A stretch of 64,000 nucleotides of DNA from Hyphomicrobiales bacterium. GTDB lineage: Bacteria > Pseudomonadota > Alphaproteobacteria > Rhizobiales > Rhizobiaceae. The stretch is from the NCBI GenBank assembly GCA_002401155.1, contig NVSG01000001.1:1127051-1191050 (forward strand). Reading direction: 5' to 3'. Below the pieces are notes generated by a model that had not been told where the DNA came from, ran no database searches, and saw only the letters and a list, made by a program, of their open reading frames with translations. Each line of letters begins with the position of its first letter. Position 1 is the first letter of the stretch. Below, one piece after another: positions 1 through 64,000 of the stretch. A program made the translations under genes and the position numbers.

Positions 1-30
1 TTTTCAACTCAAAGGCTTATGGAGGCCTAA

Positions 31-606
31 ATGATTGAGAACCAGGAACTGATAATTGATAGCGAAATACTAACCACCAAAGATTTGGTGTTGCGCCCGC
101 CTCATGCCGAGGATGCGCAGGATTTACGCAAGCTGGCCAATAATATCAATATTGCTAAAAATCTGGCCACCATGCCGTTTCCGTATTTCGACGCTGATGC
201 CCATGACTTCCTGAAAAAAGTCACAGGCAGCGCCAATTCAGGCTACACGTTTGCCATCACCAACACCGAGAGCGGTGAGATGATGGGAATTTGTGGCCTG
301 CATGAACCCAATGCCCGCTATGAATTGCCATATATTGGCTATTGGCTGGGCGAGGCCTATTGGGGCAATGGCTATGCGACACAGGCCGCGCGGGCTTTGG
401 TTGATCTGTTCTTTAAGACAGGCACCAAGGACGCAATGATGATTTCCTGCATTCGCGATAACGCAGCTTCAAGGCGCGTTATCGAAAAATGTGGTGGTGT
501 ATATTGGAAACCGAGCGAAGAATTTGCTTCTACGTTGGGACAAAACCATTTGATGGATAATTTCCGCATAACCCGTGAAACATGGATGGGTGCGGTTGCT
601 GGATAA
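31..606 (+). CDS. GNAT-family N-acetyltransferase, RimJ/RimL-like
   Basis: Predicted acetyl-CoA-dependent N-acetyltransferase of 191 residues, the usual length for a single GNAT domain. The N-terminal LVLRPPHAEDA segment is the typical first strand and helix of RimJ/RimL-like enzymes. WGNGYATQA at residues 111-119 is the acetyl-CoA pyrophosphate-binding loop. RDNAASRRVIEKCG near residue 150 is the family's C-terminal signature. A GGAGG ribosome site lies 5 bases before the ATG. It precedes obgE in the same direction, an arrangement common in Hyphomicrobiales. The substrate (protein N-terminus or small molecule) cannot be read from the sequence. Confidence 0.85.
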   Translation: MIENQELIIDSEILTTKDLVLRPPHAEDAQDLRKLANNINIAKNLATMPFPYFDADAHDFLKKVTGSANSGYTFAITNTESGEMMGICGLHEPNARYELPYIGYWLGEAYWGNGYATQAARALVDLFFKTGTKDAMMISCIRDNAASRRVIEKCGGVYWKPSEEFASTLGQNHLMDNFRITRETWMGAVAG

Positions 607-620
607 AGCAGTTTGAGTAA

Positions 621-2788
<2,168 letters not shown>

Positions 2789-2790
2789 CC

Positions 2791-4056
2791 ATGCTCGACA
2801 ACACAAATATTACCGAAATCATGTTGGAAATCGGCGCCCGTGCAAAACAGGCATCTATCGTGCTTGCCAATACCCCTTCCAAGAAAAAACATACGGCCCT
2901 ATTGGCCATGGCCGATGCCCTTTGGGAAAATCGCCAGACCATATTGGACGCCAACGCAATCGATATGAAAGCTGGTCGGGAAAACAAACTTTCCGCCTCT
3001 TTCCTTGATCGGCTGGAACTGAATGAAGAGCGCATTCAGGGCATGGTCGATGGCATGCGCGCCATTGCTGATTTGCCTGATCCAGTTGGTGAAATCATCG
3101 CCGAATGGGACCGTCCAAACGGTCTCCACATCGAACGCGTTCGTACGCCGCTTGGTGTCATCGGTGTGATTTTCGAAAGCCGCCCAAACGTCACGGCAGA
3201 TGCCGGAGCTTTGTGCTTTAAATCAGGCAACGCCGTTATTTTACGCGGTGGCTCTGATGGGTTTAATTCTTCCAACGCTATCCACGCCTGTCTTGTGGCT
3301 GGATTGGAAAAAGCAGGACTGCCAGTAGCTGCCATCCAAATGGTGCCAACCACAGACCGCGCTGCCGTGGGCGAAATGCTTCGTGGCTTGAATGGCAATA
3401 TCGACGTGATCGTGCCTCGCGGCGGCAAAGGCCTTGTTGGCCGTGTACAAGAAGAAGCACGCGTTCCGGTCTTCGCTCACCTCGAGGGCCTATGCCACAT
3501 CTACGTAGATAAAAGCGCCGATCTGGATATGGCTGTCGCCATCGTGGTCAATTCCAAACTGCGCCGCACCGGCATTTGCGGTGCAGCAGAAACCCTGCTG
3601 GTAGACCGCAATAGCGACCAGTTACTGCCAATTTTGACCGCCCTAACCGAGGCCGGGTGCACCCTTCACGTCACCAATGAAGTGCAAGGCATGTTTGCAA
3701 ACAGCGAACTCGCCACCGACGAAGACTGGGCAAAAGAATATCTCGACAGCATCATTTCCGTGAAGCTGGTCGACGGCATTGGCGAGGCAATTGAACATAT
3801 CAACCAATGGTCTTCAAATCATACCGATGCCATCGTTTCGGAAGATGACGAAGCTACCACACGCTTTTTCAACGAAATCGACAGCGCCATTTTGCTGCAT
3901 AATGCTTCGACCCAATTTGCCGATGGCGGCGAATTCGGCATGGGTGCAGAAATCGGCATCGCCACCGGAAAAATGCATGCACGCGGCCCGGTTGGCGTAG
4001 AACAACTCACCAGTTTCAAATATTGCGTGCGCGGTACAGGCCAGATACGACCGTGA
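2791..4056 (+). CDS. proA: Gamma-glutamyl phosphate reductase
   Basis: Second proline-pathway enzyme. It reduces gamma-glutamyl phosphate with NADPH to glutamate 5-semialdehyde. The 421-residue length is normal for this aldehyde-dehydrogenase-like family. The catalytic cysteine lies in [13 protein letters not shown] (about residue 267). [14 protein letters not shown] is the conserved N-terminal dinucleotide-binding segment, and [16 protein letters not shown] closes the protein. The gene is 2 bases after proB and overlaps the likely nadD start, so obgE, proB, proA and nadD read as one operon. Confidence 0.96.
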
Positions 4057-4673
4057 ACGAAGCATCCTACAAACAAGCATTGAAAATCCCCCACGCAGAG
4101 GATGGCATGACCATCGGCCTGCTGGGCGGCACGTTCAATCCACCCCATGAGGGGCATGTGCATATATCGGAACTCGTTCTGCAACGCCTGCAATTACACA
4201 AGGTGTGGTGGCTTGTGTCACCGGGTAATCCATTGAAAAACAACAATGATTTACCAGACCTCAAAAATCGCCTAACCCTTTGCAAAGAGTTGGTAAGCAA
4301 TCCGAAAATAGAAATCACCGGCTTCGAAGCCAAATATCATACCCGTTATACCGCAGATACACTGGCTTTATTGAAGCGCATCCGGCCAAGATTGAAATTT
4401 GTCTGGATCATGGGCGCCGACAATTTGGCCCAGTTCCACCAATGGCAGGATTGGAAAAGAATCGCAGCAATGATGCCGATGGTTGTGATCGACCGCCTCG
4501 GTTCAACGCTTTCCTTCCGCTCGGCCAGAGCTGCACAAGCCTTAGCGCGTTACCGAAAAGACCCAGATACCATCACCCGTCTGGCCTATGAAAAACCGCC
4601 CGCATGGGCCTTTATTCACGGCCCAAGATCAAACCTATCCTCAACGGCCATCCGGGCCAAAACATCAAATTAA
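4053..4673 (+). CDS. nadD: Nicotinate-nucleotide adenylyltransferase
   Basis: Transfers AMP from ATP to nicotinate mononucleotide, giving deamido-NAD. [11 protein letters not shown] is the nucleotidyltransferase signature with the HxGH-type motif, and SSTAIR near the C-terminus is the second ATP-binding motif. The start is ambiguous. GTG at 4053 overlaps the proA stop (GTGA) and keeps the short IPHAEDGM leader typical of alphaproteobacterial NadD. An upstream ATG at 4023 lies deep in proA, and ATG 4107 would drop the leader but has an AGAGGA just upstream. About 206 residues from 4053. Confidence 0.93.
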
Positions 4674-4767
4674 ATCACACTTAGAAAACCCCATCCGTGC
4701 CAGCCTCAAGATTTTCTTGAAAATGACACATAAACCGGGTTATTCTTCATATTCAGGAATATAAATT

Positions 4768-5211
4768 ATGCAAGTCACGCAATTAGCACCCAAGAGGGAC
4801 ACACTGACCACAGCGACACCAAAGCGGAGCAAGAAGAAAGCATCTGCAAAAGCATCTAAAGCTGCCATGGACGTGGTAGAAAATGCTCTCAAAGCAATAT
4901 TGACTAGTTTGGAAGACTCCAAAGCCGAAGATATTGTCACCATTGACATCCGGGATAAAACGGCGATTGCCGACTATATGGTTGTGGCCTCCGGCCGCTC
5001 AAAACGCCATGTGGCCGCAACGTCGGATACCCTCGTGCGCCACATGAAATCGCTCGGCACCAGCGCCCGCGTCGAAGGCATGCAAAACGCTGACTGGGTA
5101 TTGTCCGATTTCGGTGACATCATCGTTCATATTTTCCGCCCCGAGGTTCGTGATTTCTACAGCCTCGAAAAAATGTGGCAGATGACCGATATTCCGGAAA
5201 CGCATGATTGA
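4768..5211 (+). CDS. rsfS: Ribosome silencing factor RsfS (Iojap-like)
   Basis: Binds ribosomal protein uL14 and blocks subunit joining when nutrients are short. The conserved core begins LEDSKAEDIVTIDI and continues through ADYMVVASGRSKRHV to GDIIVHIFRPEVRDFYSLEKMW. The protein has an unusual N-terminal extension of about 35 residues rich in Lys, Ala and Ser. An internal ATG at 4867 would give a core-only protein, so the extension may be a mis-called start. Its stop overlaps rlmH by one base, an order (nadD-rsfS-rlmH) conserved in alphaproteobacteria. Confidence 0.93.
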   Translation: MQVTQLAPKRDTLTTATPKRSKKKASAKASKAAMDVVENALKAILTSLEDSKAEDIVTIDIRDKTAIADYMVVASGRSKRHVAATSDTLVRHMKSLGTSARVEGMQNADWVLSDFGDIIVHIFRPEVRDFYSLEKMWQMTDIPETHD

Positions 5212-5693
5212 TGCAGATTTCCATTCTGGCCATCGGCCGGATGAAATCCGGGCCGGACCTGTCGCTGTTTGAGCGCTATATGGACCGTGCCAATAAATCT
5301 GGAAAATCACTCCATTTAAGCGGCCCCGATTTACGGGAATTCACCGAAAGCCGGGCCGCAACCAGTGATTTGCGAAAAATGGATGAAGCTGGCCCACTCC
5401 TTTCAGCAGCATCTTCGGATACCTATCTCATCGCTCTGGACGAAAATGGCCGCGACGTTTCCAGCGTCCAGTTTGCCGAAATCATCCGCAATTTGCGCGA
5501 TGATGGCACAAGACATCTGGCAATCGCCATTGGCGGACCCGATGGCCACGGCAAAGACCTGTTGCAAAAAGCCAATAAAACCATCCGCTTTGGTGCCATG
5601 ACATGGCCCCATCAACTGGTGCGGATTCTGCTGGCTGAGCAAATTTACCGCGCCACAACAATACTATCAGGACATCCCTATCACCGGGCCTAA
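5211..5693 (+). CDS. rlmH: 23S rRNA pseudouridine-1915 N3-methyltransferase
   Basis: SPOUT-class methyltransferase that modifies pseudouridine 1915 in helix 69 of 23S rRNA using S-adenosylmethionine. It has 160 residues, the family's normal length. The SAM-binding knot shows as AIGGPDGHG followed by the C-terminal LAEQIYRATTILSGHPYHR, the most conserved part of RlmH. ATG 5211 overlaps the rsfS TGA as TGATG. A TTG one codon upstream (5208) is a less likely start. Confidence 0.95.
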   Translation: MQISILAIGRMKSGPDLSLFERYMDRANKSGKSLHLSGPDLREFTESRAATSDLRKMDEAGPLLSAASSDTYLIALDENGRDVSSVQFAEIIRNLRDDGTRHLAIAIGGPDGHGKDLLQKANKTIRFGAMTWPHQLVRILLAEQIYRATTILSGHPYHRA

Positions 5694-5737
5694 GAGCGTT
5701 TAGGTTTTAACGCAGAAGCGAAGGCGACGAAGAGCCG

Positions 5738-5821
5738 CCCGGCGCTAATGCGCCACACTCGCGCAGGTCCGAATGCGTCATGTCGGAGACATGCAACAAG
5801 AATGTGACGATACGCCGTGAG
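5738..5821. repeat. Dispersed intergenic repeat, copy A
   Basis: The 204-base gap between rlmH and the envC-like gene holds an 84-base block bounded by CCCGGCGCTAATGCGCC (a GGCGC/GCGCC hairpin with TAAT loop) and GATACGCCGTGAG. Both boundary blocks recur in the same order at 18109-18167, next to atpC. Copy A is longer and carries a second small hairpin, CATGTC-GGA-GACATG (5779-5793). No reading frame covers it. It looks like a short palindromic intergenic element similar in kind to rhizobial RIME/BIME units. Its identity with a named family is not established. Confidence 0.6.
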
Positions 5822-5897
5822 CGAATAAATGCCACAATCACATGCTTTTAAGCGGCCACAGTAAATCCTGTGATAGACACTTGTTAAATGTTGCAAA

Positions 5898-7286
5898 GTG
5901 ATTCGCCGTAAATATTGGGGCTCGGATTTGTCGGTCATAAATCAGCTAAAAGGAATTTTGAAAAAAACCGCCCGCAAGCGGCGTATTCTTGTGCCAATTT
6001 TTCTAGCGCTCTCCATTTCCACTACCCTTTGTCAAACACTGGAAACAACGCAGCAGGAAAATACCGAAAGGCTGGATGAGATACGCCAGCAAATCAGCCT
6101 GAGCGAACAGCGCAAGGCAGAACTTGCGGTAGAAATTTCCTCAACCGAGCGCGACCGCGCTGATCTAAACCGCGAATTGATCGATGCCTCATCCAAATCC
6201 AGAAAGCTGGAAGTTCGTATTGAACGCACTGGCTTTAGGATGCAAAAACTCGAAGAACAGAACGCGAATCTACGCCTATCCTTACGCGAACGCCGCGGGC
6301 TCCTGTCTGAAGTCCTGGCAGCCTTACAACGAATGGGCAGAAAACCACCCCCCGCATTGCTGGTTCGCCCGGAAGATGCACTTGCTTCTGTCCGCTCTGC
6401 AATTTTACTTGGCGCAGTTGTCCCCGAGATTCGTGGCGAAACAAATATTTTAATTACCGAGCTTAAAGAACTAAGAAGAATCACAAATGAGATAGATTCT
6501 CAGCGCAAAAGTCTTCACGCTGACTTAAATCATCAGGCCGAAGAAGAAGAACGTCTCACTTTATTGTTAGCGGAAAAACAAAAACGCACGAAATCTGCCC
6601 GAACAAACCTCGCTAAAGAGAGCGCAAAAGTTGCTCAACTGGCCGCCAATGCCACCTCGTTAAACCGGCTGATAGAACAATTGGAAACAGAGATTTCAAG
6701 CGCCCGAAAAGCTGCTGAACTTGCCCGTCAAGCTGAAGAAAAATTGCATCAGGAAGAACAAAAACGCATCGCCAGCGCACGGCAAGATATTGAAAAACCT
6801 GATTTTTCCGATACCAATCGGATCAAACCCGCAATGAAGTTTGTCTCCGCCAAAGGCCTGCTTCCAAAGCCCGTCAGCGGCGTTGAAACGATACCTTTTG
6901 GCAAGACCGATAGCTTTGGTATCGTCTCAAATGGCATATCGATTGCTACCAGAATAAACGCCCGAATTGTCTCTCCCGCCGATGGCTGGGTGATCTATTC
7001 CGGCCCCTTTAGATCTTACGGTCAGCTCTTGATCCTGAACGCCGGCAGCGGTTATCATATTGTATTGGCTGGAATGAAGAATACATATGTAGCACTGGGT
7101 CAGTTTGTGTTGGCTGGCGAACCCATCGGAATTATGGGTGCACAACGTCTTGCCAGCGTGGATGCAACGATTCCGGGGTCGACGCGACCAATTTTATATG
7201 TAGAATTCCGTAAAGACAAAAAATCAATCGATCCAGCCCCTTGGTGGGCGGATATTAGCACGAAAAGAGCTTTTGATGATTCGTAA
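5898..7286 (+). CDS. EnvC-like murein hydrolase activator (degenerate M23 domain)
   Basis: Exported coiled-coil protein that by family analogy activates cell-wall amidases at division. After a basic leader (KKTARKRR) and a hydrophobic stretch ending in a likely cleavage site, two long heptad-rich coiled coils run to about residue 310. They are followed by a LytM/M23 fold (ARIVSPADGWVIYSGPFRSYG). The first zinc ligands are absent and the usual HxH is GYHIVLAGM, so it is probably non-catalytic like EnvC. The GTG at 5898 lacks a clear ribosome site. TTG 5958, preceded by AGGAA, is an alternative start. It overlaps ctpA by 11 bases. Confidence 0.85.
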   Translation: MIRRKYWGSDLSVINQLKGILKKTARKRRILVPIFLALSISTTLCQTLETTQQENTERLDEIRQQISLSEQRKAELAVEISSTERDRADLNRELIDASSKSRKLEVRIERTGFRMQKLEEQNANLRLSLRERRGLLSEVLAALQRMGRKPPPALLVRPEDALASVRSAILLGAVVPEIRGETNILITELKELRRITNEIDSQRKSLHADLNHQAEEEERLTLLLAEKQKRTKSARTNLAKESAKVAQLAANATSLNRLIEQLETEISSARKAAELARQAEEKLHQEEQKRIASARQDIEKPDFSDTNRIKPAMKFVSAKGLLPKPVSGVETIPFGKTDSFGIVSNGISIATRINARIVSPADGWVIYSGPFRSYGQLLILNAGSGYHIVLAGMKNTYVALGQFVLAGEPIGIMGAQRLASVDATIPGSTRPILYVEFRKDKKSIDPAPWWADISTKRAFDDS

Positions 7287-8607
7287 ATTTGCACTAATCC
7301 TTGTAGGCGGCATCATGGGAGCAATCATTGTATTGTTCTCTATTCCTGACCTGCAATCCACCCAAAGCGCACAAGCTGCGGGTGCCGATACCTATCGGCA
7401 ACTGAGTATTTTTGGTGACATTTTCGAACGCGTCCGCTCACAATATGTGACCGAGCCCAAGGAAGAAGAGCTCATCGAAAATGCCATTAACGGCATGCTG
7501 CGCTCGCTTGATCCTCATTCAAGCTACCTCAATGCCAAAGCGTTCTCTGATATGCGGGTGCAAACCAAGGGTGAATTTGGCGGCCTCGGCATTGAAGTCA
7601 CTATGGAAAACGAATTGGTTAAAGTGGTCACCCCGATTGATGATACTCCGGCAGCACGCGCTGGCGTTCTTGCGGGCGATCTGATTTCCAAAATTGACGG
7701 CGAAAACATTCGCGGCATCGGCCTTCAGGCCGCCGTTGAAAAAATGCGTGGTCCGGTAAATACACCCATCGTCGTAACCGTCATTCGCAAAGGTGCTGAC
7801 AAGCCGATCGATATCACCATCATTCGCGATATCATCAAGGTGCGCGCTGTGCGTTTCCGGGTAGAAGATGATGACATCGGTTATATCCGCGTTACCAGTT
7901 TCAATGAACAAACATTTGATAATCTGGAAACAGCGATTACCAAGCTCAAAGAAAAAATCGGTGAAGACAAAATAAAAGGCTATGTGCTTGATCTACGGCT
8001 TAATCCGGGCGGTTTGCTTGATCAGGCAATCGCTGTATCAGACGCGTTTCTCGATCGTGGCCTGATTGTTAAAACCCGTGGCCGCGATCCCAAACAGGAA
8101 AGCAGAAGCGATGCGAGACCCGGCGATCTAACGGGCGGAAAACCTATCGTCGTGCTAATTAACGGCGGCTCTGCCAGTGCATCGGAAATCGTTGCCGGCG
8201 CTCTGCAGGACCATAAGCGTGCAACCATTGTTGGAACACGTTCTTTCGGCAAGGGTTCGGTTCAAACGATCATTCCCCTTGGTTCAAACGGCGCATTACG
8301 GCTAACAACGGCGCTTTATTACACGCCTTCCGACACATCCATTCAGGGCATTGGCATCAAGCCGGATATTCAGGTGGAGCAACCTTTACCTGCTGAACTG
8401 ATTGGAAAAGTGGAAGCAAGAGGCGAATCCAATCTTCGCGGTCATATTGTCGGCAAAGAAGAAAATGAAAAGGGATCAGGATCAATTGCCTATGTACCAC
8501 CAGATCCCAAGGATGATCTCCAACTGAAATACGCCAAGGACCTGTTGCATGGCGTCGAAAAACACGCTGCCTTCCCACCAGATCCTAACGCAGCCGTGCC
8601 AAACTAG
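7276..8607 (+). CDS. ctpA: Carboxy-terminal processing protease, S41 family
   Basis: Periplasmic serine protease that trims or degrades envelope proteins from their C-terminus. An N-terminal signal or anchor (residues 2-22) is followed by a PDZ domain (GGLGIEV...AGVLAGDLI) and the S41 core. The catalytic serine is in NGGSASASEIVAGAL and the general-base lysine in GTRSFGKGSVQ. The tail of about 70 residues is Pro/Lys-rich. ATG 7276 is chosen over TTG 7273. It overlaps the envC-like gene, which links cell-wall hydrolase activation and envelope proteolysis. A terminator follows. Confidence 0.95.
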   Translation: MIRKFALILVGGIMGAIIVLFSIPDLQSTQSAQAAGADTYRQLSIFGDIFERVRSQYVTEPKEEELIENAINGMLRSLDPHSSYLNAKAFSDMRVQTKGEFGGLGIEVTMENELVKVVTPIDDTPAARAGVLAGDLISKIDGENIRGIGLQAAVEKMRGPVNTPIVVTVIRKGADKPIDITIIRDIIKVRAVRFRVEDDDIGYIRVTSFNEQTFDNLETAITKLKEKIGEDKIKGYVLDLRLNPGGLLDQAIAVSDAFLDRGLIVKTRGRDPKQESRSDARPGDLTGGKPIVVLINGGSASASEIVAGALQDHKRATIVGTRSFGKGSVQTIIPLGSNGALRLTTALYYTPSDTSIQGIGIKPDIQVEQPLPAELIGKVEARGESNLRGHIVGKEENEKGSGSIAYVPPDPKDDLQLKYAKDLLHGVEKHAAFPPDPNAAVPN

Positions 8608-8637
8608 ATTTGGTCCCAAAAGGCCAAAAAATGGGCC

Positions 8638-8668
8638 CGAAAAGGGAGAGGGCAACCTCTCCTTTTTG
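8638..8668 (+). terminator. Rho-independent terminator after ctpA
   Basis: A GC-rich stem AGGGAGAGG / CCTCTCCT with a short GCAA loop (one bulged G) is followed by TTTTTGATT. It lies 30 bases past the ctpA stop and before the next gene, so the obgE-to-ctpA run probably ends here. Confidence 0.75.
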
Positions 8669-8732
8669 ATTCCAATTAGAGCTTCAAGCAACAATACGGG
8701 CGCAACGAGGATGAACCAGAAAGGCAAATCAC

Positions 8733-9902
8733 ATGCCTTCATTTGACGATCTGGATGCACCACTGGGCCAAAAGCCAGAGAAAAGTACTGGCTTCCGGCC
8801 TGTTCTGGTTTCTGTCGCTTTTCTTGCCATTGCCACCATTGGTGGCGGTGCTTATTTTTTCACAAGTGACAAACCACAAGTTGAAAAACCGACTGTTACA
8901 GAAAATAAAAACACATTAATTGCCAAAGTCGAAGCTTCAGCCACCTTATTGAATGACAATGGAGCGGGAGCAGAGTCCGGCCCGGGCGAATTAACGGAAA
9001 TCGAGCCTGAGGGCAAAATCACAGAACATGTCGCTGCCCCAACAAAACGACCGTCCAATCGGGAATTGGCAAAAATTCGTCAAAAACTCACTCTGGCCCA
9101 TATCCCTGATAAAGAATTGAGTGAACAGGGTGCAACCGGCATCATCCCAAAACGCTCCCCCGATGGCCTGCGCGCCATGGATGTCTATTCCCGCCCGCCG
9201 TTGACTGAAGGAAATTTTGGCATTGCAAGGGTGGTATTGATCGTCGGCGGCATGGGCATCAGCCAGACGGGAACCCAGCAGGCCATCAAACAACTGCCCG
9301 GCGAGGTAACCTTTGCCTTTGCCCCCTATGGCAATAGTTTGGGCCGCTGGATGCAGGCAGCGCGCAAATCAGGCCATGAACTGCTCCTGCAAATTCCCAT
9401 GGAGCCCTTCGGTTATCCGCAAAACAACCCGGGCATCCATACACTTAGAACCGGTGTATCTCTTGACGAAAATTTCGCCAGTCTCCATTGGAGCATGAGC
9501 CGGCTCACCAATTATGTGGGCGTGATGAATTATCTGGGCGGAAAGCTCATGGGCGATGATAAAGCCCTTCGTCCGATTTTTGATGAAATCGCCGAACGAG
9601 GCCTGCTGTTTGTCGAAGACGGCTCAATCAACAATTCATCTGGAGAAGAAACCGCCAAGCAATCCCTCCTGCCCTACACCAAGGCCCATATCTTGATCGA
9701 TCGGGTAAATACCCGCGCAGAAATAGCCAAACAGCTCAACCTGCTGGCTAAAGAAGCAAAGCGCACAGGACTGGCCATCGGCGTTGCCAATGCTTTTCCA
9801 GAATCGATCAAAATGATTGCGCAATTCGTACGCAAAGCCAAAGAACTGAAATTGGAAATCACCCCCGTATCAGCAATTGTATCAAACCCCGGCGAGAAAT
9901 AA
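8733..9902 (+). CDS. Divergent polysaccharide deacetylase family protein (YibQ/DUF610-like)
   Basis: Envelope protein of 389 residues. A transmembrane anchor sits at about 23-45. A Glu/Pro/Lys-rich linker follows to about 150, then a divergent polysaccharide-deacetylase fold beginning [22 protein letters not shown], with [13 protein letters not shown] and the [11 protein letters not shown] segment. The family (YibQ) is related to NodB-type deacetylases but usually lacks a proven activity. Genes of this family sit between ctpA and rppH throughout Hyphomicrobiales, which suggests a cell-wall role. rppH follows after 5 bases. Confidence 0.85.
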
Positions 9903-9907
9903 GCGTC

Positions 9908-10408
9908 ATGAGCAAACTTCCCTATCGCCCCTGCGTCGGCATTGTCGTTTTCAACCGGGATCGCAAAGTTTGGCTGGGCCGCCGCGCGCCAAGTCTTCGC
10001 GATCAGGCTTCGCAGGAAATCAGCGAGAAACGCTGGCAATTGCCTCAAGGCGGCATTGATAAGGGCGAGGAGCCGCTTGCCGCTGCAAAGCGTGAATTAT
10101 GGGAAGAAACAGGTATTACCAACGCAAGCCTCTTGGCTGAGGCGCCGAACTGGATCAAATATGACCTCCCCGACGAACTGATCGGCAAAGCCCTAAAAGG
10201 AAAATGGCGCGGCCAGAGCCAACGCTGGTTTGCATTTTTGTTTGAAGGGGAAGAGAGCGAGATAAACATCACCCATCCGCCTGACGGTGCACCGGTTGAG
10301 TTTGATGATTGGCGCTGGGGTGATCTAGCCGATATCCCGGATTTAATCGTGCCATTCAAACGGCAAACCTACGAACAGGTAGTCGAGGCATTTAAACATC
10401 TGGTTTAA
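9908..10408 (+). CDS. rppH: RNA pyrophosphohydrolase
   Basis: Nudix hydrolase that removes pyrophosphate from the 5' triphosphate of mRNA and so triggers RNase E decay. The 166-residue protein starts [11 protein letters not shown] and carries [12 protein letters not shown] running into the Nudix helix [23 protein letters not shown] and EFDDWRW are the RppH-specific segments. It is cotranscribed with the deacetylase-like gene (5-base gap). The convergent L,D-transpeptidase gene ends 3 bases away, so there is no room for a terminator. Confidence 0.95.
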
Positions 10409-10411
10409 AAG

Positions 10412-10942
10412 CTACCCGACAACTTGAATGGTCACGTTTCTCGCCAGTCGTGGTAGCAGCTTCTGCATCACTGGCAAGGGCAACGCAATGCACCCTTCGG
10501 TCGCTTTACCTTCCATAGAAGCCAGATGGAAAAATATCGCACTGCCGCGATATCTGGCTCGCGGAAAAATATTATAATCCATCACCAGACAGATATCATA
10601 GAGATGATCCACCCGGCTCATGGCTTCGTGCGAGGCTTTGAAAGGCCGTTTGATCAACTCATTGTAATTGGGATGCTCCGGTGCATCGCACCAACCATCT
10701 GATGACCCAATAACTCGCATCGCCAGCCTGTTGGTCGGCAAATGAATACGGTCTTTTCGATAGAATCCGTAAAGCAGCGAAAAATGCCCGATCGGGGTTT
10801 TTCCATCCCCCTCTAATTTATTGACGCCAATACCGCTCCGTCCCAACAAACAATCAAAGCTCTGATTTCCCGCTATCAGAACACCGCGATGGGGCAGATA
10901 ACCCGGTTTTCTTCTCACGGTCAGAGTTGAAATATTTTGCAC
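10412..10942 (-). CDS. L,D-transpeptidase (YkuD) family protein
   Basis: Likely peptidoglycan cross-linking or modifying enzyme of the YkuD-like family. The domain spans nearly the whole protein. GDGKTPIGHF is the substrate-side motif and HLASMEGKATEGCIAL holds the catalytic His and Cys. The open frame reaches 11050, but GTG at 10942 has an AAAGGG ribosome site 8 bases upstream and gives the family's usual short N-terminus (TLTVRRKPG). From that start no signal peptide is visible, so export would need another route. Convergent with rppH. Confidence 0.85.
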   Translation of the reverse strand: MQNISTLTVRRKPGYLPHRGVLIAGNQSFDCLLGRSGIGVNKLEGDGKTPIGHFSLLYGFYRKDRIHLPTNRLAMRVIGSSDGWCDAPEHPNYNELIKRPFKASHEAMSRVDHLYDICLVMDYNIFPRARYRGSAIFFHLASMEGKATEGCIALPLPVMQKLLPRLARNVTIQVVG

Positions 10943-11120
10943 TGAAACGTCCCTTTTGCCCCAATATGACCCATTTGCATTCACAAAATACGGTGTTTCT
11001 TCACAAATGCGTGTTTTTGGCCACCATGCCCTTAAAACAGGCCTCTGCAATTCCTATTCAGAATAAATCAATGGACCAATGATACAACATGATTCATATT
11101 GCGTAAAAAGGGTAAACAAC

Positions 11121-11804
11121 ATGACAGCGAGACATATCCTGCTGGTAGATGACGATGAAGATCTACGTGAAGCGTTAACAGAGCAGTTGAAACTCTACGA
11201 AGAGTTCAGTGTAGCAGTAGAAGCAAGTGCCACCAGTGGCATTCAGGCTGCCCGTGCCGAGCATGTGGATTTGCTGATCATGGATGTGGGCCTGCCCGAT
11301 ATGGATGGCCGTGAGGCAGTTAAAATTCTGCGCAAAAGCGGATTTAAAGCACCCATCATCATGTTGACCGGCCATGACACTGATTCAGATACGATTCTGG
11401 GTCTTGAAGCCGGCGCCAATGATTATGTCACCAAGCCATTTCGCTTCGCCGTGCTGCTTGCCCGCATCAGAGCACAATTGCGCACCCACGAACAAAGCGA
11501 AGATGCCGTCTTTTCCGTTGGCCATTATTCCTTCCGTCCTGCCCAAAAAATTCTGCTGGAAGAAAACGGCAACAAGGTTCGCCTGACGGAAAAAGAAACA
11601 GCAATCATGAAATACCTTTATCGCGCGGAACAAAGCGTCATTGGCCGTGATGAATTGCTGGAACAGGTATGGGGCTATAATTCCGGCGTCACCACCCACA
11701 CGCTGGAGACCCATATTTACCGCCTGCGCCAGAAAATCGAACGTGATCCTTCCAATTCAACTCTGGTCGTCACCGAAGGCGGCGGCTATAAACTGGTTCC
11801 CTAA
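11121..11804 (+). CDS. OmpR/PhoB-type response regulator (CenR-like)
   Basis: DNA-binding response regulator. Receiver domain 1-120: acidic pair DDD at 10-12, phospho-acceptor D55 in LLIMDVGLPDMDG, T83 and K105 of the switch. The C-terminal winged helix (about 130-227) has the recognition segment TTHTLETHIYRLRQKIE and the GGGYKL wing. ATG 11121 is preceded by AAAAAGGG and is preferred over 11079. No histidine kinase is adjacent. The N-terminus resembles CenR of alphaproteobacteria, an envelope regulator, but that assignment is tentative. It abuts the next gene with an ATG overlap, so the two are cotranslated. Confidence 0.85.
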   Translation: MTARHILLVDDDEDLREALTEQLKLYEEFSVAVEASATSGIQAARAEHVDLLIMDVGLPDMDGREAVKILRKSGFKAPIIMLTGHDTDSDTILGLEAGANDYVTKPFRFAVLLARIRAQLRTHEQSEDAVFSVGHYSFRPAQKILLEENGNKVRLTEKETAIMKYLYRAEQSVIGRDELLEQVWGYNSGVTTHTLETHIYRLRQKIERDPSNSTLVVTEGGGYKLVP

Positions 11805-12268
11805 TGGCAATAAGCGACGACATAGCCCTGCTTTCCAAAGTGGAACTATTGCAGGGTTTTGATATCGAGCAATTGCGATTGCTGGCCTTTGGCGCACCAA
11901 AACGCACGCTGGTGGCAGGTGAAGAGCTTTATCAACAAGGCACCATAACCGATGGCGGCTTTGTCATCATATCGGGTCAGATTGATCTGGTAACGACCAT
12001 TGGTGGAAAACAAGTTATTCTGGGCAATTATGGCCCGGGCAGCTTGATCGGCGAAATGGCTATGATCACCAAAACTACCCGTATAACCAGCGCCTTTGCC
12101 CATTCGAATACACAACTGATCCGCCTGTCACGAACAATTTTTCTGAGAGTTCTGGAAGAATTCCCCGATCTAGCAGTGCGTCTCCACGACAAAATTTCAG
12201 ATTCTGTAAATGACATCGTCGAAAAGATGGATCAGGTACGCACTAAGCTTGAGCGTGAAGAGCTTTAG
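11804..12268 (+). CDS. Cyclic nucleotide-binding domain protein
   Basis: Single cNMP-binding beta-roll of 154 residues without a helix-turn-helix, so it is not a Crp/Fnr regulator. The core runs LLQGFDIEQLRLLAFGAPKRTLVAGEELYQQG and GPGSLIGEMAMI, which corresponds to the phosphate-binding cassette (GxxxGE). The usual Arg that contacts the cyclic phosphate is replaced in TKTTRITSA, so ligand binding is uncertain. A C-terminal helix (DKISDSVNDIVEKMDQV) may mediate dimerisation. It starts on the last base of the response regulator gene, suggesting a shared signalling role. Confidence 0.8.
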   Translation: MAISDDIALLSKVELLQGFDIEQLRLLAFGAPKRTLVAGEELYQQGTITDGGFVIISGQIDLVTTIGGKQVILGNYGPGSLIGEMAMITKTTRITSAFAHSNTQLIRLSRTIFLRVLEEFPDLAVRLHDKISDSVNDIVEKMDQVRTKLEREEL

Positions 12269-12277
12269 AGCACTCGC

Positions 12278-13081
12278 CTAAACCTTAAAGCGCGCAATCA
12301 CCGGCACATGGTCCGAAGGCTTTACCCAGTCCCGTGCTTCGCGGATCACCTCAATCTTTTGCAACGACTTGGCAATAGCAGGTGCTGCCCAGATATGATC
12401 CAAACGCCGACCACGGTCATTGACTTTCCAGTCCCGTGAACGATAGCTCCACCAGGTAAATAGCTTTTCCTCCGGCAAAATATGTTGGCGGATAAGATCG
12501 CGCCAATCACCATCATCCAGAATTTCCGTAAGGATTTTCGTCTCAATCGGCGTGTGGCTAACCACTTTGAGCAATTGCTTATGAGACCAAACATCATTTT
12601 CCAAAGGTGCGATGTTCAAATCTCCCACCAACACAGCATTTTTGCCGGAGGCAACCGATTTAAGCGCCCGCATCTCATCAAGAAATTTAAGCTTGTGATC
12701 GAATTTTGGATTGATCTTCGGGTCGGCCTCGTCCCCGCCCGCAGGCACATAAAAATTGTGCAGGTCAATTTTCTGACCGCCAAAATCATGCACGGTACAG
12801 ATATGGCGGCTATCGCCCATCTCGCAATAATCTTTACTGTGGGATTCTAAAATAGGGAATTTGGAAACAGTTGCCACCCCGTGATAGCCCTTCTGCCCGT
12901 GGACAGCCATATGCTCATAGCCCATTTTCTGAAATGCTTTGGCCGGAAACTGGTCATTTTGGCATTTGATTTCCTGCAAACACAGCACATCGACTTTGTG
13001 AGTCTTGAGAAAATCTTCGATCAATCCGATACGCAAACGCACCGAATTGATATTCCATGTGGCCAGAGAAAAAGACATCAT
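12278..13081 (-). CDS. xth: Exodeoxyribonuclease III
   Basis: Mg-dependent AP endonuclease and 3'-5' exonuclease in base excision repair. The exonuclease/endonuclease/phosphatase fold shows ATWNINSVRLR at the start, LCLQEIKCQ (metal-binding Glu), VGDLNIAP (catalytic Asp and Asn) and WSYRSRDWKVNDRGRRLDHIW, ending in PSDHVPV with the catalytic His. The frame is open to 13141, but homologues start just before ATWN, so ATG 13081 or 13078 is right; an AAGGTG lies just upstream. Convergent with the cNMP-binding gene. Confidence 0.95.
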   Translation of the reverse strand: MMSFSLATWNINSVRLRIGLIEDFLKTHKVDVLCLQEIKCQNDQFPAKAFQKMGYEHMAVHGQKGYHGVATVSKFPILESHSKDYCEMGDSRHICTVHDFGGQKIDLHNFYVPAGGDEADPKINPKFDHKLKFLDEMRALKSVASGKNAVLVGDLNIAPLENDVWSHKQLLKVVSHTPIETKILTEILDDGDWRDLIRQHILPEEKLFTWWSYRSRDWKVNDRGRRLDHIWAAPAIAKSLQKIEVIREARDWVKPSDHVPVIARFKV

Positions 13082-13231
13082 ACACCTTGTGAGAATCGGG
13101 AAATCAGCACCCACTTTGTAGCAAGGAAAGGCAGGCTGCAAGTCACGGGTGTTAGTGCTACGGGGAAGAGCAGAGTTGTCGACAGAAAAGAGCGCAACAT
13201 CAACTGTTTATCCGTATAATCCAAATATTAT

Positions 13232-13900
13232 CTATTTTTGACTGCCCGAATTTCTGTTCAAAATCTGCGCCTTATTCACCACGAAATACTTTGTCGGTAT
13301 TTTTACGCCCTTCTCCACATTGAATACCATCACGGAAGTCTCTTTGCCCTGAGCATCCTTAATGGTCCACTGGCGAAGATCGTAACTTGCCGGGTCAAAC
13401 AGCAATGTGATTTCGGATTTGCCGAAAGCCTTCTTATTGCTCATGACAATCGTGGTGATATCACCCTCAGTTTTTACGCTTTTAATGGAGCTGTCATTCA
13501 AATCCAGCTTATCGTCCAAAAGCAGCTTGAGCGGCGTTTTTGACAAGGGATAGAAATTCCAGGTTTTCAGCTTCTTGTTATTGACCGCAACCGTGCGTCC
13601 ATTGGAAATAATGCGGATAGGCGATGGCTCTTCATAATCGAAGCGTATCTTGCCCGGGCGCTGAATATAAAACCTGCCACCAGACTGCTCGCCATTTGGG
13701 CCGAACTGCACAAATTCACCCATCATTGTGGGAACCTCGGTGAATTCCTTGGAAATAGCCGCGAGAATTTCCTTGTCGGTCTCTGCCTGCGCAGATGACA
13801 TCGAATTTCCAACCAGTGAAAATGAAGCCGCCAGTAAAAAGGCACCAATCAACCGACCGGTTTTACTCCCAATTCTGCATTTGAAACTTCTAATTTGCAT
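13232..13900 (-). CDS. lolA: LolA-like outer-membrane lipoprotein carrier
   Basis: Periplasmic chaperone expected to carry lipoproteins from LolCDE to the outer membrane. A signal peptide ending around SSAQA is followed by the LolA half-barrel: GEFVQFGPNGEQSGGRFYIQRPGKIRFDY, then the ISNGRTVAVNNKKLKTWNFYPLSKTPLKLLL strand pair. The 222 residues are normal. It lies next to ftsK in the same direction, an arrangement widespread in alphaproteobacteria, with about 105 bases between the ftsK stop and the lolA start. Confidence 0.92.
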   Translation of the reverse strand: MQIRSFKCRIGSKTGRLIGAFLLAASFSLVGNSMSSAQAETDKEILAAISKEFTEVPTMMGEFVQFGPNGEQSGGRFYIQRPGKIRFDYEEPSPIRIISNGRTVAVNNKKLKTWNFYPLSKTPLKLLLDDKLDLNDSSIKSVKTEGDITTIVMSNKKAFGKSEITLLFDPASYDLRQWTIKDAQGKETSVMVFNVEKGVKIPTKYFVVNKAQILNRNSGSQK

Positions 13901-14005
13901 TGCTGCTTTCCCGTGCTGTTTAGCGAAAAAAGGATATGGCCAGCGATAACGACATTTAAATGGCCTAAAGATGGCAATTCAACAATGTGTTACACCTACC
14001 TTGCC

Positions 14006-16681
14006 TCATATGGTCTCATTTTCGTCAGGAACAAGTATCTCGCGTTTTCCCGCATGATTGGCTGAACTTATCAGCCCTTCCTTTTCCATCCGCTCAATCA
14101 GCGAAGCTGCCCGGTTATAGCCAATCGACAGGCGTCGTTGGATGTAGCTGGTCGAAGCTTTGCGATCACGCAGCACAATAGCCACGGCCTGATCATAAAT
14201 ATCGTTGGATTCGGAAAGACCGCCTGCAGCATCACTGCCTCCGCCCGCATCCGAACCTTCATCTGCGTCCACAGTAACCGCTTCAAGATATTGCGGCACG
14301 CCTTGGGATTTAAGGTGATTAACAATTCTTTCCACCTCATCATCGGCCACAAATGGCCCATGCACGCGCTGAATACGGCCACCACCGGCCATATAGAGCA
14401 TATCGCCCATGCCGAGCAATTGCTCCGCGCCCTGCTCGCCCAAAATGGTGCGACTGTCGATTTTCGAGGTAACCTGAAACGAGATTCGTGTCGGGAAGTT
14501 GGCTTTAATCGTACCGGTAATCACATCAACCGATGGACGCTGTGTCGCCATCACTACGTGAATACCCGCAGCACGCGCCATTTGCGCCAAACGCTGTACC
14601 GTACCTTCAATATCTTTACCTGCAACCATCATCAGATCGGCCATTTCGTCGATAATAACAACGATATATGGCAGCGGTTCCAAATCGAGTTGTTCGGTCT
14701 CATAAATCGCTTCACCCGTATCACGGTCATAGCCGGTTTGGATGGTGCGGCTCATACTCTCGCCCTTTTTACGAACCTGTTCCAGCCTCGTATTATAGCC
14801 GTCAATATTACGAACGTTGAGCTTGGACATTTTCTTATAGCGCTCTTCCATCTCGCGCACGGTCCATTTCAGCGCCACAACGGCCTTTTTCGGATCGGTC
14901 ACAACTGGCGTCAGCAAATGGGGAATACCGTCATAGATCGACAGTTCGAGCATTTTCGGATCGATCATGATCATTTTGACCTGATCGGGAGTAAGTTTAT
15001 ATAGGATCGAAAGGATCATCGTGTTGATCGCAACCGATTTACCAGAACCGGTCGTACCAGCCATCAACAAATGAGGCATTTTTGCCAGATCAACGATGGT
15101 GGGTTCACCACCAATTGTTTTGCCAAGCACAATCGGCAGCTTCGCCTTAGTTTTTTCGTAATCAACACTGGCAAGCATTTCGCGTAAGTAAACCGTTTCA
15201 CGGCGCTGATTTGGCAGCTCAATACCAATAGCATTACGGCCGGGAACCACCGCAACACGGGCCGCAATCGCGCTCATAGAGCGGGCAATATCATCCGCCA
15301 ACCCGATAACCCGTGAAGATTTAATGCCGGGAGCCGGTTCCAACTCATAAAGAGTAACCACGGGACCGGGGCGTACATTGATAATTTTGCCCTTAACACC
15401 GAAATCATCCAGCACCCCTTCAAGCATGCGCGCATTTTGTTCCAGCGCCTTGTTTGAAAGACTGGCATCCTTGGCAATACTTTGTGCTTCTCCCAGAAAG
15501 TGCAGCGAAGGCAATTCAAAATTATCACTCTGGATGAAAGAGGGCTGAGCCTCACGCGACATCCGCGTGCTTGGTTTTGGCTTGTCAGCGATTGGCTGAA
15601 CGCGTTCAGATGATGTTTCCTGATGTGGCATCTCAAAAGGAGTCTGTTGGCGCCATCGCTCATCAACTTGCGCAACAGATGCATCATCGTGAGCGTAAAT
15701 ATTTTCTCCGTAATCCGGCTGATTGGAGCCAATTTGACCATATTGGGTGAATGCGCCACCACCGGCTGCAAAGCCCGGTTCTTGACGTGCAGCATGATCA
15801 TAAATTTCAAGCCCATCATCAGGCGGTGACATTAATTTTTCATAGCCAGATTTAACACCTCCAAAAATGGAGCGGACCATCGATTTCTTTGGTTGAGGCT
15901 CAATACCATCTCTTGAAAGGTCGGCACGCTTTACCAAATCAGAAGCATCAACACCAAGCTTGGCTGCCTTTTTTCTGCGCGATCTGGCTCTAGACATTAG
16001 GTACAGATGGGTCAAAGCACCGAATAGCCAGCCCATGGCTGAACCACCGCCGGCATCTTCGTCTTCTTGCTCAGCATCGATAGGATCATCTTGCACCGCA
16101 GATTTATTGCCGGTGAGGCCAGTCGCAAGAAAAATTGCGCCGACACCTGGAATTGCAAAAACCGCGAATAGAACACCCGCCAAAACACCTTGCGGATAAG
16201 AGCCAGTGATCATCGCCGGTAGTTTCAAAATTAGATCGCCAATGACACCGCCAAGGCCGGAAGGAAGCGGCCAGCTTGCAGGAATGGTGAGACAGCCAAA
16301 GGCGGCAGAAAACAAAACTACGCCGATTGGCCATGCCACCAGCCGTTTTCTCATATGGCCAATGGGTTTTTGCATCAGGCTCATCCAGCCCCAAAGGGCC
16401 GGCGGCATAAGCGCAATAGCAGCAGCAAGGCCGCAAAACTGCATCGCCAGATCAGCCAAAGCTGCACCGGCAAACCCGGCGCTATTTTGGATCGTGCCAT
16501 CATTGGCATTGGAAAAACTTGGATCGGTAATAGACCACGTTGCCAGACTAACAAAAGCAAAGCCCACAAGCACCAGCATAGCCAGCCCAACCAGCACAGC
16601 AAATTGCCCGGTGAGCTTGCTTTTATAACTTTCATCGCCCCCCTTACGGTAGGCCGAATTCCCGGCATCTATTAACTGCAT
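14006..16681 (-). CDS. ftsK: DNA translocase FtsK
   Basis: Septal DNA pump that clears chromosome termini and activates XerCD recombination. The N-terminus has four to five membrane segments (to about residue 195). A variable linker runs to about 400, then the alpha/beta motor domains with Walker [13 protein letters not shown] and Walker [12 protein letters not shown]. The C-terminal gamma winged helix ([36 protein letters not shown]) recognises KOPS-type DNA. The 891 residues are normal for Hyphomicrobiales. A CtrA-type box lies 57-75 bases upstream of the start codon. Confidence 0.97.
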
Positions 16682-16737
16682 ACTCTACTCCATACGACCT
16701 GAAAGCATAATTTCATGCCGCAATTCTATTGTAGGAA

Positions 16738-16756
16738 GGTTAAGCGCCTGTTAACC
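16738..16756. promoter_or_regulatory. CtrA-type binding site between ftsK and an acetyltransferase gene
   Basis: GGTTAA-GCGCCTG-TTAACC is an exact match to the full CtrA consensus TTAA-N7-TTAAC and has perfectly inverted GGTTAA/TTAACC arms. It lies about 66 bases upstream of the ftsK ATG on the minus strand and about 64 bases upstream of the preferred start of the divergent acetyltransferase gene. CtrA is the alphaproteobacterial cell-cycle master regulator, so cell-cycle control of ftsK is the natural inference. Confidence 0.7.
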
Positions 16757-16810
16757 ATGGGTCTCAACCGGGTAAAAACATGCCCGAATATCGAGAGTTT
16801 CCCGAAACTT

Positions 16811-17314
16811 ATGATTATTCAACAAACTGTATTTCGAATTGCCAAGGCAAATGAGCTGGATACGGTTATTGCTCTTCAAACGAGCGCTTCTGGTCAAAAA
16901 AGCGAAGGAAAACTAGTTCAGGAGCTGGTTTCCTCAGAAACAACAACCCTTTCATTGCTGGCAGAGTTCCGCTGCGAGATCATCGGTCATGTTTTATTGT
17001 CGCAAATCCAAGCCCCGATAAAGGCCGTAGCCCTTGCACCACTTGCAGTTCTCGCACCCTATCGCGAAATGCAAATCGGCAGCGAACTCGTACGCTACGC
17101 CATCAAATTGGCAAGGGAAAAAGGATATCAGGCAATTTTTGTTCTGGGAGACACAAATTACTACGAGCGCTTCGGCTTCTCCGGCTCGCTCGCCAACAAT
17201 TTCGAATGCCCATGGCAAGGCCGCAACTTCATGGCCAAAGAGTTGGCGGAGAACGCATTAAAGGACCAGAGCGGAGCTCTAACCTACCCAAAAGCGTTTT
17301 TAGAAATTGAATGA
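16811..17314 (+). CDS. GNAT-family N-acetyltransferase (YhbS-like)
   Basis: Predicted acetyltransferase of about 167 residues. It shows FRIAKANELDTVIAL at the start, IGHVLLSQI, the core LAPLAVLAPYREMQIGSELVRYAIKLAREKGYQAIFVLGD (acetyl-CoA loop QIGSEL) and the YYERFGF motif of the YhbS subgroup. The frame opens at 16715, but that part overlaps the CtrA-type box and has no family similarity I recognise, so ATG 16811 is preferred. A degraded copy of its last 130 or so bases lies at 17929-18044. Substrate unknown. Confidence 0.82.
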   Translation: MIIQQTVFRIAKANELDTVIALQTSASGQKSEGKLVQELVSSETTTLSLLAEFRCEIIGHVLLSQIQAPIKAVALAPLAVLAPYREMQIGSELVRYAIKLAREKGYQAIFVLGDTNYYERFGFSGSLANNFECPWQGRNFMAKELAENALKDQSGALTYPKAFLEIE

Positions 17315-17407
17315 ATGATCACTCAATGCCATTTGCGGGATGTGGCTAGTTCCTTTGCTGCAATTGCAGCAAATGAGATGGTAAAATACGTTTCATGCAT
17401 CAGCCGG

Positions 17408-17842
17408 TCATTGAGTTTTGCTCTGTCGATTAAACACCTCGTTACATCGACTTAATTGCCAGTTTCCGAGTGTGTCATGATGGGCAATAATTTGGGTTAT
17501 TATTCCTTCGGTATTGCTGATAATCTTGACAGTACATTGAACGGAATATGTCGAGGCTGGCGTGGAGGTCGTGTTGACGTAAGCGGTACCTCCGACAACA
17601 TTTACCGTACTGGATGATGTGCCACCAACGGTATAGTTGGTTGGTATTTCTGACCAGAGGTATATCTTACCGCCACTGTCCAGCACATAGGTCTGTGAAG
17701 GTGGTCCGTACTGAATAAAAAACTGGTCCGTAGGAGTACCCACAAATTTCAGGATAAGAGCCTCATTTGCCTCCTTGGTTGTGCATGAGGTTAGAAGAAA
17801 TAAAACAGTCAAGTAGATGATTGTATTCTTTACCCCAGCCAT
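17408..17842 (-). CDS. Small hypothetical lipoprotein
   Basis: 144 residues with a signal peptide ending in lipobox LTSC (Cys20), so probably an outer- or inner-membrane lipoprotein. The segment GTPTDQFFIQYGPPSQTYVLDSGGKIYLW resembles the G-x-x-D...YGPP pattern of several small proteobacterial lipoproteins. The middle is rich in Ser, Thr and Val, and two Cys (in SVQCTV and LSRCNE) may form a disulphide. It sits on the opposite strand between an intact acetyltransferase gene and a remnant of that gene's 3' end, which suggests it was inserted there. No function is assigned. Confidence 0.7.
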   Translation of the reverse strand: MAGVKNTIIYLTVLFLLTSCTTKEANEALILKFVGTPTDQFFIQYGPPSQTYVLDSGGKIYLWSEIPTNYTVGGTSSSTVNVVGGTAYVNTTSTPASTYSVQCTVKIISNTEGIITQIIAHHDTLGNWQLSRCNEVFNRQSKTQ

Positions 17843-17928
17843 ACCAATATCCGTTCCACATTATTTTCATCAACGCTAACCTATCTTCCTACTTATGTGG
17901 AGTCTGTCTTTGCTAGGCATACAGGTAA

Positions 17929-18044
17929 TTCGGCTTTTCCAGCCCACTAGCCGACAATTTCCAATGCCCATGGCAAGGCCTGAAATTTCATGGCCAAAGA
18001 GCTAAAGCAGTACCTTAACCTACCCAAAAGCATTCTCTGAATTG
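17929..18044 (+). pseudogene. Remnant of a GNAT acetyltransferase 3' end
   Basis: Degraded duplicate of the end of the acetyltransferase gene at 16811-17314. Shared blocks in order are TTCGGCTT.TCC, GACAATTTC/AACAATTTC, AATGCCCATGGCAAGGCC, TTCATGGCCAAAGAG and TAACCTACCCAAAAGC. The copy has base changes, a deletion of about 20 bases and no start codon. Together with the intact gene it flanks the lipoprotein gene as an imperfect direct repeat. Confidence 0.8.
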
Positions 18045-18108
18045 TAGTGATAAAAGGAAAAAATCCTCAAGGGAAAAGATGCGAGCCTTCGAAGGGCGAG
18101 CGTGGGAA

Positions 18109-18167
18109 CCCGGCGCTAATGCGCCGCGCTTTCGCAGGCCCGACCGATAGGGAGGATACGCCGTGAG
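18109..18167. repeat. Dispersed intergenic repeat, copy B
   Basis: Second copy of the element at 5738-5821. It has the same CCCGGCGCTAATGCGCC hairpin block, then a CGCAGG..CCGA segment, then GATACGCCGTGAG. It is 25 bases shorter than copy A because it lacks the CATGTC/GACATG hairpin region. It lies 15 bases from the atpC stop, so it would be in the 3' end of the atp transcript. Confidence 0.6.
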
Positions 18168-18181
18168 AACAAAAAGCGAGA

Positions 18182-18595
18182 CTAATGCCCTGCAGCAACC
18201 AGTGCCGCGTGGCTTTCTTGCAATTGATCAAGGGCAGCTTGTGCCTTGTTGCGTTTTTCGTCGGTATCAGCGTCTGCCACATCTTCTTTAAGATCGGTGA
18301 TATGCTGATCGATTTCTGCCAGATCAAGGTCATCAAGATTGACTGCAGATTCTGCAAGTACCGTCAGACCATTTTCTGAAACATCCGCGAACCCGCCGCG
18401 AACGAAGAATTTGGTATTTTCACCGTCGGCCATTTTCACATCAACAACGCCGGGCTTGATGGTGGACATCACTGGCGCATGATGCGCCATGACGACAAAT
18501 TCACCATCGGTACCTGGAATTTGAACTTCTACTGCTTCACCGGATAATAGAAGTTTTTCCGGTGAAACAAATTCAAATGCAAAAGAATCAGCCAT
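18182..18595 (-). CDS. atpC: F1F0 ATP synthase epsilon subunit
   Basis: Central-stalk subunit that couples F1 to the c-ring and can inhibit ATP hydrolysis. The N-terminal beta-sandwich shows FEFVSPEKLLLSGEAVEVQIPGTDGEFVVMAHHAPVM and FFVRGGFADV. The C-terminal helical hairpin is the Asp/Ala-rich part after LTVLAESAVNL. Last gene of the operon atpHAGDC, 11 bases after atpD. Confidence 0.96.
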   Translation of the reverse strand: MADSFAFEFVSPEKLLLSGEAVEVQIPGTDGEFVVMAHHAPVMSTIKPGVVDVKMADGENTKFFVRGGFADVSENGLTVLAESAVNLDDLDLAEIDQHITDLKEDVADADTDEKRNKAQAALDQLQESHAALVAAGH

Positions 18596-18606
18596 ATTAC
18601 GGTTTC

Positions 18607-20109
<1,503 letters not shown>

Positions 20110-20124
20110 CTAACTCTCCAGGCT

Positions 20125-21021
20125 TTACAGCGCTTCCGCGCCTGAGATAATTTCAATCAGTTCTTTAGTAATTTGCGCCTGACGCTGGCGGTTATAGCTC
20201 AGTGTCAGTTTATCGATCATTTCGCCAGCATTACGCGTGGCATTGTCCATTGCCGACATCCGGGCTCCCTGTTCGGAAGCACCGTTTTCCAGCAATGCAC
20301 GAAAAATCTGTACCGAAATATTGCGTGGCAACAAATCGTCCAGAATTTCTTCTTCACTCGGCTCATAGTCATAACAAGCAAGACTTGGCTCCGCATCATT
20401 TTTTTCTTCGCCATCAGCGTCCTGAGCCACATTTGCAGGAATAATCTGCTGAATGGTTGGGATTTGCGTGATGATGGATTCAAACTCTGAATAGAATAAA
20501 GAGCAAACATCAAATTCGCCGTCTTCAAACATTTTCAGAACTTTTTTGCCAACAATATTAGCTTCATTGAAGCTCATATGGCGCACTTCGCGAAACTCAA
20601 TGGTTTCAACAATGATACTGCCAAATTCCATTTTGAGCTGGTCAAAACCTTTTTTGCCAACACAAAGCATTTTAACCGTCTTGCCTTCAGCCTTCAAATC
20701 CCGTGCTTTCTTGCGAGCCATACGGGCAATCGATGAATTGAAACCACCACAAAGGCCACGTTCAGCTGTCGCCACGACCAAAAGATGAACATCATCCTTG
20801 CCCGTGCCAATCATCAGTTGCGGCGCATCATCACTGCCTTCCATGGCAGATGAGATGTTAGCCAGAACTTTTGCCATACGCGCAGAATAAGGACGCGCGG
20901 CTTCAGCCGAGGCTTGCGCCTTACGCAGTTTTGCCGCCGCAACCATTTGCATGGCTCTGGTGATCTTCTGCGTCGACTTAACCGAAGCAATTCGGTTTTT
21001 AAGGTCTTTAAGATTTGCCAT
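20125..21021 (-). CDS. atpG: F1F0 ATP synthase gamma subunit
   Basis: Rotating central shaft of F1. It starts [33 protein letters not shown], has [14 protein letters not shown] in the middle, and ends [44 protein letters not shown], the standard C-terminal helix. 298 residues. An acidic insert ([13 protein letters not shown]) near residue 205 is longer than in enteric AtpG and typical of this group. Between atpA and atpD. Confidence 0.97.
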
Positions 21022-21046
21022 TTATCTTACCCGTTCAAACCCGCTT

Positions 21047-22576
21047 TTACGCAAAGCCCTTGGCGAATGCATCAAGCGCCGCTTTCAATTTCGTGGTCAA
21101 ATCATCACTCAACGCCTGTTCTGTACGAATAGCATCAAGCAACTCTTTATGATCACTGCGCAATGTCGCAAGCAGGCCCTGTTCAAAAGGTCCAACCTGT
21201 TTCAGGTCCAGATCATCGAGATAACCGTTCACACCGGCAAACATCACCGCAACCTGCTCTTCCATCGCCAAAGGCGAGAACTGAGGTTGTTTCAATAGTT
21301 CTGTTAGACGGGCACCACGGTTCAGCAAACGCTGGGTTGAGGCATCAAGATCGGAACCAAACTGCGCGAACGCAGCCATTTCGCGGTACTGTGCCAATTC
21401 ACCCTTAATGGAACCAGCAACCTGTTTCATGGCTTTAACCTGAGCAGATGACCCCACACGGGAAACAGACAGACCCACATTCACAGCAGGACGAATGCCC
21501 TGGAAGAACAGATCAGTCTCAAGGAAGATCTGGCCATCGGTAATGGAAATCACGTTTGTCGGAATAAAGGCCGACACATCATTGCCCTGTGTTTCAATGA
21601 TTGGCAGCGCGGTCAAAGAACCGGAGCCATTTTCATCATTCATTTTCGCTGAACGTTCCAGCAAACGGGAGTGAAGATAGAAAACATCGCCCGGATAAGC
21701 TTCACGGCCCGGAGGACGACGAAGAAGCAAGGACATCTGACGATAAGCAACAGCCTGCTTGGAAAGATCGTCATAGCCGATCAAAGCATGCATGCTGTTA
21801 TCGCGGAAATATTCACCCATGGTGCAACCGGTAAACGGTGCCAGGAACTGCATAGGCGCAGGATCAGAAGCGGTCGCTGCAATAATGATGGAATATTGAA
21901 GCGCGCCGCGCTCTTCCAGTATTTTCACAAACTGCGCAACGGTTGAGCGTTTCTGCCCGATCGCCACATAGATGCAATATAGTTTCTCGTCCTCAGGGCC
22001 ATTCTCGTGAACGGCCTTCTGGTTGAGCATGGTATCAAGCAGGATAGCAGTTTTGCCGGTCTGTCTGTCACCAATGATCAATTCACGCTGGCCACGGCCA
22101 ACAGGGATCAAAGCGTCAATCGCTTTAAGGCCGGTAGACATCGGCTCATGCACAGAACGACGAGGCATAATGCCCGGCGCTTTAACATCCACACGGGCAC
22201 GTTTTTTAGCTTTGATCGGGCCTTTGCCATCGATCGGATTACCAAGCGCATCAACAACGCGACCAAGCAGCTCTTTACCAACCGGCACATCCACAATCGA
22301 ACCGGTACGTTTAACCGTATCGCCTTCTTGCACGCCGCGGTCATCACCGAAAAGCACAACGCCTACGTTGTCAGCTTCAAGGTTTAGGGCCATGCCCTGA
22401 ATTCCACCGGGGAATTCAACCAGCTCACCCATCTGAACATTGTCCAGACCGTAAACACGAGCGATACCATCGCCCACTGAAAGTACCTGACCAACTTCAG
22501 AGACTTCGGCTTCTGTGCCAAAATTCTTGATTTGATCTTTGAGGATTGCAGAAACTTCTGCTGCACGAATATCCAT
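21047..22576 (-). CDS. atpA: F1F0 ATP synthase alpha subunit
   Basis: Non-catalytic nucleotide-binding F1 subunit. [19 protein letters not shown] is the P loop, [45 protein letters not shown] is the family signature region, and the arginine finger lies in [12 protein letters not shown]. 509 residues, normal. It begins 1 base after the atpH stop, consistent with translational coupling. Confidence 0.98.
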
Positions 22577-23137
22577 CTAGCTGACCTCTTTTAATGCGAT
22601 TCTGAGGGAAGAGAGTTTGGTACGAAGTGACGTATCGATCTGACGCGATCCCACTTTCACAATCATACCACCGAGTATCGAAGGATCAACAATCGTATTG
22701 ATTGTCACATCCTTGCCGACAACACTTTTCAGCGCTGCCTTCAATTCTTTTGCTTGAGCTGCGCTGAGTTTTTCAGCGACGGTAACGTCTGCTGAAGTTT
22801 CGCCGCGGTGATCAGCTGCAAGCTTGCGAAATGCGCCCAGCATACCGTTCATGGCGAACAGTCTGCGGTTTTGCGCAACAACGCGAATAAAGTTTCCAAC
22901 CAGCCCAGTAATTTTGGCTTTGTCCAGAATAGCGCTGATAGCACGGCTCTGGTCATCGGCTGAAAATACGGGAGAACTAATGAGGCGTTGCAAATCATCG
23001 CTGCCCTGAAGCAGGTCATCAAAGCGCGTCAAATCTTTCTCGACAGCTGGGAGTTTCTTCTCAGCCAGAGCAAGGTCAAACAGCGCTTTAGCATAGCGCT
23101 CTGAAACACCTGAAGTTAAAGTATCAGAATTGGCCAA
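22577..23137 (-). CDS. atpH: F1F0 ATP synthase delta subunit
   Basis: Peripheral-stalk subunit joining F1 to the b subunits. The helical N-terminal domain begins SGVSERYAKALFDLALAEKK. The C-terminal signature is DPSILGGMIVKVGSRQIDTSLRTKLSSLRIAL. 186 residues, first gene of atpHAGDC. The F0 genes are elsewhere, as in other alphaproteobacteria. The 283 bases upstream presumably hold the operon promoter, but I could not fix its elements. Confidence 0.96.
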   Translation of the reverse strand: MANSDTLTSGVSERYAKALFDLALAEKKLPAVEKDLTRFDDLLQGSDDLQRLISSPVFSADDQSRAISAILDKAKITGLVGNFIRVVAQNRRLFAMNGMLGAFRKLAADHRGETSADVTVAEKLSAAQAKELKAALKSVVGKDVTINTIVDPSILGGMIVKVGSRQIDTSLRTKLSSLRIALKEVS

Positions 23138-23366
23138 TTATTTGTCTTTCTGGCAAATATCGTTGGGTTATTTCCCCAATAAGCGCGCCCACCTCGTCCG
23201 GTTAAAACACATTTTTTGAAAAACAACCCTTAGGGTTCGATGGCCCGTCATCTGCTTGAGCAATATAACAAACCGCGCTTCACCTAGCACATGAAATATT
23301 GAGTCGCAACAGACCTAATGACCAAGATGGGGTCTGATTGTCGCATTTATGCAAAATTTTTGTGAA

Positions 23367-23395
23367 TCATCCGATTCTAGCCCAAAATCGGATCA
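23367..23395 (-). terminator. Possible terminator after the membrane protein gene
   Basis: Perfect 8-base inverted repeat ATCCGATT/AATCGGAT with a 9-base loop. Read on the minus strand, an AT-rich stretch (ACAAAAATTTTG) lies about 5 bases further on. It lies 28 bases downstream of the gene ending at 23421 and upstream of the atp operon. Confidence 0.5.
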
Positions 23396-23420
23396 AAAAT
23401 TCAGTCTAAAGTTCAATAAA

Positions 23421-24236
23421 TTATTTTACCAAACCCAAAACCACCACGAATGGCAAAGCCGCCAGCAATAGATCCAGAATCAGCGCGAACCAGTTGAATA
23501 ATGTGTTGCCTCGATCAGACAACATCGAGATCATTCGCCCGAACGCACTCATGATCCAGCAAATCCCCAGAGCAAATCCCATAAAGAGACCAGGCACCGC
23601 GCTCACATCCGGGCTCATTAACAATAGGGCCGATACACCAAGATAAAATCCAGCCAGTACGCCGCGGGGTTCGCCCTTGGCCGATTCGCTGCCGACCTTC
23701 GTTTTCATCCGCATGAAAACCAGCATGCCACTGGGCACCAGGAACGAAACAGCGCCCATCAAAAAAGTAATCGCCGCCGCAACCCATGGCAAAAATACCG
23801 TCTGGCTTTCAGGAATGATAAATTGAAACTCTTTCAGCCCATCGGGAATACCGGTTTGTGTATAGGAATAACCAGCCAAGGCAGCGGCCACCGCAAGGCG
23901 CGCCAGATTGATAGCGGGCTTTTGCCTCAAGCCGCCATCCAGCACCAGATGCACCAGCTTACCCAAAGCAGCGATGCCCCAGCTAAGGGTCAAAGCCTGA
24001 TTGAGAACGGGCTGCTGAAATAAAATACAGACAATCGACAGGCCCACCATGAACCCGCCGAAATTGGAGCGCCCGGCCCCAATGCCCTCGGGATGGTTCA
24101 ACCCACCCTCAAGCCCAAGCCGCCCCAACACCATTTTCGGCATCAACAAATAGCCAAGCCCGATCAGCAAAGTCACCAGCGGCACCATAAACGGCAGCCA
24201 TTCTTCAAAGGTTTGGGGGAGTTCAAAAAGGGGCAT
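23421..24236 (-). CDS. Integral membrane protein with internally repeated halves
   Basis: About 271 residues with roughly eight hydrophobic segments. Two halves look alike. Each has a Gly-rich start followed by a membrane helix pair and a Gly/Arg turn: GAGRSNFGGFMVGLSIVCILF in the first half and GEPRGVLAGFYLGVSALLL in the second. The second half closes with ICWIMSAFGRMISMLSD. This pattern recalls the DUF4345 family, as a tandem fusion. The frame opens at 24311, but ATG 24236 (MPLFELPQ) better fits the start of the hydrophobic protein. Function unknown. Confidence 0.65.
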   Translation of the reverse strand: MPLFELPQTFEEWLPFMVPLVTLLIGLGYLLMPKMVLGRLGLEGGLNHPEGIGAGRSNFGGFMVGLSIVCILFQQPVLNQALTLSWGIAALGKLVHLVLDGGLRQKPAINLARLAVAAALAGYSYTQTGIPDGLKEFQFIIPESQTVFLPWVAAAITFLMGAVSFLVPSGMLVFMRMKTKVGSESAKGEPRGVLAGFYLGVSALLLMSPDVSAVPGLFMGFALGICWIMSAFGRMISMLSDRGNTLFNWFALILDLLLAALPFVVVLGLVK

Positions 24237-24459
24237 GGGCAAAACTTCGTTGTTAACTGATTCTGTCCGGCATGATTCTATCAGCGGAACGCCGCAATTA
24301 TCAACAGCCATTCGATTGAATGGCTATGCATCTCGAAAACGCAAACCGATAGTTAGATGAAAACCCAATGACAGCAAAGTTTTCAAAGAGTAGGTTCGGG
24401 TTTTTTCATACTTTTCGCAACTGCCAGATGACCACTTCAAGCCTTTTGCTAACATTCTA

Positions 24460-25278
24460 TCAGTCGAAATCCGAAAGATCGATAGTGATTGAAATTGCCG
24501 ATGAGATCGGTGCTGACCTTTCATAAAAGAGCCTTTCCAGATTAGCGTCATCGCTTCCGTCAAATAACTTCCCCTGTCGGCAGGCAAGCACTTCATCCGC
24601 AACAAAATCTTCGAGCTTCCAACCATACTGGTTAAAATTTTGCTCAGAACTTTTCGTCGCATGATTAGATAATTCAGCAAGCGAGGGCGGTTTTCCAGCA
24701 ACTACCTTACCAAGCGCCCGGTGAACTGCTTTCGAACTTTGAACACGACAACCCAAATTATTTTTTGGCATTTCAGAGTCTTGAGGCGCTGAAGGGTATT
24801 CACATTCGAACGGCACCTCAACCGGACAATAGAATGCATAGTGAACCGGTATTTCGTTTTCTAGTTGATACTGATCTATTCGACTGACCTGGGGCGAACC
24901 TGCGCTCATAGCGCCGAAAACGCAGTTTTCAGTGAAACTGAATTTCCTTGGTTGAGTTAGAGCACTCAGCTTTCCTGTTCTATCCCCCAATCTAGCAATA
25001 CCTATGATAAAATCCGCATCGTCTAGCTCAGATGTAGGTATTTCTCTGGTGTAAAGTCTTTTGGTCTGAAGAAGAGTAACCTTCCGCGATACAAGTCCAC
25101 CGTTATTTCTAAGAAGAATAAGCAGAGCAATATCAGCTATTTCCCAACGACCATACATCCTTCTACCACCAAGCCAGTGGGTTTCAATTACGACAGCAGC
25201 ACCAGTTTCCCCAAAAAACCTCGGCGGTGCAGCCGATAATTCTGCCAGAAGCATATGGTCGAGTGTCTCTTCGTGCAT
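24460..25278 (-). CDS. Hypothetical protein with nuclease-like residue pattern
   Basis: 272 residues, no family recognised with confidence. The N-terminal 80 residues contain E32, D49 in EIADIALLILLR and QTK at 71-73 in VTLLQTKRLY. That spacing and the QxK-R ending recall Mrr-like PD-(D/E)xK nucleases, whose last motif is often QxK. The rest (AFYCPVEVPFECEYPS, YGWKLEDFVADEVLACRQGKLFDGS) is unfamiliar. The gene and its AT-rich 3' and 5' flanks (24237-24459, 25279-25551) look compositionally different from the housekeeping genes around them. It is probably an acquired gene. Confidence 0.5.
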   Translation of the reverse strand: MHEETLDHMLLAELSAAPPRFFGETGAAVVIETHWLGGRRMYGRWEIADIALLILLRNNGGLVSRKVTLLQTKRLYTREIPTSELDDADFIIGIARLGDRTGKLSALTQPRKFSFTENCVFGAMSAGSPQVSRIDQYQLENEIPVHYAFYCPVEVPFECEYPSAPQDSEMPKNNLGCRVQSSKAVHRALGKVVAGKPPSLAELSNHATKSSEQNFNQYGWKLEDFVADEVLACRQGKLFDGSDDANLERLFYERSAPISSAISITIDLSDFD

Positions 25279-25551
25279 TGATGGATGAACGGAAAGCGAT
25301 CATGATACTTTGTCATTGGCGTCGCGAAAGGTTTTTCTGACAAATTCTATGACAGAACTAGGCAATGATCCAAACATTGGTAACTCCTTATAGATGAAAC
25401 ATTATAGCAGTATTGTGCACTAAAGCATTAGCAATGTCCGCATTGTTTACATTATGACTAAGTTTATAAAGCCTTATCTTCATCTACCAAAATACACCCT
25501 GGCAAAATCTACCTTACATCTTAACTAGATAAATTAAAAAAGAGCCGCCAC

Positions 25552-26154
25552 TCACCACGGCAAAACCTCCAGCTCCGGCCATATGGCTTTCGCCCTTGCG
25601 CCTTTTGCCTCATGGGTATCCCGATTTTCAATCGCGTGGTTTGGCACCATTTGAAACGAGAACATATAATCCAGTCCGAATGGCGCAGAGATAGTCATGC
25701 TGTCATCCGCCTCCAGCCGAACAGCCACCGCATGGGTTTTAGACGCATAGCGCTCCAGACTTTCCGCAGCAGATTTCAACGCCGCATAAGGCCGCCCGAA
25801 CCTCCCCGGATACCAGATATGCGTCCTCGCCTGATTGCGTAATTCGATGGGGATTGCGATATTGCCAAATTTCTCGCTCACCAGAGAAATTTGCACATCC
25901 TCCGCCTCATAGCTCAAATCGCCGTCATCGAAATAGATAACGTCGAAATCCTTGATACCCGCTTCCGGCGGCTGATTGGTCAAATGGTTCCAGACGCTAT
26001 TATAAATTGCCCCAGATGCAACCCACCATTCTGGCAGGCCAATCTCGCGCATCCCCCGCAATACTTCCATCAACAACGGCGTATCCCGAACAATCACCTC
26101 CAGCACCCGACGCTGCTCCAAATCCGTTTTTCCTGAAAACCGCAGATGATCCAT
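25552..26154 (-). CDS. Nucleotidyltransferase-like family protein (COG3575/DUF925)
   Basis: 200-residue protein with the nucleotidyltransferase-like pattern WWVASGAIYNSVWNHL followed by GIKDFDVIYFDD (the paired acidic residues) and PIELRNQARTHIWYPGRFG. These are hallmarks of the DUF925 family, annotated as nucleotidyltransferases with unknown substrate. ATG 26154 overlaps the priA stop by one base (TGATG), so it is translationally coupled to priA and likely expressed with it. Confidence 0.8.
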   Translation of the reverse strand: MDHLRFSGKTDLEQRRVLEVIVRDTPLLMEVLRGMREIGLPEWWVASGAIYNSVWNHLTNQPPEAGIKDFDVIYFDDGDLSYEAEDVQISLVSEKFGNIAIPIELRNQARTHIWYPGRFGRPYAALKSAAESLERYASKTHAVAVRLEADDSMTISAPFGLDYMFSFQMVPNHAIENRDTHEAKGARAKAIWPELEVLPW

Positions 26155-28328
26155 CACATAAAGCTTTGGGGATCGATATCCACTTGCACCCGAACCCCGC
26201 CCCGTTCTTTCGGCGCAAGGGCAAACCAGCCTCTAATCCAGTTTTGCAAATCAATATTGCGCTGAGCCTGAACCAGAATACGAAAGCGATACCGCCCCCG
26301 TATCATGGAGAGAGGCGCTTCCGCCGGACCAAGCACATTGACCCCTTCAAGCATCGGGGCCGTACGGCGCAAGGCCTTGGCATGAATTTCTGCCTGCTGC
26401 CTGTTATCGGCAGAAATAATAATCCCGGCCAGCCTGCCAAAAGGCGGCAAAGCTGCTGCTTTCCTCGCCTCAATCTCGCGCTCGTAAAACGCTTCGCGAT
26501 CCCCCGAACAAATCGCCTGCAATACCGGATGCTCCGGCTGATAGCTTTGCAACAGACCAAGGCTTTTCCCGCCAGCACGGCCAGCACGCCCGGTCACTTG
26601 CGATAAAAGCTGAAACGTTCGTTCCGAAGCACGCAAATCCCCATGGGCCAGCCCCAAATCCGCATCCACCACGCCGACCAGCGTCATCAGCGGAAAATTG
26701 TGCCCCTTGGCGACCAATTGCGTACCGATGACAATATCAGCCTCCCCCTTGGCAATCGCTTCAAGTTCCACGCGCATGCGCTTGACACCGCCAGCCATAT
26801 CGGAAGAAAGCACAATCGTGCGGGCATCAGGAAAGAGTTCGAGAATTTCTTCCCCCACCCGCTCAACCCCCGGGCCACAAGCCACCAGATGATCAAGCGT
26901 ACCGCACTCAGGACAAGCCTCAGGGCTTGCTTCATGATGGCCGCAATGATGGCATTGTAGCTGCTTGCGAAAACGATGCTCCACCAGCCATGTAGAGCAA
27001 TTATTACACTGAAACCGATGCCCGCAGACCCGGCAAAGGGTCAAAGGCGCATAACCACGTCGATTGAGGAACAAAAGAACCTGTTCCTTGCGCTCCAGCG
27101 TTTTGGCTATCTCTGAAACCAGAACCGGCGATAAAAAGCGGCCCCGCGAAGGCGGGTATTTGCGCATATCGATTAAACCGATATCCGGCAATTTCGCATC
27201 GCCAAAGCGTTGTTCCAGCCGCAAATATTGATAGCGGCCCTGATCGCCATTGACCCGGCTTTCAATCGATGGCGTGGCAGATGCCAACACCACGGTCGCA
27301 TTGCCCAAATGCCCGCGCACCACAGCCATATCGCGCGCATTATAAAACACCCGGTCCTGCTGCTTATAGGCTTGCTCATGCTCCTCATCAACAATAATGA
27401 GGCCCAAATCCTGAAACGGTAAAAACAGCGAAGAACGCGCACCAGCAACCACACGCACTTGCCCCTCAGCCACCTGCCGCCAGGTTTTTTCACGCATTTT
27501 AGGACTGATATCCGAATGCCATTCCGCAGGCGGCGCACCGAAACGCGCTTCAAACCGTTTGAGAAAAGCGGAGGTCAAGGCAATCTCCGGTAAAAGGATC
27601 AAAACCTGCCGCCCCTGCTCAAGACACGCAGCAATGGCTTCAAAATAAACTTCCGTTTTGCCGGACCCCGTGACTCCGTCAATCAAGGTTACAGAAAATT
27701 CCTTTTTGGCAACGGATTGACGCAGCTTATCCGCAGCCTCACTCTGATCTGCATTGAGCTTAGCGACCACATAGTCCGTTCGCGGCAGAGCCACCACCGC
27801 CGGTTGCGGAATTTCAACCCGGTTCAGTACCCCCTGCTTAATCAATCCGGTAACCACCGCGCCACTAACACCAGCCGCATGAGCAAGCCCCGATTTGCTC
27901 CAAGCCATGCCTTCGCGCACCAATTCCAGAACTTGGGAACGGGCAGGCGTAATGCGCTCAGGATCCTTGCCTGAATAAATCCAGCCCTCAATCGGGGTCA
28001 GCGGGTCCAGTCCGCCTTTCACCCGCAAAACCATGCGCAGTACCATGCCCGGTGCGCTCAGCGTATAATTTGCCACCCACTCAACAAAGCGGCGCATTTC
28101 TTCGGCCAATGGAGGGCAATCAAACCGCGCAACCACTTCGCGCAATTTCTTGACGTTCACCTTATCGCCGCCGCCTTCGGGCGTTTCCCAAACCACAGCC
28201 GCAACCTCGCGCGGGCCAAGCGGCACCGTCACAAAATCGCCCGGTAAAAGGTCTAAACCTTCCGGTACACTATATGTATAGGGCCGCTCCGCCGGGATAG
28301 GCAGCAGGATGGAAACTGTTTTGGTCAA
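26154..28328 (-). CDS. priA: Primosomal helicase PriA
   Basis: 3'-5' DNA helicase that reloads the replisome at stalled forks. The N-terminal DNA-binding domain covers about residues 1-100 (PLGPREVAAVVW). Walker A is GVTGSGKTEVYFEA and motif II is DEEH. The zinc-binding region is CRVCGHRFQCNNCS through CHHCGH to CPECG, with all eight cysteines. QVTGRAGRAG is motif VI. 724 residues, normal. Divergent from the transaldolase gene across a gap of 108 bases. Confidence 0.97.
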   Translation of the reverse strand: MTKTVSILLPIPAERPYTYSVPEGLDLLPGDFVTVPLGPREVAAVVWETPEGGGDKVNVKKLREVVARFDCPPLAEEMRRFVEWVANYTLSAPGMVLRMVLRVKGGLDPLTPIEGWIYSGKDPERITPARSQVLELVREGMAWSKSGLAHAAGVSGAVVTGLIKQGVLNRVEIPQPAVVALPRTDYVVAKLNADQSEAADKLRQSVAKKEFSVTLIDGVTGSGKTEVYFEAIAACLEQGRQVLILLPEIALTSAFLKRFEARFGAPPAEWHSDISPKMREKTWRQVAEGQVRVVAGARSSLFLPFQDLGLIIVDEEHEQAYKQQDRVFYNARDMAVVRGHLGNATVVLASATPSIESRVNGDQGRYQYLRLEQRFGDAKLPDIGLIDMRKYPPSRGRFLSPVLVSEIAKTLERKEQVLLFLNRRGYAPLTLCRVCGHRFQCNNCSTWLVEHRFRKQLQCHHCGHHEASPEACPECGTLDHLVACGPGVERVGEEILELFPDARTIVLSSDMAGGVKRMRVELEAIAKGEADIVIGTQLVAKGHNFPLMTLVGVVDADLGLAHGDLRASERTFQLLSQVTGRAGRAGGKSLGLLQSYQPEHPVLQAICSGDREAFYEREIEARKAAALPPFGRLAGIIISADNRQQAEIHAKALRRTAPMLEGVNVLGPAEAPLSMIRGRYRFRILVQAQRNIDLQNWIRGWFALAPKERGGVRVQVDIDPQSFM

Positions 28329-28436
28329 TAAAGGGTCCGATAATCAACGAATCTAATCCAATTAGCGTAATGACCTTGAGCAAAATTTGCTATAAGGGAA
28401 ACAACAACGATTAGCTTCTATAATGAGGAATATAAC

Positions 28437-29087
28437 ATGAAATTTTTTGTCGACACCGCAGATGTGGATGAAATCCGTGAGATCAACTCAATCGGCCTGC
28501 TCGATGGGGTTACCACCAATCCATCGCTGATCATGAAATCCGGTCGCGATATCATCGAAGTAACCAAGGAAATCTGCTCCATCGTTGATGGTCCGGTTTC
28601 TGCCGAAGTAACCGCGCTTGATTATGACGGCATGATGAAAGAAGCAGCCACTTTGGGCAAAATCGCCGATAATATCTGCATCAAATTGCCTCTCACCATG
28701 GAAGGCCTGAAAGCTTGTAAGGCGTTGACTTCCGATGGCCACCAAACCAACGTGACTTTGTGCTTCTCGGCAAATCAGGCGCTGCTTGCCGCCAAAGCCG
28801 GCGCAACTTACGTTTCTCCGTTCATTGGCCGTCTCGATGACATGGCAATCGATGGTATGGAATTGATTGAAGACATGCGCCTCATTTTCGATAATTACGA
28901 TTTCGAAACCCAAATCCTTGCCGCTTCGATCCGCACCGTCAATCACGTGAAAGAAGCAGCCTTGGCAGGTGCAGACGTTGCAACAATCCCGCCTTCAACC
29001 ATCAAAGCACTGGTGAAACACCCGCTGACAGATAAAGGCATTGAGGGCTTCCTCGCTGACTGGGCCAAAACTGGCCAAACGATTTAG
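28437..29087 (+). CDS. tal: Transaldolase, short form (FSA-like)
   Basis: 216-residue transaldolase of the TalC/FSA type, moving a dihydroxyacetone unit between sugar phosphates in the pentose phosphate pathway. [13 protein letters not shown] and [10 protein letters not shown] are the N-terminal signature. The Schiff-base lysine is in ICIKLPLT (about K84). [10 protein letters not shown] is the phosphate-side loop. An AGGAAT precedes the ATG. Whether it acts as transaldolase or fructose-6-phosphate aldolase cannot be read from these motifs. Confidence 0.92.
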
Positions 29088-29114
29088 CAAAATTTTCTCA
29101 GTTAATGGATTACT

Positions 29115-29142
29115 AACACGCCCGGGCTTATAGTCCGGGCGT
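29115..29142. terminator. Stem-loop between tal and xerC
   Basis: ACGCCCGG(G)CT-TAT-AG(T)CCGGGCGT is a strong GC-rich hairpin 28 bases after the tal stop, followed by TATGGTTT. It ends one base before the xerC start codon, so it could both end tal transcripts and hide the xerC ribosome-binding region. Confidence 0.6.
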
Positions 29143-29143
29143 T

Positions 29144-30106
29144 ATGGTTTCAAACGCATCTTCCACCGAATTGCTCATCATTTGCGGTCCAGATCTGGCA
29201 CGCGAACGCGTGTTATGGCTGCAATATTTATCAGCCGAGCGCCGCATGGCCGAAAAAACCAGCGAAGCCTATGAGCGCGATTTGCGCCAATTCTTCCATT
29301 ATCTGACGACCTATCTGGCTCATCCTCCCGAACTTGCCGATGTAAAAGACCTGCGCCCAATCGATATGCGCGGCTTTTTATCAAGCAGGCGTAGAGAAGG
29401 TGCTGGAGCAAGAACGTTAGGCCGCAGCCTTGCAGGCATTCGCTCCTTCATTCGCTTTCTGGAGAAAAAAGGCCTCGCCAGTTCCGCAGGCCTTGCCGCG
29501 ACAAGGTCGCCAAAACAGCCCAAAACCCTGCCAAAGCCCATCGCCCCGGAACAGGCGATAAAACTGACCGATGCCAGCCAGCATCTGCATGAAGAACCAT
29601 GGATTAACGCCCGCGATACCGCAATTCTCACCCTGTTATACGGTTGCGGCCTGCGTATTGGCGAAGCTTTGGCACTAACGCCCCATAGTTTGAGCGACCG
29701 CTCGGCTCGTTCCCTATCGGTCACCGGCAAGGGCAATAAAACAAGGCTCGTGCCACTGCTACCGGTCATTCACAAAGCAGTTGATGAATATATAAAGCTC
29801 TGCCCCTATCATCTGGAAAAAGACAAACCATTGTTTCGCGGCGCCAGAGGCGGCCCGTTGCAAGCAGCAATATTACAAAAATCCATGCGCCTCCTGCGTT
29901 CAGCCCTCAATATGCCGGATAATGCCACCCCGCATGCGCTCCGCCATTCCTTCGCAACGCATCTGCTTTCCAATGGTGGCGATTTGCGCACCATTCAAGA
30001 ATTGCTCGGCCACGCCAGCCTTTCCACCACACAAATTTATACGCAGGTCGATACCGATCACTTGATGCGCACCTATAATGCCGCTCACCCACGGGCGAAT
30101 CGATAA
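29144..30106 (+). CDS. xerC: Tyrosine recombinase XerC
   Basis: Site-specific recombinase resolving chromosome dimers at dif with XerD. The N-terminal SAM-like domain (LQYLSAERRMAEKTSEAYERDLRQF) binds DNA. The catalytic residues are R in YGCGLRIGEAL, H-x-x-R in ATPHALRHSFATHLL, H in LLGHASLSTTQ and the nucleophile in IYTQV. 320 residues. It is a housekeeping recombinase, not a prophage integrase: there is no att-like repeat or phage gene nearby. The ribosome site is weak because a hairpin ends at 29142. Confidence 0.95.
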   Translation: MVSNASSTELLIICGPDLARERVLWLQYLSAERRMAEKTSEAYERDLRQFFHYLTTYLAHPPELADVKDLRPIDMRGFLSSRRREGAGARTLGRSLAGIRSFIRFLEKKGLASSAGLAATRSPKQPKTLPKPIAPEQAIKLTDASQHLHEEPWINARDTAILTLLYGCGLRIGEALALTPHSLSDRSARSLSVTGKGNKTRLVPLLPVIHKAVDEYIKLCPYHLEKDKPLFRGARGGPLQAAILQKSMRLLRSALNMPDNATPHALRHSFATHLLSNGGDLRTIQELLGHASLSTTQIYTQVDTDHLMRTYNAAHPRANR

Positions 30107-30188
30107 AATTGATTCCACCCTCTTAACCAGATCTCCAGCATTTTTTGCGAATATCAGGCTGAATATTCAACGATTGGGGCAATCGAAC

Positions 30189-31265
30189 ATGGCAAACCGG
30201 ATTAGCGAGACGATTCTTATCGCAATTGGACTGATCAAAATTGTATTGATCGGCGCATTCATTGCGTCTCTTTCATCAGCCTCAGCAACATTCGCCGCCA
30301 ATGAGCCAACAGCTAATCAGCAAATGGTTTGCGGCGGTATCAATCTGATTGAAAAGATGCGGCTGGAAGAACCCAAAGAATACGCAATTCTCGTTAATGA
30401 AGCCGCTAAAATTACCAATGCCTCCTCAATTTTCTGGAAGATCGAGAAAGATGGTGTCGACCCTTCATATCTGCTCGGCACCATGCATGTGAGCGATCCA
30501 AAGGTAACAACCCTTTCTCCTGCTGCTAAAGCCGCCTTGAACGGTGCAAAAACCATCATTGTCGAAAATACCGAAACATTTGATCCGCAAAAAGCGGCCG
30601 CCGCTATGGTTCGGCTCAAGCATTTGACCTTTCTGAAGTCCGGTCAATCTCTTGATGCACAGCTCAAAGGAAATTTGAAAACCAAATTACAACAGGCAGT
30701 CACAAAACGCGGCATACCCTTCCAGATCGCCAACCGGATGCAACCATGGGTGGTCGCGACCATCGTCGCCCTACCCGTTTGCGAAATGACAGCCAAACAA
30801 AGCGGCAAAAGAGTCCTCGACCATATCATCGCTGATCACGCCATTCAAAAAGGCAAGAAATTGATCGGCTTGGAGACCATGGAAGAACAATTTACAGCCA
30901 TAGCAAGTCTGCCCCCCGAGTTTCATTTTTCAGCCTTAAAAGAAACGCTGACCATGGGTCCAAGTCAGGCCGAAAACATCATCGCCACCATGAAAGCTCT
31001 ATACCAGACCGGCAGCATAAGCATGCTAATGCCCCTGATGAAGGCTGTCTCCCCCAAAGCTTTCACGGGAAAAGGCACCACCGCCTTTCAGGAAGCGTTG
31101 ATCACAAAGCGCAATAAAACCATGGCCGAACGCTCTCAAAAACACCTAGAAAAAGGCGGTGCATTTTTAGCCGTCGGCGCGTTGCATTTGCCGGGTGAAA
31201 CAGGCCTGATAAGCTTGTTGAGGGAACAGGGGTTTAAGGTTACGGCTATAGCAGCAAAGAGTTAG
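30189..31265 (+). CDS. TraB/GumN family protein
   Basis: 358 residues from ATG 30189, which starts a clear signal peptide or anchor (ILIAIGLIKIVLIGAFIASL). The frame is open to 30078 inside xerC, but that part has no plausible leader. The family motifs are LLGTMHVSDPKV near the start and GALHLPGETGLISLL at the end, which carry the conserved His residues of the TraB/TIKI fold. Some relatives are metal-dependent proteases; activity here is not shown. Envelope location is likely. Confidence 0.85.
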   Translation: MANRISETILIAIGLIKIVLIGAFIASLSSASATFAANEPTANQQMVCGGINLIEKMRLEEPKEYAILVNEAAKITNASSIFWKIEKDGVDPSYLLGTMHVSDPKVTTLSPAAKAALNGAKTIIVENTETFDPQKAAAAMVRLKHLTFLKSGQSLDAQLKGNLKTKLQQAVTKRGIPFQIANRMQPWVVATIVALPVCEMTAKQSGKRVLDHIIADHAIQKGKKLIGLETMEEQFTAIASLPPEFHFSALKETLTMGPSQAENIIATMKALYQTGSISMLMPLMKAVSPKAFTGKGTTAFQEALITKRNKTMAERSQKHLEKGGAFLAVGALHLPGETGLISLLREQGFKVTAIAAKS

Positions 31266-31305
31266 GGTTCGATAAAACCATCTGTTTTTCCAAAAAAATA
31301 GAAAT

Positions 31306-32190
31306 TCAGGCTGGAAAAACACGCTCCCACCGTTTCGATGCCCTATCGCGAAAACAATTTCCAAATATCTGCCTCGAAACTTCCGCTGATACATATTGCG
31401 CACCTGCAACAATCACAGCAGCTTCTTCAGTCGTCCTTCGTACCGGGTTGTACTTGTCACCCACCAATTCTGGCCAACTGGAAATTGTTCGAAGAATACG
31501 TGCAACATCAAGATTCGGAAAGTATATAGGCAGGTCCTTGATGATTTTCTGAGTATCGTGCCCATATTCTTTTCTACATTGCTCTTCACTTTTACCTGCT
31601 GCAATAAGGCCAGTTTTTAGGGCAAGCTCGGTCGCAATCACCCCACTCTGAACAGCGCCATTCTGGCCGGTTCTATCTGACAGGGCTGCTGTAGCTGTAC
31701 ACAAATATCCTCTTGCATTGTCAAACCATGACTGAACACGCTCACCATATTGGAGACTGCCATTTAGTCCTTGGTATTGTTTGTCCATATCAAATATGTC
31801 TCCAAACTGATCCAAAATGTGCTTAAGAGAATAATCGTCCTTTTCAATGCGAATTCTTTGAACCTCTGGAATTTCGATATGGTCCATAGGGATAATTGGC
31901 CGACGACCAAGCACCGTCGGCACAGTCACCTTAAATATAAATTGCTCCCAAACAACGATGCCTACATGGTGATTAAGAACACGATCCTCTTTAGGATAAA
32001 TTTTCTCCAAAGCATTGTTAATGCGTTTTTCGTCGGAAGAAATAGGACCTCCATATAGAAATATATTCACCCCTAATCTGTTACAAACCCTTTCTTTAAG
32101 CATTAACGTTCTGGCAAATAATGGATGGCCTTCCGCTTGAAGTTTCACATCTTCCTCATCCAGAATTTTTAACAAATCAACTTCATCCAT
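31306..32190 (-). CDS. Hypothetical protein with HEPN-like C-terminal domain
   Basis: 294 residues. The first 145 are a mixed region I do not recognise. The C-terminal half is helical with a HEPN-like pattern: E188 and K192 in TELALKTGLIAAGK, then RKEYGH at 206-211, which fits the R-x4-H motif of HEPN ribonucleases, and a closing helix TTEEAAVIVAGAQYVSAEVSRQIF. HEPN proteins often occur in toxin-antitoxin and defence systems, and this gene is 33 bases from a BrnT/BrnA pair on the same strand. Whether it has RNase activity is not shown. Confidence 0.55.
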   Translation of the reverse strand: MDEVDLLKILDEEDVKLQAEGHPLFARTLMLKERVCNRLGVNIFLYGGPISSDEKRINNALEKIYPKEDRVLNHHVGIVVWEQFIFKVTVPTVLGRRPIIPMDHIEIPEVQRIRIEKDDYSLKHILDQFGDIFDMDKQYQGLNGSLQYGERVQSWFDNARGYLCTATAALSDRTGQNGAVQSGVIATELALKTGLIAAGKSEEQCRKEYGHDTQKIIKDLPIYFPNLDVARILRTISSWPELVGDKYNPVRRTTEEAAVIVAGAQYVSAEVSRQIFGNCFRDRASKRWERVFPA

Positions 32191-32223
32191 TTGCTATGTC
32201 GCCCCACTACAATTTATTAGGTA

Positions 32224-32541
32224 TCAACCAGCTCTCTTATGAGCATCCATATATGATTTCAAAACCGCATTGATGCGGGTTTGGTAACCCTTACCTGCCC
32301 CTTTAAACCATTCCAGAACATCGCTATCCAGACGGATGCCAACCTTCACTTTTTCAGATGGCATGACCAACGTCGCCTCATCCCAAAAACCGGATGGTAT
32401 CGCGTCAGAATCATCAGCAATTACTGTTTCAATTTCTTTTTCGGTCAAAGCCTTAACCCGCTTGGAAAGCGGTTTGGGTTCCGGCATATCGTCCAGACTG
32501 CTATAGCTGACCACATGCTTTTTCGTAAATTTGTCGGTCAT
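32224..32541 (-). CDS. brnA: BrnA-family antitoxin
   Basis: 105-residue antitoxin. The C-terminal ribbon-helix-helix VKVGIRLDSDVLEWFKGAGKGYQTRINAVLKSYM is the BrnA signature and would bind both DNA and BrnT. The N-terminal part (KRVKALTEKEIETVIADD, PSGFWDEA) is the usual BrnA arm. The ATG lies inside brnT (41-base overlap), as is common for this pair. Expected to neutralise BrnT and repress the operon. Confidence 0.88.
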   Translation of the reverse strand: MTDKFTKKHVVSYSSLDDMPEPKPLSKRVKALTEKEIETVIADDSDAIPSGFWDEATLVMPSEKVKVGIRLDSDVLEWFKGAGKGYQTRINAVLKSYMDAHKRAG

Positions 32542-32779
32542 TTTTACTAGCCCTCCATGCTGATATTATTCGACGGTTATTATTGCGGTGGGTATAGACA
32601 ACGCACAGCACAACGCCATCATATGTGCCAAGCGCGATCAGGCGCTTTTCACCATAGTTCTTACGGGTATCAACCCGCTCTAAAACAGGGCTTCTGAATA
32701 TCTGGGACGCTTCCACAAAACCAATGCCATGTTTGGCAATGTTCATCGCTTCCTTATCCGCGTCCCATTCAAAGCCCAT
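32501..32779 (-). CDS. brnT: BrnT-family ribonuclease toxin
   Basis: 92-residue type II toxin with a RelE-like fold expected to cut RNA and arrest growth. FEWDADKEAMNIAKHGIGFVEASQIF is the conserved N-terminus, and GEKRLIALGTYDGVVLCVVYTHRNNNRRIISAWRASKNDRQIYEK holds the basic catalytic residues. Intact start and stop. It is the first gene of the pair and lies immediately beside lpdA, so the islet sits in the gap between TraB/GumN and the TCA cluster. Confidence 0.88.
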   Translation of the reverse strand: MGFEWDADKEAMNIAKHGIGFVEASQIFRSPVLERVDTRKNYGEKRLIALGTYDGVVLCVVYTHRNNNRRIISAWRASKNDRQIYEKACGQL

Positions 32780-32806
32780 ATCTTAATATAGGCGCTATCT
32801 ATACAT

Positions 32807-32818
32807 TTGTCTAGACAA
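32807..32818. promoter_or_regulatory. Palindrome upstream of brnT, candidate BrnA operator
   Basis: TTGTCTAGACAA is a perfect 12-base palindrome 28 bases upstream of the brnT ATG. BrnA proteins repress their own operon, so this is the natural candidate operator. A second, weaker inverted repeat (TATAG...CTATA) lies between it and the gene. Confidence 0.45.
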
Positions 32819-32825
32819 GCAAGAT

Positions 32826-34235
32826 TTACATATGAATAGGCTTGCCATAGGTTGCCATTGCAGCTTCGCGCACGGCTTCTGACATGCTTGGGTGCGCGTG
32901 GCAGGTTCTGGCTAGATCTTCGGATGAGCCGCCAAATTCCATCAGCACCGCCGCTTCGTGGATCATCTCGCCAGCACCAAAGCCGACAATGTGAACACCA
33001 AGCACCCGGTCCGTGTGCTTATCAGCCAAAAATTTGACGAAACCATCGGTTTTTTGCATGGCACGCGCACGGCCATTGGCTAAGAACGGATATTTTCCGC
33101 TATTATATTCAATGCCAGCAGCTTTTAATTCTTCCTCGGTTTTACCGACGGAGGCGACTTCCGGCGAGGTGTAAACGACCCCCGGAATAACATTGTAATT
33201 TACGTGTCCCGCTTGGCCTGCAAGGGTTTCGGCAACCGCAACGCCTTCATCTTCTGCCTTATGCGCCAGCATTGGGCCATCTATCACATCGCCAACGGCA
33301 TAAATGCCTTCGATATTGGTTTGCCAATGATCGTTGGTTTTGATTTTACCGCGATCCATTTCAACGCCGAGCGCTTCAAGACCCAGACCATCCGTGAAGG
33401 GTTTACGGCCCGTGGCAATCAGAACCACCGCAGCTTCCAGTGTCTCTGCGTCTCCGCCCTTGGCTGGTTCGAACGTCACAGCTGCGCCGCCATCGGAAGC
33501 AACAACGCCAGTCACTTTGGAGGATAATTTGAATTTTATGCCCTGTTTGGTGAGCATGCGTTGGAACTGTTTGGAAACATCATTATCCATCGGCCCCAAA
33601 ATACTATCGAGGTATTCAACCACCGTAACCTCGGTGCCAAGACGGCTCCAGACAGAACCAAGCTCCAACCCGATAACCCCGCCACCCACAACAATCATGG
33701 TTTTTGGAACTTCGGAAAGTTCCAGAGCACCGGTGGAAGAAACAATGATTTTTTCGTCTATTTCAACATCAACGCCGGGAATGCCGGCAACTTCTGAACC
33801 AGTGGCAATCACGATATTTTTGGCTTCAACTTCGGTGATTTTTCCCTCGTCATCGACAACCTCAACTTTGCCTGCCGCCACAACGCTGCCTAAACCGCGA
33901 AACGTATCGATCTTGTTTTTCTTGAACAGAAATTCGACCCCATCCACATTGGATTTAATGGTCGCTTCCTTATGGGCCATCATGGCTGCCAAATCGAGTT
34001 TGGGTTTACCCACCTTGACGCCAAGGCTATCAAGACCGCCCGCAACTTCGTGGAAAACTTCCGATGCATGAAGCAACGCTTTAGAAGGGATACAGCCCAC
34101 ATTCAGGCAGGTGCCGCCATAAGTCAGATTTTTCTCGACCACTGCGGTTTTCAGCCCCAGTTGGGCAGCCTTGATTGCGCAGACATAACCGCCGGGGCCG
34201 CTGCCAATAATCACTACATCATAAATATCGCTCAT
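32826..34235 (-). CDS. lpdA: Dihydrolipoyl dehydrogenase (E3)
   Basis: FAD enzyme that reoxidises lipoyl groups of 2-oxo-acid dehydrogenases with [20 protein letters not shown] is the FAD loop, [19 protein letters not shown] the redox disulphide, [15 protein letters not shown] the NAD loop and HAHPSMSEA the catalytic His-Glu pair. 469 residues. Its position after sucA-sucB makes it the E3 of 2-oxoglutarate dehydrogenase, though it may serve other complexes too. Confidence 0.96.
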
Positions 34236-34260
34236 AAGTTTGCTCTTTTCTCAAAATAGT

Positions 34261-35004
34261 TCAGCGTCCGCCGGACACATCCAATATGGCTCCTGTCACA
34301 TAGGATGCTTCTTTTGACATCAGCCATATAATTGAATTTGCCACTTCTTCTGCGCTGCCTTCGCGCTGCATGGGAAGGGACGCCCTGACTTCTGCAACAC
34401 GGTCCGGTTGCCCGCCGCTCGCATGAATGTCTGTGGCAATAATACCGGGGCGCACCGCATTCACCCGAATATCTTCGGCCGCCACTTCCAGCGCCAGCCC
34501 CTTGGTAAAGCTATCAATTGCACCTTTTGAAGCTGCATAATCCACGTAATTATTCGGCGCACCAAGCAAAGCTGCCACCGAAGATAAATTGACGATCGCG
34601 CCGCCCTTGCCGCCATGCTTGGTCGACATGCGCTTAACTGCTTCGCGTGCGCATAAAATACTGCCCAAAACATTGACGTTCAGCATTTTGGAAATCCGCT
34701 CGGCAGAAAATTCATCCACCCTTGCAGCCTCGTCAACAATTCCGGCATTATTGATCAGCCCAACCAGAGAGCCTTGGGCGTCTGCCACTTCGAACATGCG
34801 TAGAATATCAGCCTCTTCCCCCACATCACCCTGAACAGCAACGGCACTGCCGCCCTTTTCAATCACCGCTTCAACCACCTCATCAGCGGCAAATTGATTG
34901 CCCACATAGTTGACGATGATCGTACGTGAAGGATCGGCCAAACCAATGGCACAAGCTGCACCAATTCCGCGACTTCCACCTGTGATGACGATAACATCTG
35001 ACAT
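34261..35004 (-). CDS. SDR-family oxidoreductase
   Basis: NAD(P)-dependent short-chain dehydrogenase of 247 residues. Nucleotide loop GGSRGIGAA, NNAG in LINNAGIVD, catalytic Ser in NLSSVAAL and YAASK in VDYAASKG. ATG and GTG starts are well placed at 35004. It lies between sucB and lpdA; SDR genes occur at this place in other Hyphomicrobiales. The substrate is not predictable from the motifs. It ends 25 bases before lpdA starts and so is probably cotranscribed. Confidence 0.88.
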   Translation of the reverse strand: MSDVIVITGGSRGIGAACAIGLADPSRTIIVNYVGNQFAADEVVEAVIEKGGSAVAVQGDVGEEADILRMFEVADAQGSLVGLINNAGIVDEAARVDEFSAERISKMLNVNVLGSILCAREAVKRMSTKHGGKGGAIVNLSSVAALLGAPNNYVDYAASKGAIDSFTKGLALEVAAEDIRVNAVRPGIIATDIHASGGQPDRVAEVRASLPMQREGSAEEVANSIIWLMSKEASYVTGAILDVSGGR

Positions 35005-35034
35005 AAGGGTTACTCCGAAATAGGAGGCTCCAAC

Positions 35035-35424
35035 CTAGGCAAGCAATTGCCAAAGGATGATGGCCATGCCAATGGTTGAAATGAACCAGATGATCGAGCG
35101 GATAAATGGAATTCCCGCAACATAGGCTGGCACATAGGCCACGCGGCCCCAGAAATAAATCTGCGCACCAAGCGCCGTCATTTCATTGACTTTTCCGGTA
35201 TAAAGACCAATCAACACAAGCGCTGCAAAAGGCGGCATGGTTTCAAGCAAATTATAATATGCTCTCTCCAAACGCCCGCCAATAACACCCGGTTCAGGAT
35301 CTTCGTCACGCGCACCAATTGCATGACCCGCTCCAAAATCCAGCAGCCCGGAGCCCATATGCGCAAGCAACTGCACAAAAAACAGCACGACCGTATAAAG
35401 CAACATTGTTAGTTCAACCGACAT
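35035..35424 (-). CDS. MAPEG-family membrane protein
   Basis: 129-residue protein with four predicted membrane helices. The pattern ARDEDPEPGVIGGRLERAYYNLLETMPPFAALVLIG is the conserved MAPEG segment (E-R-A-x-x-N-x-x-E), followed by GRVAYVPAYVAGIPFIRSIIWFIST. Bacterial members are of mostly unknown function; eukaryotic relatives act on leukotrienes and glutathione. It sits in the TCA gene string between sucB and the SDR gene. Confidence 0.88.
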   Translation of the reverse strand: MSVELTMLLYTVVLFFVQLLAHMGSGLLDFGAGHAIGARDEDPEPGVIGGRLERAYYNLLETMPPFAALVLIGLYTGKVNEMTALGAQIYFWGRVAYVPAYVAGIPFIRSIIWFISTIGMAIILWQLLA

Positions 35425-35469
35425 GATATTTTCCTTGTTTTGCCAAGTTCAGGATGAGATCACCAATTT

Positions 35470-36675
35470 TTACAGATCAAGCACCAGACGCTCAGGGTCT
35501 TCCAGACTTTCCTTAACCCGCACGAGGAAGGTCACGGCTTCTTTGCCATCAACAATCCGGTGATCATAAGAAAGCGCCAGATACATCATTGGGCGGATAA
35601 CGACTTCTCCGTCCACGGCCACAGGGCGCGGTTGAATTTTATGCATGCCGAGAATGCCTGATTGCGGGGCATTCAAAATAGGTGTCGACATCAACGAGCC
35701 ATAAACCCCGCCATTGGAAATGGTGAAAGTACCGCCCTGCATATCTGCCATGGTGAGTGCGCCATCACGGGCTTTGCGGCCCAGATTACCAATTTCTTTT
35801 TCCACATCAGCAATCGACATCCGGTCGGCATTGCGCACCACCGGCACCACCAAACCTTTGTCCGTACCAACGGCCACACCAATATGGCAGAATTTCTTAT
35901 AGATGATATCGGTGCCATCAATCTCGGCATTGACCGAAGGAATTTCTTCCAGCGCATGGCAAATAGCCCGGGTGAAAAAACCCATAAAGCCAAGCTTCAC
36001 GCCATGCTTTTTCTCAAATAATTCCTTGTATTTTTTGCGCAGCTCCATGACGGCTGTCATATCCACCTCGTTAAAGGTGGTGAGCATGGCAGCAGTATTT
36101 TGTGCGTCTTTCAGGCGGCGGGCAATCGTCAGGCGAAGCCTCGTCATTTTTACCCGCTCTTCAACAGGACCTTCTTCGCTTGAAGCGGGCACAGGGGCGG
36201 CAGGGGCAGGACTTGCAGCATCGACCGATTTGACCGTTTCAGCCTTCATCACATCTTCTTTGAGAACCTGACCACGTTTTCCAGAGCCTGCAACATCACC
36301 ATCGCCCAGACCTTTTTCGGTCATCATTTTTTGGGCGGCAGGAGATGCCGGCATGCCAGATGATGCTTCCGCAGGCGCAGGAACTTCTGCAGCGGGAGCT
36401 GTTTCTACGGCAGGGGCGGCTGAAGTTTCGCCCGCAGCACCCTCTTCAAAATGTGCCAGCAAAGCATCAATTTCAACGTTTTCACCGTCAGGTGCAACAA
36501 TCTCGACCAGCACACCATCGGCAGGTGCAAGAATTTCCTGAGCAACCTTATCGGTTTCAAGCTCCACCAAAGGCTCATCCGCCTTCACCGCTTCGCCAAC
36601 CTGTTTCAGCCATTGGCCAACGGTTGCTTCGGTTACAGATTCGCCCATAATTGGTACGCGAATTTCAGTCGCCAT
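35470..36675 (-). CDS. sucB: 2-oxoglutarate dehydrogenase E2 (dihydrolipoyl succinyltransferase)
   Basis: Core subunit of the 2-oxoglutarate dehydrogenase complex. The single lipoyl domain (1-77) has the lipoylated Lys in [11 protein letters not shown]. An Ala/Pro linker leads to the E1/E3-binding domain ([15 protein letters not shown]...[11 protein letters not shown]). The catalytic domain ends [21 protein letters not shown] with the active-site His. 401 residues. It follows sucA after 71 bases and is in the same transcription direction. Confidence 0.96.
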
Positions 36676-36746
36676 GGTTCAATGCCCTTTTATGCTTTGA
36701 TTATTGGAGTGTTGTTTCATGCCTAGCTCATTCCTCGAATTTTGAT

Positions 36747-39722
36747 CTATTCACCAAGCGCATCTTCTAAAAACGCTTCCAGCTGCGCCAGATGTTTTGA
36801 CATCAGACCCGTTGCCGGAGAAGCAGACGCTGGACGCCCTGCATAGCGAGCCCGTTTGTGCTTTGCTTCAATATGGTTGAAGACCCATTCAAGATAAGGT
36901 TCGATGAAGGACCAGCTGCCCATATTTTTGGGCTCTTCCTGACACCAGACAAATTCAGCTTGCTTGAAGCGAGTTAGTTCCGTGATCAGCGCTTTGGCCG
37001 GGAAAGGATATAACTGTTCCAGACGTAGGAGATAAATATCATTAATCTCGCGCTTTTCGCGTTCCTCATAGAGGTCGTAATAAACCTTGCCGGAACAAAG
37101 CACCACGCGCTTGATTTTGTCATCCTTGGCAAGCTTGATCGTCTCTCCTTTTTTAAATTCCGCATCATCCCATAACAGACGGTGGAAAACGCTGTCCTCA
37201 GACATTTCAGAAAGTTCTGATACTGCCCGCTTATGACGCAATAAAGATTTAGGCGTCATGATAATCAACGGTTTGCGGAATTCGCGGTGCAACTGACGGC
37301 GCAGAACATGAAAATAATTGGAAGGCGTTGTGCAGTTTACAATCTGCATATTGTCTTCCGCACAGAGCTGCAAGAACCGTTCCAGCCGTGCAGATGAATG
37401 TTCCGGTCCCTGACCTTCATAGCCGTGAGGCAATAGCATTGTCAGCCCGCTCATGCGCAGCCATTTGCGCTCGCCCGAGGAAATAAACTGATCAATGATC
37501 ACCTGCGCCCCATTGACGAAATCGCCAAACTGGCCTTCCCAAATGGTCGCCGCATCAGGGTTTGCCAGTGAATAACCGTACTCATAACCAAGCACCGCTT
37601 CTTCCGACAGCATCGAGTTGATGACTTCATAATCACCCTGATCATCCGACAAGGTATTCAAAGGAATATAGCGAGTTTCATCATCCTGATCATAAACCAC
37701 CGAATGGCGCTGAACAAAGGTGCCACGTTCCACATCCTGACCGGAAAGGCGTACTTTATGGCCTTCAAGCATCAGCGAGCCAAAGGCCAGTGCTTCGGCC
37801 ATGGCCCAATTGATGTTCTTGCCTGTTTTGATCATTTCCGCCCGACCATCAAAGAAACGTTTGATGGTCTTATGCATGTTGAAATTCTCAGGTATCGCAG
37901 AGATTTTAGTGCCAATCTCTTTCAAGGTTTTCAAAGGAATACCGGTTTTACCCCGGCGTGGTTCCTCCTCATGGTCGGCAACTTTCATGCGCGACCAGGC
38001 ACCATCAAGCCAATCTGCTTTGTCAGGTTTATAGGATTGACCGGCAGTAAATTCATCTTCCAGATACTGGCGCCACTGCGCTTTCATATCGCTGAATTCA
38101 TCTTCGGTGACTAGCCCTTCTTCAATCAGGCGCTTACCATAAATCTCGGTAATTGTCGGATGGGAGCCGATTTTTTTGTACATCAAAGGCTGGGTAAACG
38201 AAGGATCATCGCCCTCATTGTGGCCATAGCGACGATAGCAGAACATATCGATCACAACAGGTTTCTGGAATATCTGGCGAAACTCCATCGCAACTTTCGC
38301 AGCAAACGTCACCGCTTCCGGGTCATCCCCATTCACATGGAAAATCGGCGTTTCAATCATCTTCGCCATGTCGGAAGGATAAGGTGATGAGCGCGAAAAA
38401 CGCGGATTGGTGGTAAAACCAATCTGGTTATTGATGATAAAGTGCAAAGAGCCGCCAGTGCGGTGCCCTTTCAGACCGGAAAGCCCGAAACATTCAGCCA
38501 CAACGCCTTGACCCGCAAAAGCTGCATCCCCGTGGATAAGCAGAGGCAAAACCGTATCGCGCTGACGCGTACCATCTTCCCGCGCTTCTTCAATTAAATC
38601 CTGCTTCGCCCGCGCTTTGCCAAGCACTACCGGGTTAACAATTTCCAGATGGGACGGATTGGCCGTCAGGGACAAATGCACTTTGTTATTATCAAACACA
38701 CGATCAGAAGAAGCGCCGAGGTGATATTTCACATCGCCCGAACCTTCAACTTCATCAGGCTTATAAGAACCGCCCTTAAATTCGTGAAAAATCGCCCGGT
38801 GTGGTTTTGCCATCACATTGGAAAGCACATTGAGACGCCCACGGTGAGCCATACCAAAGACAACTTCTTTCAGACCCATCTGGCCGCCACGCTTGATGAT
38901 CTGCTCAAGCGCTGGAATTAGTGATTCCCCGCCATCAAGACCAAAACGCTTAGTGCCTTTATATTTCACATCAAGATATTGCTCAAAGCCTTCCGCCTCA
39001 ATCAACTTGTTGAGGATGGCTTTTTTACCTTCGGCGGTAAAAGCAACGCCCTTATCTGGCCCCTCGATGCGTTCCTGCAGCCAACCCTTTTCCTGCGGAT
39101 TGGAGATATGCATGAATTCCACACCCATGGTCGAACAATAGGTGCGTTGCAAAATTTCGAGCATTTCCGGGATCGTGGCAAATTCCAGACCGAGCATAAA
39201 GTCGATGAAAATCTTGCGATCATAATCAGCTTCCGCAAAACCATAGGTGGAAGGATGCAATTCATTATGGGCTTCGCGGGTGCGCGCAATGCCAAGTGGA
39301 TCAAGGTCCGCATGTAAATGGCCGCGCATACGATAGGCGCGGATCATCATAATGGCACTGACAGAATCGCGCGTCGCGCGTTGGACATCGGCACCATTAA
39401 CCTCAGCACCACTTACGCTGGCCGCAGCTTTGATCTTATCGCCCACATGGATTTCAATTTCGCCCCAATCGCCATCAAGCGCCGAGACCAGTTCGCCATT
39501 GGCATGGATCGGCCAACTGGCTTTTTTCCAGGATGCGCCTCTGGCATTTTTGACAACATCATCCCCGTCATCATTCAACTGGGAGAAAAACTCCTGCCAG
39601 TCCGAACTTACCGATGTGGGGTTTTGTTGATATTGGGCATATAATTCTTCGAGATAGCCAGCATTTCCTCCGTAGAGAAATGAGGTTTGTTCGAACACTT
39701 CATTAGCTTCTTCACGCGCCAT
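36747..39722 (-). CDS. sucA: 2-oxoglutarate dehydrogenase E1
   Basis: Thiamine-diphosphate decarboxylase subunit of the 2-oxoglutarate dehydrogenase complex, 991 residues. The start ATG 39722 gives MAREEANEVFEQTSFLYGGNAGYLEELYAQY, the family's usual N-terminus; the frame is open to 39788, but those residues are not conserved. GMAHRGRLNVLSNV and HGDAAFAGQGVVAE with NNQIGFTT are cofactor-binding segments. LPHGYEGQGPEHSSAR and CTTPSNYFHVLRRQ mark the C-terminal half. sucCD, which usually lies between mdh and sucA, is absent here. Confidence 0.96.
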   Translation of the reverse strand: MAREEANEVFEQTSFLYGGNAGYLEELYAQYQQNPTSVSSDWQEFFSQLNDDGDDVVKNARGASWKKASWPIHANGELVSALDGDWGEIEIHVGDKIKAAASVSGAEVNGADVQRATRDSVSAIMMIRAYRMRGHLHADLDPLGIARTREAHNELHPSTYGFAEADYDRKIFIDFMLGLEFATIPEMLEILQRTYCSTMGVEFMHISNPQEKGWLQERIEGPDKGVAFTAEGKKAILNKLIEAEGFEQYLDVKYKGTKRFGLDGGESLIPALEQIIKRGGQMGLKEVVFGMAHRGRLNVLSNVMAKPHRAIFHEFKGGSYKPDEVEGSGDVKYHLGASSDRVFDNNKVHLSLTANPSHLEIVNPVVLGKARAKQDLIEEAREDGTRQRDTVLPLLIHGDAAFAGQGVVAECFGLSGLKGHRTGGSLHFIINNQIGFTTNPRFSRSSPYPSDMAKMIETPIFHVNGDDPEAVTFAAKVAMEFRQIFQKPVVIDMFCYRRYGHNEGDDPSFTQPLMYKKIGSHPTITEIYGKRLIEEGLVTEDEFSDMKAQWRQYLEDEFTAGQSYKPDKADWLDGAWSRMKVADHEEEPRRGKTGIPLKTLKEIGTKISAIPENFNMHKTIKRFFDGRAEMIKTGKNINWAMAEALAFGSLMLEGHKVRLSGQDVERGTFVQRHSVVYDQDDETRYIPLNTLSDDQGDYEVINSMLSEEAVLGYEYGYSLANPDAATIWEGQFGDFVNGAQVIIDQFISSGERKWLRMSGLTMLLPHGYEGQGPEHSSARLERFLQLCAEDNMQIVNCTTPSNYFHVLRRQLHREFRKPLIIMTPKSLLRHKRAVSELSEMSEDSVFHRLLWDDAEFKKGETIKLAKDDKIKRVVLCSGKVYYDLYEEREKREINDIYLLRLEQLYPFPAKALITELTRFKQAEFVWCQEEPKNMGSWSFIEPYLEWVFNHIEAKHKRARYAGRPASASPATGLMSKHLAQLEAFLEDALGE

Positions 39723-39799
39723 GATATTAAACGGGTCCTTGCCCGCCTCCTCGATTTTAATGCCTGCAATTGATCCGCCAAAAACCAATCACAATTTGC

Positions 39800-39830
39800 T
39801 GCGCAAGGTTTAGAATTTTAACCTTGCGCA
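39800..39830. other. Stem-loop between mdh and sucA
   Basis: Perfect 11-base inverted repeat TGCGCAAGGTT/AACCTTGCGCA with a 9-base loop, in the 122-base gap between mdh and sucA. There is no T run on either strand, so it is more likely an mRNA processing or stabilising element, or a scar of lost genes, than a simple terminator. Confidence 0.55.
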
Positions 39831-39844
39831 AGCATTGTTATTGC

Positions 39845-40879
<1,035 letters not shown>

Positions 40880-40952
40880 TTAACGAAATTGGAGAAATAT
40901 TACAAGTAGCTCTTTTGTACACAATGATTTCAATCACTTAACAATAAACACA

Positions 40953-40968
40953 CTTACGTAAACGTAAG
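40953..40968. promoter_or_regulatory. Inverted repeat upstream of mdh, candidate operator
   Basis: CTTACGT-AA-ACGTAAG, perfect 7-base arms with a 2-base spacer, 146-161 bases before the mdh ATG. A weaker version recurs at 40823-40838. The TTACGTnnACGTAA pattern resembles operators of LiuR-type MerR regulators as I recall them, but the regulator here is unknown. Confidence 0.5.
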
Positions 40969-41033
40969 AATTTTACTTTGAAATCGTTTTGAAATCGAGG
41001 GTGATTATCCAAAACTTCCGTAGAGTCAGAGAC

Positions 41034-42212
41034 TTAGACGGAATTCGCTTCCTGGCCAGCCAGATAATCCATGGATTGCATCTCGATCAGCCGTGAAGCA
41101 GTGCGTTCAAACTCAAATGCTGCCGTCCCGCTTGTTGCCTGATAAAGCGCATCGGGCTCAGCCGCCGCTGAAACCACCAGCCTGATATGATTATCGTATA
41201 ATGTATCAATCAGCAGGATAAAGCGCTTGGCAGCGTTCCGCTCAGCAGCGCCCATCACCGGCACACCGTCAATAAGCAGGGTATGGAACTGCCGGGCAAT
41301 GGCCAGATAATCCGCAGCCCCCCGTGGTTCTTCGCACAATTCAGCAAACGACATGCGAGCGACACCGCGCTCGGCTTTGGCAATATGCAATTGCCTGCCC
41401 TTGATCTCGATTGTCTGCGAACCACCCTCTTTAGTGCCACTCAACCGAAGCCACGCATCATCCATCGCTTGTTCTGAAGCCCCATCCAACGGGGTTAGAT
41501 AAACCGGTGCCCGGTTTAATTTTTCCAGCCGATAATCTGTGCGGGCATCCAGTTCAAAAATCTGCACATGGGATTTCAAAATCTCAATAAACGGCAGGAA
41601 CAGTGACCGGTTCAAGCCTTCCAAATAAAGGTTCTCCGGCGCCACATTGGAGGTCGCAACCACCACCACACCGTTTTGAAACAGTTCGGCAAACAGCCGC
41701 CCCAGCAACATCGCATCGGCAATATCAGTCACCGAAAACTCGTCAAAGCATAAAACCTCAACCGCATCGCAAAGCGCTCGCGCCACCGGAGGGATAGGGT
41801 CCTTCTCTTCAACCTCACCGGCTTTAAAGGCCTCGCGATGCGCGTGAATGCGCTCATGCATATCCTGCATAAAATCGTTGAAATGGACCCTTTTGCATTG
41901 TTTGAAAGGAATTTGTTCAAAGAACAAATCCATCAACATGGATTTTCCTCGCCCGACAGAACCCCAGATATAAATACCTTTGAGCGGTTCGCTGGATTTA
42001 GCACCCCGGCCAAACAACCAGCCAAGGGAACTGGATTTCGAAGAAAGGTGCTTTTTATCAAGTGCCACCAGCAAGGCTTCAAGATGATGAACCAGACCTA
42101 ATTGAACCGGATCATTTTCAATGGTGCCAGCTTTCACAAGCGCCGCATAAGCGTCGCGCATCCTGCGCCCAACCAGATCAGAAACACCGTCATCTAGGGA
42201 AGCGCTGGTCAC
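41034..42212 (-). CDS. zapE: ZapE/AFG1-like ATPase
   Basis: P-loop ATPase associated with cell division in gamma- and alphaproteobacteria and with mitochondrial respiratory assembly in eukaryotes (Afg1). Walker A GSVGRGKSMLMDLFF, Walker B VLCFDEFSVTDIADAMLLGRLF, and sensor region VVVVATSNVAPENLY are intact. 392 residues. It sits upstream of mdh in the same direction, as in many Hyphomicrobiales, with 170 bases between that hold the candidate mdh operators. Confidence 0.93.
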   Translation of the reverse strand: MTSASLDDGVSDLVGRRMRDAYAALVKAGTIENDPVQLGLVHHLEALLVALDKKHLSSKSSSLGWLFGRGAKSSEPLKGIYIWGSVGRGKSMLMDLFFEQIPFKQCKRVHFNDFMQDMHERIHAHREAFKAGEVEEKDPIPPVARALCDAVEVLCFDEFSVTDIADAMLLGRLFAELFQNGVVVVATSNVAPENLYLEGLNRSLFLPFIEILKSHVQIFELDARTDYRLEKLNRAPVYLTPLDGASEQAMDDAWLRLSGTKEGGSQTIEIKGRQLHIAKAERGVARMSFAELCEEPRGAADYLAIARQFHTLLIDGVPVMGAAERNAAKRFILLIDTLYDNHIRLVVSAAAEPDALYQATSGTAAFEFERTASRLIEMQSMDYLAGQEANSV

Positions 42213-42235
42213 TTTTTATAGTCTTTCAGCTGATA

Positions 42236-42760
42236 TTATCTTGAAAACGCGATGGGTTTTCCAGAAGCGGTCGTGCCGTCATAGCGAACCGGGCTGGAAG
42301 AATAGAGGCTAGCCACCTGATCGCCGGACCGGTTGAACAGCAAAACCCGTTGCCCTTTTACATCCCACGCCCCGATGGTCTTGATCTCTTCTGAATTGCA
42401 CCGGCGCGTCGTGGCACGATATCCACCATCCCATTTGGTAAAGGCCAAAATGAGAATGCATTGGGAATTATCCGAAGGCACAGTCCATGAACCAGCCATG
42501 CCCTCACGGGTGATTTGCCGGCCACCTTCTGGTGGCGGCGTAAGATTTGCGACCTGTTGATTGGTATTGGCCTCACCAGCATTTTGAATCTCAGGATTGA
42601 TGCCATCGGCAGGCTGCAATTCACCCGAAGTCACAGGCTCCGTCGGCGAAGATAGCAACGCCTGAGGCCGGGTATTTTGAGAAAACGAACTGATCGACCG
42701 GTTACAACCGGAAGCTGCCAGCAAAACGCCCAGCAAAGCAAAATATTTTAACCCATTCAT
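42236..42760 (-). CDS. Omp19-like outer-membrane lipoprotein (AprI/Inh family)
   Basis: About 174 residues from ATG 42760, which has AAAGGG 8 bases upstream. The signal peptide ends in lipobox AASGC. After a Pro/Ser-rich linker comes the Inh domain: GMAGSWTVPSDNSQCILILA, two Cys (SQC and RRC) and the closing VASLYSSSPVRYDGTTASGKPIAFSR, very like Brucella Omp19. Inh-family proteins inhibit metalloproteases, and Omp19 also inhibits serine proteases. It ends 23 bases upstream of the zapE start codon, on the same strand. Confidence 0.85.
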   Translation of the reverse strand: MNGLKYFALLGVLLAASGCNRSISSFSQNTRPQALLSSPTEPVTSGELQPADGINPEIQNAGEANTNQQVANLTPPPEGGRQITREGMAGSWTVPSDNSQCILILAFTKWDGGYRATTRRCNSEEIKTIGAWDVKGQRVLLFNRSGDQVASLYSSSPVRYDGTTASGKPIAFSR

Positions 42761-42989
42761 CTTCGTGCCCTTTAGTGCCCTATTCAAAGACCTGCATTCC
42801 TAACGCCTATATTCCCAACGCATGAAAATACGAATTGTTTACGCCGTAATTATGGCAATCACCATACGAAAACAAGGTAAACCATTGCTTAAACAAGCCC
42901 AAAACCGAAGCCCTTCCGCTTTTTAACAGAATCACTCCGACAATGAAGCCTAGGCTTCTGAAGATAAGAAAGATACGTGAACGGAGAAA

Positions 42990-43655
42990 TTACGAACCCT
43001 TATGTTCGTGAATTCCGAAATAGGCCTCACTGCCCCACAACGCCTTAACGGCGTTATTGCGACCACAAGACTTGCGATAAAAGGCATAACGCAAGGGGTT
43101 TTTCTTGTAATAATCCTGATGATACCCTTCCGCAGGGTAAAATGGCGTGGCTTCCCGAATCGGCGTAATGATTGGCCGATCGATAATACCAGCCTCATTG
43201 ATCTTCTTTTTGGATGCCTGCGCAATTTTCAACTGCGATTGATCCTGCGCAAAAACCGCCGTCGTATAAGAGTGGCCACGATCACAAAACTGACCGCCTG
43301 CATCGGTCGGATTAACACTGCGCCAGAAAATATTCAGCAGGGTTTCATAATTCACTTTAGCCGGATCATAGATAATTTTCACGGCCTCAATATGTTGGGC
43401 TTTCATGTGGTTCTTATAGGTAGGGTTGGAAGATGTGCCGCCCGTATAGCCAGACTCAGCACTCACCACACCGTCCACGGTCTCAAAATCCGATTCAACG
43501 CACCAAAAACAACCGCCAGCAAAAACTGCGGTTTTTGTCTCGGCATTGGCAGCAACAACCGAACTGCCCGCAACAATTGCAAACATCAGACCCGCCAGAG
43601 CCCGGCCAATTGATTTTTTACCAAGTAATTTTTTGGAAGAAGATCTAAATTGCAT
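42990..43655 (-). CDS. msrA: Peptide-methionine (S)-S-oxide reductase, exported
   Basis: Reduces (S)-methionine sulfoxide in proteins. GGCFWCVESDF is the catalytic Cys motif, then VSAESGYTGGTSSNPTYK, FWRSVNPTDAGGQFCDRGHSYTTAVF and FYPAEGYHQDYY. A basic, hydrophobic leader of about 38 residues ending in AANAE looks like a signal peptide, so this copy probably repairs periplasmic proteins. The C-terminal end includes SCGRN, where a resolving Cys could sit. 221 residues. Confidence 0.93.
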   Translation of the reverse strand: MQFRSSSKKLLGKKSIGRALAGLMFAIVAGSSVVAANAETKTAVFAGGCFWCVESDFETVDGVVSAESGYTGGTSSNPTYKNHMKAQHIEAVKIIYDPAKVNYETLLNIFWRSVNPTDAGGQFCDRGHSYTTAVFAQDQSQLKIAQASKKKINEAGIIDRPIITPIREATPFYPAEGYHQDYYKKNPLRYAFYRKSCGRNNAVKALWGSEAYFGIHEHKGS

Positions 43656-43747
43656 ACTCGTAATCCTTCGTTTTTGAACCGTTCATCACCTGCTTCGAAT
43701 ATAGATGGTTCTATTTTCCCCAATTTATATCAATTGAACAATCAAAC

Positions 43748-44404
43748 CTATTCACCTTTTCGTATGACGCGGCCCCAATCCGGTTTTCTTCGGTGATCAA
43801 GGTTCAAGAACCCCAGCGCCAGGATGTTTTCAACATCCGCACGAACCTGGCAAAAATCCTCGTCCTCACCAAGATATCCCGCATGCCTCAATGTGAGCAA
43901 GCCATGAACGGCAGACCACAAAACAAGGTCCAGCCGCTCCGGCGGCATGGAAAGCACGCCCGCTGCGTACGCCGCTTTCATCGGCGCCATAAGCAAGGTT
44001 CGGTGCTGATCAATGGCCTGACTGAGCTCATCTGACATATCTTCATCCGGCAGACCAGAAACAAAAATGAGCTGATAAAGCGCCGGATGGCCAAGTCCGA
44101 AATCTATATAGACTGATCCCAAGCGCCTCATATTCTCCACATATTCGCTATTGCAATCAATGTCGGCAATGGCGTCCTTGCTGGTTTGAATAAGCGTGCA
44201 CAACCCATGCACCCGGACCGCATCAATCAGCGCCATCTTATCTTTGAAATAAAGATAGGGCGTTGACCGGCTAACCCCTGCTCTATCCGCCAAATGCCTC
44301 AAAGTCAGCGCATCAATCCCGCTTGTTTCTAAAATTTCCATGGCAGCCAGCACCAGCCCGATGCGCTTTTCTTCAACTTGGGCAAGAGTTAAAACAGCAG
44401 GCAT
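43748..44404 (-). CDS. TetR-family regulator
   Basis: About 218 residues. The helix-turn-helix is LTLRHLADRAGVSRSTPYLYFKDKMALIDAV. The C-terminal ligand domain shows the WxAVHGLLTLRHAG pattern of the TetR_C family. The start at 44404 has GAGGA 9 bases upstream, while earlier in-frame ATGs (44413, 44425) lack spacing. Divergent from a MATE transporter gene with a perfect palindrome between them, so it most likely represses that pump and itself. Confidence 0.9.
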   Translation of the reverse strand: MPAVLTLAQVEEKRIGLVLAAMEILETSGIDALTLRHLADRAGVSRSTPYLYFKDKMALIDAVRVHGLCTLIQTSKDAIADIDCNSEYVENMRRLGSVYIDFGLGHPALYQLIFVSGLPDEDMSDELSQAIDQHRTLLMAPMKAAYAAGVLSMPPERLDLVLWSAVHGLLTLRHAGYLGEDEDFCQVRADVENILALGFLNLDHRRKPDWGRVIRKGE

Positions 44405-44446
44405 CAAACGCATTCCTCGAAACAAATGAACATAAATTATTTTATA

Positions 44447-44461
44447 ATTGACACTGTCAAT
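44447..44461. promoter_or_regulatory. Perfect 15-base palindrome, likely TetR operator
   Basis: ATTGACA-C-TGTCAAT, perfect 7-base arms around a central C, in the gap of 110 bases between the TetR and MATE start codons. Each arm also reads as a TTGACA -35 box facing outward, so a bound repressor would cover both divergent promoters. Confidence 0.7.
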
Positions 44462-44514
44462 AATAATGACCTACACCCCTGTCAAGGCGACGGAATGTTA
44501 GGAGCCCAAACGCA

Positions 44515-45936
44515 ATGCCAAACATATTGGATGAGACTGTCGACAAGGCTGTCAATCAACCAGACAACATATTTCTGTCAGGCTCTTTACCAATATTGTT
44601 CGTAAAAACCGCAGCTCCCATCATTCTCATTATGATGGTCAACGGCTTCCATACCTTGATTGATGCCTATTTCCTTGGCGAATTCGTTGGTGCAGATGCC
44701 CTGACTGCGGTGACCTTGATGTTCCCGGCCTTCATGTTGCTTGTGGCCTTATCAACGCTTGTATCCAACGGCTACTCCTCCATTCTCGCCCGCCTGCTGG
44801 GTGCTGGCGAAAAGGATCGGGCGCTTAATGCCTATGTGGATGCCATATTGCTGGCGCTGGTGGTATGCGCTGTATTGATTGCAATGTTTCTGGCAGGCGG
44901 TGACACGTTGATATTGTGGGTTACGAAAGGCTCAACCACCCTTGCCGCCATGGGCTATACCTATATGGCAATCCTGATTTTTCTCTCGCCGCTAGCATTT
45001 GTCTTGGGCATTTCCATCGACACATTGCGCTGCGAGGGAATGCTTGCCACCATGGCAGCCATCACCTTGATGTCGGCATTGGCCAACACATTGTTCAACT
45101 ATATTCTCATCGTTGAATTTAATTGGGGTGTTGCAGGTTCCGCTTATGGAACCATATTGGCACAAGCCTGTGCCATGGCCGCCGTGATTGTTGTCAGAAT
45201 AAAGAAACAGCAATCCAGCGGTTTTCAATTAAGCAATTTCCGCATCGACTGGAAGAATTGGCGCAGGTTTTTAGCCCTTGGCGCGCCCACAAGCCTCAAC
45301 TATGTGGGCATATCCCTTTCCGCCGCTGCCATCCTGTTTTCCCTGCAATTATGGAGCGGTAGCGCTTATGAAGCGACAGCAACGGCCTACGGCATTGTCA
45401 CCCGCATCATGACTTTCATGTTTTTACCCCTGCTGGGTCTTTCCATGGCGTTTCAAACCATTGTCGGCAATAATTATGGCGCGCATAAATTTGGCCGCAC
45501 CAATGCCTGCATCAAAATCGTTCTCTATGTCGCCTTTGTGTATTGCGTAATATTTCAGGCGTGCCTCTACGTATTCCGCAGTGACATCGGCTTCATATTC
45601 GTTGACGATTATGAAATAGCCTTCCAGCTTGGCAGGATACTGCCCTTCACAACGATGGTGTTGTTCATATTCGGCCCGCTAATGATGATAGGTATTTATT
45701 TTCAGGCAATTGGCGATGCAACCCGAGCTGCAATTCTTAGTCTAACCAAAGTATATGTCTTCAGCTTGCCTCTAATATTTATCCTGCCGATGTTCCTCGG
45801 TGAAATCGGCATTTGGTATGCCGGACCGCTGGCTGAAATATTGTCACTATTGCTGACAAGTGTAATTCTCTATCTAAGATTCCAAAAATTACAAAGCCCC
45901 TGGGGCCTGTTTACCAAGATAGCCCCCAGCGCTTAA
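44515..45936 (+). CDS. MATE-family multidrug efflux transporter
   Basis: 473 residues with about 12 membrane helices. It begins GSLPILFVKTAAPIILIMMVNGFHTLIDAYFLGEFVGADALTAVTLMFP, typical of the MATE family. The second half repeats the pattern at LALGAPTSLNYVGISLSAA. It exports drugs or other small molecules by Na or H antiport. TTAGGAG lies 10 bases before the ATG. It is under the likely control of the divergent TetR regulator. Confidence 0.92.
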   Translation: MPNILDETVDKAVNQPDNIFLSGSLPILFVKTAAPIILIMMVNGFHTLIDAYFLGEFVGADALTAVTLMFPAFMLLVALSTLVSNGYSSILARLLGAGEKDRALNAYVDAILLALVVCAVLIAMFLAGGDTLILWVTKGSTTLAAMGYTYMAILIFLSPLAFVLGISIDTLRCEGMLATMAAITLMSALANTLFNYILIVEFNWGVAGSAYGTILAQACAMAAVIVVRIKKQQSSGFQLSNFRIDWKNWRRFLALGAPTSLNYVGISLSAAAILFSLQLWSGSAYEATATAYGIVTRIMTFMFLPLLGLSMAFQTIVGNNYGAHKFGRTNACIKIVLYVAFVYCVIFQACLYVFRSDIGFIFVDDYEIAFQLGRILPFTTMVLFIFGPLMMIGIYFQAIGDATRAAILSLTKVYVFSLPLIFILPMFLGEIGIWYAGPLAEILSLLLTSVILYLRFQKLQSPWGLFTKIAPSA

Positions 45937-45949
45937 AGCGCACAAACAA

Positions 45950-45980
45950 AAACGGCGACAGATAAAATCCATCGCCGTTT
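45950..45980 (-). terminator. Terminator after the cold-shock gene
   Basis: AAACGGCGA/TCGCCGTTT stem with a 13-base loop between the MATE stop (45936) and the csp stop (46005). On the minus strand the stem is followed by TTTGTTTG, so it fits a csp terminator; it may also slow the MATE transcript. Confidence 0.75.
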
Positions 45981-46004
45981 CAATATTCAAATATACTTTA
46001 AGAA

Positions 46005-46214
46005 CTAGTCGATTATTTTCAAAGCGCCAGCTGATTCCTTGCCATTACGGCCAGTTTCAAGCTCAAAGCTAACTTTTTGATTATCGTTCAGGCCCTGAAG
46101 GCCTGCTTGTTCAACAGCGGAAATATGTACAAATATATCTTTTCCACCTGATTCTGGTTCAATAAAGCCATAACCCTTAGTAGAGTTAAACCATTTGACG
46201 GTGCCATTTGCCAT
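46005..46214 (-). CDS. cspA: Cold-shock protein
   Basis: 69-residue single cold-shock domain binding single-stranded RNA and DNA. GTVKWFNSTKGYGFIEP carries RNP1 (KGYGFI) and DIFVHISAVEQAGL RNP2. The end SFELETGRNGKESAGALKI is standard. AAGGAGAAG just upstream of the ATG is a strong ribosome site. A leader of about 100-250 bases upstream may form the thermosensitive mRNA structure typical of csp genes. Confidence 0.96.
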   Translation of the reverse strand: MANGTVKWFNSTKGYGFIEPESGGKDIFVHISAVEQAGLQGLNDNQKVSFELETGRNGKESAGALKIID

Positions 46215-46469
46215 CCGTCTTCTCCTTATATAGTGCCGCTCACATTATGTAGCGGTCGTGGTGCAGCTCGGTCTTCGTATTGGAACCGTCAGTCTGCATA
46301 AGGCGTCGGCGGAACAGCGAAAATTTAACGTCACAAGCGTGATATGGCGTAAGAATGTGGAAAAATCAAGGTGAAGACCGAAATGCACTTAATTTTTATA
46401 ATAAACGTAAGATTAAGAACCTCAATTGCACCCCTTCACGCGCTCTGGGCGTTAGTCTAAAGAAGCTTC
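46215..46469. other. Intergenic region with csp leader and ccm promoter
   Basis: 255 bases between the divergent csp and ccmA genes. Next to csp it is GC-balanced with several short inverted segments, as expected for a long csp 5' leader. The half next to ccmA is AT-rich (TTAATTTTTATAATAAACG), suggesting divergent promoters. No reading frame with family similarity is seen. Confidence 0.4.
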
Positions 46470-47102
46470 ATGAACCTAACAGCAGAAAACCTATCGGCGA
46501 TTCGCGGTGAGCAGACCATTTTTTCAAATGTCAGCTTTAGCCTCAAGTCTGGTGATTTGCTTTTGGTCACCGGCACTAACGGCTCCGGCAAGTCAACACT
46601 GCTAAGGGTTATTGCCGGTTTGCTACATACTTTTTCCGGTAAAATTGAATTATCTGGAGATGACCAACCAATCCAGCACCAATGTCACTACCTCGGACAC
46701 CAAAACGTCCTGAAACCCACCATGAGCGTGGAAGAAAATCTCGATTTTTGGCGTAAATATTGCGGCTCGCCCGATGATGAGATCGAAATAGCCCTTGAAA
46801 AAGTAGGCCTTGCCGGGGTGCAGGATATTCCTGCCGGCTATCTTTCCGCCGGGCAAAAGCGACGAATCGCAATCGCCCGCCTGCTGGTAACCAAGCGCAC
46901 GCTCTGGCTGGTCGATGAGCCTACCGCCGCTCTCGACGCAAAATCTGAAAAGATGTTTGCCGACATTCTGCAGACCCATCTCGAGAAGGGCGGCATCGCT
47001 ATTGCAGCAACCCACCAGCCGCTCGGAATAAAAACTGCCCAGAAACTTGATATGGATGCCCATCAGGCAGATTTCCCGCTCGAAAAGGGAGAATTCCTAT
47101 GA
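46470..47102 (+). CDS. ccmA: Heme exporter ATP-binding protein CcmA
   Basis: ATPase of the CcmABCD complex that releases holo-CcmE in cytochrome c maturation. Walker A GTNGSGKSTLLR, signature YLSAGQKRRIAIARLL, Walker B LWLVDEPTAALD, and the switch His in ATHQPLG. 210 residues. The stop overlaps the ccmB start by four bases (ATGA). Confidence 0.95.
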   Translation: MNLTAENLSAIRGEQTIFSNVSFSLKSGDLLLVTGTNGSGKSTLLRVIAGLLHTFSGKIELSGDDQPIQHQCHYLGHQNVLKPTMSVEENLDFWRKYCGSPDDEIEIALEKVGLAGVQDIPAGYLSAGQKRRIAIARLLVTKRTLWLVDEPTAALDAKSEKMFADILQTHLEKGGIAIAATHQPLGIKTAQKLDMDAHQADFPLEKGEFL

Positions 47103-47758
47103 TGGCTCTCTTTTTGCGAGAATTAAAACTGTCCGCATCCGTTGGCGGCGGTATTTTAACCGGCGTCCTGTTCTTTCTGGCAATCGTTGCAGTGATGCCC
47201 TTTGCCATCGGCCCCGATTTGAAACTATTAGCACGCATAGGCCCGGCAGTGCTTTGGACAGGCGCTTTGTTAGCTAGCCTGCTTGGGCTGGACCGGCTGT
47301 TTCAGCAAGAGCGTGAAGATGGCTCACTCGATATTCTTTTAATGCAAGATATCCCGCCTGCATTACTGGTCTTCATCAAAGCCCTTGCCCACTGGATCGC
47401 AAATGGCCTGCCACTGGTATTGGCAGTGCCGGTGTTCGGCCTGATCCTGAACATGAGCCCCATCGGCATTGGCGCTTCCATGCTAACCTTGGCGGTAGGA
47501 ACCCCTGCAATCACCTTTATTGGCGCGGTTGGGGCGGCAGTCACGGTATCTTTACCGCGCGGCGGATTATTGCTCTCAATCCTCATTCTACCGCTTACTG
47601 TGCCAATCCTCATCTTCGGCGTCACAGCCATTTATGGCGCGGTTGAAGACCCGGCTCCGTTTTTGCCGCCATTTCTGATATTGTGCGCCCTCACCTTGTT
47701 CTTTTCCGTTCTGGGCTCACTTGCCGCAGGCTGGGTATTGAAACAATCAACGGACTAA
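47099..47758 (+). CDS. ccmB: Heme exporter permease CcmB
   Basis: Membrane partner of CcmA, six helices and 219 residues. LFLRELKLSASVGGGILTGVLFFL opens it and LASLLGLDRLFQQEREDGSLDILLM is the CcmB signature. Two adjacent ATGs (47099, 47102) could serve; the first overlaps ccmA. Inner membrane. Confidence 0.94.
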   Translation: MMALFLRELKLSASVGGGILTGVLFFLAIVAVMPFAIGPDLKLLARIGPAVLWTGALLASLLGLDRLFQQEREDGSLDILLMQDIPPALLVFIKALAHWIANGLPLVLAVPVFGLILNMSPIGIGASMLTLAVGTPAITFIGAVGAAVTVSLPRGGLLLSILILPLTVPILIFGVTAIYGAVEDPAPFLPPFLILCALTLFFSVLGSLAAGWVLKQSTD

Positions 47759-47773
47759 GCCATTTATAGCCCC

Positions 47774-48532
47774 ATGAACGAAACCACCACCAAACGCAAA
47801 TCAATCTGGGATTACGCCAACCCCACCCGTTTTCTGGCGCTGGCCGACAGGCTCATTCCTGTGCTTGGCATTTTGACCGCCTTTTGTTTCGCTTATGGAC
47901 TCTATTTGGGCTTTACCGCGCCGGAAGATTACCAGCAAGGTTCGACGGTACTGATCATGTTCATCCATGTGCCAGCCGCATGGGTTGCCATGATGTGTTA
48001 CGGCGTAATGACCATGTCAGCCATCGGAACCTTGGTCTGGCGACACCCGCTGGCCGATATCTCCCTACGTGCGGCAGCAGCAATCGGAGCATCCTTTACT
48101 TTTTTAGCTCTCCTCACAGGCAGCTTATGGGGTAAACCCATGTGGGGCACCTATTGGGTATGGGATGCGCGCCTCACATCGTTTCTGGTACTATTCATCA
48201 TTTATCTCGGCATCATCGCGCTGGCCAAAGCCATTGAAGAACCCACAATGGCCGCCCGTTCATTGGCAATCGTCACTCTGATTGGTTCCATCAATATCCC
48301 GATCATCAAATTTTCAGTCGACTGGTGGAACACATTGCATCAGCCTGCGAGTGTCTCAAGATTTGCAAAACCGGCCATGGATGTCGTCTTTTTATATCCG
48401 TTGCTGTTGATGGCGCTTGGCTATTCGCTCTGTTTTTTCACCCTTCATTTGATGAATATGCGCAATGAAATCCTCAAACGCCGCATCCGCACCATGAAGA
48501 TGGGCGCCGCCCGCATGGCTGAAAGAGCATAA
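47774..48532 (+). CDS. ccmC: Heme-handling protein CcmC
   Basis: Six-helix inner-membrane protein that loads heme onto CcmE. The heme-side WWD-type motif is WGTYWVWDARLTSFLVLF, and flanking His residues are in FIHVPAAWVAM and WWNTLHQPAS. 252 residues, normal. It starts 15 bases after ccmB and precedes ccmD by 2 bases. Confidence 0.95.
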   Translation: MNETTTKRKSIWDYANPTRFLALADRLIPVLGILTAFCFAYGLYLGFTAPEDYQQGSTVLIMFIHVPAAWVAMMCYGVMTMSAIGTLVWRHPLADISLRAAAAIGASFTFLALLTGSLWGKPMWGTYWVWDARLTSFLVLFIIYLGIIALAKAIEEPTMAARSLAIVTLIGSINIPIIKFSVDWWNTLHQPASVSRFAKPAMDVVFLYPLLLMALGYSLCFFTLHLMNMRNEILKRRIRTMKMGAARMAERA

Positions 48533-48534
48533 TC

Positions 48535-48693
48535 ATGTTTGGAGAACACGCAGCCTTCATCATCCCGTCTTATGCCGTCAGCGCTCTGGTAATCATTGCC
48601 ATGTGCGTTCGTATCATGCTGCAATATAAGGCTCAGCAACGCGAGATCGCCCGGCTCGAAAAAGCAGGCATCAAGCGACGTTCAGCCAAATAG
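48535..48693 (+). CDS. ccmD: Heme exporter protein CcmD
   Basis: 52-residue protein between ccmC and ccmG. It starts MFGEHAAFIIPSYAVSALVI, a single membrane helix with the conserved Tyr, followed by the basic tail LQYKAQQREIARLEKAGIKRR. CcmD ties holo-CcmE to CcmABC. Start is 2 bases after the ccmC stop; ccmG follows after 8 bases. Confidence 0.93.
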   Translation: MFGEHAAFIIPSYAVSALVIIAMCVRIMLQYKAQQREIARLEKAGIKRRSAK

Positions 48694-48701
48694 GAAAAAT
48701 C

Positions 48702-49286
48702 ATGTCGGGTGAAGCGCAACAATCTCCAAAATCGAAACTCGTAGCTGCCCTGCCGCTGATCATTTTCATTGCGCTGGCCGCAATATTCTTCAAACAATTG
48801 ATGAGCGATGGCGATAAATCGGCGATCCCTTCAGCGCTGATCGGCAAACAGGCCCCGACCTTTGAACTGGTAGCCCTTGAAGGCCTAAACAAATCAGGCG
48901 TGGCAATTCCCGGTTTCAGCAGTGAATTATTCAAAGGCAAGGTCTCCATCGTCAATGTATGGGCCTCATGGTGCGTACCGTGCAGACAAGAACACCCCAT
49001 CATCAAACAATTAGGCGAAGACAAGCGCTTCCAGCTTTTCGGCCTGAACTATAAAGACAAACCCAAAAACGCCCTGCGTTTCCTCGGCCAGTTGGGAAAT
49101 CCGTATCAGCGCGTTGGCATCGACCCAAATGGCAAGGTTTCCATAGACTGGGGCGTATACGGAATCCCGGAAACCTTCATCATTGGCAAAGATGGCTCAA
49201 TCCTTCACAAGCACGTGGGCCCGCTCAGCCCTGAGATTCTAAAAACCACTTTTTTACCGGTGATTGAACAGGCACTTGCTGATTAA
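48702..49286 (+). CDS. ccmG: Thiol:disulfide interchange protein CcmG/DsbE
   Basis: Membrane-anchored thioredoxin-like protein that reduces apocytochrome cysteines. Anchor at about 9-28, then APTFELVALEGLN, active site NVWASWCVPCRQEHP and cis-Pro in YGIPETFIIGKDG. 194 residues. Last gene of ccmABCDG. ccmE and the ccmF/H type genes are not in the window, as is usual in Hyphomicrobiales where they are at another locus. Confidence 0.95.
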   Translation: MSGEAQQSPKSKLVAALPLIIFIALAAIFFKQLMSDGDKSAIPSALIGKQAPTFELVALEGLNKSGVAIPGFSSELFKGKVSIVNVWASWCVPCRQEHPIIKQLGEDKRFQLFGLNYKDKPKNALRFLGQLGNPYQRVGIDPNGKVSIDWGVYGIPETFIIGKDGSILHKHVGPLSPEILKTTFLPVIEQALAD

Positions 49287-49296
49287 TCAGCAGCAA

Positions 49297-49327
49297 ACAT
49301 GGAGCACAATCAGCCTGTGCTCCATGT
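49297..49327. terminator. Stem-loop after ccmG
   Basis: Perfect 12-base inverted repeat ACATGGAGCACA/TGTGCTCCATGT with a 7-base loop, 10 bases past the ccmG stop. The following AATAAAAAAA lacks the T run of a classic terminator, so it may act as a 3' end stabiliser. Confidence 0.6.
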
Positions 49328-49704
49328 AATAAAAAAACCGTAAAAAATTCAAACTTTTACTCGCGCGTCGATAAACATTTCTACTACTATGAATAACTTA
49401 CCTTTTCTAGCGCAGACAATTTAATCAAAGAAACTTTTAATTCACACAAGTATAGATAAAAAAACCCAAAACCCGTTTAAGCCTTTGAAGGTTTTGCGTC
49501 ATTTTTTGTTTACCATTTTTTTAGTATTTCCAAATATACGGTAACTTGATCGACGAAAAAGGAGTCCTCTCCTTTGCATGAAGCGCCTCGTCCTGCCGGA
49601 TATGCCGGATGTAATATATAAAAATTCCCACCCACATCTCTCGTCGGACCAAATTCCGAAAATACGAAAGCCAACGGGTGGAATCTCAACCCAGGGACGC
49701 AAAT
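49328..49704. other. AT-rich non-coding region upstream of the sensor protein gene
   Basis: 377 bases with no convincing gene. The first 200 bases are AT-rich with A and T runs. AAAGGAG-TCCT-CTCCTTT (49558-49575) is a perfect hairpin, and CCGGATATGCCGG lies just downstream. This could be a promoter and structured leader for the gene at 49705. I do not recognise a known riboswitch in it. Confidence 0.4.
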
Positions 49705-50274
49705 ATGCGACATCTATTCGCTACCATAGCAACAGCAACAGTTTTGCTCACCACACCAGCACTAGCCAATGACTACACCGCCCAATTGACAGAGCTGGCC
49801 AAAACCAAGCTTCAAGAAATTGCCCATAGCGCAGATGTGAAATCAGCGATCATGGCTCAAAATGCCAAAACCACCAGTTTTGATCAGGCAAAAATCGACA
49901 CCCTAGACAAAACATGGCGTGCAGAAGTAGACGCTTCCAGCAAACCAATGATTGATAAAGTGCTGGCCAACGCTACTTCCGCTTATTTGAAAAAAATTCA
50001 GGAACAAAGCAGCGGATTGTTCACCGAGATTTTTGCTATGGATGCCAAAGGCCTCAACGTTGGCCAAAGCTCGGTCACTTCCGATTACTGGCAGGGCGAT
50101 GAAGCCAAATGGCAGAAAACCTATTCAGCCGGTGCTAATTCCCTCAATATTTCCGAAGTGGAAGAAGACGAATCCACCCAAACTTTCCAAAGTCAGGTTT
50201 CGATCCCCGTACTGGACGATGCCGGAAATCCGATCGGTGCCATCACCTTTGGCGTCAACGTAGAATTACTCTGA
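49705..50274 (+). CDS. Secreted PDC/Cache-like sensor protein
   Basis: 189 residues from ATG 49705 (AGGGA 7 bases upstream), with a signal peptide ending TTPALAN. The body is a helix-rich segment followed by SGLFTEIFAMDAKGLNVGQSSVTSDYWQGDEAKWQKTY and the closing IPVLDDAGNPIGAITFGVNVELL, typical of the strands of a PDC/Cache extracellular sensor fold. It has no membrane or output domain. A chemoreceptor gene follows after 55 bases, so a ligand-binding partner role is possible. Function not assigned. Confidence 0.7.
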   Translation: MRHLFATIATATVLLTTPALANDYTAQLTELAKTKLQEIAHSADVKSAIMAQNAKTTSFDQAKIDTLDKTWRAEVDASSKPMIDKVLANATSAYLKKIQEQSSGLFTEIFAMDAKGLNVGQSSVTSDYWQGDEAKWQKTYSAGANSLNISEVEEDESTQTFQSQVSIPVLDDAGNPIGAITFGVNVELL

Positions 50275-50329
50275 CCGTCAGAAAATCTGAAAACATCTGA
50301 TTGAGTCCCTAAAATAGCAGGATATCACA

Positions 50330-52216
50330 ATGCCTAAACTCTCCATAAACTCCAAATTGATGCTAATCGTAATATGCACGGTGGCATTGGTAATATTCTC
50401 CGTTATAGCAATGAGTACTAAGCTGGGACTCAATCAGCTTTCGACTTCAAGTCAAAACTATGAACAACGTATTGCTGGCCTTTTGACCAAACAAAATGCC
50501 GGTAATATCAAGTTCAATAAGGAAAAAAACCTTAACAAAATTTTCGAAGCCTTCGCAACAGATGAAACCATCGATTTTGCCTTCGCTTCTGCCGTGCGTC
50601 TTGATGGTGCATCAATCGCCGAAAAGACCATATCCGATGATTTATCCGCTCCTGCCAGTAAATTGGCACGCGCAGCGATTGAGAGCCAGGAAACAAAAAT
50701 TCTGCAGATCGGCCACGTCGAACTGATTGCAACACCCGCAATATTCGGCAAAAAACAAGCGGTTGTCGGTGCTTTTGTTATGGGTTGGGACATGTCGCCC
50801 AGCGTCTCTAAAGCTTATGACTCAGCCTTAGTGACAGCCCTTACGGCGCTGGCAATTGCAGCTGCCGCCATGGTCGGCCTGTATCTGGCCATCAGCTACA
50901 TCGTAACCAATCCTTTGCGTATGCTAACCTCAACAGCGGTAAAACTCACAACCAATGATTTCGATGTGAAAATCAAAGGCATCGAACGCACCGACGAACT
51001 AGGCGAAATGGCCCGGGCAATCGGTGTTTTCCGTGAAAACGGCATCAAGGTTCAAGCACTCAATCGAGATAAGACACAAAGCGACGAGGCAAGCACAAAA
51101 ATGATGGAAGACCTTGGCATCAGCTTTGGTCAAGTGGTTGACGCCGCCATTGCCGGTGATTTCACCGGGCGTGTTGATACAGGCTTTGCCGATGAAGAAC
51201 TGAACAATCTTGCAACCTCTATCAACAAGCTGGTAGCAACGGTCGATAACGGCTTGAACCAAACCGGTCGCGTGCTTGCAGCCCTTGCAGATTCGGACCT
51301 TACCCAGCGTGTCGAAGGTGAATTCATGGGCGCATTTGCCAAACTGAAAGATAATACCAACAGCGTTGCGGATAATTTCACGAACATCATCAATAACTTG
51401 CGGGATTCTTCTTCTTCGGTGAAAACCGCCTCTGGTGAAATCCGTACGTCCTCCGAAGCACTTTCCAGACGCACGGAACAACAGGCAGCATCCGTTGAAG
51501 AAACAGCCGCAGCCGTGGAAGAAATTACTGCAACGGTCAAAACATCCACCGAGCGGGCAGAAGAAGCCGGCAACGCTGTTGCAAGAACCAGAACCAATGC
51601 AGAAAATTCCGGCAAGATTGTTGGTCAAGCGGTTGAAGCCATGGGTCGCATTGAAGATTCTGCCAATAAAATTGAGAATATCATTGGCGTAATCGACGAA
51701 ATTTCTTTCCAGACCAATTTGCTTGCCCTGAACGCAGGTGTTGAAGCCGCTCGCGCCGGGGACGCTGGTCGAGGCTTTGCGGTTGTCGCACAGGAAGTGC
51801 GCGAACTAGCCCAGCGTTCAGCCAGCGCAGCCAAGGAAATCAAAGCCCTGATCACGACCTCTGGCGAAGAAGTTAAAACCGGCGTGAAACTGGTCAATGA
51901 AACTGGTATAGCTCTGGAATCCATTGTCTCCGAAGTTCAGGAAATCAACGAACACGTTGCAGCAATTGTTGATGCAGCCAGAGAACAATCAACTGGCCTG
52001 CAGGAGATCAATCAGTCAATCAACACAATTGACGAGGGAACTCAGCAAAACGCCGCAATGGCGGAAGAATCCACCGCTGCCAGCCACACCCTGGCTGAAG
52101 ATGTGGTGAAAATCGACGATATGTTGAATTCTTTCAACGTCGAGAACAATGTAAAACGCGGAGCTTATGCCGGTGGCTATTCTGTGGAGCAAACCACCGA
52201 AGCAAAAGTGGCCTAA
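50330..52216 (+). CDS. Methyl-accepting chemotaxis protein
   Basis: 628-residue chemoreceptor. TM1 about residues 8-31, a periplasmic region of about 135 residues, TM2 about 166-190, then a HAMP domain (ISYIVTNPLRMLTSTAVKLT...ERTDELGEMARAIGVFREN) and a second HAMP-like segment (about 260-340). The signalling hairpin tip is EISFQTNLLALNAGVEAARAGDAGRGFAVVAQEVRELAQRSA. The C-terminus lacks a NWETF-type tail. Not near other che genes here. Confidence 0.95.
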   Translation: MPKLSINSKLMLIVICTVALVIFSVIAMSTKLGLNQLSTSSQNYEQRIAGLLTKQNAGNIKFNKEKNLNKIFEAFATDETIDFAFASAVRLDGASIAEKTISDDLSAPASKLARAAIESQETKILQIGHVELIATPAIFGKKQAVVGAFVMGWDMSPSVSKAYDSALVTALTALAIAAAAMVGLYLAISYIVTNPLRMLTSTAVKLTTNDFDVKIKGIERTDELGEMARAIGVFRENGIKVQALNRDKTQSDEASTKMMEDLGISFGQVVDAAIAGDFTGRVDTGFADEELNNLATSINKLVATVDNGLNQTGRVLAALADSDLTQRVEGEFMGAFAKLKDNTNSVADNFTNIINNLRDSSSSVKTASGEIRTSSEALSRRTEQQAASVEETAAAVEEITATVKTSTERAEEAGNAVARTRTNAENSGKIVGQAVEAMGRIEDSANKIENIIGVIDEISFQTNLLALNAGVEAARAGDAGRGFAVVAQEVRELAQRSASAAKEIKALITTSGEEVKTGVKLVNETGIALESIVSEVQEINEHVAAIVDAAREQSTGLQEINQSINTIDEGTQQNAAMAEESTAASHTLAEDVVKIDDMLNSFNVENNVKRGAYAGGYSVEQTTEAKVA

Positions 52217-52223
52217 AAAATGT

Positions 52224-52252
52224 GATGGGGTCTAATTATGTTAGACCCCGTC
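52224..52252. terminator. Terminator between the chemoreceptor and yciB
   Basis: GATGGGGTCTA/TAGACCCCGTC stem with a 7-base loop, in the 39-base gap between convergent genes. AT-rich on both sides, so it probably serves both strands. Confidence 0.7.
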
Positions 52253-52255
52253 AAA

Positions 52256-52879
52256 TTATTCTTCGCCTAATGGTTCCGTAGAATGCCGCATAATCAACGG
52301 CATCTGGCTTAGAGTAAAAACCATCGAGATCGGCATCATTCCCCAAACTTTAAAGCTCACCCAAAAATCGGTCGAGAAATTACGCCAGATAATTTCGTTG
52401 AGGACCGCAAGGCATAAGAAGAATATGCCCCACCGAAAGGTGAGTTTGCGCCAGCCCTCTGCATCAAGCTTGAATACCTCGCCAAAAACCACACCCAAAA
52501 ACGTTTTGCCAAAGTAAAGCCCGCCCAGAAGGATCGTACCAAACATCGTGTTGATGATAGTGGGTTTGAGTTTGATGAACAATTCATCCTGCAAATAAAG
52601 CGTCAGCCCGCCAAAAACCAGCACCACCACCCCGGTGACTACCGGCATAATCGGCAAGGTTCGGGTGAGCCAATAGGACACAACCAGCGAAATCGAAATC
52701 GCCACCATAAAGACAGCGGTCGCTAGAAATATCGGCTGATCGCCCAATTTCCCAAGCCCTGGCCACAGGCCCACCAGTGATTCTCCCTTGGCATTGGCAA
52801 AGAAGAACGCCACCAAAGGCCCCATTTCCAGCGCCATTTTCAGGAATGGATTGACCTTTTTTCCGTCAACAGTTTTCAT
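52256..52879 (-). CDS. yciB: Septation protein A family (YciB/IspZ)
   Basis: Inner-membrane protein of 207 residues with about five to six helices. [23 protein letters not shown] opens the family domain and [54 protein letters not shown] closes it. It is linked to septation and envelope integrity. ftsY lies one base upstream, the common alphaproteobacterial order. Confidence 0.93.
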
Positions 52880-54976
<2,097 letters not shown>

Positions 54977-54986
54977 TCAGACCTTG

Positions 54987-56081
54987 TCAGACTTCATCGC
55001 AAAATACTCGAAGCGTGGCATCCAGTTCTCGTCTATCCACCGCATCCGTCACCACCGCATCCCCGAGTCTGCGCAGGAGAACCAGGCGTAGCGAACCATC
55101 CACATTCTTCTTATCGACCGCCATCAAGCGTAAAAAGTCATCGGGCGACATGCCCACCGGCGCACGCCCCGGAAGCCTGGCTCGCTCGATAATGCGCACC
55201 ACCCTGGCACGGTCCTCTTCCGTTATCATGTCCTGGCGCAGGGAAAGATCCGCTGCCATCATCATGCCGGTGCCGACAGCTTCACCGTGCAGCCAGTTGC
55301 CATACCCAGCAAACGTCTCGATGGCATGACCGAACGTGTGCCCCAGGTTGAGTATCGCTCGCAACCCGCCTTCCCTTTCATCCTTCGCAACAACGTCCGC
55401 CTTACAGGCGCATGAACGATAGATGGCCTCCACCAGAGCCGACGTTTCCAGATCAATGAGCGACGTAATTTCTTGCTCTAGCCAGGCCAGAAAATCGGTG
55501 TCTCGAATCAGGCCGTATTTGATGACTTCAGCAAGGCCAGCCGACACCTCCCGTGGAGAAAGGCTTCTCAGGCTGTCGGTATCGATCAGTACGACTTCCG
55601 GTTGATGGAAGGCACCAATCATATTCTTGCCCAACGGGTGATTGATGCCGGTTTTTCCTCCGACTGAGGAGTCCACCTGCGACAACAATGTCGTCGGAAT
55701 CTGAATAAAAGGGACACCACGCTGGTAGGAAGCGGCGGCAAACCCGGTCATATCGCCGACCACGCCACCCCCCAACGCAACAAGCGTGGTTTTGCGGGAA
55801 TGACGCTTCTCCAGCAAACCGTCGAAGATACGGTTCAGTGTCTGCCAATCCTTGTATTTTTCGCCGTCAGGAAGCACAACCGTATCCACTTGCTTGCCGG
55901 GGAAACAGGCGCGAGCTGACTCGAGATACAATGGAGCAACCGTTTCGTTGGTCACGATCATGACCTGAGAGCCAGAGACACAGGGGCTCAGATCGTAGCT
56001 ACCTAGCAGTCCCTGACCGATAACGATTGGGTAACTTCGATCGCCCAGCTCAACCGTCAACTCCCGCAGTGAGTCACGCAT
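54987..56081 (-). CDS. aroB: 3-dehydroquinate synthase
   Basis: Second step of the shikimate pathway, NAD- and zinc-dependent. [55 protein letters not shown] is the signature, with metal ligands in [12 protein letters not shown] and [11 protein letters not shown]. 364 residues. Its start overlaps the aroK stop by 8 bases, so aroK-aroB-damX is one unit. Confidence 0.97.
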
Positions 56082-56640
56082 GATTTCTGCCTTCCTTACG
56101 TATTTGCCTTTTGTGGCGCGGCGTCCTCGGATTAATTCGATTTACCAATTGCCGAACGACCAGTCTCGGACTCTTGCGATCAGTAAACATGACGATATCG
56201 GCCAGTCGCGAATAGATCGGATCCCGCACAGCAAACAGGTTTTTAAGGACCGCCTCGGGATCATCGTTCTGCAACAGGGGGCGATTTCGATCCCGCCTTG
56301 TTCTTTCAACCTGCTGCTCGATCGAGGTTTTCAGGTATACCACGACAGAATCACGCTTCAGGTGCGCGTAATTCTCTTCCTTCATCACCGCGCCACCGCC
56401 GGTCGCCAACACTGTCTGTGAGTAGTCGGCCAACTCAGCCAACATCGCTGTTTCACGCTGCCGAAAACCGTCTTCCCCTTCCACATCGAATACCCAGGGA
56501 ATATTGGCACCACAACGCTCTTCAATAATCCGGTCGGAATCGAGAAAACGATAGCCCAGCTCCTTGGCCAGCATGCGACCAATTGTGCTTTTTCCCGCAC
56601 CCATTGGGCCAACCAGGACAACTCGTTTTGGCAAGGACAT
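56074..56640 (-). CDS. aroK: Shikimate kinase
   Basis: Phosphorylates shikimate at the 3-OH with ATP. P loop [15 protein letters not shown], shikimate-binding [10 protein letters not shown] and FRQRE, GGGAV turn, and lid arginine in RDRNRPLL. 188 residues with a short basic tail. Placed after pilQ with a terminator between, so it has its own promoter or reads from the pil operon only weakly. Confidence 0.97.
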
Positions 56641-56718
56641 AACTTCCGCTCATCTACATTCCGGCGCGTGAGAATATCACAGGGTAACGTTTTCCATAAG
56701 CTTCAGGAAATGAACAGA

Positions 56719-56754
56719 CAAAAAAACCGCCGTGCGAACACGGCGGTTTTTTGT
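56719..56754. terminator. Terminator between pilQ and aroK
   Basis: AAAAAACCGCCGTG-CGAA-CACGGCGGTTTTTT, a perfect stem with A and T tracts on both sides, 15 bases past the pilQ stop. Classic bidirectional rho-independent terminator, marking the end of pilMNOPQ. Confidence 0.95.
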
Positions 56755-56768
56755 CGGACGCAACCAGA

Positions 56769-58913
56769 CTATTGAATCAGGTCGCTCTTGATGATCTTTG
56801 GTGTGATGAAAATCAACAGCTCGCTACGTTCATCGACATGCTCAGTGCGCTTGAAGAGGCGGCCCAAGTAGGGAATATCACCCAGGAACGGCGTCTTGGT
56901 AGTTGTGGTAGCTACTTCTGATTGGAAAATACCCCCCAGGACCACAGTTTCGCCGTTTCCAACCAACACCTGCGTCGTTACCTCGTTGGTGTTGATCGCC
57001 GGAATACCGGCGGTTACATCGCCACGAGAGTCCTGATTAACCACCAGATCCATAATAACCTTGTCATCCGGGGTAATCTGAGGCGTTACCTCGAGGGCCA
57101 ATACAGCTTCCTTGAAGGATACAGAAGTCGCACCACTGGAAGCGGCCTTCTGGTATGGAATCTCTTCACCGGATTTGATCCTGGCGGTCTGTCGATCGGC
57201 CGTCACAACACGGGGCTGGGATACAACTTCTGCCTGCCCGTCACTCTCCAATGCAGAGAGCTCCAAGTCCACAAGAAAGTCATCGCTCCCCCAACCAATC
57301 GCGAAGGACGACGCTCCCTGACCTGAAACACCAAGATCAACTGCCAGCGCGCCTGGGAAAGTAATAGTACTGTTGGTGCCATTGGCCGCATCACGAGCCT
57401 CGCCAACAGCTCCCTGAGAGCCACCGACAGAGATAACACTGCCATCGCCCCTGACGTCATAGGCAGCACCACCCCAGCGAACCCCCAGGTTTTCGGCAAC
57501 ATTGGTCTGCGCCCTTACAATTCGCGCCTCAATGGAAACCTGACGAACCGGAACATCCCAGGTCGAAACCAGACGGCGAATCTCATCAAGCTTTTCCGAG
57601 GTTTCACGAACACTGATGGTGTTGGTGCGAGCATCCGAAGACACAAATCCCCGAGAGGAGATCAATTCCTCATCCGCCTCGATCAGCGCAACAACATCCC
57701 CGGCCTTGGCGTAGTTCACCTGAATGATATCCAGGCGAACCGGCGCAAGTTCAGCGATCTGCTTGGAGGTTTCCAGCTCAAGCTTTTCACGGGCGGCAAT
57801 TTCATCAGCCGGCGCAACCAGCAGTACATTGCCGATCTGGCGCTTGTCCAGCCCCTTGGTCTTCAGGATCAGGTCCAGAGCCTGGTCCCAGGGCACATTC
57901 TGCAGACGCAGCGTAATACTGCCACTGACCGTATCGCTGGCAACAAGGTTCAAGCCGGTAAAGTCTGCAATCAACTGCAATACAGAACGAACCTCGATGT
58001 CCTGGAAGTTAAGAGAGAGCTTATCGCCAGTGTACGGGAACTTCTCCTCACGACGAGACTCGGCTTCCTCTTCCGTCAGCCTTTCCACGCTGACAGTAAA
58101 CTGGGAACCAGACTGATAGGCAATATAGTCGTAATTACCTTCCGGACGAATTTCCACAACCGCATTGCCGTCTTCCGTAAAGGTATCAATACGGGTCACA
58201 GGCGTTGCAAAGTCAGTTACATCGAGGCGCCGGCGAAGATTGTCAGGCACACTGGTGCCATCCATCGTCAGGCGAATCTTACCTCCTAGTTCGGACAAGT
58301 CCACGGAAGTACTGGCGCTGCCCAGATCCACAATCACACGACCTTCACCGCCCTGTCCGCGCCTGAAATCAACCCCGGCGAGCCCGCTACCAGAGGACGA
58401 GGCGGATGAACTTGTTTGTCCACCTGAAGTTGCGGTGGACATGGAAGAAGCACCCGAGCCGGAAGCAGCAACACCGCTGCCCTGACTGCCGATCGTCACG
58501 ACCAGATGGTTCTGGGCACGCACCGTCTCATAGGGGGCCAACTCTGCCAGATTGAAGATCAGGCGAGTGCGATCCTTGGTTTCGACAACCGTCATGCTCT
58601 GGGCGTTACCTCCCCCGAGCGAAATATTGCGACTGTCGAGGCCGCTGGTCGTGTCCCGGAGGTCCACTGCGATCCTGGCAGGTCGCTCGATCGTGTACCC
58701 GGTAGGTTCCGGTGGCTGGCCGTCAAACGACAGCGTCACCTCGACCCGATCCCCGGACAGCGATGAAAACGACACGTCTTCCAGCGTGACCGCATTGGCC
58801 AGGCCGGATAACAACCCAAAAGCAATCACGCCGACGTATACATTGAGTTTTCTGAACATCGCTAGCCTCGACCCCAAACTTTTTTGTTCATGCATGTTTC
58901 TTTCAATATTCAT
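56769..58913 (-). CDS. pilQ: Type IV pilus secretin PilQ
   Basis: Outer-membrane pore for type IV pili, 714 residues. Signal peptide ending ANA, AMIN domains (ALEDVSFSSLSGDRVEVTLSFDG and a second near 190) that bind peptidoglycan, an STN/N0 domain (LSLNFQDIEVRSVLQLIADFTGLNLV), an N1 domain and the secretin barrel ending VLGGIFQSEVATTTTKTPFLGDIPYLGRLFKR. An internal Ser/Gly-rich linker lies at about 150-175. Last gene of pilMNOPQ. Confidence 0.96.
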   Translation of the reverse strand: MNIERNMHEQKSLGSRLAMFRKLNVYVGVIAFGLLSGLANAVTLEDVSFSSLSGDRVEVTLSFDGQPPEPTGYTIERPARIAVDLRDTTSGLDSRNISLGGGNAQSMTVVETKDRTRLIFNLAELAPYETVRAQNHLVVTIGSQGSGVAASGSGASSMSTATSGGQTSSSASSSGSGLAGVDFRRGQGGEGRVIVDLGSASTSVDLSELGGKIRLTMDGTSVPDNLRRRLDVTDFATPVTRIDTFTEDGNAVVEIRPEGNYDYIAYQSGSQFTVSVERLTEEEAESRREEKFPYTGDKLSLNFQDIEVRSVLQLIADFTGLNLVASDTVSGSITLRLQNVPWDQALDLILKTKGLDKRQIGNVLLVAPADEIAAREKLELETSKQIAELAPVRLDIIQVNYAKAGDVVALIEADEELISSRGFVSSDARTNTISVRETSEKLDEIRRLVSTWDVPVRQVSIEARIVRAQTNVAENLGVRWGGAAYDVRGDGSVISVGGSQGAVGEARDAANGTNSTITFPGALAVDLGVSGQGASSFAIGWGSDDFLVDLELSALESDGQAEVVSQPRVVTADRQTARIKSGEEIPYQKAASSGATSVSFKEAVLALEVTPQITPDDKVIMDLVVNQDSRGDVTAGIPAINTNEVTTQVLVGNGETVVLGGIFQSEVATTTTKTPFLGDIPYLGRLFKRTEHVDERSELLIFITPKIIKSDLIQ

Positions 58914-58924
58914 AATGCCGCTCC

Positions 58925-59479
58925 TTAGCCCTCATTCTCATCCAGCGACAGCGAGCGTGGACGCTCGACCCATCCGCCCCGGCCATTGGGAACGATTTCA
59001 ATTAGCTCTATCCGGGTTTCATTGACACCAACAATCCGGCCATAATTCTGCCCCATGTAGTTCCCAGTGCGCACCCTGTGGATGCCACCCGTGTTGTGCT
59101 TTATCAGAGCAAACAGATTTCCGGATGCGTCACTCAAAGTACCCACCATGGAGAGCCCCTTCAGATCAAAGTTCTCAAGAACCTCTCTCGGCCGATCAAG
59201 ATCTGGCTCGATATCGCTTTCGGGTTCCTGATCAACCATGGTGAGCTGCACATCAATAGGCGGCTCGAAAGGCGCTCTACGATCCGCTGCCGAATAACTG
59301 AAAGCCTCGTAAGCCTTGAACTCCGGTAAGGGTTCAACATGCCCCCGAGGTTTGGCCCGGGTATCTGCCATAAACTTATCGAGATCGGAAAAGCCACTTC
59401 CCTGAGAACACGCCGTCAGAAAAGATACCAGACAAATACCCATCCAGGCTTTTGCCGCATGCTGTCGCGCCATGCTCAT
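58925..59479 (-). CDS. pilP: Type IV pilus lipoprotein PilP
   Basis: Inner-membrane lipoprotein that links PilMNO to PilQ. Lipobox LTAC in SFLTACSQG, then a flexible region and the C-terminal beta domain FDLKGLSMVGTLSDASGNLFALIK...GNYMGQNYGRIVGVNETRIELIEI. 184 residues. Start overlaps the pilO stop (ATGA at 59476-59479); a second ATG two codons on is also possible. Confidence 0.95.
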   Translation of the reverse strand: MSMARQHAAKAWMGICLVSFLTACSQGSGFSDLDKFMADTRAKPRGHVEPLPEFKAYEAFSYSAADRRAPFEPPIDVQLTMVDQEPESDIEPDLDRPREVLENFDLKGLSMVGTLSDASGNLFALIKHNTGGIHRVRTGNYMGQNYGRIVGVNETRIELIEIVPNGRGGWVERPRSLSLDENEG

Positions 59480-60087
59480 TCTCCAGCCCGGTAGCGGTAG
59501 GTACGTGCAAGAACCTGCATATTTAGCTGCTCTCCATCACCGCCTGTTGGTGTTATCGTTAGGTCATGCAACGTCACAATCCGTGGCAGGCTCGCCACAC
59601 TGCTGACAAACGTCGCCAATTCGTGATACGAACCCGATACCCGGATGTTGATCGGAAGCTCCGCGTAGAAATCACGCCGCTGCTCACCCTGCAACTTGAC
59701 CTCCTGGAGCGAAAGGCCACTACCCAACGCCGTATTGGTAATATCCTCCAGCAGACCAGGCACTTCGGTTTCACTCGGGAGTTGACGCACAAGCGCGCCG
59801 AAGGTTTCTTCCATTTCCTCCATTTGCGCCTTGAATACTTCAAGGTTAGCCACCTGGTAAGCTTTGTCTTCGTAGCGCTTCCGAAGCTCCTGCTCGGTCT
59901 TTTCGACCCGGTCAAGCTGGACATACTGATCTTTGATAAAGAACCAGTAACCACCACCCAGTATCAGGCCAAAAATGATGAGCGCTACGATTGCCTTGAT
60001 CGGGGCGGGCCAAATACCGGCATTGTTGACGTCCAGGTCATTGATATCAAATTCATTGAGGTTCTTGAGTGAGTCCGCGAGGCTCAT
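59476..60087 (-). CDS. pilO: Type IV pilus assembly protein PilO
   Basis: Bitopic inner-membrane protein pairing with PilN. Membrane helix PIKAIVALIIFGLILGGGYWF at about 29-49, a coiled coil, then the ferredoxin-like domain (LLEDITNTALGSGLSLQEVKL, FYAELPINIRVSGSYHELATFVSSVASLPRIVTLHDLTI). 203 residues. Start overlaps pilN by one base. Confidence 0.96.
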   Translation of the reverse strand: MSLADSLKNLNEFDINDLDVNNAGIWPAPIKAIVALIIFGLILGGGYWFFIKDQYVQLDRVEKTEQELRKRYEDKAYQVANLEVFKAQMEEMEETFGALVRQLPSETEVPGLLEDITNTALGSGLSLQEVKLQGEQRRDFYAELPINIRVSGSYHELATFVSSVASLPRIVTLHDLTITPTGGDGEQLNMQVLARTYRYRAGE

Positions 60088-60649
60088 TACTTGTCCTCCC
60101 CTTCGGGCTCTGGTGTTTGTTGCTGCACCGACAGGTTGAACTGGCTATAACCAGCACGACGGTTATCGGCGGCAGACACGTTTGACAGGTTAGGATTAGT
60201 GAACCAGTCGGACTCTTCAAAACGCCTCATAAGGGCGGAAATTCGGCTATTGGACTCCGACATACCAACGACATCCACTGTGTCTCCGGTCTTTTTGAGG
60301 TTCGTATAAAAAAGTCCATCTGGCAGCGTGCGAACCAGTTCGTCAAAAACCCGCACAATAACCGGGCGCTTGCCCTGGAGATCCTGAATGACCTGCATGC
60401 GCGACAGTAGCTCGTCCCGCTTGCGCTTCAAATCCTCGATCTCTTTAATCTGCTTATCCAGCTGCTTGGTTGCGGTTTCGATGTAGGCATTTCTGGATTC
60501 CTGGTAGGCGATACGGTTGTCCATATCGGTTTTCCAGAGAAAAGTCAGGCCGACAGCTATAAAAGCCGCCCCCAGTATCATCACCACAAACTGCTTCTGC
60601 TTCTCCGCCCGGAGTTCTTCGCGCCAGGGTCTGAGGTTAATCTTTGCCA

Positions 60650-60650
<1 letters not shown>
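60087..60650 (-). CDS. pilN: Type IV pilus assembly protein PilN
   Basis: Inner-membrane partner of PilO and PilM. The cytoplasmic KINLRPWREE motif at the N-terminus binds PilM. Membrane helix at about 22-40, then a coiled coil and a ferredoxin-like domain with DELVRTLPDGLFYTNLKKTGDTVDVVGMSESNSRISALMRRFEESDWF. 187 residues. Start overlaps the pilM stop by one base. Confidence 0.97.
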
Positions 60651-61723
<1,073 letters not shown>

Positions 61724-61928
61724 CTATACCTGGTTACATGCACCGGGTTATGAAAACTCCCGACGGAGTTCTTTCATATGTGTTTTTTATTTAAGAGAAT
61801 TTCTTTAGTTTTCCGTCTACAATGCTCGTTCTTCTTTAATTGAGAAGCATTGCACCCGGGAAGCGGCTAGCCCTTCCTAAAGCAATTTCTCAAATGATAG
61901 ACCTATATCCAACAGTTGTCAGAAAAAA

Positions 61929-64000
61929 ATGTCTCATTTGTTGCGTACATCTCGCCTGTTTGCATGGCTATTTCTCACTGGACTCAGTCTCGCCACAATC
62001 GTGGCGTCAGGATTTTACCTTTATCTCCGCCCAGGTTTGCCTCCTGTGGAGCAACTCCTGGACATCAAGTTGCAGACCCCCTTGAGGGTCTACAGCGCAG
62101 ACGACAAATTAATAGCAGAATTCGGTGAAAAGAGAAGGGCACCGGTCACAATAGAACAGATCCCTACAATTCAGTTACATGCCTTTATGGCAGCCGAAGA
62201 CGCCCGTTTTTACGAACACTTTGGGGTCGACTTTAAAGGCCTGATGCGGGCTGCCATCGAACTGATCTCCACCGGCGAGATCCAGTCCGGGGGCAGCACC
62301 ATCACAATGCAGGTTGCAAAAAATTACTTTTTGTCACGCGATAGGACGTTTATTCGCAAGTTCAACGAGATACTTCTGGCTCTTCAGATAGAGCGTGAAC
62401 TGGACAAAAACCGCATCATGGAGCTCTACCTCAACAAGATCTACCTGGGCAATCGCGCCTATGGTATCGCTGCAGCCGCCCAGGTGTATTACGACAAACC
62501 CGTGACCGAGCTTTCTCTGGCAGAAATGGCCATGCTTGCCGGGCTGCCCAAGGCTCCCTCCGCCTACAACCCCCTGGCAAACCCCGAGCGAGCACAGATT
62601 CGTCGTAACTGGATACTGGGGCGCATGCGCGACCTCCAATACATCACCAGTGACGCTTATGAGCTGGCTGCCAGCGCCCCCCTGACCGCAAGCTTTAACG
62701 CCCCGTCCACTGAGGTTGATGCCGACCACGTTGCGGAAATGGCCCGAGCCGAACTGGTCAGGCGATTCGGCGATGCCGCCTACACCGACGGCTATGAAGT
62801 CAAACTGACCGTTGAAAGCGAGAAGCAACAAGAAGCGACGAGAGCCCTAAGAGCAGGATTGGAAGCATACGACCGGCGCCACGGTTTCCGCGGCCCCATT
62901 GGGCAGGTGGATGAAGAACAACTGGTCCCCGACAACCTCCCCAATCTGATGGCAAACTACCCCCGCGTAGCCGAGCTCGTGCCCGCAGTTGTAACCCGGG
63001 TGAGAGACGAAGACAGCGAGGTCGATCTTTACGCCCGCCAGCTTGGCGAGTCCGTAATGGCATTCTCCACAATGACCTGGGCCAAACGATACAAAACCGA
63101 AAATTTAACCGGACCCGAGCCGGGAAAGCCATCCGACGTAGTCGCTGCGGGCGATATCATTTACGTAAAACCCATGGTGGTGATGACACCCGAGCAGCCA
63201 AGTGAATCCGACATCCAGGAACAAAGCGATGATCAGCAAACCCTGGATATTGCCGAAGTCCGGCGCGTTGCGCTTTCGCAGGTACCTGCAGTACAGGGCG
63301 CACTGATCTCCCTTGACGCACAAACCGGCGCCATTGAAGCACTCGCTGGCGGATACAGTTTCAGTCAAAACAAATACAATCGCGCCACCCAGGCGAGGAG
63401 GCAGCCGGGCTCAACCTTCAAGCCGTTCCTGTATCTGAGCGCGCTGGAAAGCGGAATGACACCCGCAACCATCTACAACGACGCACCAATTGTGTTTGAC
63501 GACTCCGAATTGGAGACCACATGGCGCCCACAGAATTCATCAGGACAGTTTTACGGCCCCACTCGCCTGCGAGAAGCCCTGTATCGATCCCGCAACCTGG
63601 TGTCAGTACGCTTGCTTCGGGACCTGGGCATCCAGAACACCATAGACTACCTTGAGCAGCTTCAGATCCCCACGGAGGACATGCAAAAAGATCTGTCACT
63701 CTCATTGGGCAGCGGGCTTCTGACACCGATGGACCTGGCCCGGGGGTTCGCGGTGATCGCCAACGGCGGCTATGACGTCGAGCCCTACCTCATCAGCCAG
63801 ATCTCGGATATCAACAACGAAACAATCTTCGAAGCACCGGACGTCAAACTCTGCGATGAAAACTGCACAGAGAAACAGGAGAACAACTCCGACGACGAGA
63901 AAGAAGTTCGCATTGCGAGACGCCTGGCTGATGAACGCTCCGTATACATCCTGCACTCCATGATGCGGGATGTAATCAAGCGGGGCACAGGCCGACGGGC
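61929..64000 (+). CDS. ponA: Penicillin-binding protein 1A (5' part, runs off the window)
   Basis: Bifunctional peptidoglycan synthase. Membrane anchor at about 10-32. The glycosyltransferase domain has AAEDARFYEHFGVD (catalytic Glu), GGSTITMQVAKNYFLSRDRTFIRKFNEILLALQIER and LNKIYLGNRAYGIAAAAQVYY. An OB-like insert follows. The transpeptidase starts before the active-site STFK in RQPGSTFKPFLYLSAL, and SRNLVSVRLL carries the SxN motif. 690 codons are present and no stop is reached; the KTG box lies outside. No strong ribosome site is seen. Divergent from pilMNOPQ, the standard gammaproteobacterial order. Confidence 0.96.
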   Translation, partial: MSHLLRTSRLFAWLFLTGLSLATIVASGFYLYLRPGLPPVEQLLDIKLQTPLRVYSADDKLIAEFGEKRRAPVTIEQIPTIQLHAFMAAEDARFYEHFGVDFKGLMRAAIELISTGEIQSGGSTITMQVAKNYFLSRDRTFIRKFNEILLALQIERELDKNRIMELYLNKIYLGNRAYGIAAAAQVYYDKPVTELSLAEMAMLAGLPKAPSAYNPLANPERAQIRRNWILGRMRDLQYITSDAYELAASAPLTASFNAPSTEVDADHVAEMARAELVRRFGDAAYTDGYEVKLTVESEKQQEATRALRAGLEAYDRRHGFRGPIGQVDEEQLVPDNLPNLMANYPRVAELVPAVVTRVRDEDSEVDLYARQLGESVMAFSTMTWAKRYKTENLTGPEPGKPSDVVAAGDIIYVKPMVVMTPEQPSESDIQEQSDDQQTLDIAEVRRVALSQVPAVQGALISLDAQTGAIEALAGGYSFSQNKYNRATQARRQPGSTFKPFLYLSALESGMTPATIYNDAPIVFDDSELETTWRPQNSSGQFYGPTRLREALYRSRNLVSVRLLRDLGIQNTIDYLEQLQIPTEDMQKDLSLSLGSGLLTPMDLARGFAVIANGGYDVEPYLISQISDINNETIFEAPDVKLCDENCTEKQENNSDDEKEVRIARRLADERSVYILHSMMRDVIKRGTGRR

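Follow-up and report, generated by a model that had tools for sequence, protein, structure and literature searches.

A predicted HEPN-domain gene behind a BrnT/BrnA toxin-antitoxin pair in a Hyphomicrobiales genome, and the family to which it belongs

Organization of the locus

The window analysed here, a stretch of 64 kb from a Hyphomicrobiales bacterium, contains a variable slot of 1560 bases (31266-32825) that separates a plus-strand traB/gumN gene from a minus-strand lpdA gene (both names are labels of the first-pass annotation). Three minus-strand genes had been described in this place, and their open reading frames are indeed found there in the order brnT, brnA and a third gene, which we call X. 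The first gene, brnT (32501-32779, minus strand), encodes a toxin of 92 residues that matches the Pfam family BrnT_toxin (PF04365; E 1.1e-23, 83.8 bits against a cut-off of 34.5), and brnA (32224-32541, minus strand) encodes an antitoxin of 105 residues that matches BrnA_antitoxin (PF14384; E 2.2e-16, 60.4 bits against a cut-off of 26.1), so that the names given to the pair stand far above the thresholds of both families. The toxin gene comes first and overlaps brnA by 41 nt, and a gap of 33 nt separates brnA from X (31306-32190), which has the same orientation. The product of X, defined from its open reading frame, a predicted fold and 15 full-length relatives, has 294 residues and consists of an N-terminal half (residues 1-147; 31750-32190, minus strand), marked by residues invariant across 16 proteins, and a predicted HEPN domain (residues 148-277; 31360-31749, minus strand), delimited by its structural match to the PDB entry 1ufb. 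The traB/gumN gene is the convergent neighbour downstream of X. The limits first given for the islet, 31306-32818, are right at the end of X and have to be moved at the other side, where brnT starts at 32779 and positions 32780-32818 are its promoter region.

The content of the slot differs between related genomes. Two genomes of the same genus were searched for traB, and it was found in one of them (G002), whose DNA is 85% identical to that of the window on the lpdA side and 82% identical on the traB side. In this genome the gap between the two genes measures 518 bases versus 1560 in the window, and it is occupied, on the strand opposite to lpdA, by a ParE-family toxin gene (PF05016, E 1.6e-14) and a small overlapping ORF (L031:5037-5336 and 5329-5502); neither X nor brnTA was detected in this slot by tblastn. 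The corresponding gap has 448 bases in G005, with no toxin recognised by eye, and 1233 bases in G010, where it holds an ORF of 191 residues. From these differences, it is probable that the lineage of the window acquired the brnT-brnA-X block or received it in exchange for other genes, and at least two toxin families have used the slot. The small ORF beside the ParE-family gene has no match in Pfam, and it is perhaps the antitoxin of that gene.

The BrnTA pair and its promoter region

BrnT has K16, H17, F28 and E86, which resemble in kind and numbering the residues K17, H18, F29 and E86 described as essential for a BrnT-like toxin in PMC10714953. The introduction of the same paper reports autoregulation by BrnA and by BrnTA in Brucella. 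In the window only 46 bases separate the stop codon of lpdA from brnT, and they include a perfect palindrome of 12 bp, TTGTCTAGACAA (32807-32818), that we consider a candidate operator for BrnA. Allowing up to one mismatch, this sequence has a single match in the 64 kb, where 0.11 would be expected; perfect 12-bp palindromes of any sequence number 17 in the window. A promoter-like site on the minus strand (TAGACA-17-TATATT, 32785-32813) overlaps the palindrome at its -35 element; the three such sites present in the region do not exceed the number found in shuffled sequences (mean 3.7), and the position of the site is therefore its sole support. No promoter-like site was found on the same strand between this promoter and X.

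A search for BrnT gave matches in 43 of 111 genomes, and 30 brnT loci, including that of the window, were compared. The closest pair among them (L085, G1439:C53; 70% identity in BrnT and 64% in BrnA) carries the same 12 bases, here extended to a palindrome of 16 bp, at a distance from brnT that is within one base of that in the window. Elsewhere, a palindrome of at least 12 bp with a different sequence precedes brnT in two of the 30 loci, and none of that length was found in the other 26. The conservation of the palindrome at a nearly equal distance in L085 constitutes fair comparative evidence that it may be an operator.

The gene that follows brnA in L085, approximately 200 nt away and on the same strand (234-1019, minus strand), encodes a DUF4145 protein (PF13643, 57.3 bits against a cut-off of 23.1), the only one found in genome G1439, that matches the PDB entry 9y9c (24 chains, DUF4145 domain-containing protein) with an E value of 5.7e-48. 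Since DUF4145 is treated as a HEPN family in PMC3710099, the BrnTA pair of the window and its closest relative found each precede a gene of the HEPN superfamily, from a different family in each case; this pairing was looked for with DUF4145 in two genomes and with family X in 30 loci. A profile search of the 30 brnT loci returned only the X of the window, and no brnTA was detected by tblastn in the 15 loci that carry relatives of X.

These data bear on whether X and brnTA are functionally coupled or entered an insertion-tolerant slot on separate occasions, with the toxin-antitoxin pair doing no more than stabilising it. The G+C content of X (0.427; GC3 0.356) is lower than that of brnA and brnT (0.46), which suggests a separate arrival; likewise, the relatives of X have many different partners, no second brnTA-X pair appeared in the 30 brnT and 15 X loci, and the slot of G002 is occupied by a ParE-family gene. 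On the other side, the gap between brnA and X, which share their orientation, is short and X has no promoter-like site directly before it, and a HEPN-superfamily gene likewise stands behind the nearest BrnTA relative found, whose palindrome is identical. We therefore regard independent cargo as a rather unlikely explanation, and favour an arrangement in which X would be transcribed together with brnT and brnA.

Two other observations on BrnT were made. A second BrnT, 41% identical, is encoded in the genome of the window (G000:C3:284603-284860). At another locus (L102, G1437:C2), BrnTA is followed on the same strand by an ORF of 327 residues in which the motif VEVKTT was seen by eye near the start, and which we presume may encode a nuclease.

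Predicted fold of the X protein

The AlphaFold model of X, obtained from an alignment of six rows, has a mean pLDDT of 73.9 and a pTM of 0.70. Its C-terminal half is made of helices (149-171, 176-197, 202-209, 213-222, 229-236 and 254-276), and residues 148-277 superpose on 1ufb, which we take to be a HEPN protein, with a Z score of 16.4 and an rmsd of 1.8 over 118 residues (VIA-align). The next matches are the HEPN domain of sacsin (3o10, Z 15.5), 2hsb (14.8), 1wol (14.7), 1o3u (14.5), 4nqf (13.8) and 2q00 (10.9). Of the seven best entries, all but 1ufb and 2q00 have HEPN in their title. HEPN RNases appear further down, i.e., Csm6 (Z 9.2) and the HEPN toxin 7ae8 (8.2). According to the caution given with VIA-align, Z scores near 13 can arise between helical bundles from their common arrangement alone; the best six matches, with 13.8 or more, are above this level, and unrelated entries start at 8.0.

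Other searches with X were negative: Foldseek alone and a viral fold library gave no E value below 0.001 for the model, searches of PDB sequences with X and with a profile of nine rows gave nothing meaningful, and at a threshold of E≤1 none of the libraries Pfam, NCBIfam, PADLOC and PHROGs contained a family that X matches. When X and seven full-length relatives were scanned for the HEPN family PF05168, six of the relatives gave matches with E values of 0.001 to 0.032 (14.8-19.6 bits), all below the cut-off of 22 bits, which was reached neither by X (nothing at E≤1) nor by the relative L055 (nothing at E≤0.01). These weak matches represent sequence evidence that is independent of the fold comparison. 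Together, the predicted fold of residues 148-277 is clearly of the HEPN type; structure prediction had been proposed as the way to check the first-pass suggestion of a HEPN-like protein, and the model upheld it instead of revealing an unrelated fold.

The active-site motif

The residues R206, K207 and H211, with E188 and K192 upstream, were read from the translation of X, and the segment E188-x3-K192 ... R206-x4-H211 (31558-31629, minus strand) is its predicted active site. The R-x4-H motif at residues 206-211 and the preceding E and K had been pointed out from the sequence and are confirmed. They agree with the Rx4-6H motif of catalytic HEPN proteins and with the Ex3[KR] motif of the superfamily, the latter as described in PMC3710099. 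In the alignment of X with its 15 full-length relatives, all 16 proteins share E188, K192 and H211 even though identity to X is no higher than 18-27% among the relatives, and from this conservation the motif is more than a coincidence. Other invariant positions of this half are Q181, L189, L195, P240, V243, Y247, Q265 and R273, and also the column of R290, which lies within a poorly aligned tail. The arginine is more variable: it stands at x4-x6 before the invariant histidine in 7 of the 16 proteins and at x3 in another five (x4 to the next histidine), and it is replaced by lysine in the remaining four.

This variation means that catalysis is no certainty for the family as a whole, and it favours a reading in which X is a non-catalytic HEPN protein with a nucleotide or RNA as its ligand, which serves as a sensor or regulates its neighbours, with E, K and H in a structural or ligand-binding role. 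The HEPN domain of sacsin is one of the closest structural matches, and in PMC3710099 human sacsin is described as devoid of the motif and the family of 2hsb as typically devoid of the histidine. Nevertheless, H211, E188 and K192 do not vary in the family, X itself retains the canonical R-x4-H, and the same source describes a family, Parep1/8, that keeps the histidine without conserving the arginine, whose role other basic residues could take over. A non-catalytic X is for these reasons unlikely, and most likely X acts as a metal-independent RNase with E188, K192, R206 and H211 in its active site.

The X family

Used alone as a query, X found no relative in phages or viral contigs, none besides itself in the genomes of 40 relatives, and none in 288 other genomes of the class; the viral contigs were also negative with the family alignments. 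Only tblastn against plasmids gave access to the family, and it yielded copies in Sphingobium and Pseudomonas hygromyciniae and then in Croceicoccus. A profile search added five relatives (Rhizobium, a Euryhalocaulis MAG, Pseudomonas, a Sphingomonadales MAG and Microvirga), and profile searches of whole genomes contributed seven more that are full-length. Profile matches were present in 4/385, 5/398, 10/249, 8/198 and 1/199 genomes, counts that include the own or centre genome, come from partly overlapping samples and contain many HEPN-only or broken copies. The alignment was restricted to 16 full-length proteins, and truncated, broken or HEPN-only sequences were left out (among others L010-L012, L035, L037, L038, L049-L053 and L064-L067).

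Both halves of the protein are present in all 16 members, as required by the selection of full-length sequences, and seven residues of the N-terminal half are invariant (D14, G21, R27, G77, G95, D131 and D134 in the numbering of X). This half, of about 147 residues, has no match in Pfam in the case of X, in line with its initial description as unfamiliar; it may be a sensor or partner domain, as was suggested then. Modelled alone it gave a low-confidence structure (pLDDT 63.8, pTM 0.49), and a fold search with this model returned no Z score of 8 or more, only weak and mixed matches with a maximum of 6.3. Four relatives (L054-L057) have, ahead of the conserved N-terminal domain, the sequence CxCGSGKRxKHCxG, and L055, the one among them that was tested, matches the SEC-C family (PF02810) at 6.8e-8. 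In the tree X groups with these four proteins, on a branch so long (2.54) that its placement there is unsure. The literature search found no paper joining SEC-C and HEPN, and we could not match X to any described HEPN family, which is a statement about our matching and not a claim of absence from print.

Truncated or broken copies of the gene occur (L035, L049, L050 and L065), and a Pseudomonas and a Rhizobium member are 84% identical; both facts are signs of a mobile accessory gene. One relative of X (G657:C7:291162-291592; L035, L060) is split in two frames, one of its matching segments being interrupted by a TGA, and is a decayed copy.

Gene neighbourhoods of the X relatives

The genes around the relatives of X were picked by eye for scanning, and a defence gene recognised by PADLOC was present within approximately 4 kb of 10 of the 15 relatives. 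Complete Gabija systems were found in two cases: in L009, GajA (4.7e-226) and GajB (1.5e-132) directly precede the X relative, and in L004, GajA (1.9e-266) and GajB (6.7e-233) are followed by a gene annotated as an IS5 transposase and then by the X relative, with a caspase-family gene further along. Weaker matches were obtained in L005 (GajA-like 1.5e-47 and GajB-like 5e-20, on the opposite strand) and in L003 (a GajB-like helicase, 2.4e-23, about 4 kb upstream). In L055 the X relative is next after hsdS of a type I restriction-modification system (REase_I with an E value of 0, MTase_I 5.7e-220, and Methylase_S by Pfam). The remaining neighbours are ABC-3C genes (CTD10, DUF2326; PDC-M68A/B in PADLOC) in L070; PDC-S06 (6.5e-187) and HipA in L069; PDC-S51 (3.2e-71) and an Avs1b-like NACHT protein (2.6e-24) in L007; an Avs1b-like protein (1.3e-18) in L056; and PDC-M11A (3.4e-120) in L002. 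A gene with a PIN domain is located near the relative in L068. No PADLOC match was seen in L006, L008, L054, L057 and L068, of which few or no genes were scanned with PADLOC. In L009, L004, L055, L069 and L070 the neighbouring system precedes the X relative and has the same orientation, which is not the case in L005, L056 and L002.

As a control, 12 regions half a contig away on the same contigs were scanned (112 genes of at least 150 residues, PADLOC E≤1e-40), and the systems were assigned to regions in phmmer searches with six proteins as queries. Recognisable defence systems were present in at least 2 of the 12 regions (Gabija in L079 and type I restriction-modification in L072), as judged from the best 25 of 37 matched families; L078 is probably the source of an RtcR-type match and by eye resembles an ordinary two-component regulator. 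On the same contigs and at the same threshold, at least 6 of the 12 X loci were positive (L005, L007, L009, L055, L069 and L070), a difference that is not significant (one-sided Fisher p 0.097) and that gives p 0.045 if the weaker Avs1b-like match of L056 is counted; the comparison is not even-handed because the genes on the X side were picked by eye. The enrichment of defence genes around the relatives of X is thus suggestive. It had been proposed that the locus is a defence islet and that homologues should be sought beside toxin-antitoxin or restriction genes. Such neighbours were found in L055 (type I restriction), L068 (PIN) and L069 (HipA), and the contexts are not always housekeeping ones, given the ten relatives near PADLOC genes; the proposed setting is supported by these neighbours, with an excess over the control that falls short of significance.

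Some of the loci suggested to us another origin for X, as the toxin of a toxin-antitoxin or sensor pair of its own, whose partner was lost by the copy in the window, this copy now being held by BrnA or inactive. The candidate partner is a gene of about 280-312 residues that is shared by L005 (6841-7776), L006 (33-878) and L068 (6778-7716), where it is 88% identical and its end shares 4 nt with the beginning of the X gene; the L006 and L068 copies have no PADLOC match, and that of L068 matches ORF_12_N in Pfam below the cut-off (0.0028). In L069 and L070, other genes stand directly upstream of the X relative. However, tblastn detected the shared gene at no further X locus, not even in the close relatives L003 and L007, and it is hence not obligatory; at E 1e-3, the genes upstream in L069 and L070 show no similarity to it or to each other. 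A dedicated partner appears quite improbable, and the family is better described as an accessory one that joins different modules.

Three large genes near the X relative and the type I restriction genes of L055 (L055:2206-7435) look by eye like transposition genes of the Tni/Tn7 type, as we take them to be, and suggest that X may travel as transposon cargo.

A possible mode of action

The explanation that we prefer is that X is a HEPN RNase encoded by the trailing, accessory gene of a brnT-brnA-X operon under the control of BrnA, and as a whole it has, in our estimate, an even chance of being correct. Family X would be a mobile accessory family whose members are often added as the trailing gene to differing defence or toxin-antitoxin modules, and in the window X would have become the third gene of the operon. 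BrnA, alone or with BrnT, would bind TTGTCTAGACAA before brnT and keep the expression of the operon low. Upon stress or infection the loss of BrnA would free BrnT and also derepress the operon, X included, and two RNases, BrnT and presumably X, would then halt growth, which would give the islet a role in defence.

A broader and more tentative version, which we consider unlikely as it stands, is a composite system in which BrnA would lock two RNases both at the level of transcription and as a protein, the HEPN gene being exchangeable (X in the window, DUF4145 in G1439) and family X serving as a plug-in RNase effector that trails modules as different as Gabija, type I restriction, ABC-3C and toxin-antitoxin pairs. 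If true, two unrelated RNases would be under the control of one antitoxin, and several unrelated defence systems would have reused a single trailing effector; the notion of swappable second-line effectors shared among defence systems would then be open to a direct test. HEPN RNases beside defence systems are already known as a kind, and what stands out here is that BrnTA may share its operator with, and so be coupled to, a further RNase, an exchangeable one of the HEPN type. Family X will probably escape annotation, considering that X has no match in the four profile collections and that the scanned relatives are below the HEPN cut-off.

Comparison with known systems

Family X resembles the HEPN superfamily of the PF05168 type, as presented in PMC3710099, in the predicted fold, the Ex3K motif, the histidine of Rx4-6H and the occurrence of restriction or toxin-antitoxin genes nearby. 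It differs in being below the Pfam cut-off or undetected, in its variable arginine and in its additional conserved N-terminal domain, preceded in four relatives by a SEC-C-like zinc motif. The pair in the window is a BrnTA type II system (PF04365/PF14384) in having two overlapping genes with the toxin first and both families over the cut-off, and its promoter palindrome, as a candidate operator, would fit the autoregulation reported in PMC10714953; it is distinguished by a third gene on the same strand, which encodes the HEPN protein. Two known arrangements were considered and rejected. A HEPN-MNT toxin-antitoxin pair does not agree with BrnA and BrnT as the upstream neighbours and with no nucleotidyltransferase match among the genes scanned, and Gabija is not part of the islet of the window, whose three genes have no PADLOC match, complete systems being found only beside L004 and L009.

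The combination of PrrC with PrrI, as outlined in PMC3710099, likewise places a HEPN gene as a second line beside another defence system, and the X relative directly after hsdS in L055 recalls it; X differs in that Pfam reveals no ABC ATPase domain in it and in the varying partners of its family. In the CoCoNuT systems, according to PMC11090510, a BrnT-like RNase is encoded directly upstream of, and in the same direction as, a locus with HEPN RNase effectors, which is also the order in the window; the islet described here, in contrast, has three genes with neither a McrB-like GTPase nor a coiled-coil gene, and a real BrnA follows BrnT.
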